The notes under the pieces were generated by a model. That model was given only the letters and a program-made list of their open reading frames with translations. It was not told the DNA's origin and made no database searches. This document shows, one piece after another, positions 1 to 46,077 of a stretch of 46,077 nt of DNA; the stretch's first letter is position 1, and each line of letters starts with the position of its first letter. Both the position numbers and the translations under genes were made by a program. The DNA comes from Acidobacteriota bacterium (GTDB lineage: Bacteria > Acidobacteriota > UBA4820 > DSQY01), in NCBI GenBank assembly GCA_021813555.1, contig JAKAKG010000059.1, positions 1 to 46,077 on the forward strand, read 5' to 3'.

Positions 1-1
1 C

Positions 2-802
2 TACCTGGGCGAAAACACCTGGGCCTACTACGTGCTGGCCAAGGGAAAGGCGCCGCTGTACCTGGACGGGTCGGCCTCGCTCAATACGGCCATGCCCATC
101 CTGTGCGAGGGAGAACCCTTCCCTGCGGGGGCCACCGCCTTCTTGTGCCCCTTGGGGACGGGGGAGCAGTTTTTCGGGGTTGCGGGTATCATCGGCAAAC
201 CTGAAGAGGCCTTTTCCGAAGAGGACCGGCGGGCGGCGGAGCACTTCATTCGCCAGGCGGCCGCCCTGGTCAAACTCTCGGCGCTCAATACCTTCAACGA
301 AGCCAATTCCATCAAGGATGGGCTCACGGGCCTCTTCAACCGAAAGTACTTCGAGGAGCAGGTCGTGAAGGAGATGGCGCGGAGCCAGCGGGAAAGTGCT
401 CCGCTGGGCCTTCTCATGCTCGACGTGGACCACTTCAAAAAGGTCAATGACACTTTCGGCCATCCCGCCGGTGACCTGGTTCTGCGGGCCGTGGCCGGCG
501 CGGCCCGCGCCGCCGTAAGAAAAGTGGACATCGTCTGCCGCTACGGCGGAGAGGAGTTCGCGGTCATCCTTCCCGTGTGCCCCGTGGCGGAGGCCAGAGA
601 GGTCGCCGAGAGGGTGAGAATGGCCGTGGAATCCCTGCCCGCTGGTCCTGGCGGCCTGCCCGCGCCCGTGACCGTAAGCGTAGGCGTGGCCGCTTACCCC
701 CACCCCTTTTCCAGTCCCACGGGCCTCACGAAGGGGGCCGACGCCGCTCTCTACACGGCCAAGAGCAGGGGCCGCAACCGGGTAGAAGTGGCGACGAGGT
801 AA
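2..802 (+). CDS. GGDEF diguanylate cyclase with GAF-like sensor region (5' end outside window)
   Basis: The reading frame is open from base 2, so the gene starts upstream. The first ~90 visible residues look like the end of a GAF-type sensor domain, closed by a helix. A complete GGDEF domain follows: the D-x-L-T-G-L-x-N-R entry motif, then the active-site loop R-Y-G-G-E-E-F. An R-K-V-D tetrapeptide sits five residues before GGEEF, which is the spacing of the RxxD inhibitory site for c-di-GMP. The family condenses two GTP into cyclic di-GMP, and conserved catalytic and inhibitory motifs suggest an active, product-inhibited enzyme. The signal sensed by the GAF part cannot be told from this fragment. 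It ends 94 bp before purD and has no obvious functional link to it. Confidence 0.9.
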   Translation, partial: YLGENTWAYYVLAKGKAPLYLDGSASLNTAMPILCEGEPFPAGATAFLCPLGTGEQFFGVAGIIGKPEEAFSEEDRRAAEHFIRQAAALVKLSALNTFNEANSIKDGLTGLFNRKYFEEQVVKEMARSQRESAPLGLLMLDVDHFKKVNDTFGHPAGDLVLRAVAGAARAAVRKVDIVCRYGGEEFAVILPVCPVAEAREVAERVRMAVESLPAGPGGLPAPVTVSVGVAAYPHPFSSPTGLTKGADAALYTAKSRGRNRVEVATR

Positions 803-846
803 GGGCGGGTGGGCTCACCCACCCCGCCGGATCCAGCCTCCAGGCA

Positions 847-876
847 TTGACCAGAAATGCCTATCTCCCTTACAAT
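847..876 (+). promoter_or_regulatory. sigma-70-type promoter of purD
   Basis: TTGACC (847-852) and TACAAT (871-876) are separated by 18 bp, each one mismatch from consensus. Transcription would start near 883, which leaves the GGAGGCGGG Shine-Dalgarno and the ATG at 896 in the leader. This argues against the upstream in-frame ATG at 857, which lies inside the promoter. Confidence 0.55.
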
Positions 877-895
877 GAATGGCTTCGGAGGCGGG

Positions 896-2164
896 ATGCG
901 GGTTCTACTCGTGGGGTCGGGAGGGCGCGAGCACGCGCTGGCCTGGAAGCTTAAGCAGTCGCCGCGGCTCAGCCACCTCTTCTGGGCGCCGGGCAACGGC
1001 GGCGCGGGCGCGGACGATGAAGTGGTGCCCGTGCAAGCGGAGGACGTGGCGGGTCTCGTGTCCTTCGCCAGGGACCACGCCGTAGCGCTCATCGTGGCCG
1101 GCCCTGAAGTGCCTCTGGCCATGGGGCTGACGGACGCCGCTGCGGCGGCGGGCATCCCCTGTTTCGGTCCCGCGCGGGCGGCAGCGCGGCTCGAATCCTC
1201 CAAGGTCTTTTCGAAGCAGTTCTGCGACCGCCATCACATCCCCCAGGCTCCTTACACCGTCTGGACCGATGCGGAGGCAGCCTCGGACTACCTGCGGACG
1301 TACGGCGGCCCGTTCCCCCTGGTTCTGAAGGCCGACGGCCTGGCGGCGGGAAAGGGCGTGCTCATCTGCCAGAACCGGGAGGAAGCCCTGGAGGGCACAC
1401 AGCGCATCCTAGGATTGAAGGAATTCGGCGGCGCGGGCGACGCCATGCTCGTGGAGGCGTTCCTTCCTGGCGAGGAAGCCTCATTGCTGGTGTTCTGCGA
1501 TGGGCAGCGGGCGGTGCCCATGCCCCCCGCCAGAGATTTCAAGCGCGCGTCGGACGGGGACCAAGGTCCCAATACGGGCGGTATGGGTGCCTACTGCCCG
1601 GCCACTCTCATGAGCGAAGATCTGATCGATGCCGCCATGGGGTCCGTGATCCGGCCTACCCTGGCGGGCATGGCCTTGGAGGGAAGCCCCTTCCGCGGCG
1701 TCCTCTACGCGGGGCTCATGCTCACCGGCGAAGGACCCAAGGTATTGGAGTTCAATTGCCGCTTCGGTGACCCGGAGACGCAGGTGGTTCTCCCCAGGCT
1801 CGACGGGGATCTCGTGGAGATCTGCGCGGCCTGCGCTCAGGGGCGGCTTGACGCGGGCTCGGTGGCCTGGAAGAAGGAGGCTGCCGTGACGGTGGTCCTG
1901 GCCTCGGGCGGGTATCCCGGAGCGTACCAGACGGGCAAGGCCATCACGGGACTGGACGAAGCGGCGGCGCTCCCCGGGGTCACGGTGTTCCACGCGGGGA
2001 CGAAGCGGCAGGGCGGGACGGTCGTAACCTCGGGCGGACGGGTGCTGGATGTGACCGCCACCGGGGCCACGCGCGAGGAGGCCAGGGCCAGGGCCTACGA
2101 AGCCGTTTCAAACATCCACTTTGACGGAATGCACTACAGGAAGGACATTGCCGCGGTCACGTGA
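896..2164 (+). CDS. purD: phosphoribosylamine--glycine ligase (GARS)
   Basis: 422 residues, the usual length for bacterial PurD. The protein opens with a Rossmann-like motif (VGSGGREHAL), followed by the ATP-grasp domain with K-A-D-G-L-A-A-G-K-G, the G-P-N-T-G-G-M-G-A segment and F-N-C-R-F-G-D-P-E-T-Q near residue 285. It catalyses the second step of purine synthesis: ATP-dependent joining of glycine to 5-phosphoribosylamine, in the cytoplasm. The start at 896 is chosen because GGAGGCGGG lies just upstream and a good promoter overlaps the earlier ATG at 857. It stands apart from other pur genes here. A long inverted repeat follows its stop codon. Confidence 0.95.
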   Translation: MRVLLVGSGGREHALAWKLKQSPRLSHLFWAPGNGGAGADDEVVPVQAEDVAGLVSFARDHAVALIVAGPEVPLAMGLTDAAAAAGIPCFGPARAAARLESSKVFSKQFCDRHHIPQAPYTVWTDAEAASDYLRTYGGPFPLVLKADGLAAGKGVLICQNREEALEGTQRILGLKEFGGAGDAMLVEAFLPGEEASLLVFCDGQRAVPMPPARDFKRASDGDQGPNTGGMGAYCPATLMSEDLIDAAMGSVIRPTLAGMALEGSPFRGVLYAGLMLTGEGPKVLEFNCRFGDPETQVVLPRLDGDLVEICAACAQGRLDAGSVAWKKEAAVTVVLASGGYPGAYQTGKAITGLDEAAALPGVTVFHAGTKRQGGTVVTSGGRVLDVTATGATREEARARAYEAVSNIHFDGMHYRKDIAAVT

Positions 2165-2177
2165 TCCATGTGAGGGT

Positions 2178-2233
2178 GCGACCGGGTGATTGAGAGGCCC
2201 TCGCATGCATCCCTTCCTCGATCACCGGGTCGC
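2178..2233. repeat. long imperfect inverted repeat between purD and the aminotransferase gene
   Basis: Left arm GCGACCGGGTGAT (2178-2190) and right arm ATCACCGGGTCGC (2221-2233) pair with a single mismatch, and the stem can extend inward through TGAGAGG and CCTCG. There is no T-run after it. It could act as a stem-loop transcript end for purD. The arms carry GGTGATT-like words and are flanked by further TGATCACC copies, resembling the octad arrays found elsewhere in the window. Confidence 0.55.
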
Positions 2234-2271
2234 TTGATCACCCTGATCACCACCGAAAAGAGAGGACAGCC

Positions 2272-3639
2272 ATGACTCCCAACTTTCCCAAATTGCCGCA
2301 GATCAACACGGAGCTTCCCGGACCCAAGGCGAAGGCCCTCATCGCCCGGGATCACAAGTACGTCTCCACCTCCTACACCCGCGGCTACCCTTTGGTGGCG
2401 GAGGAGGCCTTCGGCGCCATCGTGAAGGATCCTGATGGCAACTACTTCCTGGACTTCGCGGCGGGCATAGCCGTGGTCTCCACGGGCCACTGCCACCCCG
2501 AGGTGGTAGAAGCCATCAAGGGCCAGGCCGACAAGCTCATCCACATCAGCGGCACGGATTTCTACTACACGAGCCAGGTGCAGGCCGCCGAACGGGTGGC
2601 GCGGCACGTCCACGGGAAAGGCACGAAGCGGGTTTTCTTCGGCAACTCGGGGGCCGAGGCCATCGAATGCGCCATCAAACTTGCCAAGTACCACACGGGG
2701 CGCAAGCGGTTCATCGCCTTCTACGGCGCCTTCCACGGCCGCACGACGGGGGCCCTGTCCCTCACCGCCAGCAAGGCCGCCCAAAAGGAGCGCTTCTTCC
2801 CTCTCATGGACGGCGTCACCCACGTGCCCTACGGCTATTGCTACCGGTGCCCCTACGGCCAAACCTACGGTTCCTGCAAGATGGAATGCGTCTCCTTCAT
2901 CGAGGACACGGTCTTCAAGACCACCGTACCGCCGGGCGAGGTGGCCGCCATCTTCGTGGAACCCATCCAGGGTGAAGGCGGCTACGTGGTGCCCCCCGCG
3001 GAGTTCATTCAAGGGCTGCGCAAGATCTGCGACAAGCACGGGATCCTGCTCGTGGCGGACGAGGTGCAGTGCGGCGTGGGCAGAACGGGGAAGTTCTCCG
3101 CCATGGCGCACTTCGGCGTCTCCGCCGACATCACCTGCCTGGCCAAGGGCATCGCCTCCGGCATGCCCCTCTCCGCCTGCGTGGCCTCGGACCACATCAT
3201 GAACTGGCCTCCCGGGAGCCACGCCAGCACCTTCGGCGGCAACCCCCTCTCCTGCGCCGCCGCCGAAGTGACCCTCCGGCTGGTGGACGAGCAGCTCGCG
3301 GCCAACGCGGCGAGCCAAGGCGAATTCCTCATGGGCAAGCTCAAGGACATGATGGGGCGCTACGAGGTCATCGGTGACGTTCGGGGGAAGGGCCTTATGA
3401 TCGGAGTGGAGATCGTGAAGGACCGCGTCGGCCGGGAGAAGAACAAAGAGCTGCGCGACGAAGTGGTGGAAGAGTGCTTCAGGTCGGGGCTGCTCCTCCT
3501 GGGAGCAGGGTCCAACACCCTCCGGATATGCCCTCCGCTCATCATCGATCGCGAGCAGGCCATGGTCTTCCTTGACATCCTCGAATCCTCCCTGAAAAAG
3601 GCCATGAACCGGCTGGGCTATAAGGGGTTTCCTTTCTAA
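2272..3639 (+). CDS. class III PLP-dependent aminotransferase, acetylornithine/4-aminobutyrate family
   Basis: 455 residues. It has the class III (fold type I) features: N-S-G-A-E-A cofactor-phosphate motif near residue 126, E-P-I-Q-G-E-G-G, the D-E-V-Q aspartate, and the Schiff-base lysine in L-A-K-G-I-A-S-G. A cysteine-bearing insert (YCYRCPYG followed by CKMEC) is typical of the branch of this family that includes omega-aminotransferases and some broad-specificity amino acid racemases of archaea and bacteria. The exact substrate cannot be read from sequence: 4-aminobutyrate, ornithine derivatives or a racemase role are all possible. The start has AGAGGA about 5 bp upstream. It is not in an arg or gab operon here. 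A hairpin 3' of the gene may end its transcript. Confidence 0.85.
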   Translation: MTPNFPKLPQINTELPGPKAKALIARDHKYVSTSYTRGYPLVAEEAFGAIVKDPDGNYFLDFAAGIAVVSTGHCHPEVVEAIKGQADKLIHISGTDFYYTSQVQAAERVARHVHGKGTKRVFFGNSGAEAIECAIKLAKYHTGRKRFIAFYGAFHGRTTGALSLTASKAAQKERFFPLMDGVTHVPYGYCYRCPYGQTYGSCKMECVSFIEDTVFKTTVPPGEVAAIFVEPIQGEGGYVVPPAEFIQGLRKICDKHGILLVADEVQCGVGRTGKFSAMAHFGVSADITCLAKGIASGMPLSACVASDHIMNWPPGSHASTFGGNPLSCAAAEVTLRLVDEQLAANAASQGEFLMGKLKDMMGRYEVIGDVRGKGLMIGVEIVKDRVGREKNKELRDEVVEECFRSGLLLLGAGSNTLRICPPLIIDREQAMVFLDILESSLKKAMNRLGYKGFPF

Positions 3640-3715
3640 GCCTATAGGACCTGCCGGCGGCGCGCGGAAGACGTGTGTGATCCGGCTCACATTCCGCATC
3701 GTTGGACGGATCTGG

Positions 3716-3748
3716 AACCGGCCCTCGCGTAGACACGGGGGCCGGTTT
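3716..3748 (+). terminator. terminator-like hairpin after the aminotransferase gene
   Basis: AACCGGCCC (3716-3724) and GGGCCGGTT (3739-3747) form a perfect 9-bp stem with a 14-nt loop. Only a weak T-run follows, so it may be a transcript-end stem rather than a strong intrinsic terminator. Confidence 0.5.
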
Positions 3749-3776
3749 CGTGATTCACTTGCCGGCAAGAGGACCC

Positions 3777-4580
3777 ATGGACATCACCTTCTGGGGCGTG
3801 CGCGGCAGTACTCCTTGCTTTTCCCGGGACAAGGTCCACTTCGGGACCAACACGTCCTGCCTCGGCATTTGGGAAGACGGAGGGGACCGCCTCATCTTCG
3901 ACGCGGGCACGGGAATCGTAGCCCTGGGCGACCAGTTGGAACAGGCCCGGTTCCCCAATTGCGACGCGATCCACCTCTTTTTATCGCACTTTCACTGGGA
4001 CCACATTCAGGGCCTGCCTTTTTTCAAGCCCGTGTACCGCAAGGGGACGCGCCTCGTGATCTACGGGCGGCCGGGCGTGGAGGCCGTCCTGAGCGACCAG
4101 CTCGTGCCGCCCTTTTGCCCCATCCCCCTCGAAGCCGTGGCTGCCGAGTTGGAGTTCGTGGTCATGGATGGCCCCGTGGAGATTGGCCCCTTGGTGGTAT
4201 CCCCCTTCGACCTGAATCACCCTCAGGGCTCCAACGGCTACGTGGTGGCGTCGGAGCACAGGAGAGTGGTGTACGCCACGGACACGGAGCCCGACGGCGG
4301 CGCCATGGATCGCCTCCTGCGGGACCGGGCCAGGGGAGCGCACCTGCTGGCCATGGATTCGAACAACAGCCTGGAGGAGCGGGAGCGCCGCAAAGGCTGG
4401 GGCCATTCCACGTGGCGAGATTGCATCGCCGTAGCCCGGGACGCGGGCGTCTCCCGGCTCGTCCTCAACCACCACGACGCGTTTCAGAACGACGATACCA
4501 TCCGGGCCAAGGAGTCCATGGCCCGGGCCGAATTCCCCGAAGCCCTCTGCGCTTACGAGGGCCTCAACCTCACGCTCTGA
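3777..4580 (+). CDS. MBL-fold metallohydrolase
   Basis: 267 residues. The protein begins MDITFWGVRGS, typical of a metallo-beta-lactamase subgroup related to PhnP and RNase Z-like hydrolases. The metal motif H-F-H-W-D-H lies near residue 76, and later conserved positions include the aspartate in Y-A-T-D-T-E and a histidine in L-N-H-H-D. No signal peptide is visible, so it is probably cytoplasmic. ATG 3777 is preferred because AGAGGA sits just before it; the upstream in-frame ATG at 3702 falls before the hairpin that follows the aminotransferase gene. It is followed 8 bp later by folK, so the two are probably co-transcribed. The substrate is unknown; a phosphodiester or cyclic nucleotide derivative would be in keeping with the family. 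Confidence 0.85.
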   Translation: MDITFWGVRGSTPCFSRDKVHFGTNTSCLGIWEDGGDRLIFDAGTGIVALGDQLEQARFPNCDAIHLFLSHFHWDHIQGLPFFKPVYRKGTRLVIYGRPGVEAVLSDQLVPPFCPIPLEAVAAELEFVVMDGPVEIGPLVVSPFDLNHPQGSNGYVVASEHRRVVYATDTEPDGGAMDRLLRDRARGAHLLAMDSNNSLEERERRKGWGHSTWRDCIAVARDAGVSRLVLNHHDAFQNDDTIRAKESMARAEFPEALCAYEGLNLTL

Positions 4581-4588
4581 GCCCCGCC

Positions 4589-5128
4589 GTGGACCGGGCT
4601 CCCGCCGCCACCTCCCCGCGCTGCCTCACGGCTCTGGCCCTGGGGAGCAACGTGGGAAGGCGCGAAGCCTTCCTGGCCATGGCCAGAACCTATCTTTGCG
4701 CGGGGAGGCTCGTTCGCATTTTGAAAGCCTCCTCCCTCTACGAGACGGAGCCCGTGGAATGCCGCCCGCAACGGTGGTTCATCAACCAGGCCCTTTGGGT
4801 GGACACGGAGCTTCCTCCGCCCCTCCTCCTGAGCCATTGCCAGCGCGTGGAGACCCTTTTGGGGCGCCGGCGGGCCGAACGCCACGGCCCGAGGACCCTG
4901 GATATCGACATCCTCTTCTGCGGGTCCCTCGTGATCCAAACGCCCGTCCTGACTCTGCCCCACCCCGCTCTGCCGAACCGGCGAAGCATCCTCCAGCCCC
5001 TCGCCGAGCTCGCCATGCCCTGGCGCCATCCCTTCCTGGGCGGGGACATCCCCGCCCTCCTGAGCACCTGCCGCGACCGCGCCCGCGCCGTGCTCATCCT
5101 GCCCGAGTTGGAGGTACCGCGGAGCTGA
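4589..5128 (+). CDS. folK: 2-amino-4-hydroxy-6-hydroxymethyldihydropteridine pyrophosphokinase
   Basis: 179 residues from a GTG start. FolK signatures are clear: L-A-L-G-S-N-V-G near the N-terminus, S-S-L-Y-E-T-E-P-V, the F-I-N-Q segment, and G-P-R-T-L-D-I-D-I-L-F, which holds the magnesium-binding aspartates, followed by L-P-H-P. It transfers pyrophosphate from ATP to 6-hydroxymethyl-7,8-dihydropterin in folate synthesis. GTG 4589 is the first start after the MBL-fold gene and gives a length near the family norm of about 160, with a short N-terminal extension. The C-terminal 25 residues are poorly conserved. No folP or folB is adjacent. Confidence 0.92.
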   Translation: MDRAPAATSPRCLTALALGSNVGRREAFLAMARTYLCAGRLVRILKASSLYETEPVECRPQRWFINQALWVDTELPPPLLLSHCQRVETLLGRRRAERHGPRTLDIDILFCGSLVIQTPVLTLPHPALPNRRSILQPLAELAMPWRHPFLGGDIPALLSTCRDRARAVLILPELEVPRS

Positions 5129-5454
5129 GCCGCCGTCCACCGATTCGGTAGCAACAAGGCTGGGGTTGAAGCCAGTGAAAGGGCGCCGGCAGGTATTGCA
5201 TCTTGATCTTGAAAGTGCGCATAATACATTCAGGGTAGGGTGAGGGTAGCTTCCCCCCAGGGGGACTTCTCGTAAGACCGCAAATATTTACAGCGTTGTA
5301 GCGCGTCAGCACTTAGGGCGCGGGATCGGGCCTGTTGCCCTTTGTCTCTAGGCCGCCATGTGAGGGAAGGGACCTGAGCGCGGCCGCGAGGGCGGGGAGT
5401 ATCGGGAAGAGGTGTCTGCCACAGAAGTAGCGTACCAGAAGAGGGGGAACACAG
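5129..5454. other. 326-bp leader region of the large protease gene
   Basis: No credible ORF. CATAAT at 5220-5225 with TTGCAT at 5196-5201 (18-bp gap) is a possible but weak promoter. The stretch 5315-5341 can form AGGGC/GCCCT followed by TTTGTCTC, a weak terminator- or attenuator-like element. GAGGGGG about 8 bp before ATG 5455 is a good ribosome-binding site. A long untranslated leader is likely if the promoter is real. Confidence 0.4.
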
Positions 5455-8400
5455 ATGAAATGGCGTTGGGCGGCATTGGCGTGCTTGATCGTCGCGTCGC
5501 TGGCGGTTCCATCGGCGGCCCAGAGGGTCAAGTCCGGACATAGTTCCTTGGATGACCTGGCCTTCGCCAGCCCGGAGACACGGGTGGTGGTCCAACAGGC
5601 CGATCTGAACGAGCTGAGACCTCTCAAAATCGCGGCGGTGGACAAGGCCGCCGGAGCGTTCGACGCGTTCCTGGCGCGTTCGGGCGGCAACTGGACCATG
5701 ATCTACGACCGCGTGTCGGGCAACCCGAGCCTCGTGGAGGGCCGGGGCATCGCTTGGCTTGGCGGCAAGGCCTATGCGGCCGACGTGAACACCCTTGATG
5801 CCAAGGCGCGCGCGCTCCTCTCGGCCAACAACGGGTTCCTCAACACCGCGCCCGGTACCCTGGTCCTGGATCAGGCGGCCAGCGGCGCCGTCGCCGACTA
5901 TCTCTACTTCCTGGAATACACCTGGACTTATGGCGGCATACCCGTGGACAAGGCCCGGGTCGTATTCAGGCTCAATCACGGCAACATGGTTCAATTCGGA
6001 GCTGAATACATCGACCCCAGCTTGCGCCAGCTTGACCCCAATCCCTCCCTATCTGCTGAGGCCGCCCAGGACATGGTCTTTGGCTATCTGGGCGGGCGCT
6101 CGTCCCTGGACACCATCGTGGACAAGGGCCGGCTGCTGATCATCCCCGTGTCCTCGCCTGACGCTCTCTCCGGGGCGCTGGTCGAACCCGGAACCGGTCT
6201 TGCCTACCGTCTTGTGTACGTCATCATCCTCCGCAGGGCGGGCGTCATGGGCACGTGGGAAGCGCGCGTGGATGCGCATACTGGCCAGCTCCTCTCCTTC
6301 ACCGACATCAACGATTACGGCAGCGTGCACGGGGGAGTGTATCCCGGGGACCGCCCGGCCCCCGAGGCCGACCGCCCCATGCCCTTCGCGGACATAGGCG
6401 GAGGCGCCTACGCCGACGCGGGTGGTGTGTTCGCGGGCAACGACGCCACCTCCGCGCTGGACGGCAAGTACGTCAAGATCACGGACCAGGGCTGCGGCGG
6501 CGGGGCCATCAGCCTCTCCACCACCACCGGCGACCTCAATTTCGGCATGAGCTCCGGGACGGACTGCGTCACGCCCGGCTTCGGCGGCGAGGGAAACACC
6601 CACGCGGCACGAACCCAGTACTACGCCATCAACCTTATCAAGATGAAGGCCCTGACCTACATGCCCGGAAACGCGTGGCTCAACGGGCAGGTGAACGACA
6701 ACGTCAATCTAAACCAGGTCTGCAACGCATACTGGGACGGCAGTTCGCTGAACTTCTTCAAGTCGGGGACTTACGACACCTGGGTTTGCTCCAACACGGG
6801 CGAGATTCCCGGCGTGGCCCTCCACGAGTGGGGCCACGGTATGGACACCAACGACGGCAACGGCTCAAGCCCGGACAATGGGACGGGAGAGACCTACGGC
6901 GACTGGTCCGCTGCCCTCCAAACCCATAATTCGTGCGGTGGCAATGGCTTCTTCATCGGCGCCAACTGCGACGGTTACGGCAACCCGTGCAACGACTGCA
7001 CCGGCATCCGCGACCTCGATTGGGCCAAGCACGCCGACAACACCCCCGCCCTTCCTACCATGCTGAACGCCAGCTCTGGCTTTGCCTGCTGGCTAAAGCC
7101 CAGCTACGCGGGCCCTTGCGGCTATGAAGGCCACTGCGAATCGGCCATCTCCTCTCAGGCCCTGTGGGATTTGTCGGCAAGGGACCTGGTCAACGTGGCC
7201 AAACCCTATGGCCTGGACCAGAATTCCGCCTGGATTCTCGCGGACAAGCTGTGGTACCGGAGCCGTTCGACGGCGACCGCGGCCTACGCCTGCCCCAGCC
7301 TGGCCACCACCAACGGGTGCGGCGCCGGGAACCTCTTTACCGTCTTCCGGGTCATCGACGATGACGACGGCGACCTGAGCAACGGGACGCCGCATGCCAG
7401 CGCCATTTACGACGCGTTCAACCGCCACGCCATCGCCTGCACCACCGTCAACAACACGGATCACACGGGCTGCACCGCCATCACCGCTCCCACGCTGGGC
7501 GGGAGCTCAGGGAGCAACTCGAACTCGCTCTCCTGGAACACCGTAGCGGGCGCGGCCACCTACGACCTGTACCGCAACGAGAGCGGATGCGACGCCGGCT
7601 ACACCAAAATCTACAGCGGGGCCACGGCGTCCTACGTGGACAACCAAGCCATCGACGGCATGGTGTACTACTACCGGGTACAGGCCATCGGGACCAACAT
7701 CGTCTGCACGAGCCTCATGTCCAACTGCGTGGCGCTCAGCCCCTCGACGCCTTCCGGCGTGCTTACGGGCACCGTGCGGGACTCTGTCACCAGCAACCCG
7801 CTCGCCAACGTCGCCGTTCAAGCGGTCTCGGGGAGCTACAACTACGTGGCCACAACCGATGCCTCGGGCGTGTACACCATGCCTCTGGTGGCCGTGGGGA
7901 CCTATGATGTGACCGCCACGGTGTTCGGCTACCTCCCAGGCTCCGTTACCGGCGTCAGCGTTACCTTGGGAAATACGACCACCCAAGACTTCGTGCTCTC
8001 GGCGGCCCCCAACTTCGCCGTCTCGGGCGCGATCACCGACGCCAATACGGGCTGGGGACTCTATGCCTCCATCCACATCACGGCACCCGGCTGGGCTGGG
8101 ATGACCACCTTTACCGATCTCGCCACGGGCGCTTATTCCGTCAGCCTCACGGCCGGATCCACCTATACCTTCACGGTAACCTCCCGCGTCCCCGGGTACA
8201 ACACCGGCACGGCCTCCGTGGGACCGGTGATGGAGCCCATCACGCAGAACTTCGGGCTCGTCCCCGACGCCTGCGGCGCACCCGGGTACGCGTCCGCGCC
8301 CATTGTCTCTTGGGACTTCAACGCCGGACAGCCCGCGGGCTGGACGGTGGTGAATGACGGCGGCACCTGCGACTGGGTGTTCGACGACCCCGGCGGCCGG

Positions 8401-11400
8401 ACCAACCTCACGGGCGGTACGGGCACCTTCGCGATGGCCGACGCGGACCACTGCGGCAGCGGAAGCACCATGAACACCGAGCTCCGCACTCCGGCGCAGG
8501 ACTTCTCCGCCTATCCCTCGGTCACGCTCTCCTTCAAGTCCGACTACAGAAACTTGAACTCGGACGAGTCAGCCGACGTCGATGTCAGCGCGAACGGCGC
8601 TTCTGGACCCTGGACGACCGTCTGGCACCAGAACACGAACCAGCGGGGTCCCATGACCGTGACGCTCGACATCTCCGCTATCGCCGGGGGCCAGAGCAAC
8701 GTCATGGTTCGCTGGCATTACATCGCCCCCGGTTGGGACTGGTGGTGGGAGGTGGACGACGTCGCCTTCCTGGCCTGTCAGGCGCCCGCCGGCGGTCTAA
8801 TCGTCGGCTTCGTGTCCGATGCGACCACCGCCAATGCCATCGTCGGCGCCTCCGTGGTGAACGCGACCACGGCCTTCACCGGCATCTCCGACACGGAGGG
8901 TTTCTACGCGGTCTACGCGGCGGCCGGGGCCAATGCCCTCACGGCCAGCAAGTCCACCTATGGAGACGGCACGGCCACACCCACCGGTGTGGCTCACGCG
9001 ACGGTCCGTCAGGATTTCAACCTGGCCACAGCAGGCCAGGTCATGGTCACGGGCACGGTGACGGACGCCACCACCGGATGGCCTCTCTACGCGACCCTCG
9101 CCTTCTCATCTTCCGGAGTCCCGACCCAGACCGTGTACACCAATCCCTTGACGGGTGCCTACAGCGTCACGATCTTCAGCGGCATGGTGTACAACGTGGG
9201 CGGGACGGCCTACGTGGCCGGGTATACCCCCCTGGCCACAACCATCGGGCCCCTTGCGAGCAATGTCACTCAGGACTACACGTTGGCCGCCGACACGATG
9301 GCGTGCTCGGCTCCGGGATATGCCTCCACCACGGTGCCCCAGAACTTCGACGCCGTGACTCCTCCAGCCCTGCCTGCGAACTGGGCTATGGTGCGCACGG
9401 GCGGCACGGACACGGCCACGGCCTGGGCTACAAGGGTGGGAACCCGCTACCCCTCGGACTACCCGGCCGGCAGCGTGCCCAACCTGGTGTTCTTCAATTC
9501 ATTCTCCGTAAGCTCCGGCAACAGTGCCCTCCTCTACTCTACGACGCCCGTTGATCTCACGGTGACCGGCGCCTCGATCACCTTCCAGATGTTCCATGAC
9601 ACGGGGTATACCACGAACGACGACCGGGTCCAGGTGCAGGTCTCCACGGACGGCGGCACGACCTGGCAGAACGTGGGCAGCCCCATTTCCCGCTACCTGG
9701 CCGCGAGCAACGCTTGGTCCTGGCACACGGTGCCACTCACGGGATTCTCGGGGCCCAGCACCTCGGTCATGGTGGGCATCAACGCCATCAGCGCCTATGG
9801 GAACGACATCCACCTGGACAACATCCTGATCGGCACTGCAAGCTGCGCGCCCCCAGCGGGTGGCGGCTTGATTCTCGGGTACACGTACAATGCCGAGACG
9901 GGCGATCCCGTCGCGGCAGTCACCGTCACCAACAGCACCGCCGGCACGAGCGCAATTACGGCCGCCACTCCCGATCCTGCCGTGGGTGACTCCTTCTACT
10001 GCCTCTACGGCGCAGAGGGCGCTAACGCCATGACGGCCACCAAGGCCTCCTACGGAATCGATGCGCAGACTGCGACGGTACCGCACTATGGCGCGGTGCA
10101 GCAGGATTTCCACCTGGCCACGGGCCACCTGGCCACTGCGCCCACCTCCCTGGAAATCACCCTTCCCTCCAACAGCACCGGCACCCAGGCGCTGACCCTC
10201 CAAAACGTTGGCGGAGCCGACGCAGCCTGGACTGTCAGGGAGCTTCCCGGCCATGTGGCGCTCACGGGTGCCAACATCCGGGCTTCAGAGAAAGCGCTGG
10301 TTCCGGACGTTCCCCAGCGACAGCGCATTATCCTGTCCATCGAAGCGCCCAAGAGCAAGGACGGCAAAGCCGAGAAGGGCGAGCCCGCCAGTCCGGCATT
10401 CACGAAGGCCGGTTCGGGTGCTTCGGGGACGCACGCTATGGACACCTGGCCGCCCTCCGGCCCCATCCAGCTCGTCGTGGACGACGGCGTGGCGGAAGAC
10501 TCGGTCGGGCTGAACAGCAGCTCAGCCGGGTTCCAGTTCCTCTGGCTCAACCGCTTCACGCCGGATGCCGGTTCATTCCCCTTCCTGCTCGATCAGGTCT
10601 CGGTCATCCTGGGCTCCGGCGCCGCTCCCGTAGGAGGCGCGCTGGATCTGGTGGTGTACCAGGACACGGACGGCGACGGTGACCCGAGCAACGCCACGTG
10701 GCTCGCCACCTACCACGTGAACGTGCAGGTCAGCGACAACGCGACCTGGAACAACTACACGCTCAGCACACCGGTTCTCTGCGCGGGGCCCGGCGACGTG
10801 CTGGTGGGCGTCGTGAACCGCTATACCCAGTCGGGTGTGGATGCGCCCGCGTACCCTGCCGGCCTGGACGAAACGGCAAGCGTCGGACGCTCCTGGGTGG
10901 CCGGATACAACGCCGACCCGGCGGATCCGCCCGTTCTGCCGGCCGACAACATCTGGGGCACTATTGACAGCCAGGGGCTTCCGGGGAACTGGACACTCAG
11001 GGCGAGCGGCTATCCCGCGGACATACCGTGGATTGATGAGGACATCAAGAGCGGGACGGTGCCGGCTTCGGGCAGTCAGGCCATCACGGTCAGTTACGAC
11101 ACGACGGGTCTGGCGGAGGGGGACTACCTCGCCACCTTGTCCTTCAGCAACGACACGCCCTATGGAAACCTCAACGTGCCGGTGACGCTCCACGTGGTGA
11201 ACTGCCCTACGTCCATCGCCTTCGCACCCGCGTCCCTGCCCATGGGCAACACACATTCGGCCTACAACCAAACCATCACGGCGACTTCAACCCCGGCCGG
11301 CGACACCTTCACCTTCTCCGTGACGGCGGGAGCGCTGCCTCCCGGACTGGCGCTCTCTTCGGCGGGGGCCATCACCGGCACGCCGACCCTTGTGGGGAAT

Positions 11401-11778
11401 TACACCTTCACGGTGACGGCCACGGACCCCGTGGGATGCTCGGGGAGCCATCAGTACACTCTTGCCGTCAGCGGCTACGACCTATCCTTCAAGGATGACA
11501 ACGGCCGTTCCCAGGCATGCGTGGACAGCAAAACGGGAGACTGGCTCTACACCGTGCTTTCAGGTGCGGGCAAAGGCGTGTACACGGGCAAGGGAACCGT
11601 CTCCAAGACCTCCGACCGATGGACCTTCCGGTCGGTGGCGGGTTCGCCCCGGCTTATGCTGATCACCTACTACCCCAAGATGTTCAAAGCGACCGGGTCC
11701 TACGGCGGGAGCGATTTCGTCTCCCAGCTTTCCGACCGGAACACGAAGGACACACCCTTCAACTGCTCTGGACACTAG
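5455..11778 (+). CDS. very large secreted multidomain zinc metalloprotease (thermolysin/fungalysin-like)
   Basis: 2107 residues with a clear signal peptide (K-W-R-W, hydrophobic core, cleavage near S-A-A-Q at 20-23). Residues ~40-190 resemble an FTP-type propeptide (the Y-G-G-I-P-V-D segment and R-L-N-H-G-N). The catalytic motif is HEWGH at 457-461 with a candidate third zinc ligand E479 in G-T-G-E-T-Y, a gluzincin layout. Then come a fibronectin-III-like domain (~678-762), carboxypeptidase-regulatory-like beta domains (~768-940), a jelly-roll/MAM-like domain (~950-1110), a second series of regulatory-like domains, a second jelly-roll-like domain (~1285-1465), another regulatory-like unit, a beta-sandwich region, a putative Ig domain (~1920-2005) with the P-P-G-L-A-L-S and G-T-P-T motifs, and a C-terminal beta domain. 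The alternating modules look internally duplicated. Likely exported and used to digest extracellular protein. No sorting signal or C-terminal anchor was recognised. Confidence 0.85.
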   Translation: MKWRWAALACLIVASLAVPSAAQRVKSGHSSLDDLAFASPETRVVVQQADLNELRPLKIAAVDKAAGAFDAFLARSGGNWTMIYDRVSGNPSLVEGRGIAWLGGKAYAADVNTLDAKARALLSANNGFLNTAPGTLVLDQAASGAVADYLYFLEYTWTYGGIPVDKARVVFRLNHGNMVQFGAEYIDPSLRQLDPNPSLSAEAAQDMVFGYLGGRSSLDTIVDKGRLLIIPVSSPDALSGALVEPGTGLAYRLVYVIILRRAGVMGTWEARVDAHTGQLLSFTDINDYGSVHGGVYPGDRPAPEADRPMPFADIGGGAYADAGGVFAGNDATSALDGKYVKITDQGCGGGAISLSTTTGDLNFGMSSGTDCVTPGFGGEGNTHAARTQYYAINLIKMKALTYMPGNAWLNGQVNDNVNLNQVCNAYWDGSSLNFFKSGTYDTWVCSNTGEIPGVALHEWGHGMDTNDGNGSSPDNGTGETYGDWSAALQTHNSCGGNGFFIGANCDGYGNPCNDCTGIRDLDWAKHADNTPALPTMLNASSGFACWLKPSYAGPCGYEGHCESAISSQALWDLSARDLVNVAKPYGLDQNSAWILADKLWYRSRSTATAAYACPSLATTNGCGAGNLFTVFRVIDDDDGDLSNGTPHASAIYDAFNRHAIACTTVNNTDHTGCTAITAPTLGGSSGSNSNSLSWNTVAGAATYDLYRNESGCDAGYTKIYSGATASYVDNQAIDGMVYYYRVQAIGTNIVCTSLMSNCVALSPSTPSGVLTGTVRDSVTSNPLANVAVQAVSGSYNYVATTDASGVYTMPLVAVGTYDVTATVFGYLPGSVTGVSVTLGNTTTQDFVLSAAPNFAVSGAITDANTGWGLYASIHITAPGWAGMTTFTDLATGAYSVSLTAGSTYTFTVTSRVPGYNTGTASVGPVMEPITQNFGLVPDACGAPGYASAPIVSWDFNAGQPAGWTVVNDGGTCDWVFDDPGGRTNLTGGTGTFAMADADHCGSGSTMNTELRTPAQDFSAYPSVTLSFKSDYRNLNSDESADVDVSANGASGPWTTVWHQNTNQRGPMTVTLDISAIAGGQSNVMVRWHYIAPGWDWWWEVDDVAFLACQAPAGGLIVGFVSDATTANAIVGASVVNATTAFTGISDTEGFYAVYAAAGANALTASKSTYGDGTATPTGVAHATVRQDFNLATAGQVMVTGTVTDATTGWPLYATLAFSSSGVPTQTVYTNPLTGAYSVTIFSGMVYNVGGTAYVAGYTPLATTIGPLASNVTQDYTLAADTMACSAPGYASTTVPQNFDAVTPPALPANWAMVRTGGTDTATAWATRVGTRYPSDYPAGSVPNLVFFNSFSVSSGNSALLYSTTPVDLTVTGASITFQMFHDTGYTTNDDRVQVQVSTDGGTTWQNVGSPISRYLAASNAWSWHTVPLTGFSGPSTSVMVGINAISAYGNDIHLDNILIGTASCAPPAGGGLILGYTYNAETGDPVAAVTVTNSTAGTSAITAATPDPAVGDSFYCLYGAEGANAMTATKASYGIDAQTATVPHYGAVQQDFHLATGHLATAPTSLEITLPSNSTGTQALTLQNVGGADAAWTVRELPGHVALTGANIRASEKALVPDVPQRQRIILSIEAPKSKDGKAEKGEPASPAFTKAGSGASGTHAMDTWPPSGPIQLVVDDGVAEDSVGLNSSSAGFQFLWLNRFTPDAGSFPFLLDQVSVILGSGAAPVGGALDLVVYQDTDGDGDPSNATWLATYHVNVQVSDNATWNNYTLSTPVLCAGPGDVLVGVVNRYTQSGVDAPAYPAGLDETASVGRSWVAGYNADPADPPVLPADNIWGTIDSQGLPGNWTLRASGYPADIPWIDEDIKSGTVPASGSQAITVSYDTTGLAEGDYLATLSFSNDTPYGNLNVPVTLHVVNCPTSIAFAPASLPMGNTHSAYNQTITATSTPAGDTFTFSVTAGALPPGLALSSAGAITGTPTLVGNYTFTVTATDPVGCSGSHQYTLAVSGYDLSFKDDNGRSQACVDSKTGDWLYTVLSGAGKGVYTGKGTVSKTSDRWTFRSVAGSPRLMLITYYPKMFKATGSYGGSDFVSQLSDRNTKDTPFNCSGH

Positions 11779-11803
11779 AGTTCCTTTACAGGGAAGCGCT
11801 TTT

Positions 11804-11830
11804 GGGGCGGCCTTCGGGCCGCCCCTTTTT
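11804..11830 (+). terminator. intrinsic terminator of the large protease gene
   Basis: GGGGCGGCC (11804-11812), loop TTCG, GGCCGCCCC (11817-11825), then TTTTT. This is a 9-bp perfect GC stem with a UUCG tetraloop and a T-run, 26 bp after the stop codon. Confidence 0.92.
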
Positions 11831-11891
11831 CTAATGCTCCGCAGCGAGAACGAGATGATCTTGCAGTGTTCTCAAGGCCGGGGAAAGGCGC

Positions 11892-13229
11892 CTATTCTTT
11901 CCTGAATTTGAGGATGAGGGGGGAGCCTTCGAGGTGGTAGGCCTGCCTGAGCTGGTTCTTGAGGTAGCGGGCGTAGGTGTGTGGGGGCGGGACCTTGGAG
12001 TTGGTGAAGATGGTGAGGATGGGCGGGGCCTGGCCCGTCTGGGTGGCGTAGCGGATCTTCAGCTCCTTCCCCTGGATCGTGGGGGGGGAGACTTTGGCGA
12101 CGATCTGGGCGAGGGCCTTGTTGAGCGCCGCCGTGGGCATGGCCTGGGCGAAATTGCGATGCGCCCTGGCCACCGCAGGGAGGATTTTGTCCGTCCCCCG
12201 GCCCGTGTTCGCCGAGATCCTCACCATGGGGAAGTAGTCCATGAAGACCAGCTTCTCCTGGAACGCCTCCTCCGCCTCATGGGCGGCCGTCTCGCCCTTC
12301 ACCAGGTCCCACTTGTTGAGCACGAGCACGGCTCCCCGGCGGGCCGCTTCGATGAGGCCCGCGATGTGGGCGTCCTGGTGGCCCGGCGGCTGGGACGCGT
12401 CCACCACGAGGAGGGCGATGTGGCACTGCTCCAGGCTCCGCCGGGCCAAAACCACGGAGAGGATTTCAGCGCCGGGGCCCGTCTTGCTGTGCCGCCGGAT
12501 GCCCGCCGTATCCACCAGCAGGAAGTCCTTCCCATGGGCGGTGATGGGAGAATCCACGGGATCCCGCGTGGTGCCCGGAATGGCCGAAACGACGGCGCGC
12601 TCCTCTCCCAGAAGGCGGTTGAGGAGGGAGGATTTTCCCACGTTGGGCCGGCCCACGATGGCCACCCGGATGGCACCCCCTTCCTCAGGAGTTTTGGGAG
12701 GGGCGTCGGACTCCTCACCCGCATCCTCCACGGGGAGGCCCTCCAGGAGGTAGTCCCAGAGCGGCTCGAAGCCTCCGCCGTGCTCGGAGGACACGGTGAA
12801 TACGGGCGAGATTCCCAGGGCGTGGAACTCCGCCGCGCGGGGTTCGTGGCCTTCCACGTCCACCTTGTTCACCACCAAGGCCACGGGTTTGCCCAGTTTT
12901 CTGAGCCGGGCCGCCAGGTCGCGCTCCAAGGGAATGAGGCCCTCCTTGGCGTCCACCACGAACAGGACCTTGTCGCCGCCCTCAATGGCCACGCCCACCT
13001 GGTCTTCTACCAGAGAAATGAGGGGATCCTCGGTGGCGCCCAGAAGGCCGCCCGTGTCCACGAGCTGAAAGGTCCTGCCCTCGTGGCGCACCATGGCCAC
13101 GTTCCGGTCCCGCGTGACCCCGGGAAGATCGTGCACCAGGGCCTTGCGCCGGCCGAGGAGCCGGTTGAAAAAGGTGGACTTGCCCACGTTCGGGCGTCCC
13201 ACGATGACCACGGTGGCAAGGCTGGACAC
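11892..13229 (-). CDS. der: ribosome biogenesis GTPase Der (EngA)
   Basis: 445 residues with two tandem GTPase domains, each with its own P-loop (G-R-P-N-V-G-K-S at ~11-18 and again at ~190), G3 motifs D-T-G-G and D-T-A-G, and N-K-x-D motifs (N-K-V-D and N-K-W-D), followed by the C-terminal KH-like domain. This double-G-domain layout is diagnostic of Der, which acts in 50S subunit maturation. GTG 13229 is chosen because GGAGG lies 5 bp upstream; in-frame GTG codons at 13235 and 13241 lack such a site. It is transcribed towards the large protease gene, and its stop lies about 60 bp beyond that gene's terminator. Confidence 0.95.
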   Translation of the reverse strand: MSSLATVVIVGRPNVGKSTFFNRLLGRRKALVHDLPGVTRDRNVAMVRHEGRTFQLVDTGGLLGATEDPLISLVEDQVGVAIEGGDKVLFVVDAKEGLIPLERDLAARLRKLGKPVALVVNKVDVEGHEPRAAEFHALGISPVFTVSSEHGGGFEPLWDYLLEGLPVEDAGEESDAPPKTPEEGGAIRVAIVGRPNVGKSSLLNRLLGEERAVVSAIPGTTRDPVDSPITAHGKDFLLVDTAGIRRHSKTGPGAEILSVVLARRSLEQCHIALLVVDASQPPGHQDAHIAGLIEAARRGAVLVLNKWDLVKGETAAHEAEEAFQEKLVFMDYFPMVRISANTGRGTDKILPAVARAHRNFAQAMPTAALNKALAQIVAKVSPPTIQGKELKIRYATQTGQAPPILTIFTNSKVPPPHTYARYLKNQLRQAYHLEGSPLILKFRKE

Positions 13230-13311
13230 GCGCACCTCCACGAGGGAATGGTAGCATGAATGAAGGGGTTGGTAGGGAGGGCGGAGGTTGGATGGCGTAA
13301 AGGAGCAAATT

Positions 13312-13339
13312 GGATTTGGGGTTTGGGATTTGGGATTTG
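13312..13339. repeat. heptad array, unit GGRTTTG
   Basis: Four exact-length 7-bp units: GGATTTG, GGGTTTG, GGATTTG, GGATTTG. It lies in the gap between der and the SufT-like gene. Confidence 0.85.
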
Positions 13340-13380
13340 GAAAGACTTGCCGCTCTGTGCACGACGCGGTTCACTCGCGG

Positions 13381-13408
13381 CTTCCTCCTTCCTGCTCCCT
13401 GCTCCCGT
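13381..13408. repeat. heptad array, unit CTYCCTG
   Basis: Four 7-bp units: CTTCCTC, CTTCCTG, CTCCCTG, CTCCCGT. It lies 41 bp from the preceding heptad array in the same gap but has a different unit. Confidence 0.6.
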
Positions 13409-13455
13409 CAGAATCTCACCGAGACCTACCCTGATCTACCCAGGAGGAACCTCGC

Positions 13456-13779
13456 ATGAGCGAAACGAACGAAGTGCCACAGGATCTGGAAAAGGCCTGC
13501 TACGAGGCCCTGGGGAACGTGGTGGACCCGGAACTGGGCCTGGACGCCGTGAGCCTCGGCCTCATCTACAACGTGGCGGCGAAGGGCTCGGAGGTGGACG
13601 TGGACATGACCATGACGTCCGTGGGGTGCCCCGTGGCCGAACAGCTCCTCATGGAAGCCCAGAACGAGATCCTCAAAGTCCCCGGCGTCGAGAAGGCCCG
13701 CATCCACCTTGTGTGGTCGCCCCCGTGGTCTCCCGAGATGATGAGCCTGGAGGCGAAGATGTCCTTGGGATTTGCCTAG
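13456..13779 (+). CDS. MIP18/PaaD-family iron-sulfur assembly protein (SufT-like, DUF59)
   Basis: 107 residues. It shows the family's D-P-E-L-G-L-D motif followed by S-L-G-L-I-Y-N-V, and the conserved cysteine in T-S-V-G-C-P-V, with the late W-S-P-P-W-S-P-E-M segment. Proteins of this family assist assembly or transfer of Fe-S clusters in the cytoplasm. A strong AGGAGG site precedes the ATG. It stands alone between der and the signalling operon; no suf or isc genes are in the window, so a housekeeping maturation role is inferred from family membership only. Confidence 0.88.
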   Translation: MSETNEVPQDLEKACYEALGNVVDPELGLDAVSLGLIYNVAAKGSEVDVDMTMTSVGCPVAEQLLMEAQNEILKVPGVEKARIHLVWSPPWSPEMMSLEAKMSLGFA

Positions 13780-13869
13780 CCCGCGGCCCGCGAGATCTAC
13801 CGAGCGGCCTTCAAGGACCGTCCCGTGCCGCGACGGGCTGCCCCCTCCGGATGCGCGAATGGGCTGCAC

Positions 13870-13898
13870 TTGTTACCGGTCCGTATCAGTCCTATACT
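13870..13898 (+). promoter_or_regulatory. sigma-70-type promoter of the signalling operon
   Basis: TTGTTA (13870-13875), 17-bp spacer, TATACT (13893-13898). Predicted transcription start is near 13905, only 7 bp before ATG 13912, which favours ATG 13924 as the true start of the response regulator. Confidence 0.6.
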
Positions 13899-13923
13899 TT
13901 CCCAAGGTTGAATGGGGAAAGCG

Positions 13924-15312
13924 ATGCTGGAGAGCCCGACCCTCCTGGTGACGGACGATGATCCCGATACGGTCAAAATCCTCACGCGGTACCTGGACGG
14001 ATACGACTATCACATTCTGACCGCCGGCAACGGCAAGGAGGCTCTCGCGATCATCGAGCGCGAGCCCGTCCACCTCCTGATCACCGATCTGGTCATGCCC
14101 AGCATGGACGGGCTGGCCCTGACCAAAGCCGTCAAAGCGTATAATCCCGCCATCGTCGTCCTCATGGTCACCGCCTTCGCCTCCATCGAAACGGCGGTGA
14201 AGGCCATGCAGGCGGGCGCCGCCGACTACATCACCAAACCCGTCATTCCCGAGGAACTCAAGATCAAGGTCTCCAAAGCCCTCGAGCACTACAGCCTCCA
14301 GCAGGAGGTGCGGGAGCTGCGCGACCAGCTCTCCCAATCCGCTCGGCCGCCGAACCTCATCGGGGACAGCGCCAAGATGAAAGAGGTCCTGTACATGGTG
14401 GGCCTCGTGGCAAGGCGCGAGGTGCCCGTGGTCCTCACGGGGGAGAGCGGCACGGGCAAGGAGGTGGTGGCGCGCGCCATCCACGCCCTCAGCCCGCGTG
14501 CCTCGCAGCCTTTCGTCCCCATCCACTGCGGCGCCGTTCCCGAAACCCTCCTGGAAAGCGAGCTCTTCGGGTACCAGAAGGGTGCCTTCACGGGGGCCAC
14601 GTCGGCCAAGAAGGGCCTCTTTGAGGAGGCTCACGGCGGGACGCTCCTTCTGGACGAGGTGGGCGACGCGCCCCTGTCCATCCAGATGAAGCTATTGCGG
14701 GCATTGCAGGACGGCCAGGTGAGGCGCCTGGGCAGCACCCAGACGGTCAGCTTCGACGTGAGGGTTGTGGTGGCCACCAACAGGAGCCTCGAGCAGGAAA
14801 TCGCCGCGGGGAGATTCCGCGAAGACCTGTACTATCGCCTCAGCGTGGTCACCATCGTCGTGCCGCCGCTCAGGGACCGAAAAGAGGACATCCCCCTCCT
14901 CGTGGACCATTTCATCCGCCTGTACGGCCCGTCGATCAACCCCTCTGTAGAAGGAATCACCCCCGAGGCCCAGCGCAAACTCCTCAGCCACAACTGGCCG
15001 GGAAACGTTCGCGAGCTGGAGAACGTGGTGCGGCGTGCTCTCGTCCTTTGCCGAAGCGGCCAGATCACCCCCGATGACGTGGTGCACCTGGGAGCCGACG
15101 CCGCCGCCCACGGGGAGCCGGAGGTTCTGGCTCCGGGCGGGCTGAACGAGGCCCAGCGCCGCTTTCTGAGGAAGTATTTCCTGGAGGCGCTCGAACATCG
15201 CAGGGGGAACATCAAGCAGGTGGCGGAGGATGCGGGCATCAGCCGGAAGAACGTGTACGAGAACCTCAAACGGCTGGATATCGAACCCGCGGCATTCAGG
15301 GGGAGACGATGA
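13924..15312 (+). CDS. sigma-54-dependent NtrC-family response regulator
   Basis: 462 residues. Receiver domain (1-120) with acidic pocket D11-D13, phosphoacceptor D55 (T-D-L-V-M-P) and the lysine in I-T-K-P. The AAA+ domain has Walker A G-E-S-G-T-G-K-E, the sigma-54-contacting G-A-F-T-G-A loop and Walker B L-L-D-E-V-G-D. A Fis-type helix-turn-helix closes the protein (N-I-K-Q-V-A-E-D-A-G). It should drive sigma-54 promoters when phosphorylated. ATG 13924 is preferred over the in-frame ATG 13912, which lies about 7 bp from the predicted transcription start, and GGGGAAAG precedes 13924. The stop overlaps the next start by 4 bp (ATGA), so it is translationally coupled to the kinase-like gene. 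No sigma-54 promoter was recognised in the window. Confidence 0.95.
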   Translation: MLESPTLLVTDDDPDTVKILTRYLDGYDYHILTAGNGKEALAIIEREPVHLLITDLVMPSMDGLALTKAVKAYNPAIVVLMVTAFASIETAVKAMQAGAADYITKPVIPEELKIKVSKALEHYSLQQEVRELRDQLSQSARPPNLIGDSAKMKEVLYMVGLVARREVPVVLTGESGTGKEVVARAIHALSPRASQPFVPIHCGAVPETLLESELFGYQKGAFTGATSAKKGLFEEAHGGTLLLDEVGDAPLSIQMKLLRALQDGQVRRLGSTQTVSFDVRVVVATNRSLEQEIAAGRFREDLYYRLSVVTIVVPPLRDRKEDIPLLVDHFIRLYGPSINPSVEGITPEAQRKLLSHNWPGNVRELENVVRRALVLCRSGQITPDDVVHLGADAAAHGEPEVLAPGGLNEAQRRFLRKYFLEALEHRRGNIKQVAEDAGISRKNVYENLKRLDIEPAAFRGRR

Positions 15313-15959
15313 AACCGGACGACGAACAGCTCTTCTTCGGCCACGATCTTGCCACGCCCTTGACCAACCTCCACGGAGCCCACTTTCTCCTTAAGGCCTC
15401 CCTCAAGGGCGAGAACCCCGCCGCCCAGGAGGCCCTGGACATCCTCCAAGGCAACATCCACAGCATGGAGCGCATGCTGGGATGGTACTGGCGCATCCGC
15501 GAGGTGGAAGGCCAGCTCCAGCCCGTGGACCCCTGGCCCCTTTCGGGCCTTTTCGCCCGGCTGGCCGGCCGCATCGAAGGCGAGGAGCTGCCCGTGCACC
15601 CGCCTGCGGCCGTGGCCTGCCAGGGCCGCACGCAGGTGCCCCAGGAGCCGCTGGAGATCGGCCTTCTGGGGGCCGCCATCACGCTGAATTCGGCGTCGGA
15701 GCGGGAGGTGCGGTGGACCTTCGAAGCGGGCGAAGGCGTCCTTTGGAGCCACGTCGAGGTGGACGGAGACCAGGATCTCCTCGATCCGGGCCGCCTCTTC
15801 CGCAAGGTTTACTGGCCCAGCCGCCGGAAGATCAGTGCCTGGAGCGACCCGTCCTTTCCCTACCTTCGGGCCGTTCTGGAACCCTTCGGAGGTTCCCTGG
15901 AGCTGGTCTGGGCCGGGGACCTGTGGCGCCTTACGGCGTCCGTGCCCGTCGTGCCATGA
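15309..15959 (+). CDS. degenerate histidine-kinase-like protein (HisKA-like with eroded ATPase)
   Basis: 216 residues, no transmembrane segment. The N-terminus carries an H-box-like motif G-H-D-L-A-T-P-L (H12), with a predicted two-helix dimerisation region to about residue 60. The rest aligns by eye with a kinase ATPase domain only at the end (F-G-G-S-L-E-L-V followed by a beta strand). The N-box is reduced to an L-N-S-A-S segment, and no D-x-G-x-G motif is present. It therefore probably cannot bind ATP in the usual way and may act as a phosphotransfer or scaffold protein, like ChpT/Spo0B-type proteins (inference). It overlaps both neighbours by 4 bp, so all three products are likely made together and interact. 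Confidence 0.65.
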   Translation: MKPDDEQLFFGHDLATPLTNLHGAHFLLKASLKGENPAAQEALDILQGNIHSMERMLGWYWRIREVEGQLQPVDPWPLSGLFARLAGRIEGEELPVHPPAAVACQGRTQVPQEPLEIGLLGAAITLNSASEREVRWTFEAGEGVLWSHVEVDGDQDLLDPGRLFRKVYWPSRRKISAWSDPSFPYLRAVLEPFGGSLELVWAGDLWRLTASVPVVP

Positions 15960-16315
15960 AAACCGTGTTGGTGGTGGAGGATGATCCCCACCTCCGCCGG
16001 GTCTTTCGGACGCTTCTGGAAAACGAGGGGTTTAGCGTGATCGAGGCCGCCGACGGTGTCGAAGGGCTGGCCGCGGTCCGGGCCCATGCGCCCGCGTGCA
16101 TCGTGACGGACACCATGATGCCCCGCCTGGACGGCATCGGTATGCTGGTGCGCCTGGCGGAGGCCGGAGGAACCCGGCCCACGATCATCGTCTCCGCCGT
16201 CCATAAACTGCCGCCCATGGAAGAGCTCCAAACCCTGGGCGTGAGGCAGGTCTTCGGAAAGCCGTTTGCCTTCGACCAGCTCCTCGCCGCCGTGGTGAAA
16301 CTCGCGGGGGAGTGA
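15956..16315 (+). CDS. single-domain response regulator (CheY-like receiver)
   Basis: 119 residues, a lone receiver domain. The acidic pair D9-D10, phosphoacceptor D52 (V-T-D-T-M-M-P), a switch serine in I-I-V-S-A and the conserved lysine in F-G-K-P-F are all present. With no output domain it would act by protein contact or as a phosphate shuttle. Its ATG overlaps the preceding stop (ATGA). With the NtrC-type activator and kinase-like protein it could make a short phosphorelay, although no ATP-competent kinase is encoded nearby. A heptad array begins 4 bp after its stop codon. Confidence 0.92.
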   Translation: MKTVLVVEDDPHLRRVFRTLLENEGFSVIEAADGVEGLAAVRAHAPACIVTDTMMPRLDGIGMLVRLAEAGGTRPTIIVSAVHKLPPMEELQTLGVRQVFGKPFAFDQLLAAVVKLAGE

Positions 16316-16318
16316 GAG

Positions 16319-16381
16319 GGGACGGAAGACACGGGACGCGGGAAGCAAGACGCGAGACGCGAGACGCTAGACTCGAGACGC
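16319..16381. repeat. heptad array, unit GAGACGC (9 units)
   Basis: Nine consecutive 7-bp units with no phase slip: GGGACGG, AAGACAC, GGGACGC, GGGAAGC, AAGACGC, GAGACGC, GAGACGC, TAGACTC, GAGACGC. It begins 4 bp after the receiver gene's stop codon. The same unit recurs at 19118-19214 and 39522-39557. Confidence 0.9.
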
Positions 16382-16413
16382 AAAAAAATGTAGCGGGAGC
16401 TGCCGGTGGTTTT

Positions 16414-16493
16414 CCTAGTCCCCTAATCCCCTAGTCCCCTAGTCCCCTAGTCCCCTGATCCCCTGGTCCCCTAGTCCCGCAATCCCCTCATCA
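16414..16493. repeat. octad array, unit CCTAGTCC (10 units)
   Basis: Ten 8-bp units with no phase slip: CCTAGTCC, CCTAATCC, CCTAGTCC three times, CCTGATCC, CCTGGTCC, CCTAGTCC, CGCAATCC, CCTCATCA. The last unit contains the stop codon of maf (16491-16493 on the minus strand), so the array runs from the 3' end of that gene towards the receiver gene's heptad array. Confidence 0.92.
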
Positions 16494-17120
16494 CGGCCTT
16501 CCCCTCCTCACGTCGTGAATCGTCAATCGCACCTCGGGGAGAAGCCTGTAGAAGAGATCCACGGGGAAACCCACCACGTTGTGGAAGGAGCCCTCGATGG
16601 CGCGGAGGAAGACGGCGCCCAGGCCCTGGGCGGCGTAGGCTCCCGCCTTGTCCATGGGCTCCTTGCTGGCGACGTACCAGGCGATCTCCGCCTCCGTCAT
16701 GGGATGAAACGTGACCCTGCTCTCGCTCAGGCCCGCCGCCTCGCGGCGTAACCCCTCAACGCCGCTCCGGCCAGATCCCTTCTCGATAGCCCGCAGGAGG
16801 CACACGCCCGTGAGCACCGTGTGGGTGGCGCCCGACAGGAGGCCCAGCATGGCGGCGGCCTCCGCTTCATCCCGGGGTTGGCCCAGGACGCGCCCGCCCA
16901 GGACCACGAGGGTGTCCGCGCCGATGACCAAGCCGTACCCGTCCCGCCGGGCCGCCACGTGTTCGGCCTTGGCCCGGGCCAGACGAAGAACCTGCTCCGC
17001 GGGCGTTTCGCCGGCCAGGGCGTCCTCGGGGACCCCCGAGGGGGCCACCTGGTGGGGCACGCCAAGCATGTCCAGGAGCTGGGTCCTTCTGGGGCTCCTG
17101 GACGCGAGAAGGACGATCAC
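16491..17120 (-). CDS. maf: Maf-family nucleoside triphosphate pyrophosphatase
   Basis: 209 residues. Family signatures: A-S-x-S-P-R-R near the N-terminus, the G-A-D-T-L-V-V catalytic aspartate region, the T-G-V segment, and D-K-A-G-A-Y-A-A-Q-G near residue 155. Maf proteins hydrolyse non-canonical or pyrimidine nucleoside triphosphates to monophosphates. The GTG start overlaps the stop of the DUF4321 gene (GTGA), making it the last gene of the xseA operon. The stop codon lies inside an octad array. Confidence 0.93.
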   Translation of the reverse strand: MIVLLASRSPRRTQLLDMLGVPHQVAPSGVPEDALAGETPAEQVLRLARAKAEHVAARRDGYGLVIGADTLVVLGGRVLGQPRDEAEAAAMLGLLSGATHTVLTGVCLLRAIEKGSGRSGVEGLRREAAGLSESRVTFHPMTEAEIAWYVASKEPMDKAGAYAAQGLGAVFLRAIEGSFHNVVGFPVDLFYRLLPEVRLTIHDVRRGRP

Positions 17121-17383
17121 TTGGAGAATTTCACCACGAGCACGATGGCCAGGAGCAGGCCCACGAGGGTCAGAGGATTCACGGACAGGGAAATGCCGAA
17201 GATCACCTGGATGACGCTCAGGTCGAGGTGAAGGGGCTCTTTCAGGCCGATGGAAACCCCTTTAAAAAAGATGTCGTGCCAGGCGCCCGAGGGCAACAGC
17301 ATGCCCACCACCTGCCCCAGGATGGTTCCGATGACGGTGCCCAAAAGGAGGACGAGGATCGCCCCGAACCACCCGAGCTTCAC
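17117..17383 (-). CDS. DUF4321-type small membrane protein
   Basis: 88 residues with two hydrophobic stretches (roughly 5-32 and 57-85), a glycine-rich first helix and an L-x-P-S-G loop segment. It resembles the DUF4321 family, small inner-membrane proteins of unknown function that are often found beside maf. It overlaps the upstream DUF3467 gene and the downstream maf gene by 4 bp each. The function is unknown; conserved coupling to maf suggests a linked role. Confidence 0.75.
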   Translation of the reverse strand: MKLGWFGAILVLLLGTVIGTILGQVVGMLLPSGAWHDIFFKGVSIGLKEPLHLDLSVIQVIFGISLSVNPLTLVGLLLAIVLVVKFSK

Positions 17384-17679
17384 TGGATGGTTCCCTTCGG
17401 CATGATGGGGCCCGCGGGTTCCACGGGGATGGGCCCGAAGGCCCGCTCGTAGCGTTCCAGATTCTCCGTGAGGGTCTGGACGACCTGTTTGAGGGCGATG
17501 GGATTGGTGAGCAGGCGGGACATGATCTTGACCTCGGGCTTGCCGGGGACGATGCGGCCGAAGTCCATGACGAATTCGGCTTGGTTATGGAACACGGAGA
17601 GAAAATTCACGTAGGTGCCTTCGGCGGTTTTCTCGTCCACCTGGATCTTGAGCTCAAAGGGCGGGTTCTTGTCAGCCAC
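17380..17679 (-). CDS. DUF3467-family protein
   Basis: 99 residues from GTG 17679, chosen because GGAGG lies about 10 bp upstream. The sequence E-L-K-I-Q-V-D-E-x-x-A-E-G-x-Y-x-N, followed by V-x-H-x-x-x-E-F-x-x-D-F, is characteristic of DUF3467. The C-terminus is proline-rich. The function is unknown. The start lies within the end of xseA (8-bp overlap), and the stop overlaps the DUF4321 gene by 4 bp, so it is co-translated in the xseA-maf operon. Confidence 0.8.
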   Translation of the reverse strand: MADKNPPFELKIQVDEKTAEGTYVNFLSVFHNQAEFVMDFGRIVPGKPEVKIMSRLLTNPIALKQVVQTLTENLERYERAFGPIPVEPAGPIMPKGTIQ

Positions 17680-19102
17680 GGTCGGCCTCCTCCACGCCCG
17701 ATTGTACGGCCCCCGGGGCTTTGCCGTCAACGGGCTTCAGCGCGCTTGGAAGGTGGGAGGCGCGTGGGGATGTGACGACGCAGTCCACGCCGCCGTCCCT
17801 GAAGGCGAGGGAGAGCTCGGTGCCCGGCGGGGCCTGCGACGCGCTCGTGATGGGAAGGCCGCCTGAGGCGAAAGCGGCGGCGTACCCGCGGGCCAGCACG
17901 CCGAGGGGGCTGAGGGAGTGGAGGAGTCGGACGAATCCGGCGAAGCTGTCCTCGGCCCTCGCGAGGGGAGCCCTTCCCGCGGCCGCAAGGCGCGTTTGTG
18001 CCGCCGCGGCCCGCTCGCTCAAGCCCTTCACCCATCGCCTCACGGCTTCGGGGGTGAGGGCCCGCTGGCAGTAGGCGAGGCGCTGCATATCACCCTGGAG
18101 CCTGGCGGCCATGGCGCGCTCGGCGGCCTCGGCGGCGCGGTCGGCCCCCTCTTGGACGCCCTGGAGGCGGCGCCCGGCCAAGCCGCCCAGACGCTCGGGG
18201 CGAGCGCGCTCGAACCGCTCCTTCACGAGGAAGAGGCGGCTTTGCATCTGGCGCGCGAGGCGCCGCTCGGCCTCCTCGGCTTTCATCCTCGCCTCTGCCG
18301 TGGTGGCGGTCAGGAGCTCCGCCGCCACCGAGGGCGTGGGGGCGCGCAGATCCGCCGTAAGGTCCGTGAGCACCGTATCCACCTCGTGGCCCACGGCGGA
18401 CACGACGGGAACGGGGCACGCCGCCACGGCTCTGGCCAGGGCTTCGTCGTTGAAGGCCCACAGGTCCTCCATGGAACCGCCCCCCCGCGTGAGCAGCACC
18501 ACGTCCACGTCCGCCGCCCGCGCGGCGCGGTGCAGCGCCGCGGAGAGGCTCGCGGGCGCCAGAGCCCCCTGCACGAGGGCGGGGACCACGAGCACCCCGA
18601 ACGTGGCCCGCCTGCGCCGAAGCACGGAGAGGACGTCGCGGAGGGCGGCGCCCTCCAGGGACGTGACCACCGCCACGCGGCGGGGGAACGGCGGAATGGG
18701 CCGCTTCCGGGCGGGGTCCGTCAGGCCCTCCTCCATGAGGCGCTTCTTGGCCTGCTCAAGGGCCATCTGGAGCGCCCCCAGCCCCGCGGGCTCAAGGACC
18801 GTGGCGTAGAGCTGGAGATCGCCCGCGGCTTCGTAGACCGACAACCTGCCCCGCGCCAGGACGATCCTTCCGTTTTCGGGCTCGAACCCGAGCCGCATGG
18901 CGTGCGTCCGGAACAGGACGACCTTCAGGGAGGCCCTGTCGTCCTTCAAGTTGAAGTAACAGTGTCCCGAGGCGGCGCGCTTGAAGCCCGTCACCTCGCC
19001 TTCCACCCACACATCGGGGAAGGCGGCCTCCAGCTCCGAGGAGAGGAGGCGGACGAGTTCGGAAACCGCGAAGACCGGCCGCCCGGCCCATTCCTTCGTC
19101 AT
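17672..19102 (-). CDS. xseA: exodeoxyribonuclease VII large subunit
   Basis: 476 residues. It has the N-terminal OB-fold domain (V-W-V-E-G-E-V-T-G, then H-C-Y-F-N-L-K-D) and the catalytic domain with the family's V-V-T-S segment, L-L-T-R-G-G-G-S-x-E-D-L-W-A-F-N-D-E, and S-A-V-G-H-E-V-D-T. A long coiled-coil-prone region follows. XseA with XseB forms exonuclease VII, which degrades single-stranded DNA. ATG 19102 gives the standard N-terminus (T-K-E-W-x-x-x-P-V-F-A-V-S-E-L). No strong Shine-Dalgarno precedes it. The small subunit gene xseB is not adjacent. First gene of the four-gene operon xseA, DUF3467, DUF4321, maf. Confidence 0.94.
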   Translation of the reverse strand: MTKEWAGRPVFAVSELVRLLSSELEAAFPDVWVEGEVTGFKRAASGHCYFNLKDDRASLKVVLFRTHAMRLGFEPENGRIVLARGRLSVYEAAGDLQLYATVLEPAGLGALQMALEQAKKRLMEEGLTDPARKRPIPPFPRRVAVVTSLEGAALRDVLSVLRRRRATFGVLVVPALVQGALAPASLSAALHRAARAADVDVVLLTRGGGSMEDLWAFNDEALARAVAACPVPVVSAVGHEVDTVLTDLTADLRAPTPSVAAELLTATTAEARMKAEEAERRLARQMQSRLFLVKERFERARPERLGGLAGRRLQGVQEGADRAAEAAERAMAARLQGDMQRLAYCQRALTPEAVRRWVKGLSERAAAAQTRLAAAGRAPLARAEDSFAGFVRLLHSLSPLGVLARGYAAAFASGGLPITSASQAPPGTELSLAFRDGGVDCVVTSPRASHLPSALKPVDGKAPGAVQSGVEEADRG

Positions 19103-19117
19103 GGGGGAAGTGTAGCA

Positions 19118-19214
19118 GAAACGGGAGACGGGAGACGCGATTAGGCGAGACGCGAAATGAAAGGTGGGGCGCGAGACGCGAGACCGGGTAGGCGCGACGC
19201 TAGACGCGAGAGGC
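19118..19214. repeat. degenerate heptad array, unit GAGACGC
   Basis: Units include GAAACGG, GAGACGG, GAGACGC, then after short interruptions GAGACGC again, GAGACCG, GGTAGGC, GCGACGC, TAGACGC and GAGAGGC. Same family as 16319-16381 but more eroded. It lies just upstream of the xseA start. Confidence 0.8.
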
Positions 19215-19260
19215 AGTAAGTGGATCGGATGATAGCGTGGTGATCGGGCGATTAGTTGCA

Positions 19261-19290
19261 GGGTGGACAGCGCAGCTTTGCTGTCCACCC
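19261..19290. terminator. strong stem-loop, possible transcript end or island boundary
   Basis: GGGTGGACAGC (19261-19271) and GCTGTCCACCC (19280-19290) form a perfect 11-bp stem with an 8-nt loop, followed by TCTTGTC. The weak T-content makes termination uncertain. Confidence 0.5.
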
Positions 19291-19533
19291 TCTTGTCATA
19301 TAAAACAAGCGGCGCCCTTGGGCCGCACCATCGAGCCGGGCCATCCCTCCGGGAAATGGCATCGTGGATGAACGCCTCAGCCCCTTGAAGGCCGGCGCCC
19401 AACGTGCCACACTCCCTCCGCGGGGATGCAATGTCAGAGCGGATGGACAGGTGCAATGCCCTTGCAGTACGCGAGTCCGGCCAGAAGCCCCGATTCCGCG
19501 TTAAGCGCCTAACGGATAAAAAGGTGTCCTCCG

Positions 19534-19914
19534 ATGCCCCAAGGCAAGCGTTTGGCTGGTCCTGCCGTTCAAGAAGATGGCGAGGTTATGAGAAAGAAGT
19601 TTCGCCGCAAACTCGAAAGGCAGATCAAAAAAGCTAACGATCCAAGGAGATATCTCATCGCCTCGCGAATCGCGGGTACGTGGGCCTTCTATTACGATGT
19701 TGGCACCGATGCATTCGTCATGAATGAGCCGAAGTGTGCAACCATTTTCAAATCAAGAAAGATAGCGAGAGCCGTCAAGAAAGCATTAGGCAAAAGATAC
19801 AAAATCGTCGCCGCAATCAAAGGAAGGAACGGGGGGCTACGAATTCCAGCAAAATACAAGTCGCCAACAAAGGGACGCGCGCCTGCCCATTCAAAGAAGA
19901 AACGAGGCGCCTAA
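19534..19914 (+). CDS. small basic hypothetical protein in the cassette-like island
   Basis: 126 residues, rich in lysine and arginine. The central part (R-Y-L-I-A-S-R-I-A-G-T-W-A-F-Y-Y-D-V, then a K-S-R-K-I-A-R-A-V-K-K-A-L helix) looks like a small folded domain of a conserved hypothetical type; the tail is basic and probably disordered. I do not recognise the family. A second in-frame ATG at 19588 (MRKKF) would give 108 residues; AAGGTG 7 bp before 19534 slightly favours the longer form. GC is clearly lower than neighbouring genes, which suggests transfer. The TAA stop lies inside the GCCTAAC core that begins the downstream attC-like repeat, a common arrangement in integron cassettes. Confidence 0.6.
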   Translation: MPQGKRLAGPAVQEDGEVMRKKFRRKLERQIKKANDPRRYLIASRIAGTWAFYYDVGTDAFVMNEPKCATIFKSRKIARAVKKALGKRYKIVAAIKGRNGGLRIPAKYKSPTKGRAPAHSKKKRGA

Positions 19915-19998
19915 CCAGCTATGGCACCGGCCCGGACCGCGGGGTTGCTACACACATTGCCCATTGGGGGTTATCCGTTTCACCATTTATTCAACATG
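19906..19998 (+). repeat. attC-like repeat A
   Basis: It begins GCGCCTAACCAGC, contains the core G-G-C-A-C-C-G-G through G-G-G-G-T-T-G-C-T (19923-19949), and runs to T-T-A-T-C-C-G near 19971. The 26-nt core differs from repeat C at two positions. The left end fits the RYYYAAC core; the right end is degenerate. Confidence 0.45.
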
Positions 19999-20078
19999 GA
20001 CTCGGTTGCCAGGCCCGTTACATGCGGCGTTTCGCTAGCAACCGGCAAGGCAACGTTATTTCCTTGAGGGGGACGACC

Positions 20079-20363
20079 ATGAAGAAACTGGTGGGTATGT
20101 GCTGTTTGCTGTTGCTGTTCGCGGCCGCTGCTTTTGCCCAGAGCGCGAAGGAGCGCAGATTCATCTGCAAGGGGATGAGCGAGGGCGAGGTCCTCGCGAA
20201 AATTGGAAAACCCGACAGCGAGTCCATCGACACGGGCAGCGAAGCAATCAAAACCATCAAGCGATGGATTTACCTCCCTTGCGCAGATGACCCCCAGACG
20301 GTCACAACGGTGGTTCTGAAGAGCGGCCGCGTTATAGAAGTAACGCGCGAAATATCGCGCTGA
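20079..20363 (+). CDS. small exported protein, DUF2845/SmpA-like
   Basis: 94 residues. A signal peptide is clear (K-K-L, hydrophobic core, cleavage after A-F-A near residue 20). The mature part has the G-M-S-E-G-E-V-L-x-K-I-G-K-P-D motif seen in small periplasmic proteins such as DUF2845 and the BamE/SmpA fold, then a W-I-Y strand and two beta strands. AGGGGG precedes the ATG. Probably periplasmic; the function is not assignable. It sits between attC-like repeats A and B. Confidence 0.7.
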   Translation: MKKLVGMCCLLLLFAAAAFAQSAKERRFICKGMSEGEVLAKIGKPDSESIDTGSEAIKTIKRWIYLPCADDPQTVTTVVLKSGRVIEVTREISR

Positions 20364-20385
20364 AGTACTCAGGCACATTTCAAAG

Positions 20386-20475
20386 AAGCGCCGAACCAGC
20401 CGTGGCACCGGTCTGGTCCGTGGGGCCGCTGCACGCGGCGCGCCCCGTAAGACCGCTACATCGATAACGCTCCAC
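20386..20475 (+). repeat. attC-like repeat B
   Basis: It begins GCGCCGAACCAGC, carries GGCACCGG at 20404-20411 and folds into nested stems (GGTCT with AGACC; GGGGC with GCCCC around GCCGC/GCGGC). Repeats A and B share the sequence before the core (CATT, then TCAAAGAAG). The cores are more diverged than in A and C. Confidence 0.4.
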
Positions 20476-20647
20476 GGATGGTCACCCGGGTCGAAACGCG
20501 GCGCAGTATGCAATGCAGCACCCTCCAGCTATAATCTCAAAGGCGATACCCCGCAAACCCTCTCCAGAACCCCAAGAGAGCGGAGAGGGTTGCTGCAGAG
20601 GGGGCTTCATGGGACTTGGCCAACCCTGCCCATGTGTTCACCTGAGG

Positions 20648-20733
20648 GGCACCTATGCAGCAAGGGCACCGGACCGGACCACGGGGTTGCTCCCCGCTCT
20701 TTGTGGCTTATCCATCGCGTTATTTGCTAAACT
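20648..20733 (+). repeat. attC-like repeat C
   Basis: It contains GGCACCGGACCGGACC followed by A-C-G-G-G-G-T-T-G-C-T (20665-20691), nearly identical to repeat A, then TTATCC and CGCGTTATTTGC. A C-C-A-C-G-G-G-G/C-C-C-C-G local stem closes the middle. Confidence 0.45.
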
Positions 20734-20812
20734 CCTATCCAATCGCCCGGCCCGGGGCGGCCAGCGCTGGATGTGCGGAAATGCCGCTGCATCCTCGTTG
20801 CGGGAGGCTTTC

Positions 20813-21151
20813 ATGATCGTCCCTATTCCGTATGTTCATATTGGCCTTGGAATCTTGACGGTGGCCTTGTCTCTTCCGCTCATCTTCCGAAAGATCCCCA
20901 TGAATCATGCCTACGGCATTCGCATCCGGAAGGCGTTCGTTTCCAGCGAGAATTGGTATTCCATCAATGAATACGGCGGCAAGCTCTTCTTCGTATTTGG
21001 CCTGATCTTGCTCTGCTTCAGCGCGGCAACTTGGCGGATGGCACCTCCGCCCCGAAGCATCTGGGCACCCGTCTACCTGGTGCTTCCCCTCCTGGCCATC
21101 GTTCCCCTCATCATGCTCATCAACCGCCGCGCCAAGAGCCTGCCAGAATGA
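20813..21151 (+). CDS. SdpI-family membrane protein
   Basis: 112 residues with three hydrophobic segments (about 6-25, 55-75, 86-104). The motif Y-G-I-R-I-R-K-A, then S-S-E-N-W-Y-S-I-N-E-Y-G-G-K, is the hallmark of the SdpI family, whose best known member gives immunity to a secreted killing factor in Bacillus subtilis; most family members have no assigned role. GGGAGG lies 7 bp before ATG 20813. The stop overlaps the start of the GNAT remnant (ATGA), so the two were once co-translated. Same strand as the rest of the island. Confidence 0.8.
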   Translation: MIVPIPYVHIGLGILTVALSLPLIFRKIPMNHAYGIRIRKAFVSSENWYSINEYGGKLFFVFGLILLCFSAATWRMAPPPRSIWAPVYLVLPLLAIVPLIMLINRRAKSLPE

Positions 21152-21466
21152 CGATCACCGCCGCCCGCATCCGGCCATGAAAACCGGCTGTCCGGATGGA
21201 TCGTCATCGAGCGGCGCATCTCGCTGGAGTCCGGAGAGGCAGGGGAGATCACGGGCCTCGTCGCCAGCGCGTCGGCGAGACGGACGGGCATCGGAAAAGC
21301 GCTCGTCTGCGCCGCCGAGCAGTGGGCCGCTTTGCAAGGACTGCCGTCGATTCGGGTCCGTTCAAACATCACGTGAATCGAGGCGCACCCTTTCTATGAG
21401 CGCCTCGGCTACGTGCGAAAGAAGACCTAACACGCCTATGAAAAGCCCCTGTCCGCCGCGGTTTGA
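21148..21466 (+). pseudogene. decayed GNAT N-acetyltransferase
   Basis: ATG 21148 opens a typical GNAT start (MTITAARIRP) that stops at once. From about 21188, in another frame, the C-terminal half is readable: G-W-I-V-I-E-R-R, E-I-T-G-L-V, the acetyl-CoA loop R-R-T-G-I-G-K-A-L, then V-R-S-N-I-T. A TGA at 21374 sits where an arginine codon (CGA) is expected, and a TAA at 21428 where CAA is expected, before Y-E-K-P-L. The middle of the domain is missing, which implies an internal deletion of several tens of codons plus a frameshift and two C-to-T nonsense changes. The product should be non-functional. Confidence 0.75.
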
Positions 21467-21473
21467 CGTCGCT

Positions 21474-21552
21474 GTGAGCCGGTCCGCCGGCGGGCCGGTT
21501 AGGTACGGATCAGCACCGCGAGCGGTTGCCGGGCCCGGCGCGCGCGGCTCAC
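21474..21552. repeat. GC-rich inverted repeat downstream of the GNAT pseudogene
   Basis: GTGAGCCG near 21474 pairs with CGGCTCAC near 21544-21551, enclosing GC-rich inner segments (GGCGGGCC, GGGCCCGG) and a GTTAGGT word. It could be an eroded recombination site or a transcript-end structure. Confidence 0.35.
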
Positions 21553-21631
21553 GTTTGTTTTCTCGAACAGAATATGACGGCCACGCCCGCGGGTTCCGCG
21601 CGGCCTTCAGACATCAGCCACGGAGGTGACC

Positions 21632-22480
21632 ATGAGGGTGACCACCTTGATCGAGAACAGGCCGAGCACGGAAGACCCGCGCCTTGCGTTTGAATGGGGT
21701 CTGTCGCTCCACATCGCGGTGAACGGCCGCAGCCTCCTCTTTGACACGGGCGCCTCCGGCTCTTTCGCGAGCAACGCCGAGCGTCTGTCGGCCGACCTCG
21801 CGTCCGTGGACGCGGCGGTTCTATCCCACCATCATTATGATCACGGCGGGGGCCTCAGACGATTTTTCGAGATCAACTCCGACGCGGCCGTTCACCTGGG
21901 GGCGGCGCCCGAGGGCTCGTGCGCCGCCAAGCTCTTCGGGATTGTGAGGAAATATGCGGGCCTGGACAGGGCCATCCTGACGGACCACGCCGGCCGGTTC
22001 AGGACGGTCACGAGGCCCGCCGAAATCCTCCCCGGCGTCTTTCTCTTTCCCCACGTGCCGGGCACCCATCCCACACCCGCCGGGAACCGGCACCTCTATC
22101 TGAGAAGCGGCCATACCTACACGCCCGACAGTTTCACCCACGAGATCGTCATGGCGATCCAAGAGGACGGCAAGCTGGTCGTGTTCACGGGGTGTTCCCA
22201 CAGCGGCGTTCTCAACATGGTGGACACGGTGGCTAGGGAGCTGGGCGGCCTCCCCGTCAAGGCGGTGGTGGGCGGGTTCCATCTCGTGTCCGTGCCGCCG
22301 TTCAACGTGATGGCGGACCGCAAGCGGGACGTGGAAGATCTCGCCAGGTCCCTCCTGCGTTACCCCGTGGAAAGAGCCTATACGGGGCACTGCACGGGAA
22401 AGAAAGCGTTCGGGGTGCTCAAAGGCGTCATGGGCGACCGCCTCGCGCAGATGCGGACGGGCACTCGCTTCGAGGTCTGA
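21632..22480 (+). CDS. MBL-fold hydrolase, DHPS-like subgroup
   Basis: 282 residues. The metal-binding motif H-H-H-Y-D-H-G-G lies near residue 70, an F-T-G-C-S-H-S-G motif near 190, and a late T-G-H-C-T-G segment. This combination (G-C-S-H and G-H-C-T) marks the subgroup related to the archaeal 7,8-dihydropterin-6-methyl-4-aminobenzene-5'-phosphate synthase; bacterial members have no settled substrate. ATG 21632 is chosen because GGAGG lies 5 bp upstream; the in-frame GTG at 21626 overlaps that site. Cytoplasmic, no signal peptide. It is followed by a perfect hairpin and then an ABC exporter operon. Confidence 0.85.
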   Translation: MRVTTLIENRPSTEDPRLAFEWGLSLHIAVNGRSLLFDTGASGSFASNAERLSADLASVDAAVLSHHHYDHGGGLRRFFEINSDAAVHLGAAPEGSCAAKLFGIVRKYAGLDRAILTDHAGRFRTVTRPAEILPGVFLFPHVPGTHPTPAGNRHLYLRSGHTYTPDSFTHEIVMAIQEDGKLVVFTGCSHSGVLNMVDTVARELGGLPVKAVVGGFHLVSVPPFNVMADRKRDVEDLARSLLRYPVERAYTGHCTGKKAFGVLKGVMGDRLAQMRTGTRFEV

Positions 22481-22501
22481 GGGCAGTACGGCCTGGACCG
22501 G

Positions 22502-22523
22502 GGCGAGGATGGGTATCCTCGCC
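22502..22523. terminator. perfect short hairpin before the ABC operon
   Basis: GGCGAGGAT (22502-22510), loop GGGT, ATCCTCGCC (22515-22523): a 9-bp perfect stem with a 4-nt loop. No T-run follows. The ribosome-binding site of the ABC gene starts 7 bp later, so it may also affect translation. Confidence 0.45.
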
Positions 22524-22539
22524 ATGTTAGGAGGCGGAG

Positions 22540-23349
22540 ATGGATGAGAATCCACAGGGCGCGCGCGTATCACGCGCCAGCGGCGAGGCCGTGCGCTTCG
22601 ACGCGTTGACGCGGCGCTTCGGGGACCGCGTGGCGGTGAACGGCCTGACGCTCACGGTGAATGAGGGTGAGTTCTTCGGTTTTCTCGGGCCCAATGGGGC
22701 GGGCAAGTCCACGACCATCAAAATGGCGACGGGGCTGCTGCGGCCCACGAGCGGCTCGATTCGCGTCTTCGGGCTGGACCCCTTCACCCGGCCCATGGAC
22801 GTGAAGGGGCGGATCGGCCTCGTCCCTGAGGAGTTGGCGCTTTATGAGCGCTTGACGGGATTCGAGGCCCTGACTTTCGCGGGGCGTCTTTACGGCCTGG
22901 ACGAGACGACCGCCAAGCAGCGGGCCATGGACCTCCTCGCGTGGCTCGGCCTTGAGGAGGACGGCGGCAAGCTCATCGTGGACTACTCCACGGGCATGAA
23001 GAAGAAGGCGGCCCTGGGATGCGCGGTCATCCACAGGCCGCGCCTGCTCTTTCTGGACGAGCCCTTCTCGGGGATCGATCCGCTCGCCCTTAAGGGCATC
23101 AAGGAGGTCCTGCAACAGATGGTGAGGGAGGGGGTCACGGTCTTCTTCTCCTCCCACGTGATGGAGCTGGTGGAGCGTCTCTGCACCCGCGTTGCTATCC
23201 TGCACCGGGGCGAAGTCCACGCCGTGGGAACGCTGGCGGAGATGAGAGCGAATCTAGGTCTGGCGGGCGATGCGACGCTCGAAGATGTCTTCGTCACGGC
23301 GGTGGGCGAGCCCATCGGCGGGGAGGAGGCGGCATGGCTCACGGAGTGA
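22540..23349 (+). CDS. ABC transporter ATP-binding protein
   Basis: 269 residues. Walker A G-P-N-G-A-G-K-S-T near residue 50, a variant signature Y-S-T-G-M-K-K-K in place of LSGGQ, Walker B L-L-F-L-D-E-P-F, and the switch histidine in S-S-H-V-M-E. The Y-S-x-G-M-x-x-K signature is frequent in EcsA-like and ABC-2-type exporters. GGAGGCGGAG lies directly before the ATG. It overlaps the next gene by 16 bp, so ATPase and permease are made together. The substrate is unknown. Confidence 0.92.
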   Translation: MDENPQGARVSRASGEAVRFDALTRRFGDRVAVNGLTLTVNEGEFFGFLGPNGAGKSTTIKMATGLLRPTSGSIRVFGLDPFTRPMDVKGRIGLVPEELALYERLTGFEALTFAGRLYGLDETTAKQRAMDLLAWLGLEEDGGKLIVDYSTGMKKKAALGCAVIHRPRLLFLDEPFSGIDPLALKGIKEVLQQMVREGVTVFFSSHVMELVERLCTRVAILHRGEVHAVGTLAEMRANLGLAGDATLEDVFVTAVGEPIGGEEAAWLTE

Positions 23350-25010
23350 GCGCCTCCCGCGGACGGCTGGGCGTGCTCGTGCGGCTCCATTTTCTGCTCA
23401 CCTGGCGGCCGCAGAAACGGGGCGGCGCCTCGGACTGGGCGGGCGGGCTCCTTCTGGTGCTCCTCGCGAGTCTCGTAGGCCTGATGGCCTTCGGCGTGTC
23501 ATTCGGCATGACCATGGCGGCTTCGGACAAGCCGGCGGTCCAGGAGTTGGTGCTGTGGGCGGGTGCGGGAGTGCTTCTCCTGTTCTATGTCCTGATGGGC
23601 TCCATGGCGGAGACGGTGGCGGGAGGCATCGACGTGAGTCTCCTCTTCCACTACCCGGTCACCCAGCGGGACATGGTGCTCTCCGAACTGATCGCGCGGA
23701 TAGCCGGCCCGGCGAGCTTTCCGGGCCTGGGCTTTTTCGCCGGGTGCGCCGCGGGCGGCTTGTGGGCGGGCCGGCCGGCCCTGGCCCTGGCGGCACTGCT
23801 GGCGCTGCTGATCTGGCTCGTGCAGGCCAACCTCCTCATGATGGCCTTGGACTATGCTCTCTTTCACATCCGGCGGTCGCGGAGGTTCGGGGAAGCGCTG
23901 GCGCTGGCGGGGAGCGCGCTCTTCGTCGGCCTCATCCTCCTCCAGAACATCATGGCTCAACACGCCGCGGGCGCCTCGTCCCAGGGCGTCGCTCTCTCCG
24001 TGCCCGGCTGGCTCTCGGCCGCCGGCCGGGTGCTGGTGCCGCTGGCGCCCCTCCTGCCCGGCGCTTCGGCGGCTTCCTGGATCGTGGGAGGCTGGGCGGT
24101 CATCCCGAGGGCGGGTGTGGCGGGGGCGCTGATCGCGGGGCTCTTCGCGGCGGACCGGCTCCTGCTGATGAGGCTGGCCCAGAGCGGCGCAGTGGAGTCA
24201 GGCCGGCGGCCGGCGGGGCGGGCGGTGGATCGGCACGTGGCGAGGGGGCGGAGGAGGGTAGACCGATTCCTTCCATGGCCATTCTTCGTCAAGGACCTGC
24301 GCTACTTGGCCAGAGACCCCCTGCTGCGGACGTCCCTGCTCAGCATCGTGGCCTTACCGTTCTTCGTCGTGTTCATAATCAACGAGCCGTCGGGCCTCTT
24401 CGCAGGCGCCTGGTTCCAACACTTCGGTTTTCTTCTGTTTCTGCTCTTGGCCCTTTCGCGGTTCGCTACCAACAACCTGGCCATCGAGCGCTCCGGCCTT
24501 GGCCTGGTGCTGGGTTCTCCCGTGCCTCGGTGGGCGGTCTTGGCGGGCAAGAACATGGCCCTCATGGCGCTGTTCCTGTGCCTGCTCGTGGTTCCGATGG
24601 GGTTCTTTGTGTGGAAGGGCATGCCGCCCGCCGAAGCGGGGGCCACCGTCCTTACGGCTCTCGCCACCTGTGCCGTGTACCTCGGGCTCGCCAATCTCTT
24701 GGCCGTACTGATGCCCGTGCCCGTCGCACCGCGAGGACGCCGCCTCATGCCGCAGGTTTCGGGCGGCGTGATGTTTCTGCTCGGGCTGCTGAATGTCGCC
24801 GTGGTGGCGGCCACCGAGATCGCGCTCCTTCCGCTCCTGCTCGGGCGGCTGGCCTTCTCGGACGCTCCTGGCCCCGTAGCGGGGCTCCTTCTGGCGCTGG
24901 CCGGGGTTCTCTACGGCCTCGTCCTCTATCTCCTGCTCCTGGCTTGGGCGTCGCGCCTCATGGAGCGCCGCGAGAGCGCCATCTACGAAGCCCTCGTTCG
25001 CGGGAGTTGA
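23334..25010 (+). CDS. ABC-2-type exporter permease
   Basis: 558 residues with about 12 hydrophobic segments in two blocks (roughly residues 35-290 and 330-545) separated by an arginine-rich cytoplasmic linker with R-R-P-A-G-R and R-G-R-R-R. The size and layout fit a fused or long ABC-2/EcsB-like permease; no beta-lactamase, antibiotic or peptide motif points to a substrate. Translation is coupled to the ATPase through a 16-bp overlap. GGAGG lies 5 bp before the ATG. No further gene follows in the operon; the next transcript starts from its own promoter at 25051. Confidence 0.8.
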   Translation: MAHGVSASRGRLGVLVRLHFLLTWRPQKRGGASDWAGGLLLVLLASLVGLMAFGVSFGMTMAASDKPAVQELVLWAGAGVLLLFYVLMGSMAETVAGGIDVSLLFHYPVTQRDMVLSELIARIAGPASFPGLGFFAGCAAGGLWAGRPALALAALLALLIWLVQANLLMMALDYALFHIRRSRRFGEALALAGSALFVGLILLQNIMAQHAAGASSQGVALSVPGWLSAAGRVLVPLAPLLPGASAASWIVGGWAVIPRAGVAGALIAGLFAADRLLLMRLAQSGAVESGRRPAGRAVDRHVARGRRRVDRFLPWPFFVKDLRYLARDPLLRTSLLSIVALPFFVVFIINEPSGLFAGAWFQHFGFLLFLLLALSRFATNNLAIERSGLGLVLGSPVPRWAVLAGKNMALMALFLCLLVVPMGFFVWKGMPPAEAGATVLTALATCAVYLGLANLLAVLMPVPVAPRGRRLMPQVSGGVMFLLGLLNVAVVAATEIALLPLLLGRLAFSDAPGPVAGLLLALAGVLYGLVLYLLLLAWASRLMERRESAIYEALVRGS

Positions 25011-25050
25011 GCGGACCCGCCTCGGCAGCCGGCGGCGTCCGGACCCGGGC

Positions 25051-25079
25051 TTGACAATGGCTGTCTGAGCCCCTACATT
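25051..25079 (+). promoter_or_regulatory. sigma-70-type promoter
   Basis: TTGACA (25051-25056) exactly matches the -35 consensus; a 17-bp spacer leads to TACATT (25074-25079). Predicted start near 25086. Confidence 0.65.
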
Positions 25080-25085
25080 TCCCGC

Positions 25086-25471
25086 ATATTCGTGGTCCGT
25101 TCATGTAGGCGCGCCTCCGTTGGGTTTGGGGTGAGGCGTGAGGGTGTAAGAAGCCAAAGGCGTTAGCGCAGGCCAGGCGCGAGGGGGTTCGTTTTCTCCT
25201 CCGCCGGAGCCGTTCCCACGGCGCGATGGCAAGGGGAGGGCCGCGGTTGAAGTGACCTCAGGTTAAAGCCGCGAGGGCGTCGGCACCAGGCGGGGGAGTG
25301 CTGGATGCCGGTTGGGTGGCACCGAGCCGCGGGTGCGGCCAAGCGCGGGGCGGCAAGACACGCGGCAAACATGCCCGGAGGCTTTGATCCGGGGGCTTAG
25401 ATGGTCACCTCGCCCCCGAGGAGCCAGAGGTGAAACCGGCCGGCGCGCTTATCGGCGTGACCGGTTTTTTT
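25086..25471 (+). ncRNA. candidate structured RNA or riboswitch-like leader
   Basis: Bounded by the promoter and the T7 terminator. Near its 3' end CGGGGGC (25390-25396) pairs with GCCCCCG (25412-25418), and TCACCTC (25405-25411) pairs with GAGGTGA (25427-25433). The order is that of an H-type pseudoknot with two 7-bp stems, directly stacked and with 8-nt loops. The second stem ends at the base where the terminator stem begins, so ligand-dependent control of termination is conceivable. It does not carry the conserved sequences I know for RNase P RNA, tmRNA, SRP RNA, or the cobalamin or c-di-GMP-I riboswitches. Confidence 0.4.
25433..25471 (+). terminator. intrinsic terminator inside the leader
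   Basis: AAACCGG (25433-25439) and CCGGTTT (25461-25467) form a stem with a 21-nt loop that can pair further (CGC/GCG), followed by a run of seven T from 25465 to 25471. It lies about 140 bp before the start of the secreted protein gene. Confidence 0.75.
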
Positions 25472-25476
25472 GTCTC

Positions 25477-25514
25477 TAAAGGAGGTGGTGGATTTGAAGG
25501 AGGCTGACGGGTAG
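25477..25514 (+). promoter_or_regulatory. perfect Shine-Dalgarno with a possible six-codon leader ORF
   Basis: TAAAGGAGGTG (25477-25487) is an 11-nt match to the complement of the usual 16S rRNA 3' end. TTG 25494 lies 8 bp after GGAGG and opens a six-codon ORF ending at TAG 25512-25514. It may be a leader peptide between terminator and gene; chance cannot be excluded. Confidence 0.3.
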
Positions 25515-25612
25515 CGCTGTCTTCGCCGGGAGAGTTCGTGACGTGGCCGCGCAATTTGGCCGGAGGGTGTCATTCCGCGTAAGACGCCGGCCGAAAACGG
25601 GAGGTTGATACC

Positions 25613-26662
25613 ATGGTACATACTCACTGGAGTACCAGCACGCGTTTCGGTTCTTTCCTTTTGTTGATGGCGGCCGCTCTGCTTGTGAGCATGCCGGTTC
25701 TGGCCCAGGGCGGCGGTGGCGGTGAGATTGAAACGGCTGGCAACAACCTCTCATGTCCGGTGATCTTGGCTGGTGGGGCGTCTCTATCCTTTCGTGAGCC
25801 GCCGGCCGGCACGGATTACAGCCTCCTGGGAGCCTACTGGTATGGATGGATAGACCCCACAACCGGTCTACAGATGGCCTGCGACCCTGCCGTATTGGGT
25901 TGCCCACCCGAAGGAGTAGAGATCTCGCGCATCTATCTGCAGAAGGATCCCCTGAGCGTCTGGCAGGCCGGACATGTGGAATCGAATGTGCCGGTGCCGG
26001 CGGCCTACTTTGATTGGAGCGACGACATCGAGTCTACCCTTTGGAGCAGCAGTTCCGTCGTCCGAGTGGAGACCGTGCCCTTCGCGTACGCGCCGGGCAT
26101 GCTGGGGTTCCAGATGTGGTGGGCAAGTGGTAAAGGCGTCGATGAAGTGTGGGGGGCGCGAGCCTCTGGCACCGATCCGCCTGTACCGACTGAGTACCCT
26201 TCCTCCCCCAACTATGCCACGGTCTACTCCACCAACGCGTGGCTAACCCTGCAGAAATTGGAGGCCGGTGGGGGCAGCCTGGCCGTGCCTCCAGACAGCA
26301 GCGGCTACGTCTGGAACGCCAGTGCCCATCAGTGGGACAATACTGCCGCCCACACGGTCCGCGTCGAACCCTGCAGCGCCGAGATCAATGTCGGAGGCAA
26401 GGTAATCTACGGTTTCAACTGGATGCTCAAGCGCCAGATCATGGCAGCGGGTGAGGCCAAAGACGGCTGGTGGCGGCTGACGTTCTCGACCAGCGAGAAT
26501 ACGATCCTCGTTACGGAAGGCACCGTGCTGACGCCACCTCCCCCGGCGGTTCCTCCCGCTGAGCAGTCCTTCTTCGCCAAAGTTGATCCCGTCAACAACG
26601 TGACCTACATCGATATCTATATCACAGCCGCCAAGGGCGGCGGTGGAGGCAAGAAGGGTTAG
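25613..26662 (+). CDS. secreted protein of unknown function
   Basis: 349 residues with a signal peptide (hydrophobic F-L-L-L-M-A-A-A-L-L-V core, cleavage after V-L-A-Q near residue 33) and a glycine run straight after it. The mature part is rich in W, Y, S and P, with a C-x-P pair (C-D-P-A-V-L-G-C-P-P) and predicted beta strands. A glycine/lysine tail (G-G-G-G-K-K-G) ends the protein. I recognise no family. GGGAGG precedes ATG 25613. It is monocistronic: its own long leader upstream, two strong hairpins downstream. Base composition is a little lower in GC than its neighbours. The context suggests regulated production of an exported or surface protein. Confidence 0.75.
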   Translation: MVHTHWSTSTRFGSFLLLMAAALLVSMPVLAQGGGGGEIETAGNNLSCPVILAGGASLSFREPPAGTDYSLLGAYWYGWIDPTTGLQMACDPAVLGCPPEGVEISRIYLQKDPLSVWQAGHVESNVPVPAAYFDWSDDIESTLWSSSSVVRVETVPFAYAPGMLGFQMWWASGKGVDEVWGARASGTDPPVPTEYPSSPNYATVYSTNAWLTLQKLEAGGGSLAVPPDSSGYVWNASAHQWDNTAAHTVRVEPCSAEINVGGKVIYGFNWMLKRQIMAAGEAKDGWWRLTFSTSENTILVTEGTVLTPPPPAVPPAEQSFFAKVDPVNNVTYIDIYITAAKGGGGGKKG

Positions 26663-26679
26663 GCCCCGCTCCTTCTTGC
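26649..26679 (+). terminator. hairpin overlapping the stop codon of the secreted protein gene
   Basis: GCAAGAAGG (26649-26657) and CCTTCTTGC (26671-26679) form a 9-bp perfect stem whose loop includes the end of the TAG stop codon. The first of two consecutive hairpins. Confidence 0.5.
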
Positions 26680-26693
26680 GCCTATTCAACTCT

Positions 26694-26735
26694 GCGTCCG
26701 GTTCGGATGTTTCGCTCCGAACCGGACGCTCTCGT
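26694..26735 (+). terminator. strong terminator-like hairpin
   Basis: GCGTCCGGTTCGGA (26694-26707), loop TGTTTCGC, TCCGAACCGGACGC (26716-26729): a perfect 14-bp stem, then TCTCGTTT. Confidence 0.75.
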
Positions 26736-26782
26736 TTGGGGTGAAACGAGTTGCGCCGCGCTGCCGGCCCTCCTCCGCGCCT

Positions 26783-26870
26783 CCCCTCATCCCCTCATCC
26801 CCGCATCTCCTCATCTCGGCATTTCGGCATTTCGGCATTTCGGCATCTCGGCATTTCGGCATCTCCGCAT
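26783..26870. repeat. octad array, unit YYCSKCAT (11 units)
   Basis: Eleven 8-bp units without slip: CCCCTCAT twice, CCCCGCAT, CTCCTCAT, CTCGGCAT, TTCGGCAT three times, CTCGGCAT, TTCGGCAT, CTCCGCAT. Positions 3 and 6-8 never vary. The same family recurs at 45464-45495 and, inverted, at 45333-45412. Confidence 0.95.
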
Positions 26871-26911
26871 CCCACCACTTGAACCTGGGGTATGCTTCTT
26901 CGGGGTGGCCC

Positions 26912-27646
26912 ATGGTGATCACCGAGCCCGTCATCGAGGGGAAGCTCATCAAACGGTACGCCCGTTTCATGATGGACCTTCGTCTGGAGGACGGCTCGGT
27001 GGTGACGGCCCACTGTCCCAACTCGGGGAGCATGGAGGGCTGCCTGCTGGAAGGGGCGACGGTCCTGGCCACGCAAGCCTCCAATCCCGCGCGGCGGCTC
27101 AAATACACGGCGGAGTATGTGAGGCTGCCCACGGGCTGGGTAGGCATCAACACGCACCGGACGAACCTCCTGGTGGGGGAGGCGCTGAGGGCACGCGCTA
27201 TCCCCGAGCTGACGGCCTACGACGGCGTCCGCGCGGAGGTTCCTTACGGCGCTCACAGCCGGGTGGACTTCCTCCTCTCGGGCGCGGGGCTGCCCCTCTG
27301 CTTCGTGGAGGTGAAGAACACCACGTGGCCCTCGTCAGACGGAGGCATCGGCTTTCCCGACTCGGTGACGGAGCGGGGGCTGAAGCACCTGAGGGAGCTG
27401 CGCCGGGTGGTGAGGGAGGGGCACAGGGCGGTCATGTTCTATCTCGTGAACCGCGAGGACGGGACTTTCTTCCGACCCGCCTACGAAAAAGATCCGGTCT
27501 ACGGAAAGGCCCTTGAACGGGCCGTGAAGGCAGGGGTGGAGATCATCGTGCGGCGGGCCACCTTCGCGCCGCCGGTTTTCGGCGTGGGCGGCTCCCTGCC
27601 CGCCCTGCGGCTCAGAGGGAAAACTTTGGTACCCCTCAGATCGTAA
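26912..27646 (+). CDS. sfsA: SfsA-family DNA/RNA nuclease-like protein
   Basis: 244 residues. Family features: K-R-Y-x-R-F near residue 12, A-H-C-P-N-S-G-S-M, a G-I-N-T-H-R-T-N-x-L segment, then the nuclease-like core S-R-V-D-F-L-L and F-V-E-V-K-N-T-T, followed by F-P-D-S-V-T-E-R-G-x-K-H-L. SfsA was named sugar fermentation stimulation protein and has an OB fold fused to an endonuclease-like domain; its cellular role is not firmly known. ATG 26912 gives the standard N-terminus. The frame is open further upstream through the octad array, which is clearly not coding. Followed 21 bp later by the peptidase gene. Confidence 0.93.
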   Translation: MVITEPVIEGKLIKRYARFMMDLRLEDGSVVTAHCPNSGSMEGCLLEGATVLATQASNPARRLKYTAEYVRLPTGWVGINTHRTNLLVGEALRARAIPELTAYDGVRAEVPYGAHSRVDFLLSGAGLPLCFVEVKNTTWPSSDGGIGFPDSVTERGLKHLRELRRVVREGHRAVMFYLVNREDGTFFRPAYEKDPVYGKALERAVKAGVEIIVRRATFAPPVFGVGGSLPALRLRGKTLVPLRS

Positions 27647-27667
27647 ACTACAGCTTCGGGAGGCCGA

Positions 27668-29662
27668 ATGCGCACACGTTCTCTAGCCGCCGTCCTGGGC
27701 GCGGTCCTGGCCACGGCTGCGGCGGCTCAGTCTCCGCCCGTCCTGTTCCAAACCCCCATGTCTCCCCGGAACGCCAATTACGCCATCGACGCCAGCCTCG
27801 ATCCGGTGAAGCATGCCTTGAAAGGGGATGAGCGCATCCGCTGGCGCAACATCCAGCAGGCGCCAGCCACGGACGCGTGGTTCCACCTCTACCTCAACGC
27901 GTTCGTCAACAGCCAGTCCGTCTTCATGAAGGAGTCGGGAGGCCAGCACCGGCAGTTTCAGTTCGACGACAAGAGCTGGGGCTACTGCCGCGTCACGGCC
28001 ATCGCGCAGATCGTAGAGGGCAAGGCGGTCCCGCTCAAACAGACGTTTCCCCGGGAGGATAGCACGGTCATGCGCGTGGAGCTGGCCGCGCCGGTTCCGC
28101 CGGGCGGTGAGGCCCAGTTCGTGATCGCGTTCGAGGACCAGCTCCCCAAAGTCTTCGCCCGCGCGGGGTACCTGGGCTCCTTCCACATGATGGGCCAATG
28201 GTTTCCCAAGCTGGGCGTCTTCCAGGGCGATCGGGGCTGGAACTGCCACGAGTATCACCTGAACAGCGAGTTCTTCTCCGATTTCGGCGTGTACGACGTG
28301 GCGGTGACGGTGCCCAAGGCCTACGTGGTGGGGGCCACGGGCGTCCTGTGGAAGGAGGCGGACAAGGGGGACACCAAGACCCTGTCGTTCCACGCGGAGG
28401 ACGTGCACGATTTCGCCTGGACCGCCTCCCCCAACTTCGTGGTGGCCGAAGAGACCTGGAACAAGGTGAAGATCCGGGTCCTCATGCAGCCCATCAACAG
28501 GGGCGATATCCCGCGCTACATGGCCTCCGTGAAGCGGGCGCTGGACGACTTCGGCCGGTGGCTGTGGCCCTATCCCTACTCCCAGATCACCGTCGTGGAT
28601 CCGCCCCTGGGCGGCGAGGGCGCCGGCGGGATGGAGTATCCGACCCTGATCACCGCCGACGCGAACCCCTTCATCCCGCGCTCCGTCCTCTTCCCCGAGA
28701 TGGTCACGGTCCACGAGTTCGGCCACCAATACTGGTACGGCATGTCGGCCAACAACGAGTTCGAGGAGGCCTGGCTGGACGAGGGCATCAACTCCTACTA
28801 CGAAACCCGGGTGATGGATGAATGGTTCAGCCCCAACCGCTCCATCGTGGACGGCTTCGCGGGCTGGCGGATGGGCGACGTGGCCATGCAGCGCCTCTCC
28901 TATATCGGGGTCCCCGGCCTGGACCCCATCGTTCTCCCTTCGTGGAAGTATGTCTCCAACGGCGCTTACAACGCCATGAGCTACGCCAAGCCGGTCCTCG
29001 TCCTCAAGACCCTGGAGGGAGTTCTGGGCAGGCCCAAGATGGACGAGGTGATGAAGGCCTTTTTCATGAAGGCCAAGTTTACCCATCCCACCACCGAGGA
29101 CTTTCTCCGCATCACCAGCGAGGCGGCGGGAAGGGACCTGAGCCCCTTGCTCCGGCCCATGCTCTACGGCACGGGCACGGTGGATTTCAAGGTGGCCAGG
29201 GTCACCAGTCTTCCCGAAGAGACGCTGAAGGGATACGACATGAGCGTCTCCCCGCCCCGCCTGGCGGAGAAAGCCCGCACGGCGGATCAAGCCCGGGAGA
29301 GCAAGGGGAAGGACAAGGCCAAGGAGGAGGACCGACGGCCGGCGAATCGACTCTTCGATTCCTCCGTCGTGATCCAGCGCGAGGGGGAACTGGTGGTTCC
29401 CGTGGAGGTCCTGGTGGCCTTCGAGGATGGAACGTCCAAGCGGGAGACGTGGGACGGCCAGGGGCGATACACGGCCTTCAGCTACCACGGCCCCAAGGTG
29501 GCGAAGGTCGTGGTGGATCCCGACGGGAAGGTTCCTCTGGACCTGCGCCGCCTTAATAACGGCTGGGTCAAGGAGGGCGGCGGCCTCCCGGCCCGCGCCC
29601 TCAAGGCGCGCCTGCGCACGGTCGTCCAGGGGCTGCTCGTGATGCTTTTCAATTGGATGTGA
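27668..29662 (+). CDS. secreted M1-family metallopeptidase
   Basis: 664 residues. Signal peptide with cleavage near A-A-A-A-Q (residue 21). The N-terminal beta domain (30-280) precedes the catalytic domain with G-A-G-G-M-E-Y-P-T (M1 GxMEN-type motif) near 320, H-E-F-G-H-Q-Y-W at about 355, and the third zinc ligand in E-A-W-L-D-E-G-I-N-S-Y. A C-terminal region holds a lysine-rich stretch (K-G-K-D-K-A-K-E-E-D) and ends with a hydrophobic segment (L-L-V-M-L-F-N-W-M), which may anchor it. It should act on peptides in the periplasm or at the cell surface. GGGAGG precedes the ATG. The next gene begins 7 bp after the stop, so they form an operon. Confidence 0.9.
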   Translation: MRTRSLAAVLGAVLATAAAAQSPPVLFQTPMSPRNANYAIDASLDPVKHALKGDERIRWRNIQQAPATDAWFHLYLNAFVNSQSVFMKESGGQHRQFQFDDKSWGYCRVTAIAQIVEGKAVPLKQTFPREDSTVMRVELAAPVPPGGEAQFVIAFEDQLPKVFARAGYLGSFHMMGQWFPKLGVFQGDRGWNCHEYHLNSEFFSDFGVYDVAVTVPKAYVVGATGVLWKEADKGDTKTLSFHAEDVHDFAWTASPNFVVAEETWNKVKIRVLMQPINRGDIPRYMASVKRALDDFGRWLWPYPYSQITVVDPPLGGEGAGGMEYPTLITADANPFIPRSVLFPEMVTVHEFGHQYWYGMSANNEFEEAWLDEGINSYYETRVMDEWFSPNRSIVDGFAGWRMGDVAMQRLSYIGVPGLDPIVLPSWKYVSNGAYNAMSYAKPVLVLKTLEGVLGRPKMDEVMKAFFMKAKFTHPTTEDFLRITSEAAGRDLSPLLRPMLYGTGTVDFKVARVTSLPEETLKGYDMSVSPPRLAEKARTADQARESKGKDKAKEEDRRPANRLFDSSVVIQREGELVVPVEVLVAFEDGTSKRETWDGQGRYTAFSYHGPKVAKVVVDPDGKVPLDLRRLNNGWVKEGGGLPARALKARLRTVVQGLLVMLFNWM

Positions 29663-29669
29663 GGGACCC

Positions 29670-30632
29670 ATGCGCTGGATGAGCTCGGTCAAGAACGGAT
29701 TCCTCTGCGGGCGCGGCGGCGCCCTGAGCGCGGCCCTCTTCTACCTGGAGGCCTTCCTCCTGAGCTCCATGGCCCTGGCACCTCTCGGGGCGGGCCTCCA
29801 CCGGGTACTGGACGGGTCGCCCGAGGCCCTGAGCCTGGCCTCCGGAGGCGGCGCGGACCTGCTCGGCGAGCTCGCCTTCAATCAGCCGGGGCTCTGGGCG
29901 GCGGGGTTCGGACTGCTGCCCTGGACGATCCTCCTCCACGTGGTTTTCGCGCTGGTTCTCACGGCGGGAACCTACGGTCTCGCGGCGTCGGATGAACCAC
30001 GCCACCCGTGGGGGGACTTCTGGAAAGGGGCCCTCCGGCTCACGTTGCCCTTCGCCGGCGTTTTGGCCCTCAACGTCGCAGGGTGGGGAGCCGTGACCGT
30101 GGTCCCCGCGATGGCGCTCATGGGCGTTGCCAAAGCCGTGGAGGGGAGCACGTCGTCCGCGGCGGTCTGGGGCTTGGTGGCGGGATGGGGGTCGGCGCTC
30201 CTCATCATGGCGGCCCTTTTCAAGGGGAGCCTCGGCTTCGGGCAGGCCCGGTACACCTTGTCCGGGAAGGAGGAAGGGTTCGGCCGCAGCCTTCTCAACG
30301 GAACGGCCTTCTCCCTGCGGCGCGTGGTGCCCGCGGCGGGGATCACCCTCCTGTTCGGAGCGGGGAGGTTTCTCGCCTTCTGGGGCCTCTACTGGGTCCT
30401 GGCTCCTGGGTTCGCCACGGGCGGCAGGGCCCTTGCGTCCATGGTCCTGCAGCAGGGAGCCTTTCTCGCGGCGGCGTACCTTCGCGCGGCCGAAATTCGT
30501 GCTCAGGTGTCTTACATGAGGTCCTGGGACGAACTCGCCCGGCGGCCGGCGGTTGGAGCACCTGCTGACTCGCAGGCCCCCGGCGCGCTTCAGCCCGCCC
30601 CGGCGTTGGACAGCTCCGACACCCTTTTGTAG
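29670..30632 (+). CDS. multi-pass membrane protein of unknown function
   Basis: 320 residues with about six hydrophobic segments (near 20-40, 80-105, 125-150, 165-185, 225-255, 260-280), rich in glycine and alanine, and a proline/alanine-rich tail. It resembles the loose group of uncharacterised membrane proteins related to DUF4013-like and ABC-2-like folds, but I do not recognise a family. GAGGG precedes ATG 29670. It is in an operon with the M1-type peptidase. The 3' end overlaps the convergent DUF4388 gene by 43 bp, an unusually deep tail-to-tail overlap. Confidence 0.7.
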   Translation: MRWMSSVKNGFLCGRGGALSAALFYLEAFLLSSMALAPLGAGLHRVLDGSPEALSLASGGGADLLGELAFNQPGLWAAGFGLLPWTILLHVVFALVLTAGTYGLAASDEPRHPWGDFWKGALRLTLPFAGVLALNVAGWGAVTVVPAMALMGVAKAVEGSTSSAAVWGLVAGWGSALLIMAALFKGSLGFGQARYTLSGKEEGFGRSLLNGTAFSLRRVVPAAGITLLFGAGRFLAFWGLYWVLAPGFATGGRALASMVLQQGAFLAAAYLRAAEIRAQVSYMRSWDELARRPAVGAPADSQAPGALQPAPALDSSDTLL

Positions 30633-31693
30633 AGGGCGCTCTTCTCCTCGGGGCCCAAGTGCTTGCTCGCCTCGAAGAGGAGGAAGCTCAGGAGGTGGTT
30701 GAGGCCTTCGCCGAGGGCCTTGAGGCGCTCCTCTACGTGGAACTCCGCCACGTTGGCCGTGAGGACGTGAGCGTCCAGGCGGCCCTCGCCGTCGAAGTGG
30801 ACTCCCTCCAGGATCGGAGATTCGGCTGACGTGAAGGCGCTCTCCAGCAGATCGGCCACGGCCATGGGTGAGATGTGAACGGCCAGGTAAGCGCCGATCT
30901 GGGTGAAGACCCTGTTGTACGCATCCACCAGGGTTTCCAGGGCCAGGGAGTCTTCCACCTCCTCGCCGCCCGCCCCCGATTGCGTCTCGGGCATGCGTAT
31001 GTAGCGGGCCAGCACGAAGGCCATGAGGAGCCGCAGGGTCTCGAACTCCTCCAGATTGGACAGGTAGATGATGTCCCGCACGGTCCGCTCCCCGTCCACC
31101 AAGGCGAGGATGTCCTCTTCGGCGCCGAGGAACTTGACGGTCTTGTCCCGCCGCTCAGGAGGTGAGAGGGCGGGCACCAGCCGGTCGTTGGGGATGATCT
31201 CCTTGATGCGGGGCCACTCGTCGAGGCGGCGGATCCCTTCCATCACGATATTGGTCGTGGAGGTGGACAGCTTGATTTTCTCCTCGTAAGGCTCGGGCGT
31301 CTCCTCGAAGAAGAATCGCCCCTCGTGCACCGAGAAGACCGAGTAGATGATTTCAAGCACCTGGTTCTTCACGGCCCACCAGAGGGCCTTGGGCGTCAGG
31401 ATGCCCATCTGGACGAGGATCCGGCCCTGGCGCTTGCCCGGTTCCACCATGAGCCCCGATTTCATGTTCTGCTCGGGGGTGATCCTGCCGTGCCGCACAA
31501 GGAAAGCGCCCAGGGACTCCTCGGGGTCGGAGGAGGAGGCGAAGATGATGTCCCCGTGCTCCCAAAAGACCTTCTGGCTGCGCTCGCCCTGATGCAGGGT
31601 TAGAACGCCCGTCTTCTTGATCAGGTTGATGAACGTGAGCAGGTCCGGCATGCTGATGGCCCGGAGCGAACCTTCCAGGATCCGATCGGACAT
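30590..31693 (-). CDS. DUF4388-domain protein
   Basis: 367 residues. The N-terminus (L-E-G-S-L-R-A-I-S-M-P-D-L-L-T-F-I-N-L-I-K-K-T-G-x-L split by short gaps) is a clear DUF4388 (PATAN-like) domain, which in other bacteria occurs in gliding, polarity and two-component proteins. The middle contains winged-helix-like segments (I-L-A-L-V-D-G-E-R-T-V-R-D-I), and the C-terminal third is helical. No membrane segment. The start has GGGGAGAG about 6 bp upstream. Transcribed divergently from the LOG-like gene. A regulatory or scaffold role linked to surface machines is an inference from family context. Confidence 0.85.
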   Translation of the reverse strand: MSDRILEGSLRAISMPDLLTFINLIKKTGVLTLHQGERSQKVFWEHGDIIFASSSDPEESLGAFLVRHGRITPEQNMKSGLMVEPGKRQGRILVQMGILTPKALWWAVKNQVLEIIYSVFSVHEGRFFFEETPEPYEEKIKLSTSTTNIVMEGIRRLDEWPRIKEIIPNDRLVPALSPPERRDKTVKFLGAEEDILALVDGERTVRDIIYLSNLEEFETLRLLMAFVLARYIRMPETQSGAGGEEVEDSLALETLVDAYNRVFTQIGAYLAVHISPMAVADLLESAFTSAESPILEGVHFDGEGRLDAHVLTANVAEFHVEERLKALGEGLNHLLSFLLFEASKHLGPEEKSALYKRVSELSNAGAG

Positions 31694-31767
31694 GGTCTCT
31701 CCCCATAACAGCTTACCGAATTAACGGAGGGTTGCCAAGGGATTGGGGTGCGTTCCCTTGAAGGCGG

Positions 31768-31796
31768 TTGACTCTCGTCCGGGGGCACCTTATGAT
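31768..31796 (+). promoter_or_regulatory. sigma-70-type promoter of the LOG-like gene
   Basis: TTGACT (31768-31773), 17-bp spacer, TATGAT (31791-31796), each one mismatch from consensus. The expected transcription start, 7 bp after the -10 box, coincides with GTG 31803. Confidence 0.65.
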
Positions 31797-31802
31797 CATG
31801 GC

Positions 31803-32129
31803 GTGAGGCAGCAGACACGTGTGGCGGTTTTTGGCCGAGCCGATCTTCTTCCCGACACTCCAGGCTACGCGGAGGCCTACATCGCCATGAAACCCCGTGC
31901 GGGGACCATGGCCGAGGTGGCCAACCTGTGGGCCCTGCGCAAGGCGGGGCACGTTCCGCCCCGGCCTTTCGTTCTGGTAGGGCCGGCGTGGGCCCAGGTG
32001 GCCAGCCAGTTCGAGGCATTAGGCACGGTGGACGCGAATCTGCTAGAATGGTCTGTACGGGTCCCTGGACCGAGGGAGGCCGTCAAGGTGGTCCGAGAGG
32101 CCTATCAGGAAGAACGTGCCCATGGCTAA
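31803..32129 (+). CDS. miniature LOG-like (lysine decarboxylase-type Rossmann) protein
   Basis: 108 residues. The start V-A-V-F-G-R-A, then P-x-T-P-G-Y-A-E-A-Y, resembles the first strand and helix of LOG/TIGR00730 proteins, and K-P-R-A-G-T-M-A-E-V-A-N-L-W resembles their P-G-G-x-G-T-x-x-E motif, followed by P-P-R-P-F-V-L-V-G. The roughly 80 residues usually between these parts, with the G-G-G-x-x-G-x-M-x-A loop, are missing, and the P-G-G is changed to P-R-A. Normal family members are about 180 residues or longer. Activity on cytokinin-like nucleotides is therefore doubtful. GTG 31803 has no ribosome-binding site but lies at the predicted transcription start, which suggests a leaderless mRNA. 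It overlaps lepB by 8 bp. Confidence 0.6.
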   Translation: MRQQTRVAVFGRADLLPDTPGYAEAYIAMKPRAGTMAEVANLWALRKAGHVPPRPFVLVGPAWAQVASQFEALGTVDANLLEWSVRVPGPREAVKVVREAYQEERAHG

Positions 32130-32973
32130 AGCTAGAGCGAAGGCGGAGCATGCCCCCTACGGTCCCGGTGTCCCGGCCAAAGGGATGGTGAGGGAGTATT
32201 GGGAGACCATCTGCGTGGTCCTCATTTTCGTCCTCTTCGCCCGCACCTGGATTTTTCAGAACAGCAACATCCCCTCCGGTTCCATGAAGAACACGCTCCT
32301 TGTGGGTGACCGGCTCCTCGTGAACTCGTTCATCTACGGCCCCACCCTCTGGGGCTGGGAACGGACGATTCTGCCCATGCGCGAACCCAAGCGGGGGGAC
32401 ATCGTGGTCTTCAAGTTCCCCGGCAACCCCCAGGTTCCCTTCATCAAACGGGTGATCGCCAAAGGCGGAGACACCGTCCAAGTGGTGAACAACCACGTCT
32501 TCGTGAACGGGAAGATGCTCGTGGAGGGGTACACCCTCCTCGACGCAGACATCAAGGGGACGTACGTCGAGCCACCCAAGCTACCGGCCGTGGTGCCCGA
32601 GCTGCCGGACTACCTGCAGCAGCCCGAGATGTTCGACGTGGAGACCTCGCCGGGCCGCGTGGACGTGACCCTGAAGGACCCCAAGGGGGTGGACGTCATG
32701 GGGCGGTCCTACTTCGGGCCCTACCGTATCCCCAAGGGCCACCTGTTCATGATGGGCGACAACCGCATGAACAGCGAGGACAGCCGCTACTGGGGGTCTC
32801 TCGACGAGAGAATGGTGCTCGGGAAGGCTTGGATCATCTGGTGGTCCTTTAAGGAGGGCGACTACGATTACCTCAAGAACTCGCCGGGGGACATGGTCCG
32901 ACGCCTGGCGGACAAGGTGGGACACTTTTTTGGAAAGACCCGTTGGGACCGCATCGGCATGCGGCCTCGATAG
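32122..32973 (+). CDS. lepB: signal peptidase I
   Basis: 283 residues. A single N-terminal membrane helix (about 28-45) is followed by the catalytic serine S54 in I-P-S-G-S-M and the general-base lysine K109 in F-I-K-R-V-I-A, then the G-D-N-R-x-N-S-x-D-S-R box E. The longer middle section is proline-rich with a V-E-P-P-K-L-P insertion. It cleaves signal peptides on the outer face of the inner membrane, which would serve the several secreted proteins encoded here. ATG 32122 is favoured because AGGAAG lies 9 bp upstream; GTG 32116 is too close to it. It overlaps the end of the LOG-like gene and is probably read from that gene's promoter. Confidence 0.95.
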   Translation: MAKARAKAEHAPYGPGVPAKGMVREYWETICVVLIFVLFARTWIFQNSNIPSGSMKNTLLVGDRLLVNSFIYGPTLWGWERTILPMREPKRGDIVVFKFPGNPQVPFIKRVIAKGGDTVQVVNNHVFVNGKMLVEGYTLLDADIKGTYVEPPKLPAVVPELPDYLQQPEMFDVETSPGRVDVTLKDPKGVDVMGRSYFGPYRIPKGHLFMMGDNRMNSEDSRYWGSLDERMVLGKAWIIWWSFKEGDYDYLKNSPGDMVRRLADKVGHFFGKTRWDRIGMRPR

Positions 32974-32997
32974 AACGCTGGCCCAGGGAGGGATGCG

Positions 32998-33234
32998 ATG
33001 CAGTTGACGCAGCAGGTTCGGGAGTATCTGGCCAAGACGGATTCGGACTTCCGGCGCCTCTACGAGAAGCACCAGGAGTTCGAGCAGGAACTGGACGCCT
33101 TGGCCAAGAAGGGCTTCCTAAGCGCCGACGAAGAACTGCACGTGGCCGAGGTGAAAAAGAAGAAGCTCACCATCAAGGATCAGATGATGGTGATCGCCAA
33201 AAGGTACGAGCACCAGATCAAAGACGTCCAGTAA
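32998..33234 (+). CDS. YdcH/DUF465-like small helical protein
   Basis: 78 residues, strongly helical and charged. The pattern F-R-R-L-Y-E-K-H-Q-E-F-E-Q-E-L, then a turn and E-V-K-K-K-K-L-x-I-K-D-Q-M, matches DUF465 (YdcH) proteins, short two-helix proteins of unknown role. GGGAGGG precedes the ATG. It lies 24 bp after lepB and is probably in the same transcript. Confidence 0.8.
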   Translation: MQLTQQVREYLAKTDSDFRRLYEKHQEFEQELDALAKKGFLSADEELHVAEVKKKKLTIKDQMMVIAKRYEHQIKDVQ

Positions 33235-33281
33235 GCGGCGCGCGCCGGCGGCGAGGTACGAGGGAGAGAGGGAGGTGAAGG

Positions 33282-33548
33282 GTGGCCGCAAGCCGGTTGC
33301 CCTTCGGTGATCCGTTCGCGGAGAACGCGGGCCTGAACGGGCACCTGAGGCAGTTGATCGAAGACTTGGTCCGCTCGGGAATCACCTGGAAGGAAGCCCA
33401 GGCCGAGATCGAGCGGCTCTATATCGAACGCACCCTGTTGGGGTGCGACGGCAACCGCAGCCGCGCCGCCCGGAAGCTGGGCATGCACCGCAATACGCTC
33501 AACGCCAAAATCGAGCAGTACGGCCTGAACGGAGACCACCGTTCGTGA
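33282..33548 (+). CDS. small Fis-type helix-turn-helix protein
   Basis: 88 residues from a GTG start with GGGAGGTG just upstream. The C-terminal 45 residues form a Fis-type DNA-binding unit (C-D-G-N-R-S-R-A-A-R-K-L-G-M-H-R-N-T-L-N) like the C-terminus of NtrC-family activators; the N-terminal half is a helical region. It may be a nucleoid-associated or local regulator. The stop overlaps the thiL GTG start by 4 bp, so the two are translationally coupled. Confidence 0.85.
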   Translation: MAASRLPFGDPFAENAGLNGHLRQLIEDLVRSGITWKEAQAEIERLYIERTLLGCDGNRSRAARKLGMHRNTLNAKIEQYGLNGDHRS

Positions 33549-34531
33549 CTCCCCTCCACAGAAGCGAGCAGGCCTGGATCGAGCACATCCGGGCACTCTG
33601 GGGTCGCTCCCGGGCCGACGTGGGCCCGGGCGACGACGCCTGCGTCCTGGCGCCAGCGCGCAGGGCCGTGTCCACGGACATCCTCGTGGAGGGTGTGGAC
33701 TTTGAGCTGGACTGGGCCCCTCCCGCCGCCGTGGGGTATAAGGCTCTGGCGTCCAACCTGTCCGACCTTGCCGCCATGGGAGCCACGCCCGACGGGCTCC
33801 TTCTCACGCTGGGCTGGCCCGAAACGCTGGAGGACGCGTACGTGGAGGGCCTCCTCGAAGGCATCCGGGGCTTGGCGCTTCACGAGGGCGTGGACCTCTT
33901 GGGCGGGGACCTGACCCGAGCCCCGCGCCTCCTCGTGGCCGTGACCATCTTCGGCCTCCAGGAGCATCCTCCCCTGTTGCGCTCGGGCGGCAAGCCCGGT
34001 GATCTCCTCTACGTGTCGGGTACCCTGGGTGGCCCCGCGGCGGCCCTGGAGCGATTCCAATCGGGAGACCGGCTGATCGCCTTTGACGCCGCGGGCCCAT
34101 CGGCTCAAGGGGGGCAGGGGGTCCTGGACCGCTTCTTCAGGCCGCCCAGCCAGACGGCCATGGGCCTGTTCTTGGCGGAACGCGGCCTGGCCACCTGCTG
34201 TATGGACGTCTCGGACGGGCTCGCACGGGATCTGAGGCGCGTGTGCGAATCGAGCCGGTGCGGCGCCGAGGTGGAGGAGGCCAAGGTTCCCCTGGACCGG
34301 GCCTTGGCGGGGGCGCCGAGGCACGCGGCAACGGCCACCGCCCTCCGGGGCGGCGAGGAGCAGATCCTCCTTTTCGCGGTGGATCCGGGCAGGGTCAACG
34401 AGTTGGAAGGGGCGCCGGGTCCCGTCCATCCTTTGGGGCACCTCCAGGGCGAGGGCGGCCTTTGGATTCTTCGAGAGGGAGGGCTCCGTGAGGCTCTGGC
34501 CGAACCGGGCTACGACCACTTCCTGGCGTGA
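33545..34531 (+). CDS. thiL: thiamine-monophosphate kinase
   Basis: 328 residues. ThiL signatures: G-P-G-D-D-A-C-V near residue 23, S-T-D-I-L-V-E-G-V-D-F, G-Y-K-A-L-A-S-N-L-S-D-L-A-A-M-G-A, the G-G-D-L-T segment and M-D-V-S-D-G-L-A-R-D-L near 220. It phosphorylates thiamine monophosphate to the diphosphate cofactor. The GTG start overlaps the preceding stop. The C-terminal part is shorter and less conserved than in E. coli ThiL. It overlaps the DUF2062 gene by 44 bp. Confidence 0.93.
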   Translation: MTPLHRSEQAWIEHIRALWGRSRADVGPGDDACVLAPARRAVSTDILVEGVDFELDWAPPAAVGYKALASNLSDLAAMGATPDGLLLTLGWPETLEDAYVEGLLEGIRGLALHEGVDLLGGDLTRAPRLLVAVTIFGLQEHPPLLRSGGKPGDLLYVSGTLGGPAAALERFQSGDRLIAFDAAGPSAQGGQGVLDRFFRPPSQTAMGLFLAERGLATCCMDVSDGLARDLRRVCESSRCGAEVEEAKVPLDRALAGAPRHAATATALRGGEEQILLFAVDPGRVNELEGAPGPVHPLGHLQGEGGLWILREGGLREALAEPGYDHFLA

Positions 34532-34952
34532 AGCCTGGGGCAAACTGGCCGGCACGGGGCAGCCTCCTCTTCGGACGGCCGCCGCCGTGGGGCTCGGCCT
34601 GGCCATCGGCTTCCTCCCCGTCATGCCCTTCCAAACCCTCCTGGCACTGGCCTTCGCTTTCGCTTTCCGGTTGAACCGTGTGACCGTTTTCTTGGGAACG
34701 CTCATCTGGCAGCCGTTCACGGCGCCCTTCATCCTCGCGGCCGAATACGGCCTGGGCCGGTGGCTCATTGCCGCTCCCGCCGGCGCGTCCTCAGGGTCTC
34801 TTTGGCAAAGGTGGGGGTGGCCCCTCGCCGTGGGGGCGCCTCTGGTGGCCGCGGCCTGCGGGGCGGCGGGCGCTGCGCTGGCCTACCTCATCCTACGGCG
34901 GCGCTCTAGACAGAATGCCTCGCCATCCGTCATGCAAGAAGGTGGGGAGTGA
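34488..34952 (+). CDS. DUF2062 membrane protein
   Basis: 154 residues with three hydrophobic segments (about 30-48, 62-85, 110-137). The G-L-A-I-G-F-L-P-V-M-P-F-Q-T motif followed by the R-x-N-R-x-x-x-F-L-G-T-x-x-x-x-P segment is typical of DUF2062. The GTG start has GGGAGGG 4 bp upstream and lies inside thiL (44-bp overlap). Its stop overlaps the ECF sigma gene by 4 bp. The function is unknown. Confidence 0.85.
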   Translation: MRLWPNRATTTSWREAWGKLAGTGQPPLRTAAAVGLGLAIGFLPVMPFQTLLALAFAFAFRLNRVTVFLGTLIWQPFTAPFILAAEYGLGRWLIAAPAGASSGSLWQRWGWPLAVGAPLVAAACGAAGAALAYLILRRRSRQNASPSVMQEGGE

Positions 34953-35500
34953 CGGCCTCGTTCCTCGCCGGCCTCCTCCATGCGGCTCACAAGGGTGATG
35001 AGGCGGCCTTTCGAAAGCTCGTCGAGGCGACGCGAGAGCGGCTTTTCTGGACGGTGAGGCGGATGGTGGGACGAGAAGCCCTGGCGGACGAAATTTTGCA
35101 GGACGCGTACTTGGCCTTGTGGTCCCTTCCCGCGCGTTCGGGGCCCGACAACCCCGAGGCCTGGCTGAGGCGCACCTGCGTGAACCGCGCGCTGGATCAC
35201 TTGCGGCGCGAGGAGACGAAAGCCCGTCAGGCGGCGGAGGGGACGCTGGACTTCCTTCCTGCCCCCGGGGGCATCGAGGAGACCATGGGAGTTCTGGAGC
35301 TGGAGGCGGCTCTGCACCGCGCGCTGTCCACCCTGCCTCCCCAGGAGAGGGCCGCCTTCGTCCTGAGGGTCATCGAAGGATTGGACTACCCGCAGGTGGC
35401 CTCGTCCCTCGACGTCTCCGAAAGCACCGCGCGCAACCAAGTGATGCAGGCCAGGCGAAAGCTCGAAAAGGCCCTGGCGGCTTTGGGGATTGAGGCATGA
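34949..35500 (+). CDS. ECF-type RNA polymerase sigma factor
   Basis: 183 residues with the region 2 core (F-R-K-L-V-E-A-T-R-E-R-L-F-W, then A-D-E-I-L-Q-D-A-Y-L-A-L-W) and region 4 (L-S-T-L-P-P-Q-E-R-A-A-F-V-L-R, then G-L-D-Y-P-Q-V-A-S-S-L-D-V-S-E-S-T-A-R). It has the short ECF form without regions 1.1 or 3. The GTG start overlaps the DUF2062 stop and the stop overlaps the next ATG. It probably reads the secretion cluster or the secreted proteins, with the small membrane protein downstream as its regulator (inference from gene order). Confidence 0.93.
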   Translation: MTASFLAGLLHAAHKGDEAAFRKLVEATRERLFWTVRRMVGREALADEILQDAYLALWSLPARSGPDNPEAWLRRTCVNRALDHLRREETKARQAAEGTLDFLPAPGGIEETMGVLELEAALHRALSTLPPQERAAFVLRVIEGLDYPQVASSLDVSESTARNQVMQARRKLEKALAALGIEA

Positions 35501-35799
35501 GAATCGAGGATCTCAGGTACGCCCGCCGTCCCGAGGTGGAGTGGGATGGCTTCATGGCCGCCCTCGACGCCCGCCTGAAGCACGAGCGGCGCCGCAAGGC
35601 TTGGTCCTGGGCCGCCGCCGCGGCCATCTTTTTGGCGGCCCTGTTCAGCTTCTGGTTCCTGCCGCGCACGGAAGGGGGCCGGCCTTCGTTGCGGGCCGAC
35701 GTTCCCACCCTCTCCTCGCCCCTGTTTACGCCCACCACCGGCGACGCTCTGGCCGTCGCCGGCGGGACGGTTCTGGTCATACCGGAGGTCCACACATGA
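35497..35799 (+). CDS. putative membrane-anchored anti-sigma factor
   Basis: 100 residues: a basic N-terminal cytoplasmic part of about 35 residues, one membrane helix (A-A-A-A-A-I-F-L-A-A-L-F-S-F-W-F-L, ~38-55) and a short periplasmic tail. No H-x-x-x-C-x-x-C zinc motif is present, so it is not a ZAS-type anti-sigma factor. The call rests on topology and on overlap with the ECF sigma gene before it (ATGA) and the secretin-N-like gene after it (ATGA). Confidence 0.55.
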   Translation: MRIEDLRYARRPEVEWDGFMAALDARLKHERRRKAWSWAAAAAIFLAALFSFWFLPRTEGGRPSLRADVPTLSSPLFTPTTGDALAVAGGTVLVIPEVHT

Positions 35800-36482
35800 G
35801 GCTTCGAACGTGGCTGGCGTGGTCGCTCGTGGCCAGCGTGCCCCTGTGGCTCGCGGCGCAGCAGATCGAGAAGCTCACCTACGTCCTCAAACACCGGGAT
35901 GTCCGCTCCGTGGCCGCACGGGTGGCCGAGGAACTGGGTCCCCAGGGCCAGGTGTGGGTTGACGGAGCCCGAAACCAACTGACCGTGCAGGACGAGCCGG
36001 GACGGCTGTCCCAGGTCCGCCATCTCCTCTCCGAGCTGGACGCGCCCGCCCGCCGGTTTGCCATCGCGGCGCAGCTGGACGTGTTGCCCAGGACCGACGG
36101 CCGGGGCCTTTTCAAGCCCGCTCCCGAATTCGTGGACATGACCGCCTGGGCCCAATCGGCCAAGCCCACGGCGACCTACGAGTGCGTCCTGGACATCACG
36201 GAGGGCAAGGGCGGCGCCTGCGCGCTCGGGAAGGGCTACAGGCTGGAGGCCAGGGCCCAGGGATACGATCCCTCCCGGCGCCGCCTCGCCCTGGAGTCCC
36301 TCGCCCTGCTCAAACTTCGCGAACCATCGGACGCCGGCGTACCCGTGCTCCAGGGGGCCGCCGTCCTTCCCGTGGGGGCCCCCACGGTGCTCCTGGTGAA
36401 TCCCACGGCGGAGACGCCGCCCCTTCGGCTCCGAGCCACGCCCAACCTCCTGCCCGAAGTGCAGCCCCCGGAGGCCCGCTGA
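35796..36482 (+). CDS. periplasmic protein with a secretin N-domain-like fold
   Basis: 228 residues with a signal peptide (cleavage near L-A-A-Q, residue 18). Residues 22-85 (Y-V-L-K-H-R-D-V-R-S-V-A, then V-D-G-A-R-N-Q-L-T-V-Q-D and L-L-S-E-L-D) match the pattern of the secretin N1/NolW-type ring domains. The rest is beta-rich and unassigned. It has no secretin pore. It may dock to the secretin encoded 6 kb downstream or act as a periplasmic ring component. Overlaps the anti-sigma-like gene by 4 bp and the gspF/pilC-like gene by 1 bp. Confidence 0.65.
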   Translation: MRLRTWLAWSLVASVPLWLAAQQIEKLTYVLKHRDVRSVAARVAEELGPQGQVWVDGARNQLTVQDEPGRLSQVRHLLSELDAPARRFAIAAQLDVLPRTDGRGLFKPAPEFVDMTAWAQSAKPTATYECVLDITEGKGGACALGKGYRLEARAQGYDPSRRRLALESLALLKLREPSDAGVPVLQGAAVLPVGAPTVLLVNPTAETPPLRLRATPNLLPEVQPPEAR

Positions 36483-37699
36483 TGCCGCGCTTTGTCTGCC
36501 GGCTGGGCACGACGGGGGGTGACCTGGTGGTCCAGGAACTGGTTGCGGCCACCGAGTCCGTCCTCAAGGCCCAATTGCAGGACAAGGGCTATTATGTCTT
36601 CTCGATCAAGCCGAAGCACGCCCTCGCGGGCTTCAGCACGGCGGCGTTGCAGCGCAAGAAATCTGTTCCGGCCAAAGATTTCGTCACGTTCAACCAGGAG
36701 TTCTCTGCCCTTCTCAAGGCGGGGCTGCCCGTCCTCACGGCCCTGAACCTCCTGCTGGCGCGAAAGGGGCAGGGCTTCTTCCACCAGATGCTCACGCTCG
36801 TGAGGGACGACGTGCAGGGGGGCACCAGCCTGAGCGACGCCTTCAAAAATCGCGGGAACGCCTTTCCCCTCATTTACTCGGCCACGGTGGCGGCGGGCGA
36901 GCGGAGCGGGGAGCTGGTGGAGGTGATCCAGCGCTACCTGTTTTTCCTCCGCACCATGCAGGCCATCAAGAAAAAGATCGTTTCGGCCATGATCTATCCC
37001 ATCATCCTGCTGACCCTTTCCGTGGGATTGGTCTTCCTCCTGCTGACCGTCATCGTGCCCAAGTTTTCCACGTTGTTTCTGGGCGCGGGGGCCAAACTTC
37101 CCGCCCTCACCCAGTTCGTCCTGAGCGTGTCCAAGGTCTTCCAGTACGGCTGGCCCTTCTTCCTGGCGGTGCTCGTGGGCGTTCCCCTGGGGCTCAAGGT
37201 TTACGCCTCCCGGCCCGAGGGACGCTTCGCCCTCGCCAAACTCAGGCTCCGCATCCCCATGCTCGGCATGAACGTGAAGCGCTACAACATCGCCCAGATG
37301 TGCCGCACGCTGGGGACCCTGGTGGCCGGCGGCATTCCCGTGGTGTCGGCCCTGGACGTGGTGGCCGAGGCCATGAGCAACGAACTGTACAAGGTGGAGC
37401 TCAAGCAGGTGCGCCAGCACGTCATGGAGGGCCAAGCCCTCTGGGCGAGCATGGAAAAGACCCGCATGATGACGCCCATGGCCGTGGAAATGATCGAAGT
37501 GGGAGAATCCACAGGTTCTCTGGCTGAAATGCTCGACCAGGTGAGCCAGTTCTACGATGAGGAGCTGAGCACCGCCGTGGAGCGCTTCGTGGCCCTGCTG
37601 GAGCCCATGCTCCTCCTGGTCATGGCGGTGGTCATCGCGGTGGTGGTCCTCTCGGTTTACATGCCCCTCTTCAGCATGTACAACCTGGTAGGGAACTGA
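36482..37699 (+). CDS. type II secretion/type IV pilus inner-membrane platform protein (GspF/PilC)
   Basis: 405 residues. Two repeats of the GspF domain, each with F-x-x-x-L-x-x-L-x-x-A-G-x-P (F-S-A-L-L-K-A-G-L-P near 77; C-R-T-L-G-T-L-V-A-G-G-I-P near 277) and the E-x-x-G-x-L motif (G-E-R-S-G-E-L, G-E-S-T-G-S-L), with three membrane helices. It forms the platform that the cytoplasmic ATPase turns or pushes. The ATG is read from the TGATG overlap with the preceding gene. A heptad array separates it from the ATPase gene. Confidence 0.93.
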   Translation: MPRFVCRLGTTGGDLVVQELVAATESVLKAQLQDKGYYVFSIKPKHALAGFSTAALQRKKSVPAKDFVTFNQEFSALLKAGLPVLTALNLLLARKGQGFFHQMLTLVRDDVQGGTSLSDAFKNRGNAFPLIYSATVAAGERSGELVEVIQRYLFFLRTMQAIKKKIVSAMIYPIILLTLSVGLVFLLLTVIVPKFSTLFLGAGAKLPALTQFVLSVSKVFQYGWPFFLAVLVGVPLGLKVYASRPEGRFALAKLRLRIPMLGMNVKRYNIAQMCRTLGTLVAGGIPVVSALDVVAEAMSNELYKVELKQVRQHVMEGQALWASMEKTRMMTPMAVEMIEVGESTGSLAEMLDQVSQFYDEELSTAVERFVALLEPMLLLVMAVVIAVVVLSVYMPLFSMYNLVGN

Positions 37700-37716
37700 G
37701 GGTGGGGAAGGGCAAG

Positions 37717-37758
37717 TCGGAAATCGGAATTCGGAATTCGGAAATCGGAATTCTGAAT
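37717..37758. repeat. heptad array, unit TCGGAAW (6 units)
   Basis: Six 7-bp units without slip: TCGGAAA, TCGGAAT, TCGGAAT, TCGGAAA, TCGGAAT, TCTGAAT. It starts 17 bp after the platform gene's stop codon. Confidence 0.9.
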
Positions 37759-37812
37759 TTGACATGCGCTGGCTGACATTCAAGGTTCTACGCTCGATCG
37801 GAGTTGACGACG

Positions 37813-39462
37813 ATGGCATCCACACCTAGCGACATCATGGCGAACCTTCCGTCGGAAGGCGAACTGCTCAACGAGGAGAAGAACGCCAGGCGCCTCGCGG
37901 AAGTGTTGCACCTTCCCTTCGTGTCCCTGCAAGGCTTCCGCGTGGATCCGGACCTCTTCCTGTCCATTCCTGTGGAGCTTATGTTCAGGTTCAATTTCAT
38001 CCCCTATCGCGACGAAGGCGGGTCCCTCGCCATCGTGGCCGCCGATCCCTCGGACGTGACCATGGTGGACGAGCTCGAGGTCTTCCTCAAGCGCCCCGTG
38101 AGGCTTCACGTGGGCATACGCAGCGAGATCCAGGAGGTGCTAAAGAAGTCCGAATCCAGCCAGCGGGTCCTGGAAGAGGTGAGCGAGGATTTCCGCCTGC
38201 AGATCGTCCGGGAGGACGCCGAAGAGGGCGGCGAGGAAGTGGTCTCCATCGACAAGCTCTCCGCCGACACGAGCCCCATCATCAAGCTCGTGGACTACAC
38301 GGTCTTCAACGCCCTCCAGCGGAGGGCCAGCGACGTCCACGTGGAAACCCGGGACAACGAGGTGATGATCAAGTACCGCATCGACGGCGTCCTCTATCCC
38401 GCCATGGACCCCATCGACAAGCGGTTTCACGCCACCATCATCTCCCGTATCAAGGTCATGGCGGAGCTGGACATCGCCGAGAAGCGCATCCCGCAGGACG
38501 GCCGCTTCAAGCTGAAGGTGAAGGGCAAGACCGTGGACTTTCGCGTGAGCATCATCCCCACCATCCACGGCGAGGACTGCGTCATCCGAATCCTGGACAA
38601 GGAATCCACCAGCGAGGAGTTCAAGCAGCTCAACCTGGACGTGTTGGGCTTCCAGCCGGAGGTGAAGCGCCTCATCCGCCGCCACGCCGCCGAACCCTAC
38701 GGGATGCTCCTGGTGACCGGGCCCACGGGCTCCGGCAAGACCACGACGCTGTACGCGGTCCTGAGCGAGATCCAGTCCTCGGAATACAAGATGATCACCA
38801 TCGAAGACCCGGTAGAGTATCAGCTCCGCGGCATCACCCAGATTCCCGTGAACGAAAAGAAGGGCCTCACCTTCGCCCGGGGCCTGCGCTCCATCCTGCG
38901 CCACGACCCGGACAAGATCATGGTGGGCGAGATCCGCGACGAGGAGACGGCCAACATCGCCATCCAGTCGGCGCTCACGGGCCACCTGGTATTCACCACG
39001 GTCCACGCCAACAACGTGGTGGACGTGCTGGGCCGGTTTCTGAACATGAACGTGGAGCCCTACAATTTCGTCTCCGCCCTCAACTGCGTCCTGGCCCAGC
39101 GCCTCGTCCGCAAAATATGCCCGAACTGCTCGGAGAGGATCACCTATCCCACGGAAGTCATCGCGGAGAGCCACATCCCCGTAGACCAGGCGGCGGCCGC
39201 CGAGCTCTTCGAGGGCAAGGGCTGCCTGGACTGCAACGGCACCGGGTTCAGGGGGCGGATGGCCATTTCCGAGCTGCTGGAGCTGAGCGACCACATCCGC
39301 GAGCTCATCCTGGACCGCAAGCCCGCCAGCGAGATCAAGAAGGCCGCCCGGGAGGAGGGCATGATGACCTTGCGGGAGTCGGCCGTCCACCAGTTCCTCA
39401 TGGGTAAGACGACCCTCAAGGAGATCAACAAGGTCACCTTCGTCGAGGAGACGCATAGATAG
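37813..39462 (+). CDS. secretion/pilus assembly ATPase (GspE/PilB)
   Basis: 549 residues. An N-terminal MshEN-like domain (1-150) precedes the ATPase core: Asp box, Walker A G-P-T-G-S-G-K-T-T-T near 305, Walker B I-M-V-G-E-I-R-D-E-E-T, His box T-V-H-A-N, and the zinc tetracysteine motif (C-P-N-C near 437 and C-L-D-C near 473). It hydrolyses ATP to drive pseudopilin polymerisation. ATG 37813 has CGGAG about 9 bp upstream; TTG 37804 is too close to that site. The stop codon TAG is the edge of a heptad array. Confidence 0.95.
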   Translation: MASTPSDIMANLPSEGELLNEEKNARRLAEVLHLPFVSLQGFRVDPDLFLSIPVELMFRFNFIPYRDEGGSLAIVAADPSDVTMVDELEVFLKRPVRLHVGIRSEIQEVLKKSESSQRVLEEVSEDFRLQIVREDAEEGGEEVVSIDKLSADTSPIIKLVDYTVFNALQRRASDVHVETRDNEVMIKYRIDGVLYPAMDPIDKRFHATIISRIKVMAELDIAEKRIPQDGRFKLKVKGKTVDFRVSIIPTIHGEDCVIRILDKESTSEEFKQLNLDVLGFQPEVKRLIRRHAAEPYGMLLVTGPTGSGKTTTLYAVLSEIQSSEYKMITIEDPVEYQLRGITQIPVNEKKGLTFARGLRSILRHDPDKIMVGEIRDEETANIAIQSALTGHLVFTTVHANNVVDVLGRFLNMNVEPYNFVSALNCVLAQRLVRKICPNCSERITYPTEVIAESHIPVDQAAAAELFEGKGCLDCNGTGFRGRMAISELLELSDHIRELILDRKPASEIKKAAREEGMMTLRESAVHQFLMGKTTLKEINKVTFVEETHR

Positions 39463-39488
39463 TGAATAGTGAAAAGTGAAAAGTGAAA
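39461..39488. repeat. heptad array, unit AGTGAAA (4 units)
   Basis: AGTGAAT, AGTGAAA, AGTGAAA, AGTGAAA. The first two bases are the last two of the ATPase gene's TAG stop codon. Confidence 0.85.
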
Positions 39489-39521
39489 AGACCTGAACGG
39501 TGGTTCGCCGGGTGTAAACGG

Positions 39522-39557
39522 GGGACGCGAGACGTGATTGAACAAAACGAGAGACGC
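39522..39557. repeat. degenerate heptad array, unit GAGACGC
   Basis: GGGACGC and GAGACGT, then after a short interruption AAAACGA and GAGACGC. Third locus of the GAGACGC family, 34 bp downstream of an AGTGAAA array in the same gap. Confidence 0.7.
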
Positions 39558-39655
39558 AAACGAAGAACGAGGCAGCGCGAGAGCTGGCCGGTTGTCGGCG
39601 CCCTGCTTCATCGCCTGGTCGCGTCTTGCCATGATGCCAACCTAGGAAGCCTCCC

Positions 39656-40552
39656 ATGCTGACGATGCTCCAACGGTTCCGTCCATCGCTGCCGCCCGTG
39701 GCGGTGCTCCTGGAGTCGCCCTCCGTCCTTGCCCTGCGGGTAAACAAGGCGGGCAAGGGATTCCAGCCCCTCGTGAAGCACGAGGAGACCATGGATGCGG
39801 TGGTGGAGGCCCTCATCCCCGGCGAGGGCGGCGGACGCCTCGCGGACGCTCTCCTGACGCGCCTGGGCCGGCCCAAGCGCCTCTCCCTGATCCTGGGAGA
39901 TCCTTTCTTCCGCATGCAGGTGCTCACCCTCACCGATTTCCCTCGCCATGAGGAGGAGCGCAACCAGGTCATCCTCTGGCATTTGCGCAAGACCCTCAAT
40001 GTGCCCGTGGAAACCCTGAGGCTGCGCTACGAGGTGATCCAGAAGGCCCCGGGGTCCGTGACGCTGTGGCTCGCCCTCTCGCAGGAAGAGGCGGTGCAGG
40101 CGCTGGAGCGCGCTTTCGCGTCGGCGGGCTGCGAAGTGGGCTACGTGGGCGCCGCCAGCGCGCAGCTCCACAACCTCGCCCTCGCCGCGGGCCTGCTGCC
40201 CGAAGAAGGTCCCGCTCTCCTCCTGAACCGGACGCCCACGTACCTCTCCTTCCTCTTCACGGATGGGGGCCAGCCGGTCTTCTTCCGGTGCAAGGAGACG
40301 GCTCCCGACGAGGGGGGCGACGGGCGCATCGAACAGGAACTGCGCCTGACCATGGCGTACCACAGAGAGAAGCTGGGTTTCGGCAAGCTGCAGAAGGTGC
40401 TCGTGCGCAAGCATCCCGAGTCCCTCCCGCTCCCTCTGGAGGGCGTACTTGAGGAGGACGTTCCCGTCACGGATCTGGTGGCGGAGCATTCGGGAACCGG
40501 CGGCTGGGGATCGCCCTGGCTTCCCCTGGTGGCGCTCATGGAGGGCGACTGA
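39656..40552 (+). CDS. PilM/GspL-like assembly protein
   Basis: 298 residues. Position and pattern fit the actin-like PilM subunit: A-V-L-L-E-S-P-S-V-L-A-L-R near the N-terminus, D-F-P-R-H-E-E-E-R-N-Q-V near 100, and the central A-S-A-Q-L-H-N-L region. Conservation is weak and the typical PilM phosphate loops are not obvious, so it may be a degenerate or GspL-cytoplasmic-domain-like form. AGGAAG precedes the ATG. It is the first gene of the PilMNOPQ-type run, and the PilN-like gene follows 1 bp later. Confidence 0.75.
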   Translation: MLTMLQRFRPSLPPVAVLLESPSVLALRVNKAGKGFQPLVKHEETMDAVVEALIPGEGGGRLADALLTRLGRPKRLSLILGDPFFRMQVLTLTDFPRHEEERNQVILWHLRKTLNVPVETLRLRYEVIQKAPGSVTLWLALSQEEAVQALERAFASAGCEVGYVGAASAQLHNLALAAGLLPEEGPALLLNRTPTYLSFLFTDGGQPVFFRCKETAPDEGGDGRIEQELRLTMAYHREKLGFGKLQKVLVRKHPESLPLPLEGVLEEDVPVTDLVAEHSGTGGWGSPWLPLVALMEGD

Positions 40553-40553
40553 C

Positions 40554-41132
40554 ATGAAGCGCCTCTCGGTCAACCTCGCCAGCGAGCCCTTCGTGAACCG
40601 TGCGGTTCCCCTCGCGGCCGTTTCGGCGGCCCTGGGGGCGGCGCTCCTTCTGACCGTCTTCAACCTCGGTTCCTTCGTGGTGCTGGGCCGGGAATACCGT
40701 GCCCAGCGCGAGGAACTCAAGGGCCAGGAAACCAAACTCCAGGACCTGGGCAAGGACATGGCCGAAAAGGAGAGGCAGCTGCAGAGCGGGGCCGTGGCAT
40801 CCTTCGCGGAGGAGGCCACCTACGTGTCGGGCCTTCTCCAGGACAAGCGGTTCTCGTGGATCACGTTCCTTCAGGATCTCGAGAGCGTCAAGGCCTTCGG
40901 GGTCCAGCTTCAGAACGTGAGCCCCCGGATCACCAAGGACGGCCTCGTCCAGGTGAACCTGCGGGGGATGGCGAACCCCAGGAGCGAGATGCTGCAATTC
41001 GAAATGAACCTCTTCGCCAGCCCCCGTTTCAAGGAAGTCCAGATCACGAACGAGCAGCGGGATCCCGGCAGCCCCCTGACCAACTTCAGCATCACCTGCG
41101 TCTACGTGCCGGAGGTCCGCCATGCGTCTTGA
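40554..41132 (+). CDS. PilN-like inner-membrane assembly protein
   Basis: 192 residues: N-terminal motif V-N-L-A-S-E-P-F (a PilN hallmark), one membrane helix (~20-42), a coiled-coil stretch (~45-80) and a periplasmic ferredoxin-like domain. PilN pairs with PilO and contacts PilM through its N-terminal cytoplasmic peptide. It overlaps the PilO-like gene by 11 bp. Confidence 0.85.
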   Translation: MKRLSVNLASEPFVNRAVPLAAVSAALGAALLLTVFNLGSFVVLGREYRAQREELKGQETKLQDLGKDMAEKERQLQSGAVASFAEEATYVSGLLQDKRFSWITFLQDLESVKAFGVQLQNVSPRITKDGLVQVNLRGMANPRSEMLQFEMNLFASPRFKEVQITNEQRDPGSPLTNFSITCVYVPEVRHAS

Positions 41133-41748
41133 GCGAACCGTTTACAAAAACCTCCCCCTCATCCTGGGGGGAGGGTTGGCCGTGGTGGCCCTGAACCTGG
41201 TCTTGTATTTCACGGCCGTCTCCCGGCTCGACCACTTTGCCAAGACCGTCAAGGCCACCGTCGCCGAGAACCGGACCAAGATCGCCGAAATGGTGGCGCG
41301 GGACAAGGACGTCACGGCGGGGGTCGAAGACGTGAAGACGGATCGGCAGGTGGTGGGGGACCTGACGGGGAAGGTTCTTCTGACCAAGGGCCAGAGGCTC
41401 GTGGAGGTTCAGAAGGCCCTCCTGTCCTTCGCCAACGCCCGGAACCTGAAATTGGACAGCTTTTCTTACGGCTACTCGCTCTTCCCGGGAGACGACCGCG
41501 CGGCTTGGGGGCACCGCTACCTGAAGGTCAGCATCGGCCTGGCGGTCACGGGCCCCTACCAGGAACTCAAGGGCTTCTTGCAGGACATCCAGGACAGCCC
41601 CCAGTTCCTCATCGTCAGCGACATGAACCTCAATACCTCATCCCAGGGCAGCGCGCTCATTCAGGGAACGTTCACGGTGGACACGTACTTCGTAGCCACG
41701 GAGCAGGACGTGAAGGACCAGGAGCAGAAGGGAGGGAAGAAGGCGTGA
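41122..41748 (+). CDS. PilO-like inner-membrane assembly protein
   Basis: 208 residues: one membrane helix (~12-32), a coiled coil (~35-90), then a ferredoxin-like periplasmic domain (G-P-Y-Q-E-L-K-G-F-L-Q-D-I-Q is the typical helix). Predicted partner of the PilN-like protein. GGAGG lies 6 bp before the ATG. A GTGA overlap links it to the PilP-like gene. Confidence 0.85.
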   Translation: MRLERTVYKNLPLILGGGLAVVALNLVLYFTAVSRLDHFAKTVKATVAENRTKIAEMVARDKDVTAGVEDVKTDRQVVGDLTGKVLLTKGQRLVEVQKALLSFANARNLKLDSFSYGYSLFPGDDRAAWGHRYLKVSIGLAVTGPYQELKGFLQDIQDSPQFLIVSDMNLNTSSQGSALIQGTFTVDTYFVATEQDVKDQEQKGGKKA

Positions 41749-42449
41749 CTTCGCGATCCCTCCTCCTTTCAATTCTCTTGATCGCCTCCCTCGTCTCGGC
41801 CGCCCGGTGCGGCGGGGGCGCCGGGCCCGCCCCCAGTTCGGGCTTCGACCCCGAATCGGGCGAGACGCGGGGCGGAGACCAAACCTCGCGGGCCAAAAAG
41901 CCCGTGCGGGCCGCCCTCAAGCTGGGCCAGATCCCCGTGCTCTCGCTGGACGGAATTCCCATGCCCCAGCCGGCATCCGAGGAAGGGACCGCCCCTGATA
42001 CCGGAGAGAAAGGAAAGGCCAAGACGGGAGCCTTGCCGCCCCGTAGCGTTCCGGCTCCCGATGACAACGGCGTGCCCCCGCGGAACCTCTTTGCCGTCGA
42101 GGAAGACCCCGCCCTCGTGGCCGAGCGGCGCCGCCAAGCGGAAGAAACCGCTCAGAAGGCGCAGGACGCCGCCAAGAAGGCGCAAGAGGCCCGGTTGAAG
42201 TGGCAGGGGCCCCCCCTGCCGCCGCCGCCGCCCCAGCCGCCCGCCATCCCCTTCCAGTTTATCGGATACCTCGGATCCCCGGAGGACCGTATCGGCGTCT
42301 TCTTCGGCCCCGGCCTCTTCCTCGCCAAAAAGGGAGATGCCGTGCAGGCCAGGTTTAAAATCGTGAGCATCGGGTACGAGTCCGCAGAGATCGGCTTCCA
42401 AGGCTTCGCGCAAACTCAGAGGATTCCTTTGACCGCGGGAGGTAAGTAA
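41745..42449 (+). CDS. PilP-like periplasmic protein
   Basis: 234 residues from a GTG start. A signal-peptide-like hydrophobic segment (5-20) is followed by a long disordered, charged region with alanine/lysine repeats (A-Q-K-A-Q-D-A-A-K-K-A-Q-E) and a run of prolines, then a small C-terminal beta domain (F-Q-F-I-G-Y-L-G-S, then G-D-x-V-x-x-x-F-x-I) like the HR domain of PilP/GspC. It would link the inner-membrane complex to the secretin. The first cysteine (C23) follows an arginine, so lipidation is doubtful. Confidence 0.75.
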   Translation: MTSRSLLLSILLIASLVSAARCGGGAGPAPSSGFDPESGETRGGDQTSRAKKPVRAALKLGQIPVLSLDGIPMPQPASEEGTAPDTGEKGKAKTGALPPRSVPAPDDNGVPPRNLFAVEEDPALVAERRRQAEETAQKAQDAAKKAQEARLKWQGPPLPPPPPQPPAIPFQFIGYLGSPEDRIGVFFGPGLFLAKKGDAVQARFKIVSIGYESAEIGFQGFAQTQRIPLTAGGK

Positions 42450-42450
42450 G

Positions 42451-44850
42451 GTGAACCCTAAGAACCTCGCTCGAACGGCCTGTCTGGGTCTGCTGGTCTT
42501 CACCTTGGCCTGCGGCTCCTCCTCCTACCACCGAGGCATGTATTACCTCGACCAAGGCAACTACGACGACGCGGTCAAGAACTTCGATGAGGCCGTGAGG
42601 GAAAATCCGAGGAACGTGAAGTACAAGACGCACATGATCCGGGCGAAACTGAAGGCCTCCCAGTGGCACATGGACAAGGCTCACACCGCCCTCGGCCGCC
42701 AGGACTACACGACGGCCGCCATGGAACTGGAGAAAGCGCTGGCAATCGACCCGAGCAACCAGTATGCGAAGGATACGCTGCAGAAAGTTCTGGACTTGGC
42801 CGCCCACAAGGAAACGCAGGACCGCGCGCACGAATTGTCCATCGACCAGATGAAGAAGGAGAGCCAGAACGACTTGGGGGTTCCCCAGCTCGATCCGGCG
42901 TCCAACATTCCCATCGTCCTCAAGTTCACCGACACGCCCATCAAGACCATTTTGGACGCGGTCTCCAAGGCCAGCGGCATCAACTTCCTCTACGACGAAA
43001 AAGCGGATTTGAACAAGCGGGTCACCGTGGACTTCGCCAAGGTGGACCTGGCGCAGGTCATGGATTACCTCATGATGCAGTCCAAGCACTTCTTCAAGGT
43101 GCTGGACCCGCACACCCTCATCATCGTGCCCGACAACAAGCAGAAGCGAGACGAGTACACGGACCAGGTCATCCGCACGTTCTATCTTTCCAACGCCGAT
43201 GCCAAGGACGTCTTTCAGCTCGTCCGGTCCATCCTTCAGGCCCGGAAGATGGCCATGAACCAGGACCTGAACTCCATCACCATCCAGGACAGCCCGGAGG
43301 TGGTGGCCATCGCCCAGCACATCATCGAGGACAACGACAAGAGCAAAGGTGAAGTCGTCGTGGACGTGGAACTGCTGGAAGTGGACAGCAACCTCACGCG
43401 CCAGCTTGGCATCAATCTCTCCACGGGCAACTTCACCATCGGCCCAGGCCACAACCTCACCAAGGACACTTCGGGGAACATCACGGGCATAGGCTCCGGG
43501 CCGCCCATTCCCCTCAACGAACTGGGGCGGACCCTGAGCCACGGCCTCTATATCTATCCCATCCCCAACCTGCTCGCCGAAATGCTTCTCACCAGCGGCA
43601 GCTCTCAGATCCTCGCCAAGCCGCAACTGAGGGTCATGGAGGGCCAGAAGGCGATGGTGCACATCGGCGACAAGTACCCTATTCCCACGGCCAACACCTA
43701 CGCCACCACCACGGCCACCACGAACTACACGCCCATCACCTCTTACACCTACCAGGACATCGGCGTGAAGATCGAGATCGAACCTAAAGTCCACCATAAC
43801 CGCGAAATCACCATCAAGCTGAAGGTGGACGTGTCCTCCATCTCGGGCTCCGTGGGGGCCGGCACGGCTACAAATCCGGCCCAGCCCATCATCGGCACGC
43901 GGGAGAGCAACAGCGTAATCCGGTTGGAGGACGGGGAGACCAGTCTGATGGCCGGCCTCATTGACAATGAGACCAGGAGGTCCCTCAACGGGACGCCGGG
44001 CCTCTCCGAGATCCCCATTCTCCGCCGGCTCTTTTCACAGACCCAGGACGATAAAAAGTCCACCGATGTGGTGATGCTCCTCACGCCCCACATCATCCGC
44101 ATGCCCAACATCACGGAGACGGATCTCAAACCTCTGTGGGTAGGAACCGCGGACAATCCCAAGCTGGGAGGCGAGGCGGGCTCCGCCTGGGGGCCCTCGC
44201 CCTTTAAGCCCGTTCAGGGCCAGCCGGCGGCGGCCACGCCCAAACCCGTGGACAAGGGCCAGGCCGTACCCGATGTCAAACCTCAGGATAAGGGACAGGC
44301 TGTGCCCGACGCCAAGGCGAGCACCGGCACCAGCGCACCCGCCGAAGATTCCGCCAAGAGCACCGCCATAGCGGGGACCAGCGTCCGCCTCATGCTGAGC
44401 CCCACGAACCTGACGGTGAAGCCCGGTGAGACTGTCCTCCTCAACCTGGTGGCGGTGGGCGCGCAGGACGTCAAGAACATGCACCTCGAAATGGACTATC
44501 CGAGCGACGTGCTGAAGTTCCAGGGCGCTGATGAAGGCACCTTCCTCAAGCTGGGCGGCACCGGCACGAGCTTCGTGGCGGATGAACGGCGCCCGGGATT
44601 CGCGGTGATGGATACGGGACGCGCCAGCGGCGGCGCTGCGGGATCGGGGCTCTTGGCCCGTGTGCGGTTCACCGCCGTGAAACCGGGCCAGGCGAACATC
44701 AATTTTGGCGTGGCTACGGCCACGGGCTCCACGGGGCTAAGCGCGACGCTGCCGCCCATGTCCGCCACCGTGACGGTGGCCGACGGCGCCGGCGCGGCGC
44801 CCGCGGTGCCAGCGGCGAAGCCAGCGGGCACGGGAGGCAGTGGTGGCTAA
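42451..44850 (+). CDS. secretin (GspD/PilQ-like) with N-terminal TPR region and C-terminal cohesin-like domain
   Basis: 799 residues, GTG start with GGGAGG about 9 bp upstream. The leader ends in F-T-L-A-C (C21), compatible with a lipoprotein. Residues ~28-125 look like TPR repeats. N-domains follow (~150-310: F-T-D-T-P-I-K-T-I-L-D-A-V, and F-Y-L-S-N-A-D-A-K-D-V), then the secretin core (~310-560) with the E-I-P-I-L-R-R-L-F and M-L-L-T-P-H-I-I-R signatures. A linker has a repeated D-K-G-Q-A-V-P-D motif. Residues ~645-780 resemble a cohesin domain: P-T-N-L-T-V-K-P-G-E, M-D-Y-P-S-D-V-L-K-F and the late L-L-A-R-V-R-F motif. It forms the outer-membrane pore; the extra domain may bind a dockerin-like partner or the peptidoglycan side of the machine. 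Confidence 0.88.
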   Translation: MNPKNLARTACLGLLVFTLACGSSSYHRGMYYLDQGNYDDAVKNFDEAVRENPRNVKYKTHMIRAKLKASQWHMDKAHTALGRQDYTTAAMELEKALAIDPSNQYAKDTLQKVLDLAAHKETQDRAHELSIDQMKKESQNDLGVPQLDPASNIPIVLKFTDTPIKTILDAVSKASGINFLYDEKADLNKRVTVDFAKVDLAQVMDYLMMQSKHFFKVLDPHTLIIVPDNKQKRDEYTDQVIRTFYLSNADAKDVFQLVRSILQARKMAMNQDLNSITIQDSPEVVAIAQHIIEDNDKSKGEVVVDVELLEVDSNLTRQLGINLSTGNFTIGPGHNLTKDTSGNITGIGSGPPIPLNELGRTLSHGLYIYPIPNLLAEMLLTSGSSQILAKPQLRVMEGQKAMVHIGDKYPIPTANTYATTTATTNYTPITSYTYQDIGVKIEIEPKVHHNREITIKLKVDVSSISGSVGAGTATNPAQPIIGTRESNSVIRLEDGETSLMAGLIDNETRRSLNGTPGLSEIPILRRLFSQTQDDKKSTDVVMLLTPHIIRMPNITETDLKPLWVGTADNPKLGGEAGSAWGPSPFKPVQGQPAAATPKPVDKGQAVPDVKPQDKGQAVPDAKASTGTSAPAEDSAKSTAIAGTSVRLMLSPTNLTVKPGETVLLNLVAVGAQDVKNMHLEMDYPSDVLKFQGADEGTFLKLGGTGTSFVADERRPGFAVMDTGRASGGAAGSGLLARVRFTAVKPGQANINFGVATATGSTGLSATLPPMSATVTVADGAGAAPAVPAAKPAGTGGSGG

Positions 44851-45322
44851 AGGTTTCCCACGCCGCGAGCGGGGCATCTCCCTCTTTGAGGTGGGCCTCG
44901 CCGTGGCGCTCATCGCCATTCTGGCCCTGGTGGCCGTGCCCGCGGGACAGATCATGGACCGCCGGGTGAAGGAGGTGGAGCTGCGCCGGGACCTGCGCGA
45001 GATGCGCAGGGCCATCGACGAGTACCACCGCTATGCGCTGCAAGGGCTCATCACGCAGACCGACGTGACCCAGGATCTCTACCCAAAGGACATGGAGGAG
45101 CTCACCAAAGGGGTCCCTCTGGCGGGCGATCCCACGGGGAAAAAGGTGCGATTCCTCCGGAGGATTCCCGTGGATCCCATGACGGGCACGACGGAGTGGG
45201 GCCTGCGCTCGACCCGAGACGACCCCGATTCCACGTCATGGGGCGGGGACAACGTCTACGATGTCTACACCGAGAGCACGGCCACCGCCCTCGACGGCAG
45301 GACGCACTACAATGAATGGTGA
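44843..45322 (+). CDS. GspG-like pseudopilin, first copy
   Basis: 159 residues. Prepilin leader with cleavage after R-E-R-G, then I-S-L-F-E-V (glutamate at position 5 of the mature protein) and a hydrophobic helix. The C-terminal part has the GspG pattern I-P-V-D-P-M-T-G, W, and ends in N-E-W. The phenylalanine normally at +1 is isoleucine. GTG 44843 is preferred because GGGAGG lies 5 bp upstream; GTG 44840 is closer. The start overlaps the secretin stop by 8 bp. Probably a minor or major pseudopilin of the machine. Confidence 0.88.
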   Translation: MAKGFPRRERGISLFEVGLAVALIAILALVAVPAGQIMDRRVKEVELRRDLREMRRAIDEYHRYALQGLITQTDVTQDLYPKDMEELTKGVPLAGDPTGKKVRFLRRIPVDPMTGTTEWGLRSTRDDPDSTSWGGDNVYDVYTESTATALDGRTHYNEW

Positions 45323-45332
45323 GAGGGCCGAG

Positions 45333-45412
45333 ATGAGCAGATCGGACATGGCCGGGATGAGGAGATCAGGGGATTCCGACATGAGGAGGTCAGGGGATTC
45401 CGAGATGGGGAG
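45333..45412. repeat. inverted-orientation octad array (unit ATGAGGAG)
   Basis: 8-bp units in phase: ATGAGCAG, then from 45357 ATGAGGAG, ATCAGGGG, ATTCCGAC, ATGAGGAG, GTCAGGGG, ATTCCGAG, ATGGGGAG. ATGAGGAG is the reverse complement of CTCCTCAT of the 26783 array. Three units make a 24-bp repeat, which reads as an 8-residue peptide repeat (M-R-R-S-G-D-S-D/E) in the frame of the pseudopilin. Confidence 0.85.
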
Positions 45413-45914
45413 CAGCGATGCCGTCCTCCGGCCCTGCACCCAGGAAGCGGCGCCGGCGTCCTTTCCCTCATCTCCGCATTTCCTCATCCCCTCATCCCGG
45501 GAACCGCGCCTTCGCTCGCAGAAGGGCTTCACCCTCATCGAGCTCATGGTCGTGGTGGCCATTCTGGGCATTCTCGTGAGCATGGCGGTGCCTACCTACC
45601 GCAACATGGTTTTGCGGGCGCGGGAGACGGTGCTCAGGCAGAACCTCTTCACCATCCGCGACGTCATCGACCAATATTACGCCGACAAGGGAAAGTACCC
45701 CGACTCTCTGAGCGAACTGGTGTCGGCGGGCTACATGCGGCGCCTGCCCGTGGACCCCATCACGGAGAAATCGGACTGGGTGGCCGTGCCCTACACGGGA
45801 GGCGATCCCGGCCAGCTCGAACCCACGGAGGGCGAGCAGTCGGGCGGCATCTTCGACGTCCACTCGGCCTCCGACAAAGTGGCCGCCGACGGGACGAAGT
45901 ACGCGGATTGGTGA
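45405..45914 (+). CDS. GspG-like pseudopilin, second copy, with abnormally long leader
   Basis: 169 residues as given. Cleavage motif Q-K-G then F-T-L-I-E-L-M-V-V, a hydrophobic helix, and the GspG features I[15 protein letters not shown], L-P-V-D-P-I-T and a final A-D-W. Between 45412 and the cleavage site there is no ATG, GTG or TTG in frame, so the leader is at least 40 residues, against about 6-20 usual. The possible starts (45312, 45333, 45348, 45357, 45381, 45405) nearly all lie in an octad array; 45405 and 45381 each have AGGGG 8 bp upstream. I chose 45405 as the shortest form. The gene otherwise looks intact and is probably the major pseudopilin. Confidence 0.85.
45464..45495. repeat. 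octad array, unit YYCSKCAT (4 units), inside the pseudopilin leader
   Basis: TCCCTCAT, CTCCGCAT, TTCCTCAT, CCCCTCAT. It fits the same consensus as the 11-unit array at 26783-26870 and is inverted relative to 45333-45412, so the two can pair as a stem. Confidence 0.85.
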
Positions 45915-45919
45915 GTTGG

Positions 45920-45975
45920 GCAGTAGGCAATAGGCAGTAGGCAATAGGCAGTAGGCAGTAGGCAATAGGCAGTAG
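45920..45975. repeat. heptad array, unit GCARTAG (8 units)
   Basis: Eight 7-bp units without slip, alternating GCAGTAG and GCAATAG (order G, A, G, A, G, G, A, G at the variable base). It starts 5 bp after the pseudopilin stop codon. Confidence 0.95.
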
Positions 45976-46007
45976 GGTGACTAGGTGACTAGGTGACTGG
46001 GTGATTA
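45976..46007. repeat. octad array, unit GGTGACTA (4 units)
   Basis: GGTGACTA, GGTGACTA, GGTGACTG, GGTGATTA, directly joined to the preceding heptad array. The unit is close to the reverse complement of the 16414 array (GGACTAGG). The remaining 70 bp to the window end show no feature. Confidence 0.9.
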
Positions 46008-46077
46008 GGACACGCTCTTCCTTGACTCTTCAGCTTGCGGGCTCCTCTGTTTGCGATGAGAGGGGCAGGGGTTCGCG

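Follow-up and report, generated by a model that had tools for sequence, protein, structure and literature searches.

A probable c-di-GMP-II riboswitch, predicted to act as a transcriptional ON switch, in the 5′ UTR of an acidobacterial secreted-protein gene

The acidobacterial contig analysed here (46,077 nucleotides, referred to below as the window) carries a GC-rich leader that ends in a pseudoknot and an intrinsic terminator ahead of the gene for an orphan secreted protein, which raises the questions of which RNA this is and what it would do to the gene behind it. The first-pass annotation read the region as a candidate riboswitch or structured RNA of a new class. The covariance-model search against Rfam that it had suggested was run on the whole window and gave a single above-threshold match, to the c-di-GMP-II family (RF01786), with E = 8e-11 over the full length of the model (Table 1). 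The riboswitch reading is supported, and the class is one that has already been described: the element is real and well formed and belongs to a known riboswitch class, though its host is unusual. In full, we consider it very probable that the 5′ UTR of the secreted-protein gene contains a c-di-GMP-II riboswitch that would work as a transcriptional ON switch. The other cyclic di-GMP class, c-di-GMP-I (RF01051), is absent from the window according to the Rfam scan and was not found in the rest of the same genome, though the control genomes were likewise silent. The Rfam scans of the window contained no intron family, and no fusion to a group I ribozyme adjoining the aptamer was found.

Table 1. 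Positions of the promoter, RNA elements and downstream gene in the window
Feature	Positions	Strand	Remarks
Sigma-70-type promoter, TTGACA-17 bp-TACATT	25051–25079	+	10/12 matches; conserved in congener L009
GC-rich 5′ leader ahead of the aptamer, 282 nt	25086–25367	+	Matches no known RNA family
c-di-GMP-II riboswitch aptamer (RF01786)	25368–25449	+	59.4 bits (gathering score 53.5 bits), model positions 1–84
Aptamer hairpin, stem CGGGGGC (25390–25396)/GCCCCCG (25412–25418)	25390–25418	+	5/7 pairs with two-sided change
Pseudoknot, TCACCTC (25405–25411)/GAGGTGA (25427–25433)	25405–25433	+	100% paired, one two-sided change
AACCGG of the binding core	25434–25439	+	AACCG invariant in six copies
Intrinsic terminator, hairpin ~25438–25466, T7 tail 25465–25471	25438–25471	+	P1 3′ strand lies within the 5′ arm
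Gene for 349-aa secreted orphan protein (predicted regulated gene)	25613–26662	+	Apparent signal peptide; Gly-rich stretches near both ends

The genome that contains the window (3.3 Mb, 235 contigs) has a single c-di-GMP-II copy. The family occurs in four of the 13 genomes of the class that were examined, and no genome sampled elsewhere in the phylum has it; the literature that we searched contained no report of c-di-GMP-II in Acidobacteria. Searching public genomes with the downstream protein returned three loci (L009, L010 and L011), all from metagenome-assembled genomes named Acidobacteria bacterium, and each has above-cut-off c-di-GMP-II upstream of the protein homologue, giving four copies, two of them in L010. 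The L010 copies (5374–5456 and 5586–5669) form a tandem pair about 212 nt apart. The homologues are 69–93% identical to the window protein. L009 shares the window's gene order around the element and L010 departs from it, and as the riboswitch and the gene nevertheless co-occur there, the two evidently stay together. A further copy, in L004, scores 43.1 bits, which is below the cut-off. The gene behind it (L004:358–1341, − strand) codes for an unrelated protein that also has an apparent signal peptide and belongs to no known protein family; L004 comes from another genus of the same bacterial family. The window, L009, L010 (two copies), L011 and L004 make up the six-copy set used below.

The two stems described by the first-pass annotation are present and interleaved as it stated, and they are the two interleaved helices of the c-di-GMP-II aptamer. 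The first stem is the internal hairpin of the RF01786 model. From the alignment and the known architecture of the class, we take the second to be the class pseudoknot, which is unpaired in the nested model of Rfam. The pseudoknot itself is real, but the structure is larger than the H-type pseudoknot first described, with an outer helix, P1, and a 3-bp helix (25380–25382 with 25423–25425) in addition. The consensus pairing of the hairpin loop with the 3′ strand is GCAC/GUGC; its counterpart in the window is UCAC/GUGA, extended to 7 bp, in which the consensus G–C pair 39–67 (RF01786 numbering) is replaced by U–A, a two-sided change that keeps the pairing. The inner 5 bp of the pseudoknot are conserved in all six copies, and among the relatives there is a two-sided change from A–U to G–C in L011. 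Covariation was assessed over 21 pairs in the alignment of the six aptamer copies (A2), with 500 shuffles and slid versions as controls. Helix pairs were kept in 96.7% of cells, and seven pairs showed two-sided compensatory changes (five in the hairpin, one in P1 and one in the pseudoknot); none of the 500 shuffles reached the observed compensation and the slid controls gave 0–1. The sample is small (six sequences from few independent lineages) yet agrees with the established model. Compensatory changes among the homologous copies, for which the annotation had proposed to test, are present in both of the stems that it described.

Upstream of the aptamer, the exact −35 hexamer noted earlier is present as TTGACA. 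The site to which it belongs is the only sigma-70-like one in the 700 bases examined, where shuffled sequence would be expected to give 0.1. The promoter region is identical to that of the congener L009 at 41 of 43 bases (95%), and L011 has TTGACA-17-TATATC upstream of its own aptamer. The leader between promoter and aptamer is 88–89% identical to that of L009; its conservation is confined to the genus and no confident alignment to L010 or L011 was obtained. Rfam searches of it at permissive E-values gave chance-level matches only. The stability of the whole 395-nt leader does not exceed that of shuffles (z = −0.70), so the signal sits in its 3′ part. The tandem in L010 suggested that the leader might contain a second, degenerate aptamer; this was rejected, as there is no RF01786 match even at E-values up to 10. 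That the 282-nt stretch is a second, unrecognized regulatory element cooperating with the c-di-GMP-II switch seems very improbable to us.

The GC hairpin and T7 tail of the terminator lie behind the pseudoknot as first described. The annotation had the last base of the pseudoknot touching the terminator stem; the relationship goes beyond touching, as the P1 3′ strand lies inside the terminator 5′ arm. The hairpin 5′ arm includes this strand and the conserved core G in six of six copies, and this overlap supports the suggested control of termination. As the P1 3′ strand and the core G cannot serve both structures, aptamer and terminator are mutually exclusive, and the ligand should therefore favour read-through. 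The anatomy predicts a transcriptional ON switch. Transcription would start near 25086. Without ligand, the downstream hairpin would capture the P1 3′ strand together with the core G next to it, and at about 25471 hairpin and T7 tail would end transcription. Once c-di-GMP is bound, P1 and the pseudoknot of the aptamer would retain the P1 3′ strand and block the terminator, and RNA polymerase would continue into the secreted-protein gene, which is thus probably turned on when cyclic di-GMP is abundant. Each of the two L010 copies is followed by a GC hairpin of its own, yet the U tract is poor (UUGGUGU), so that termination in L010 may be inefficient or proceed in another way. With 21 matches to GGDEF and seven to EAL in the genome that contains the window, signalling by c-di-GMP is plausible and the signal is likely to be made; one of the GGDEF matches is inside the window (32–802). 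The proposed direction would agree with the class II switches of Clostridioides difficile: all four act as ON switches, and three lie upstream of known or putative adhesins (PMC6200980); they are described as uniformly ON and mostly placed before adhesin genes (PMC6200980; review PMC11477304).

Directly behind the terminator, near 25480 (window 25478–25514), is the element AGGAGGUG, which reads GGAGGUG in L009. It is followed by short frames that all start with M-K-E (MKEADG in the window and in L009, MKEQR in L010 and MKEPTT... in L011); element and frames are possibly a small upstream ORF or an mRNA-stabilizing ribosome site. The conservation of AGGAGGUG in four species and its ability to pair with the pseudoknot 5′ strand are what an OFF switch, or control mainly of translation or RNA stability, could draw on. 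We consider this very unlikely: the duplex energies are close to those of reversed controls, barely beating them in the window and L011, and the pairing was rejected as a candidate (the segment used from L010 was not the pseudoknot strand); the start codon of the gene itself is also more than 100 nt downstream of AGGAGGUG, and the exclusion between P1 3′ strand and terminator predicts the opposite sign, ON.

Within the binding core, we take the AA..G of AACCGG to correspond to the residues A69, A70 and G73 that contact the ligand in the aptamer of C. acetobutylicum, and these predicted contact positions fall in the stretch that is invariant in all six copies. The same scaffold might have an altered ligand, since Rfam holds the variant families c-di-GMP-II-GAG and c-di-GMP-II-GCG (PMC12452182), but within its clan RF01786 scores best for the window copy and for each of the other four above the cut-off, and the AA..G core is canonical throughout the set; an altered ligand is very unlikely, and c-di-GMP is the predicted ligand. 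The proposal of a new class, which drew on the annotator finding no matching class and on the orphan status of the downstream gene, can be dismissed, as the full-length RF01786 match exceeds the curated threshold, related species hold four more copies above that threshold and one below it, and the core positions and helices of c-di-GMP-II are conserved.

The secreted protein encoded downstream has an apparent signal peptide and is, as first described, an orphan: no Pfam family scored over the cut-off, NCBIfam had none and a PDB sequence search returned nothing convincing. Its predicted structure was unusable (mean pLDDT 36.7). What is new here is confined to the presence of class members in a small acidobacterial lineage, where they are otherwise ordinary, and to the orphan target gene; the association makes this family of secreted proteins, which lacks annotation, a likely target of c-di-GMP, perhaps with surface or biofilm functions.

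Elsewhere, the window contains short tandem arrays of 7–8 base units (for example CATTTCGG, CCTAGTCC, TCGGAAT and GGCAGTA), mostly intergenic, at 16319–16488, 26768–26871, 37717–37759 and 45919–46009. The array at 26768–26871 casts doubt on the N-terminal extension of the SfsA ORF.

Among known systems, the c-di-GMP-II riboswitch of the window resembles C. difficile Cdi-2-4, which precedes pilA1, in its pseudoknotted aptamer, its AA..G core, its terminator-controlled read-through (predicted here) and its position upstream of a gene for a surface or secreted protein. It differs from Cdi-2-4 and RF01786 in its GC-rich acidobacterial host, its orphan target and the long leader before the aptamer, and from the RF01786 consensus in the U–A pair of the pseudoknot. 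Tandem c-di-GMP-II riboswitches have been reported as 59 doublets and nine triplets, mostly in Paraclostridium and close relatives (PMC9481103); the window, with one copy, differs from these, whereas its relative L010, with two aptamers before the same gene, is like them.
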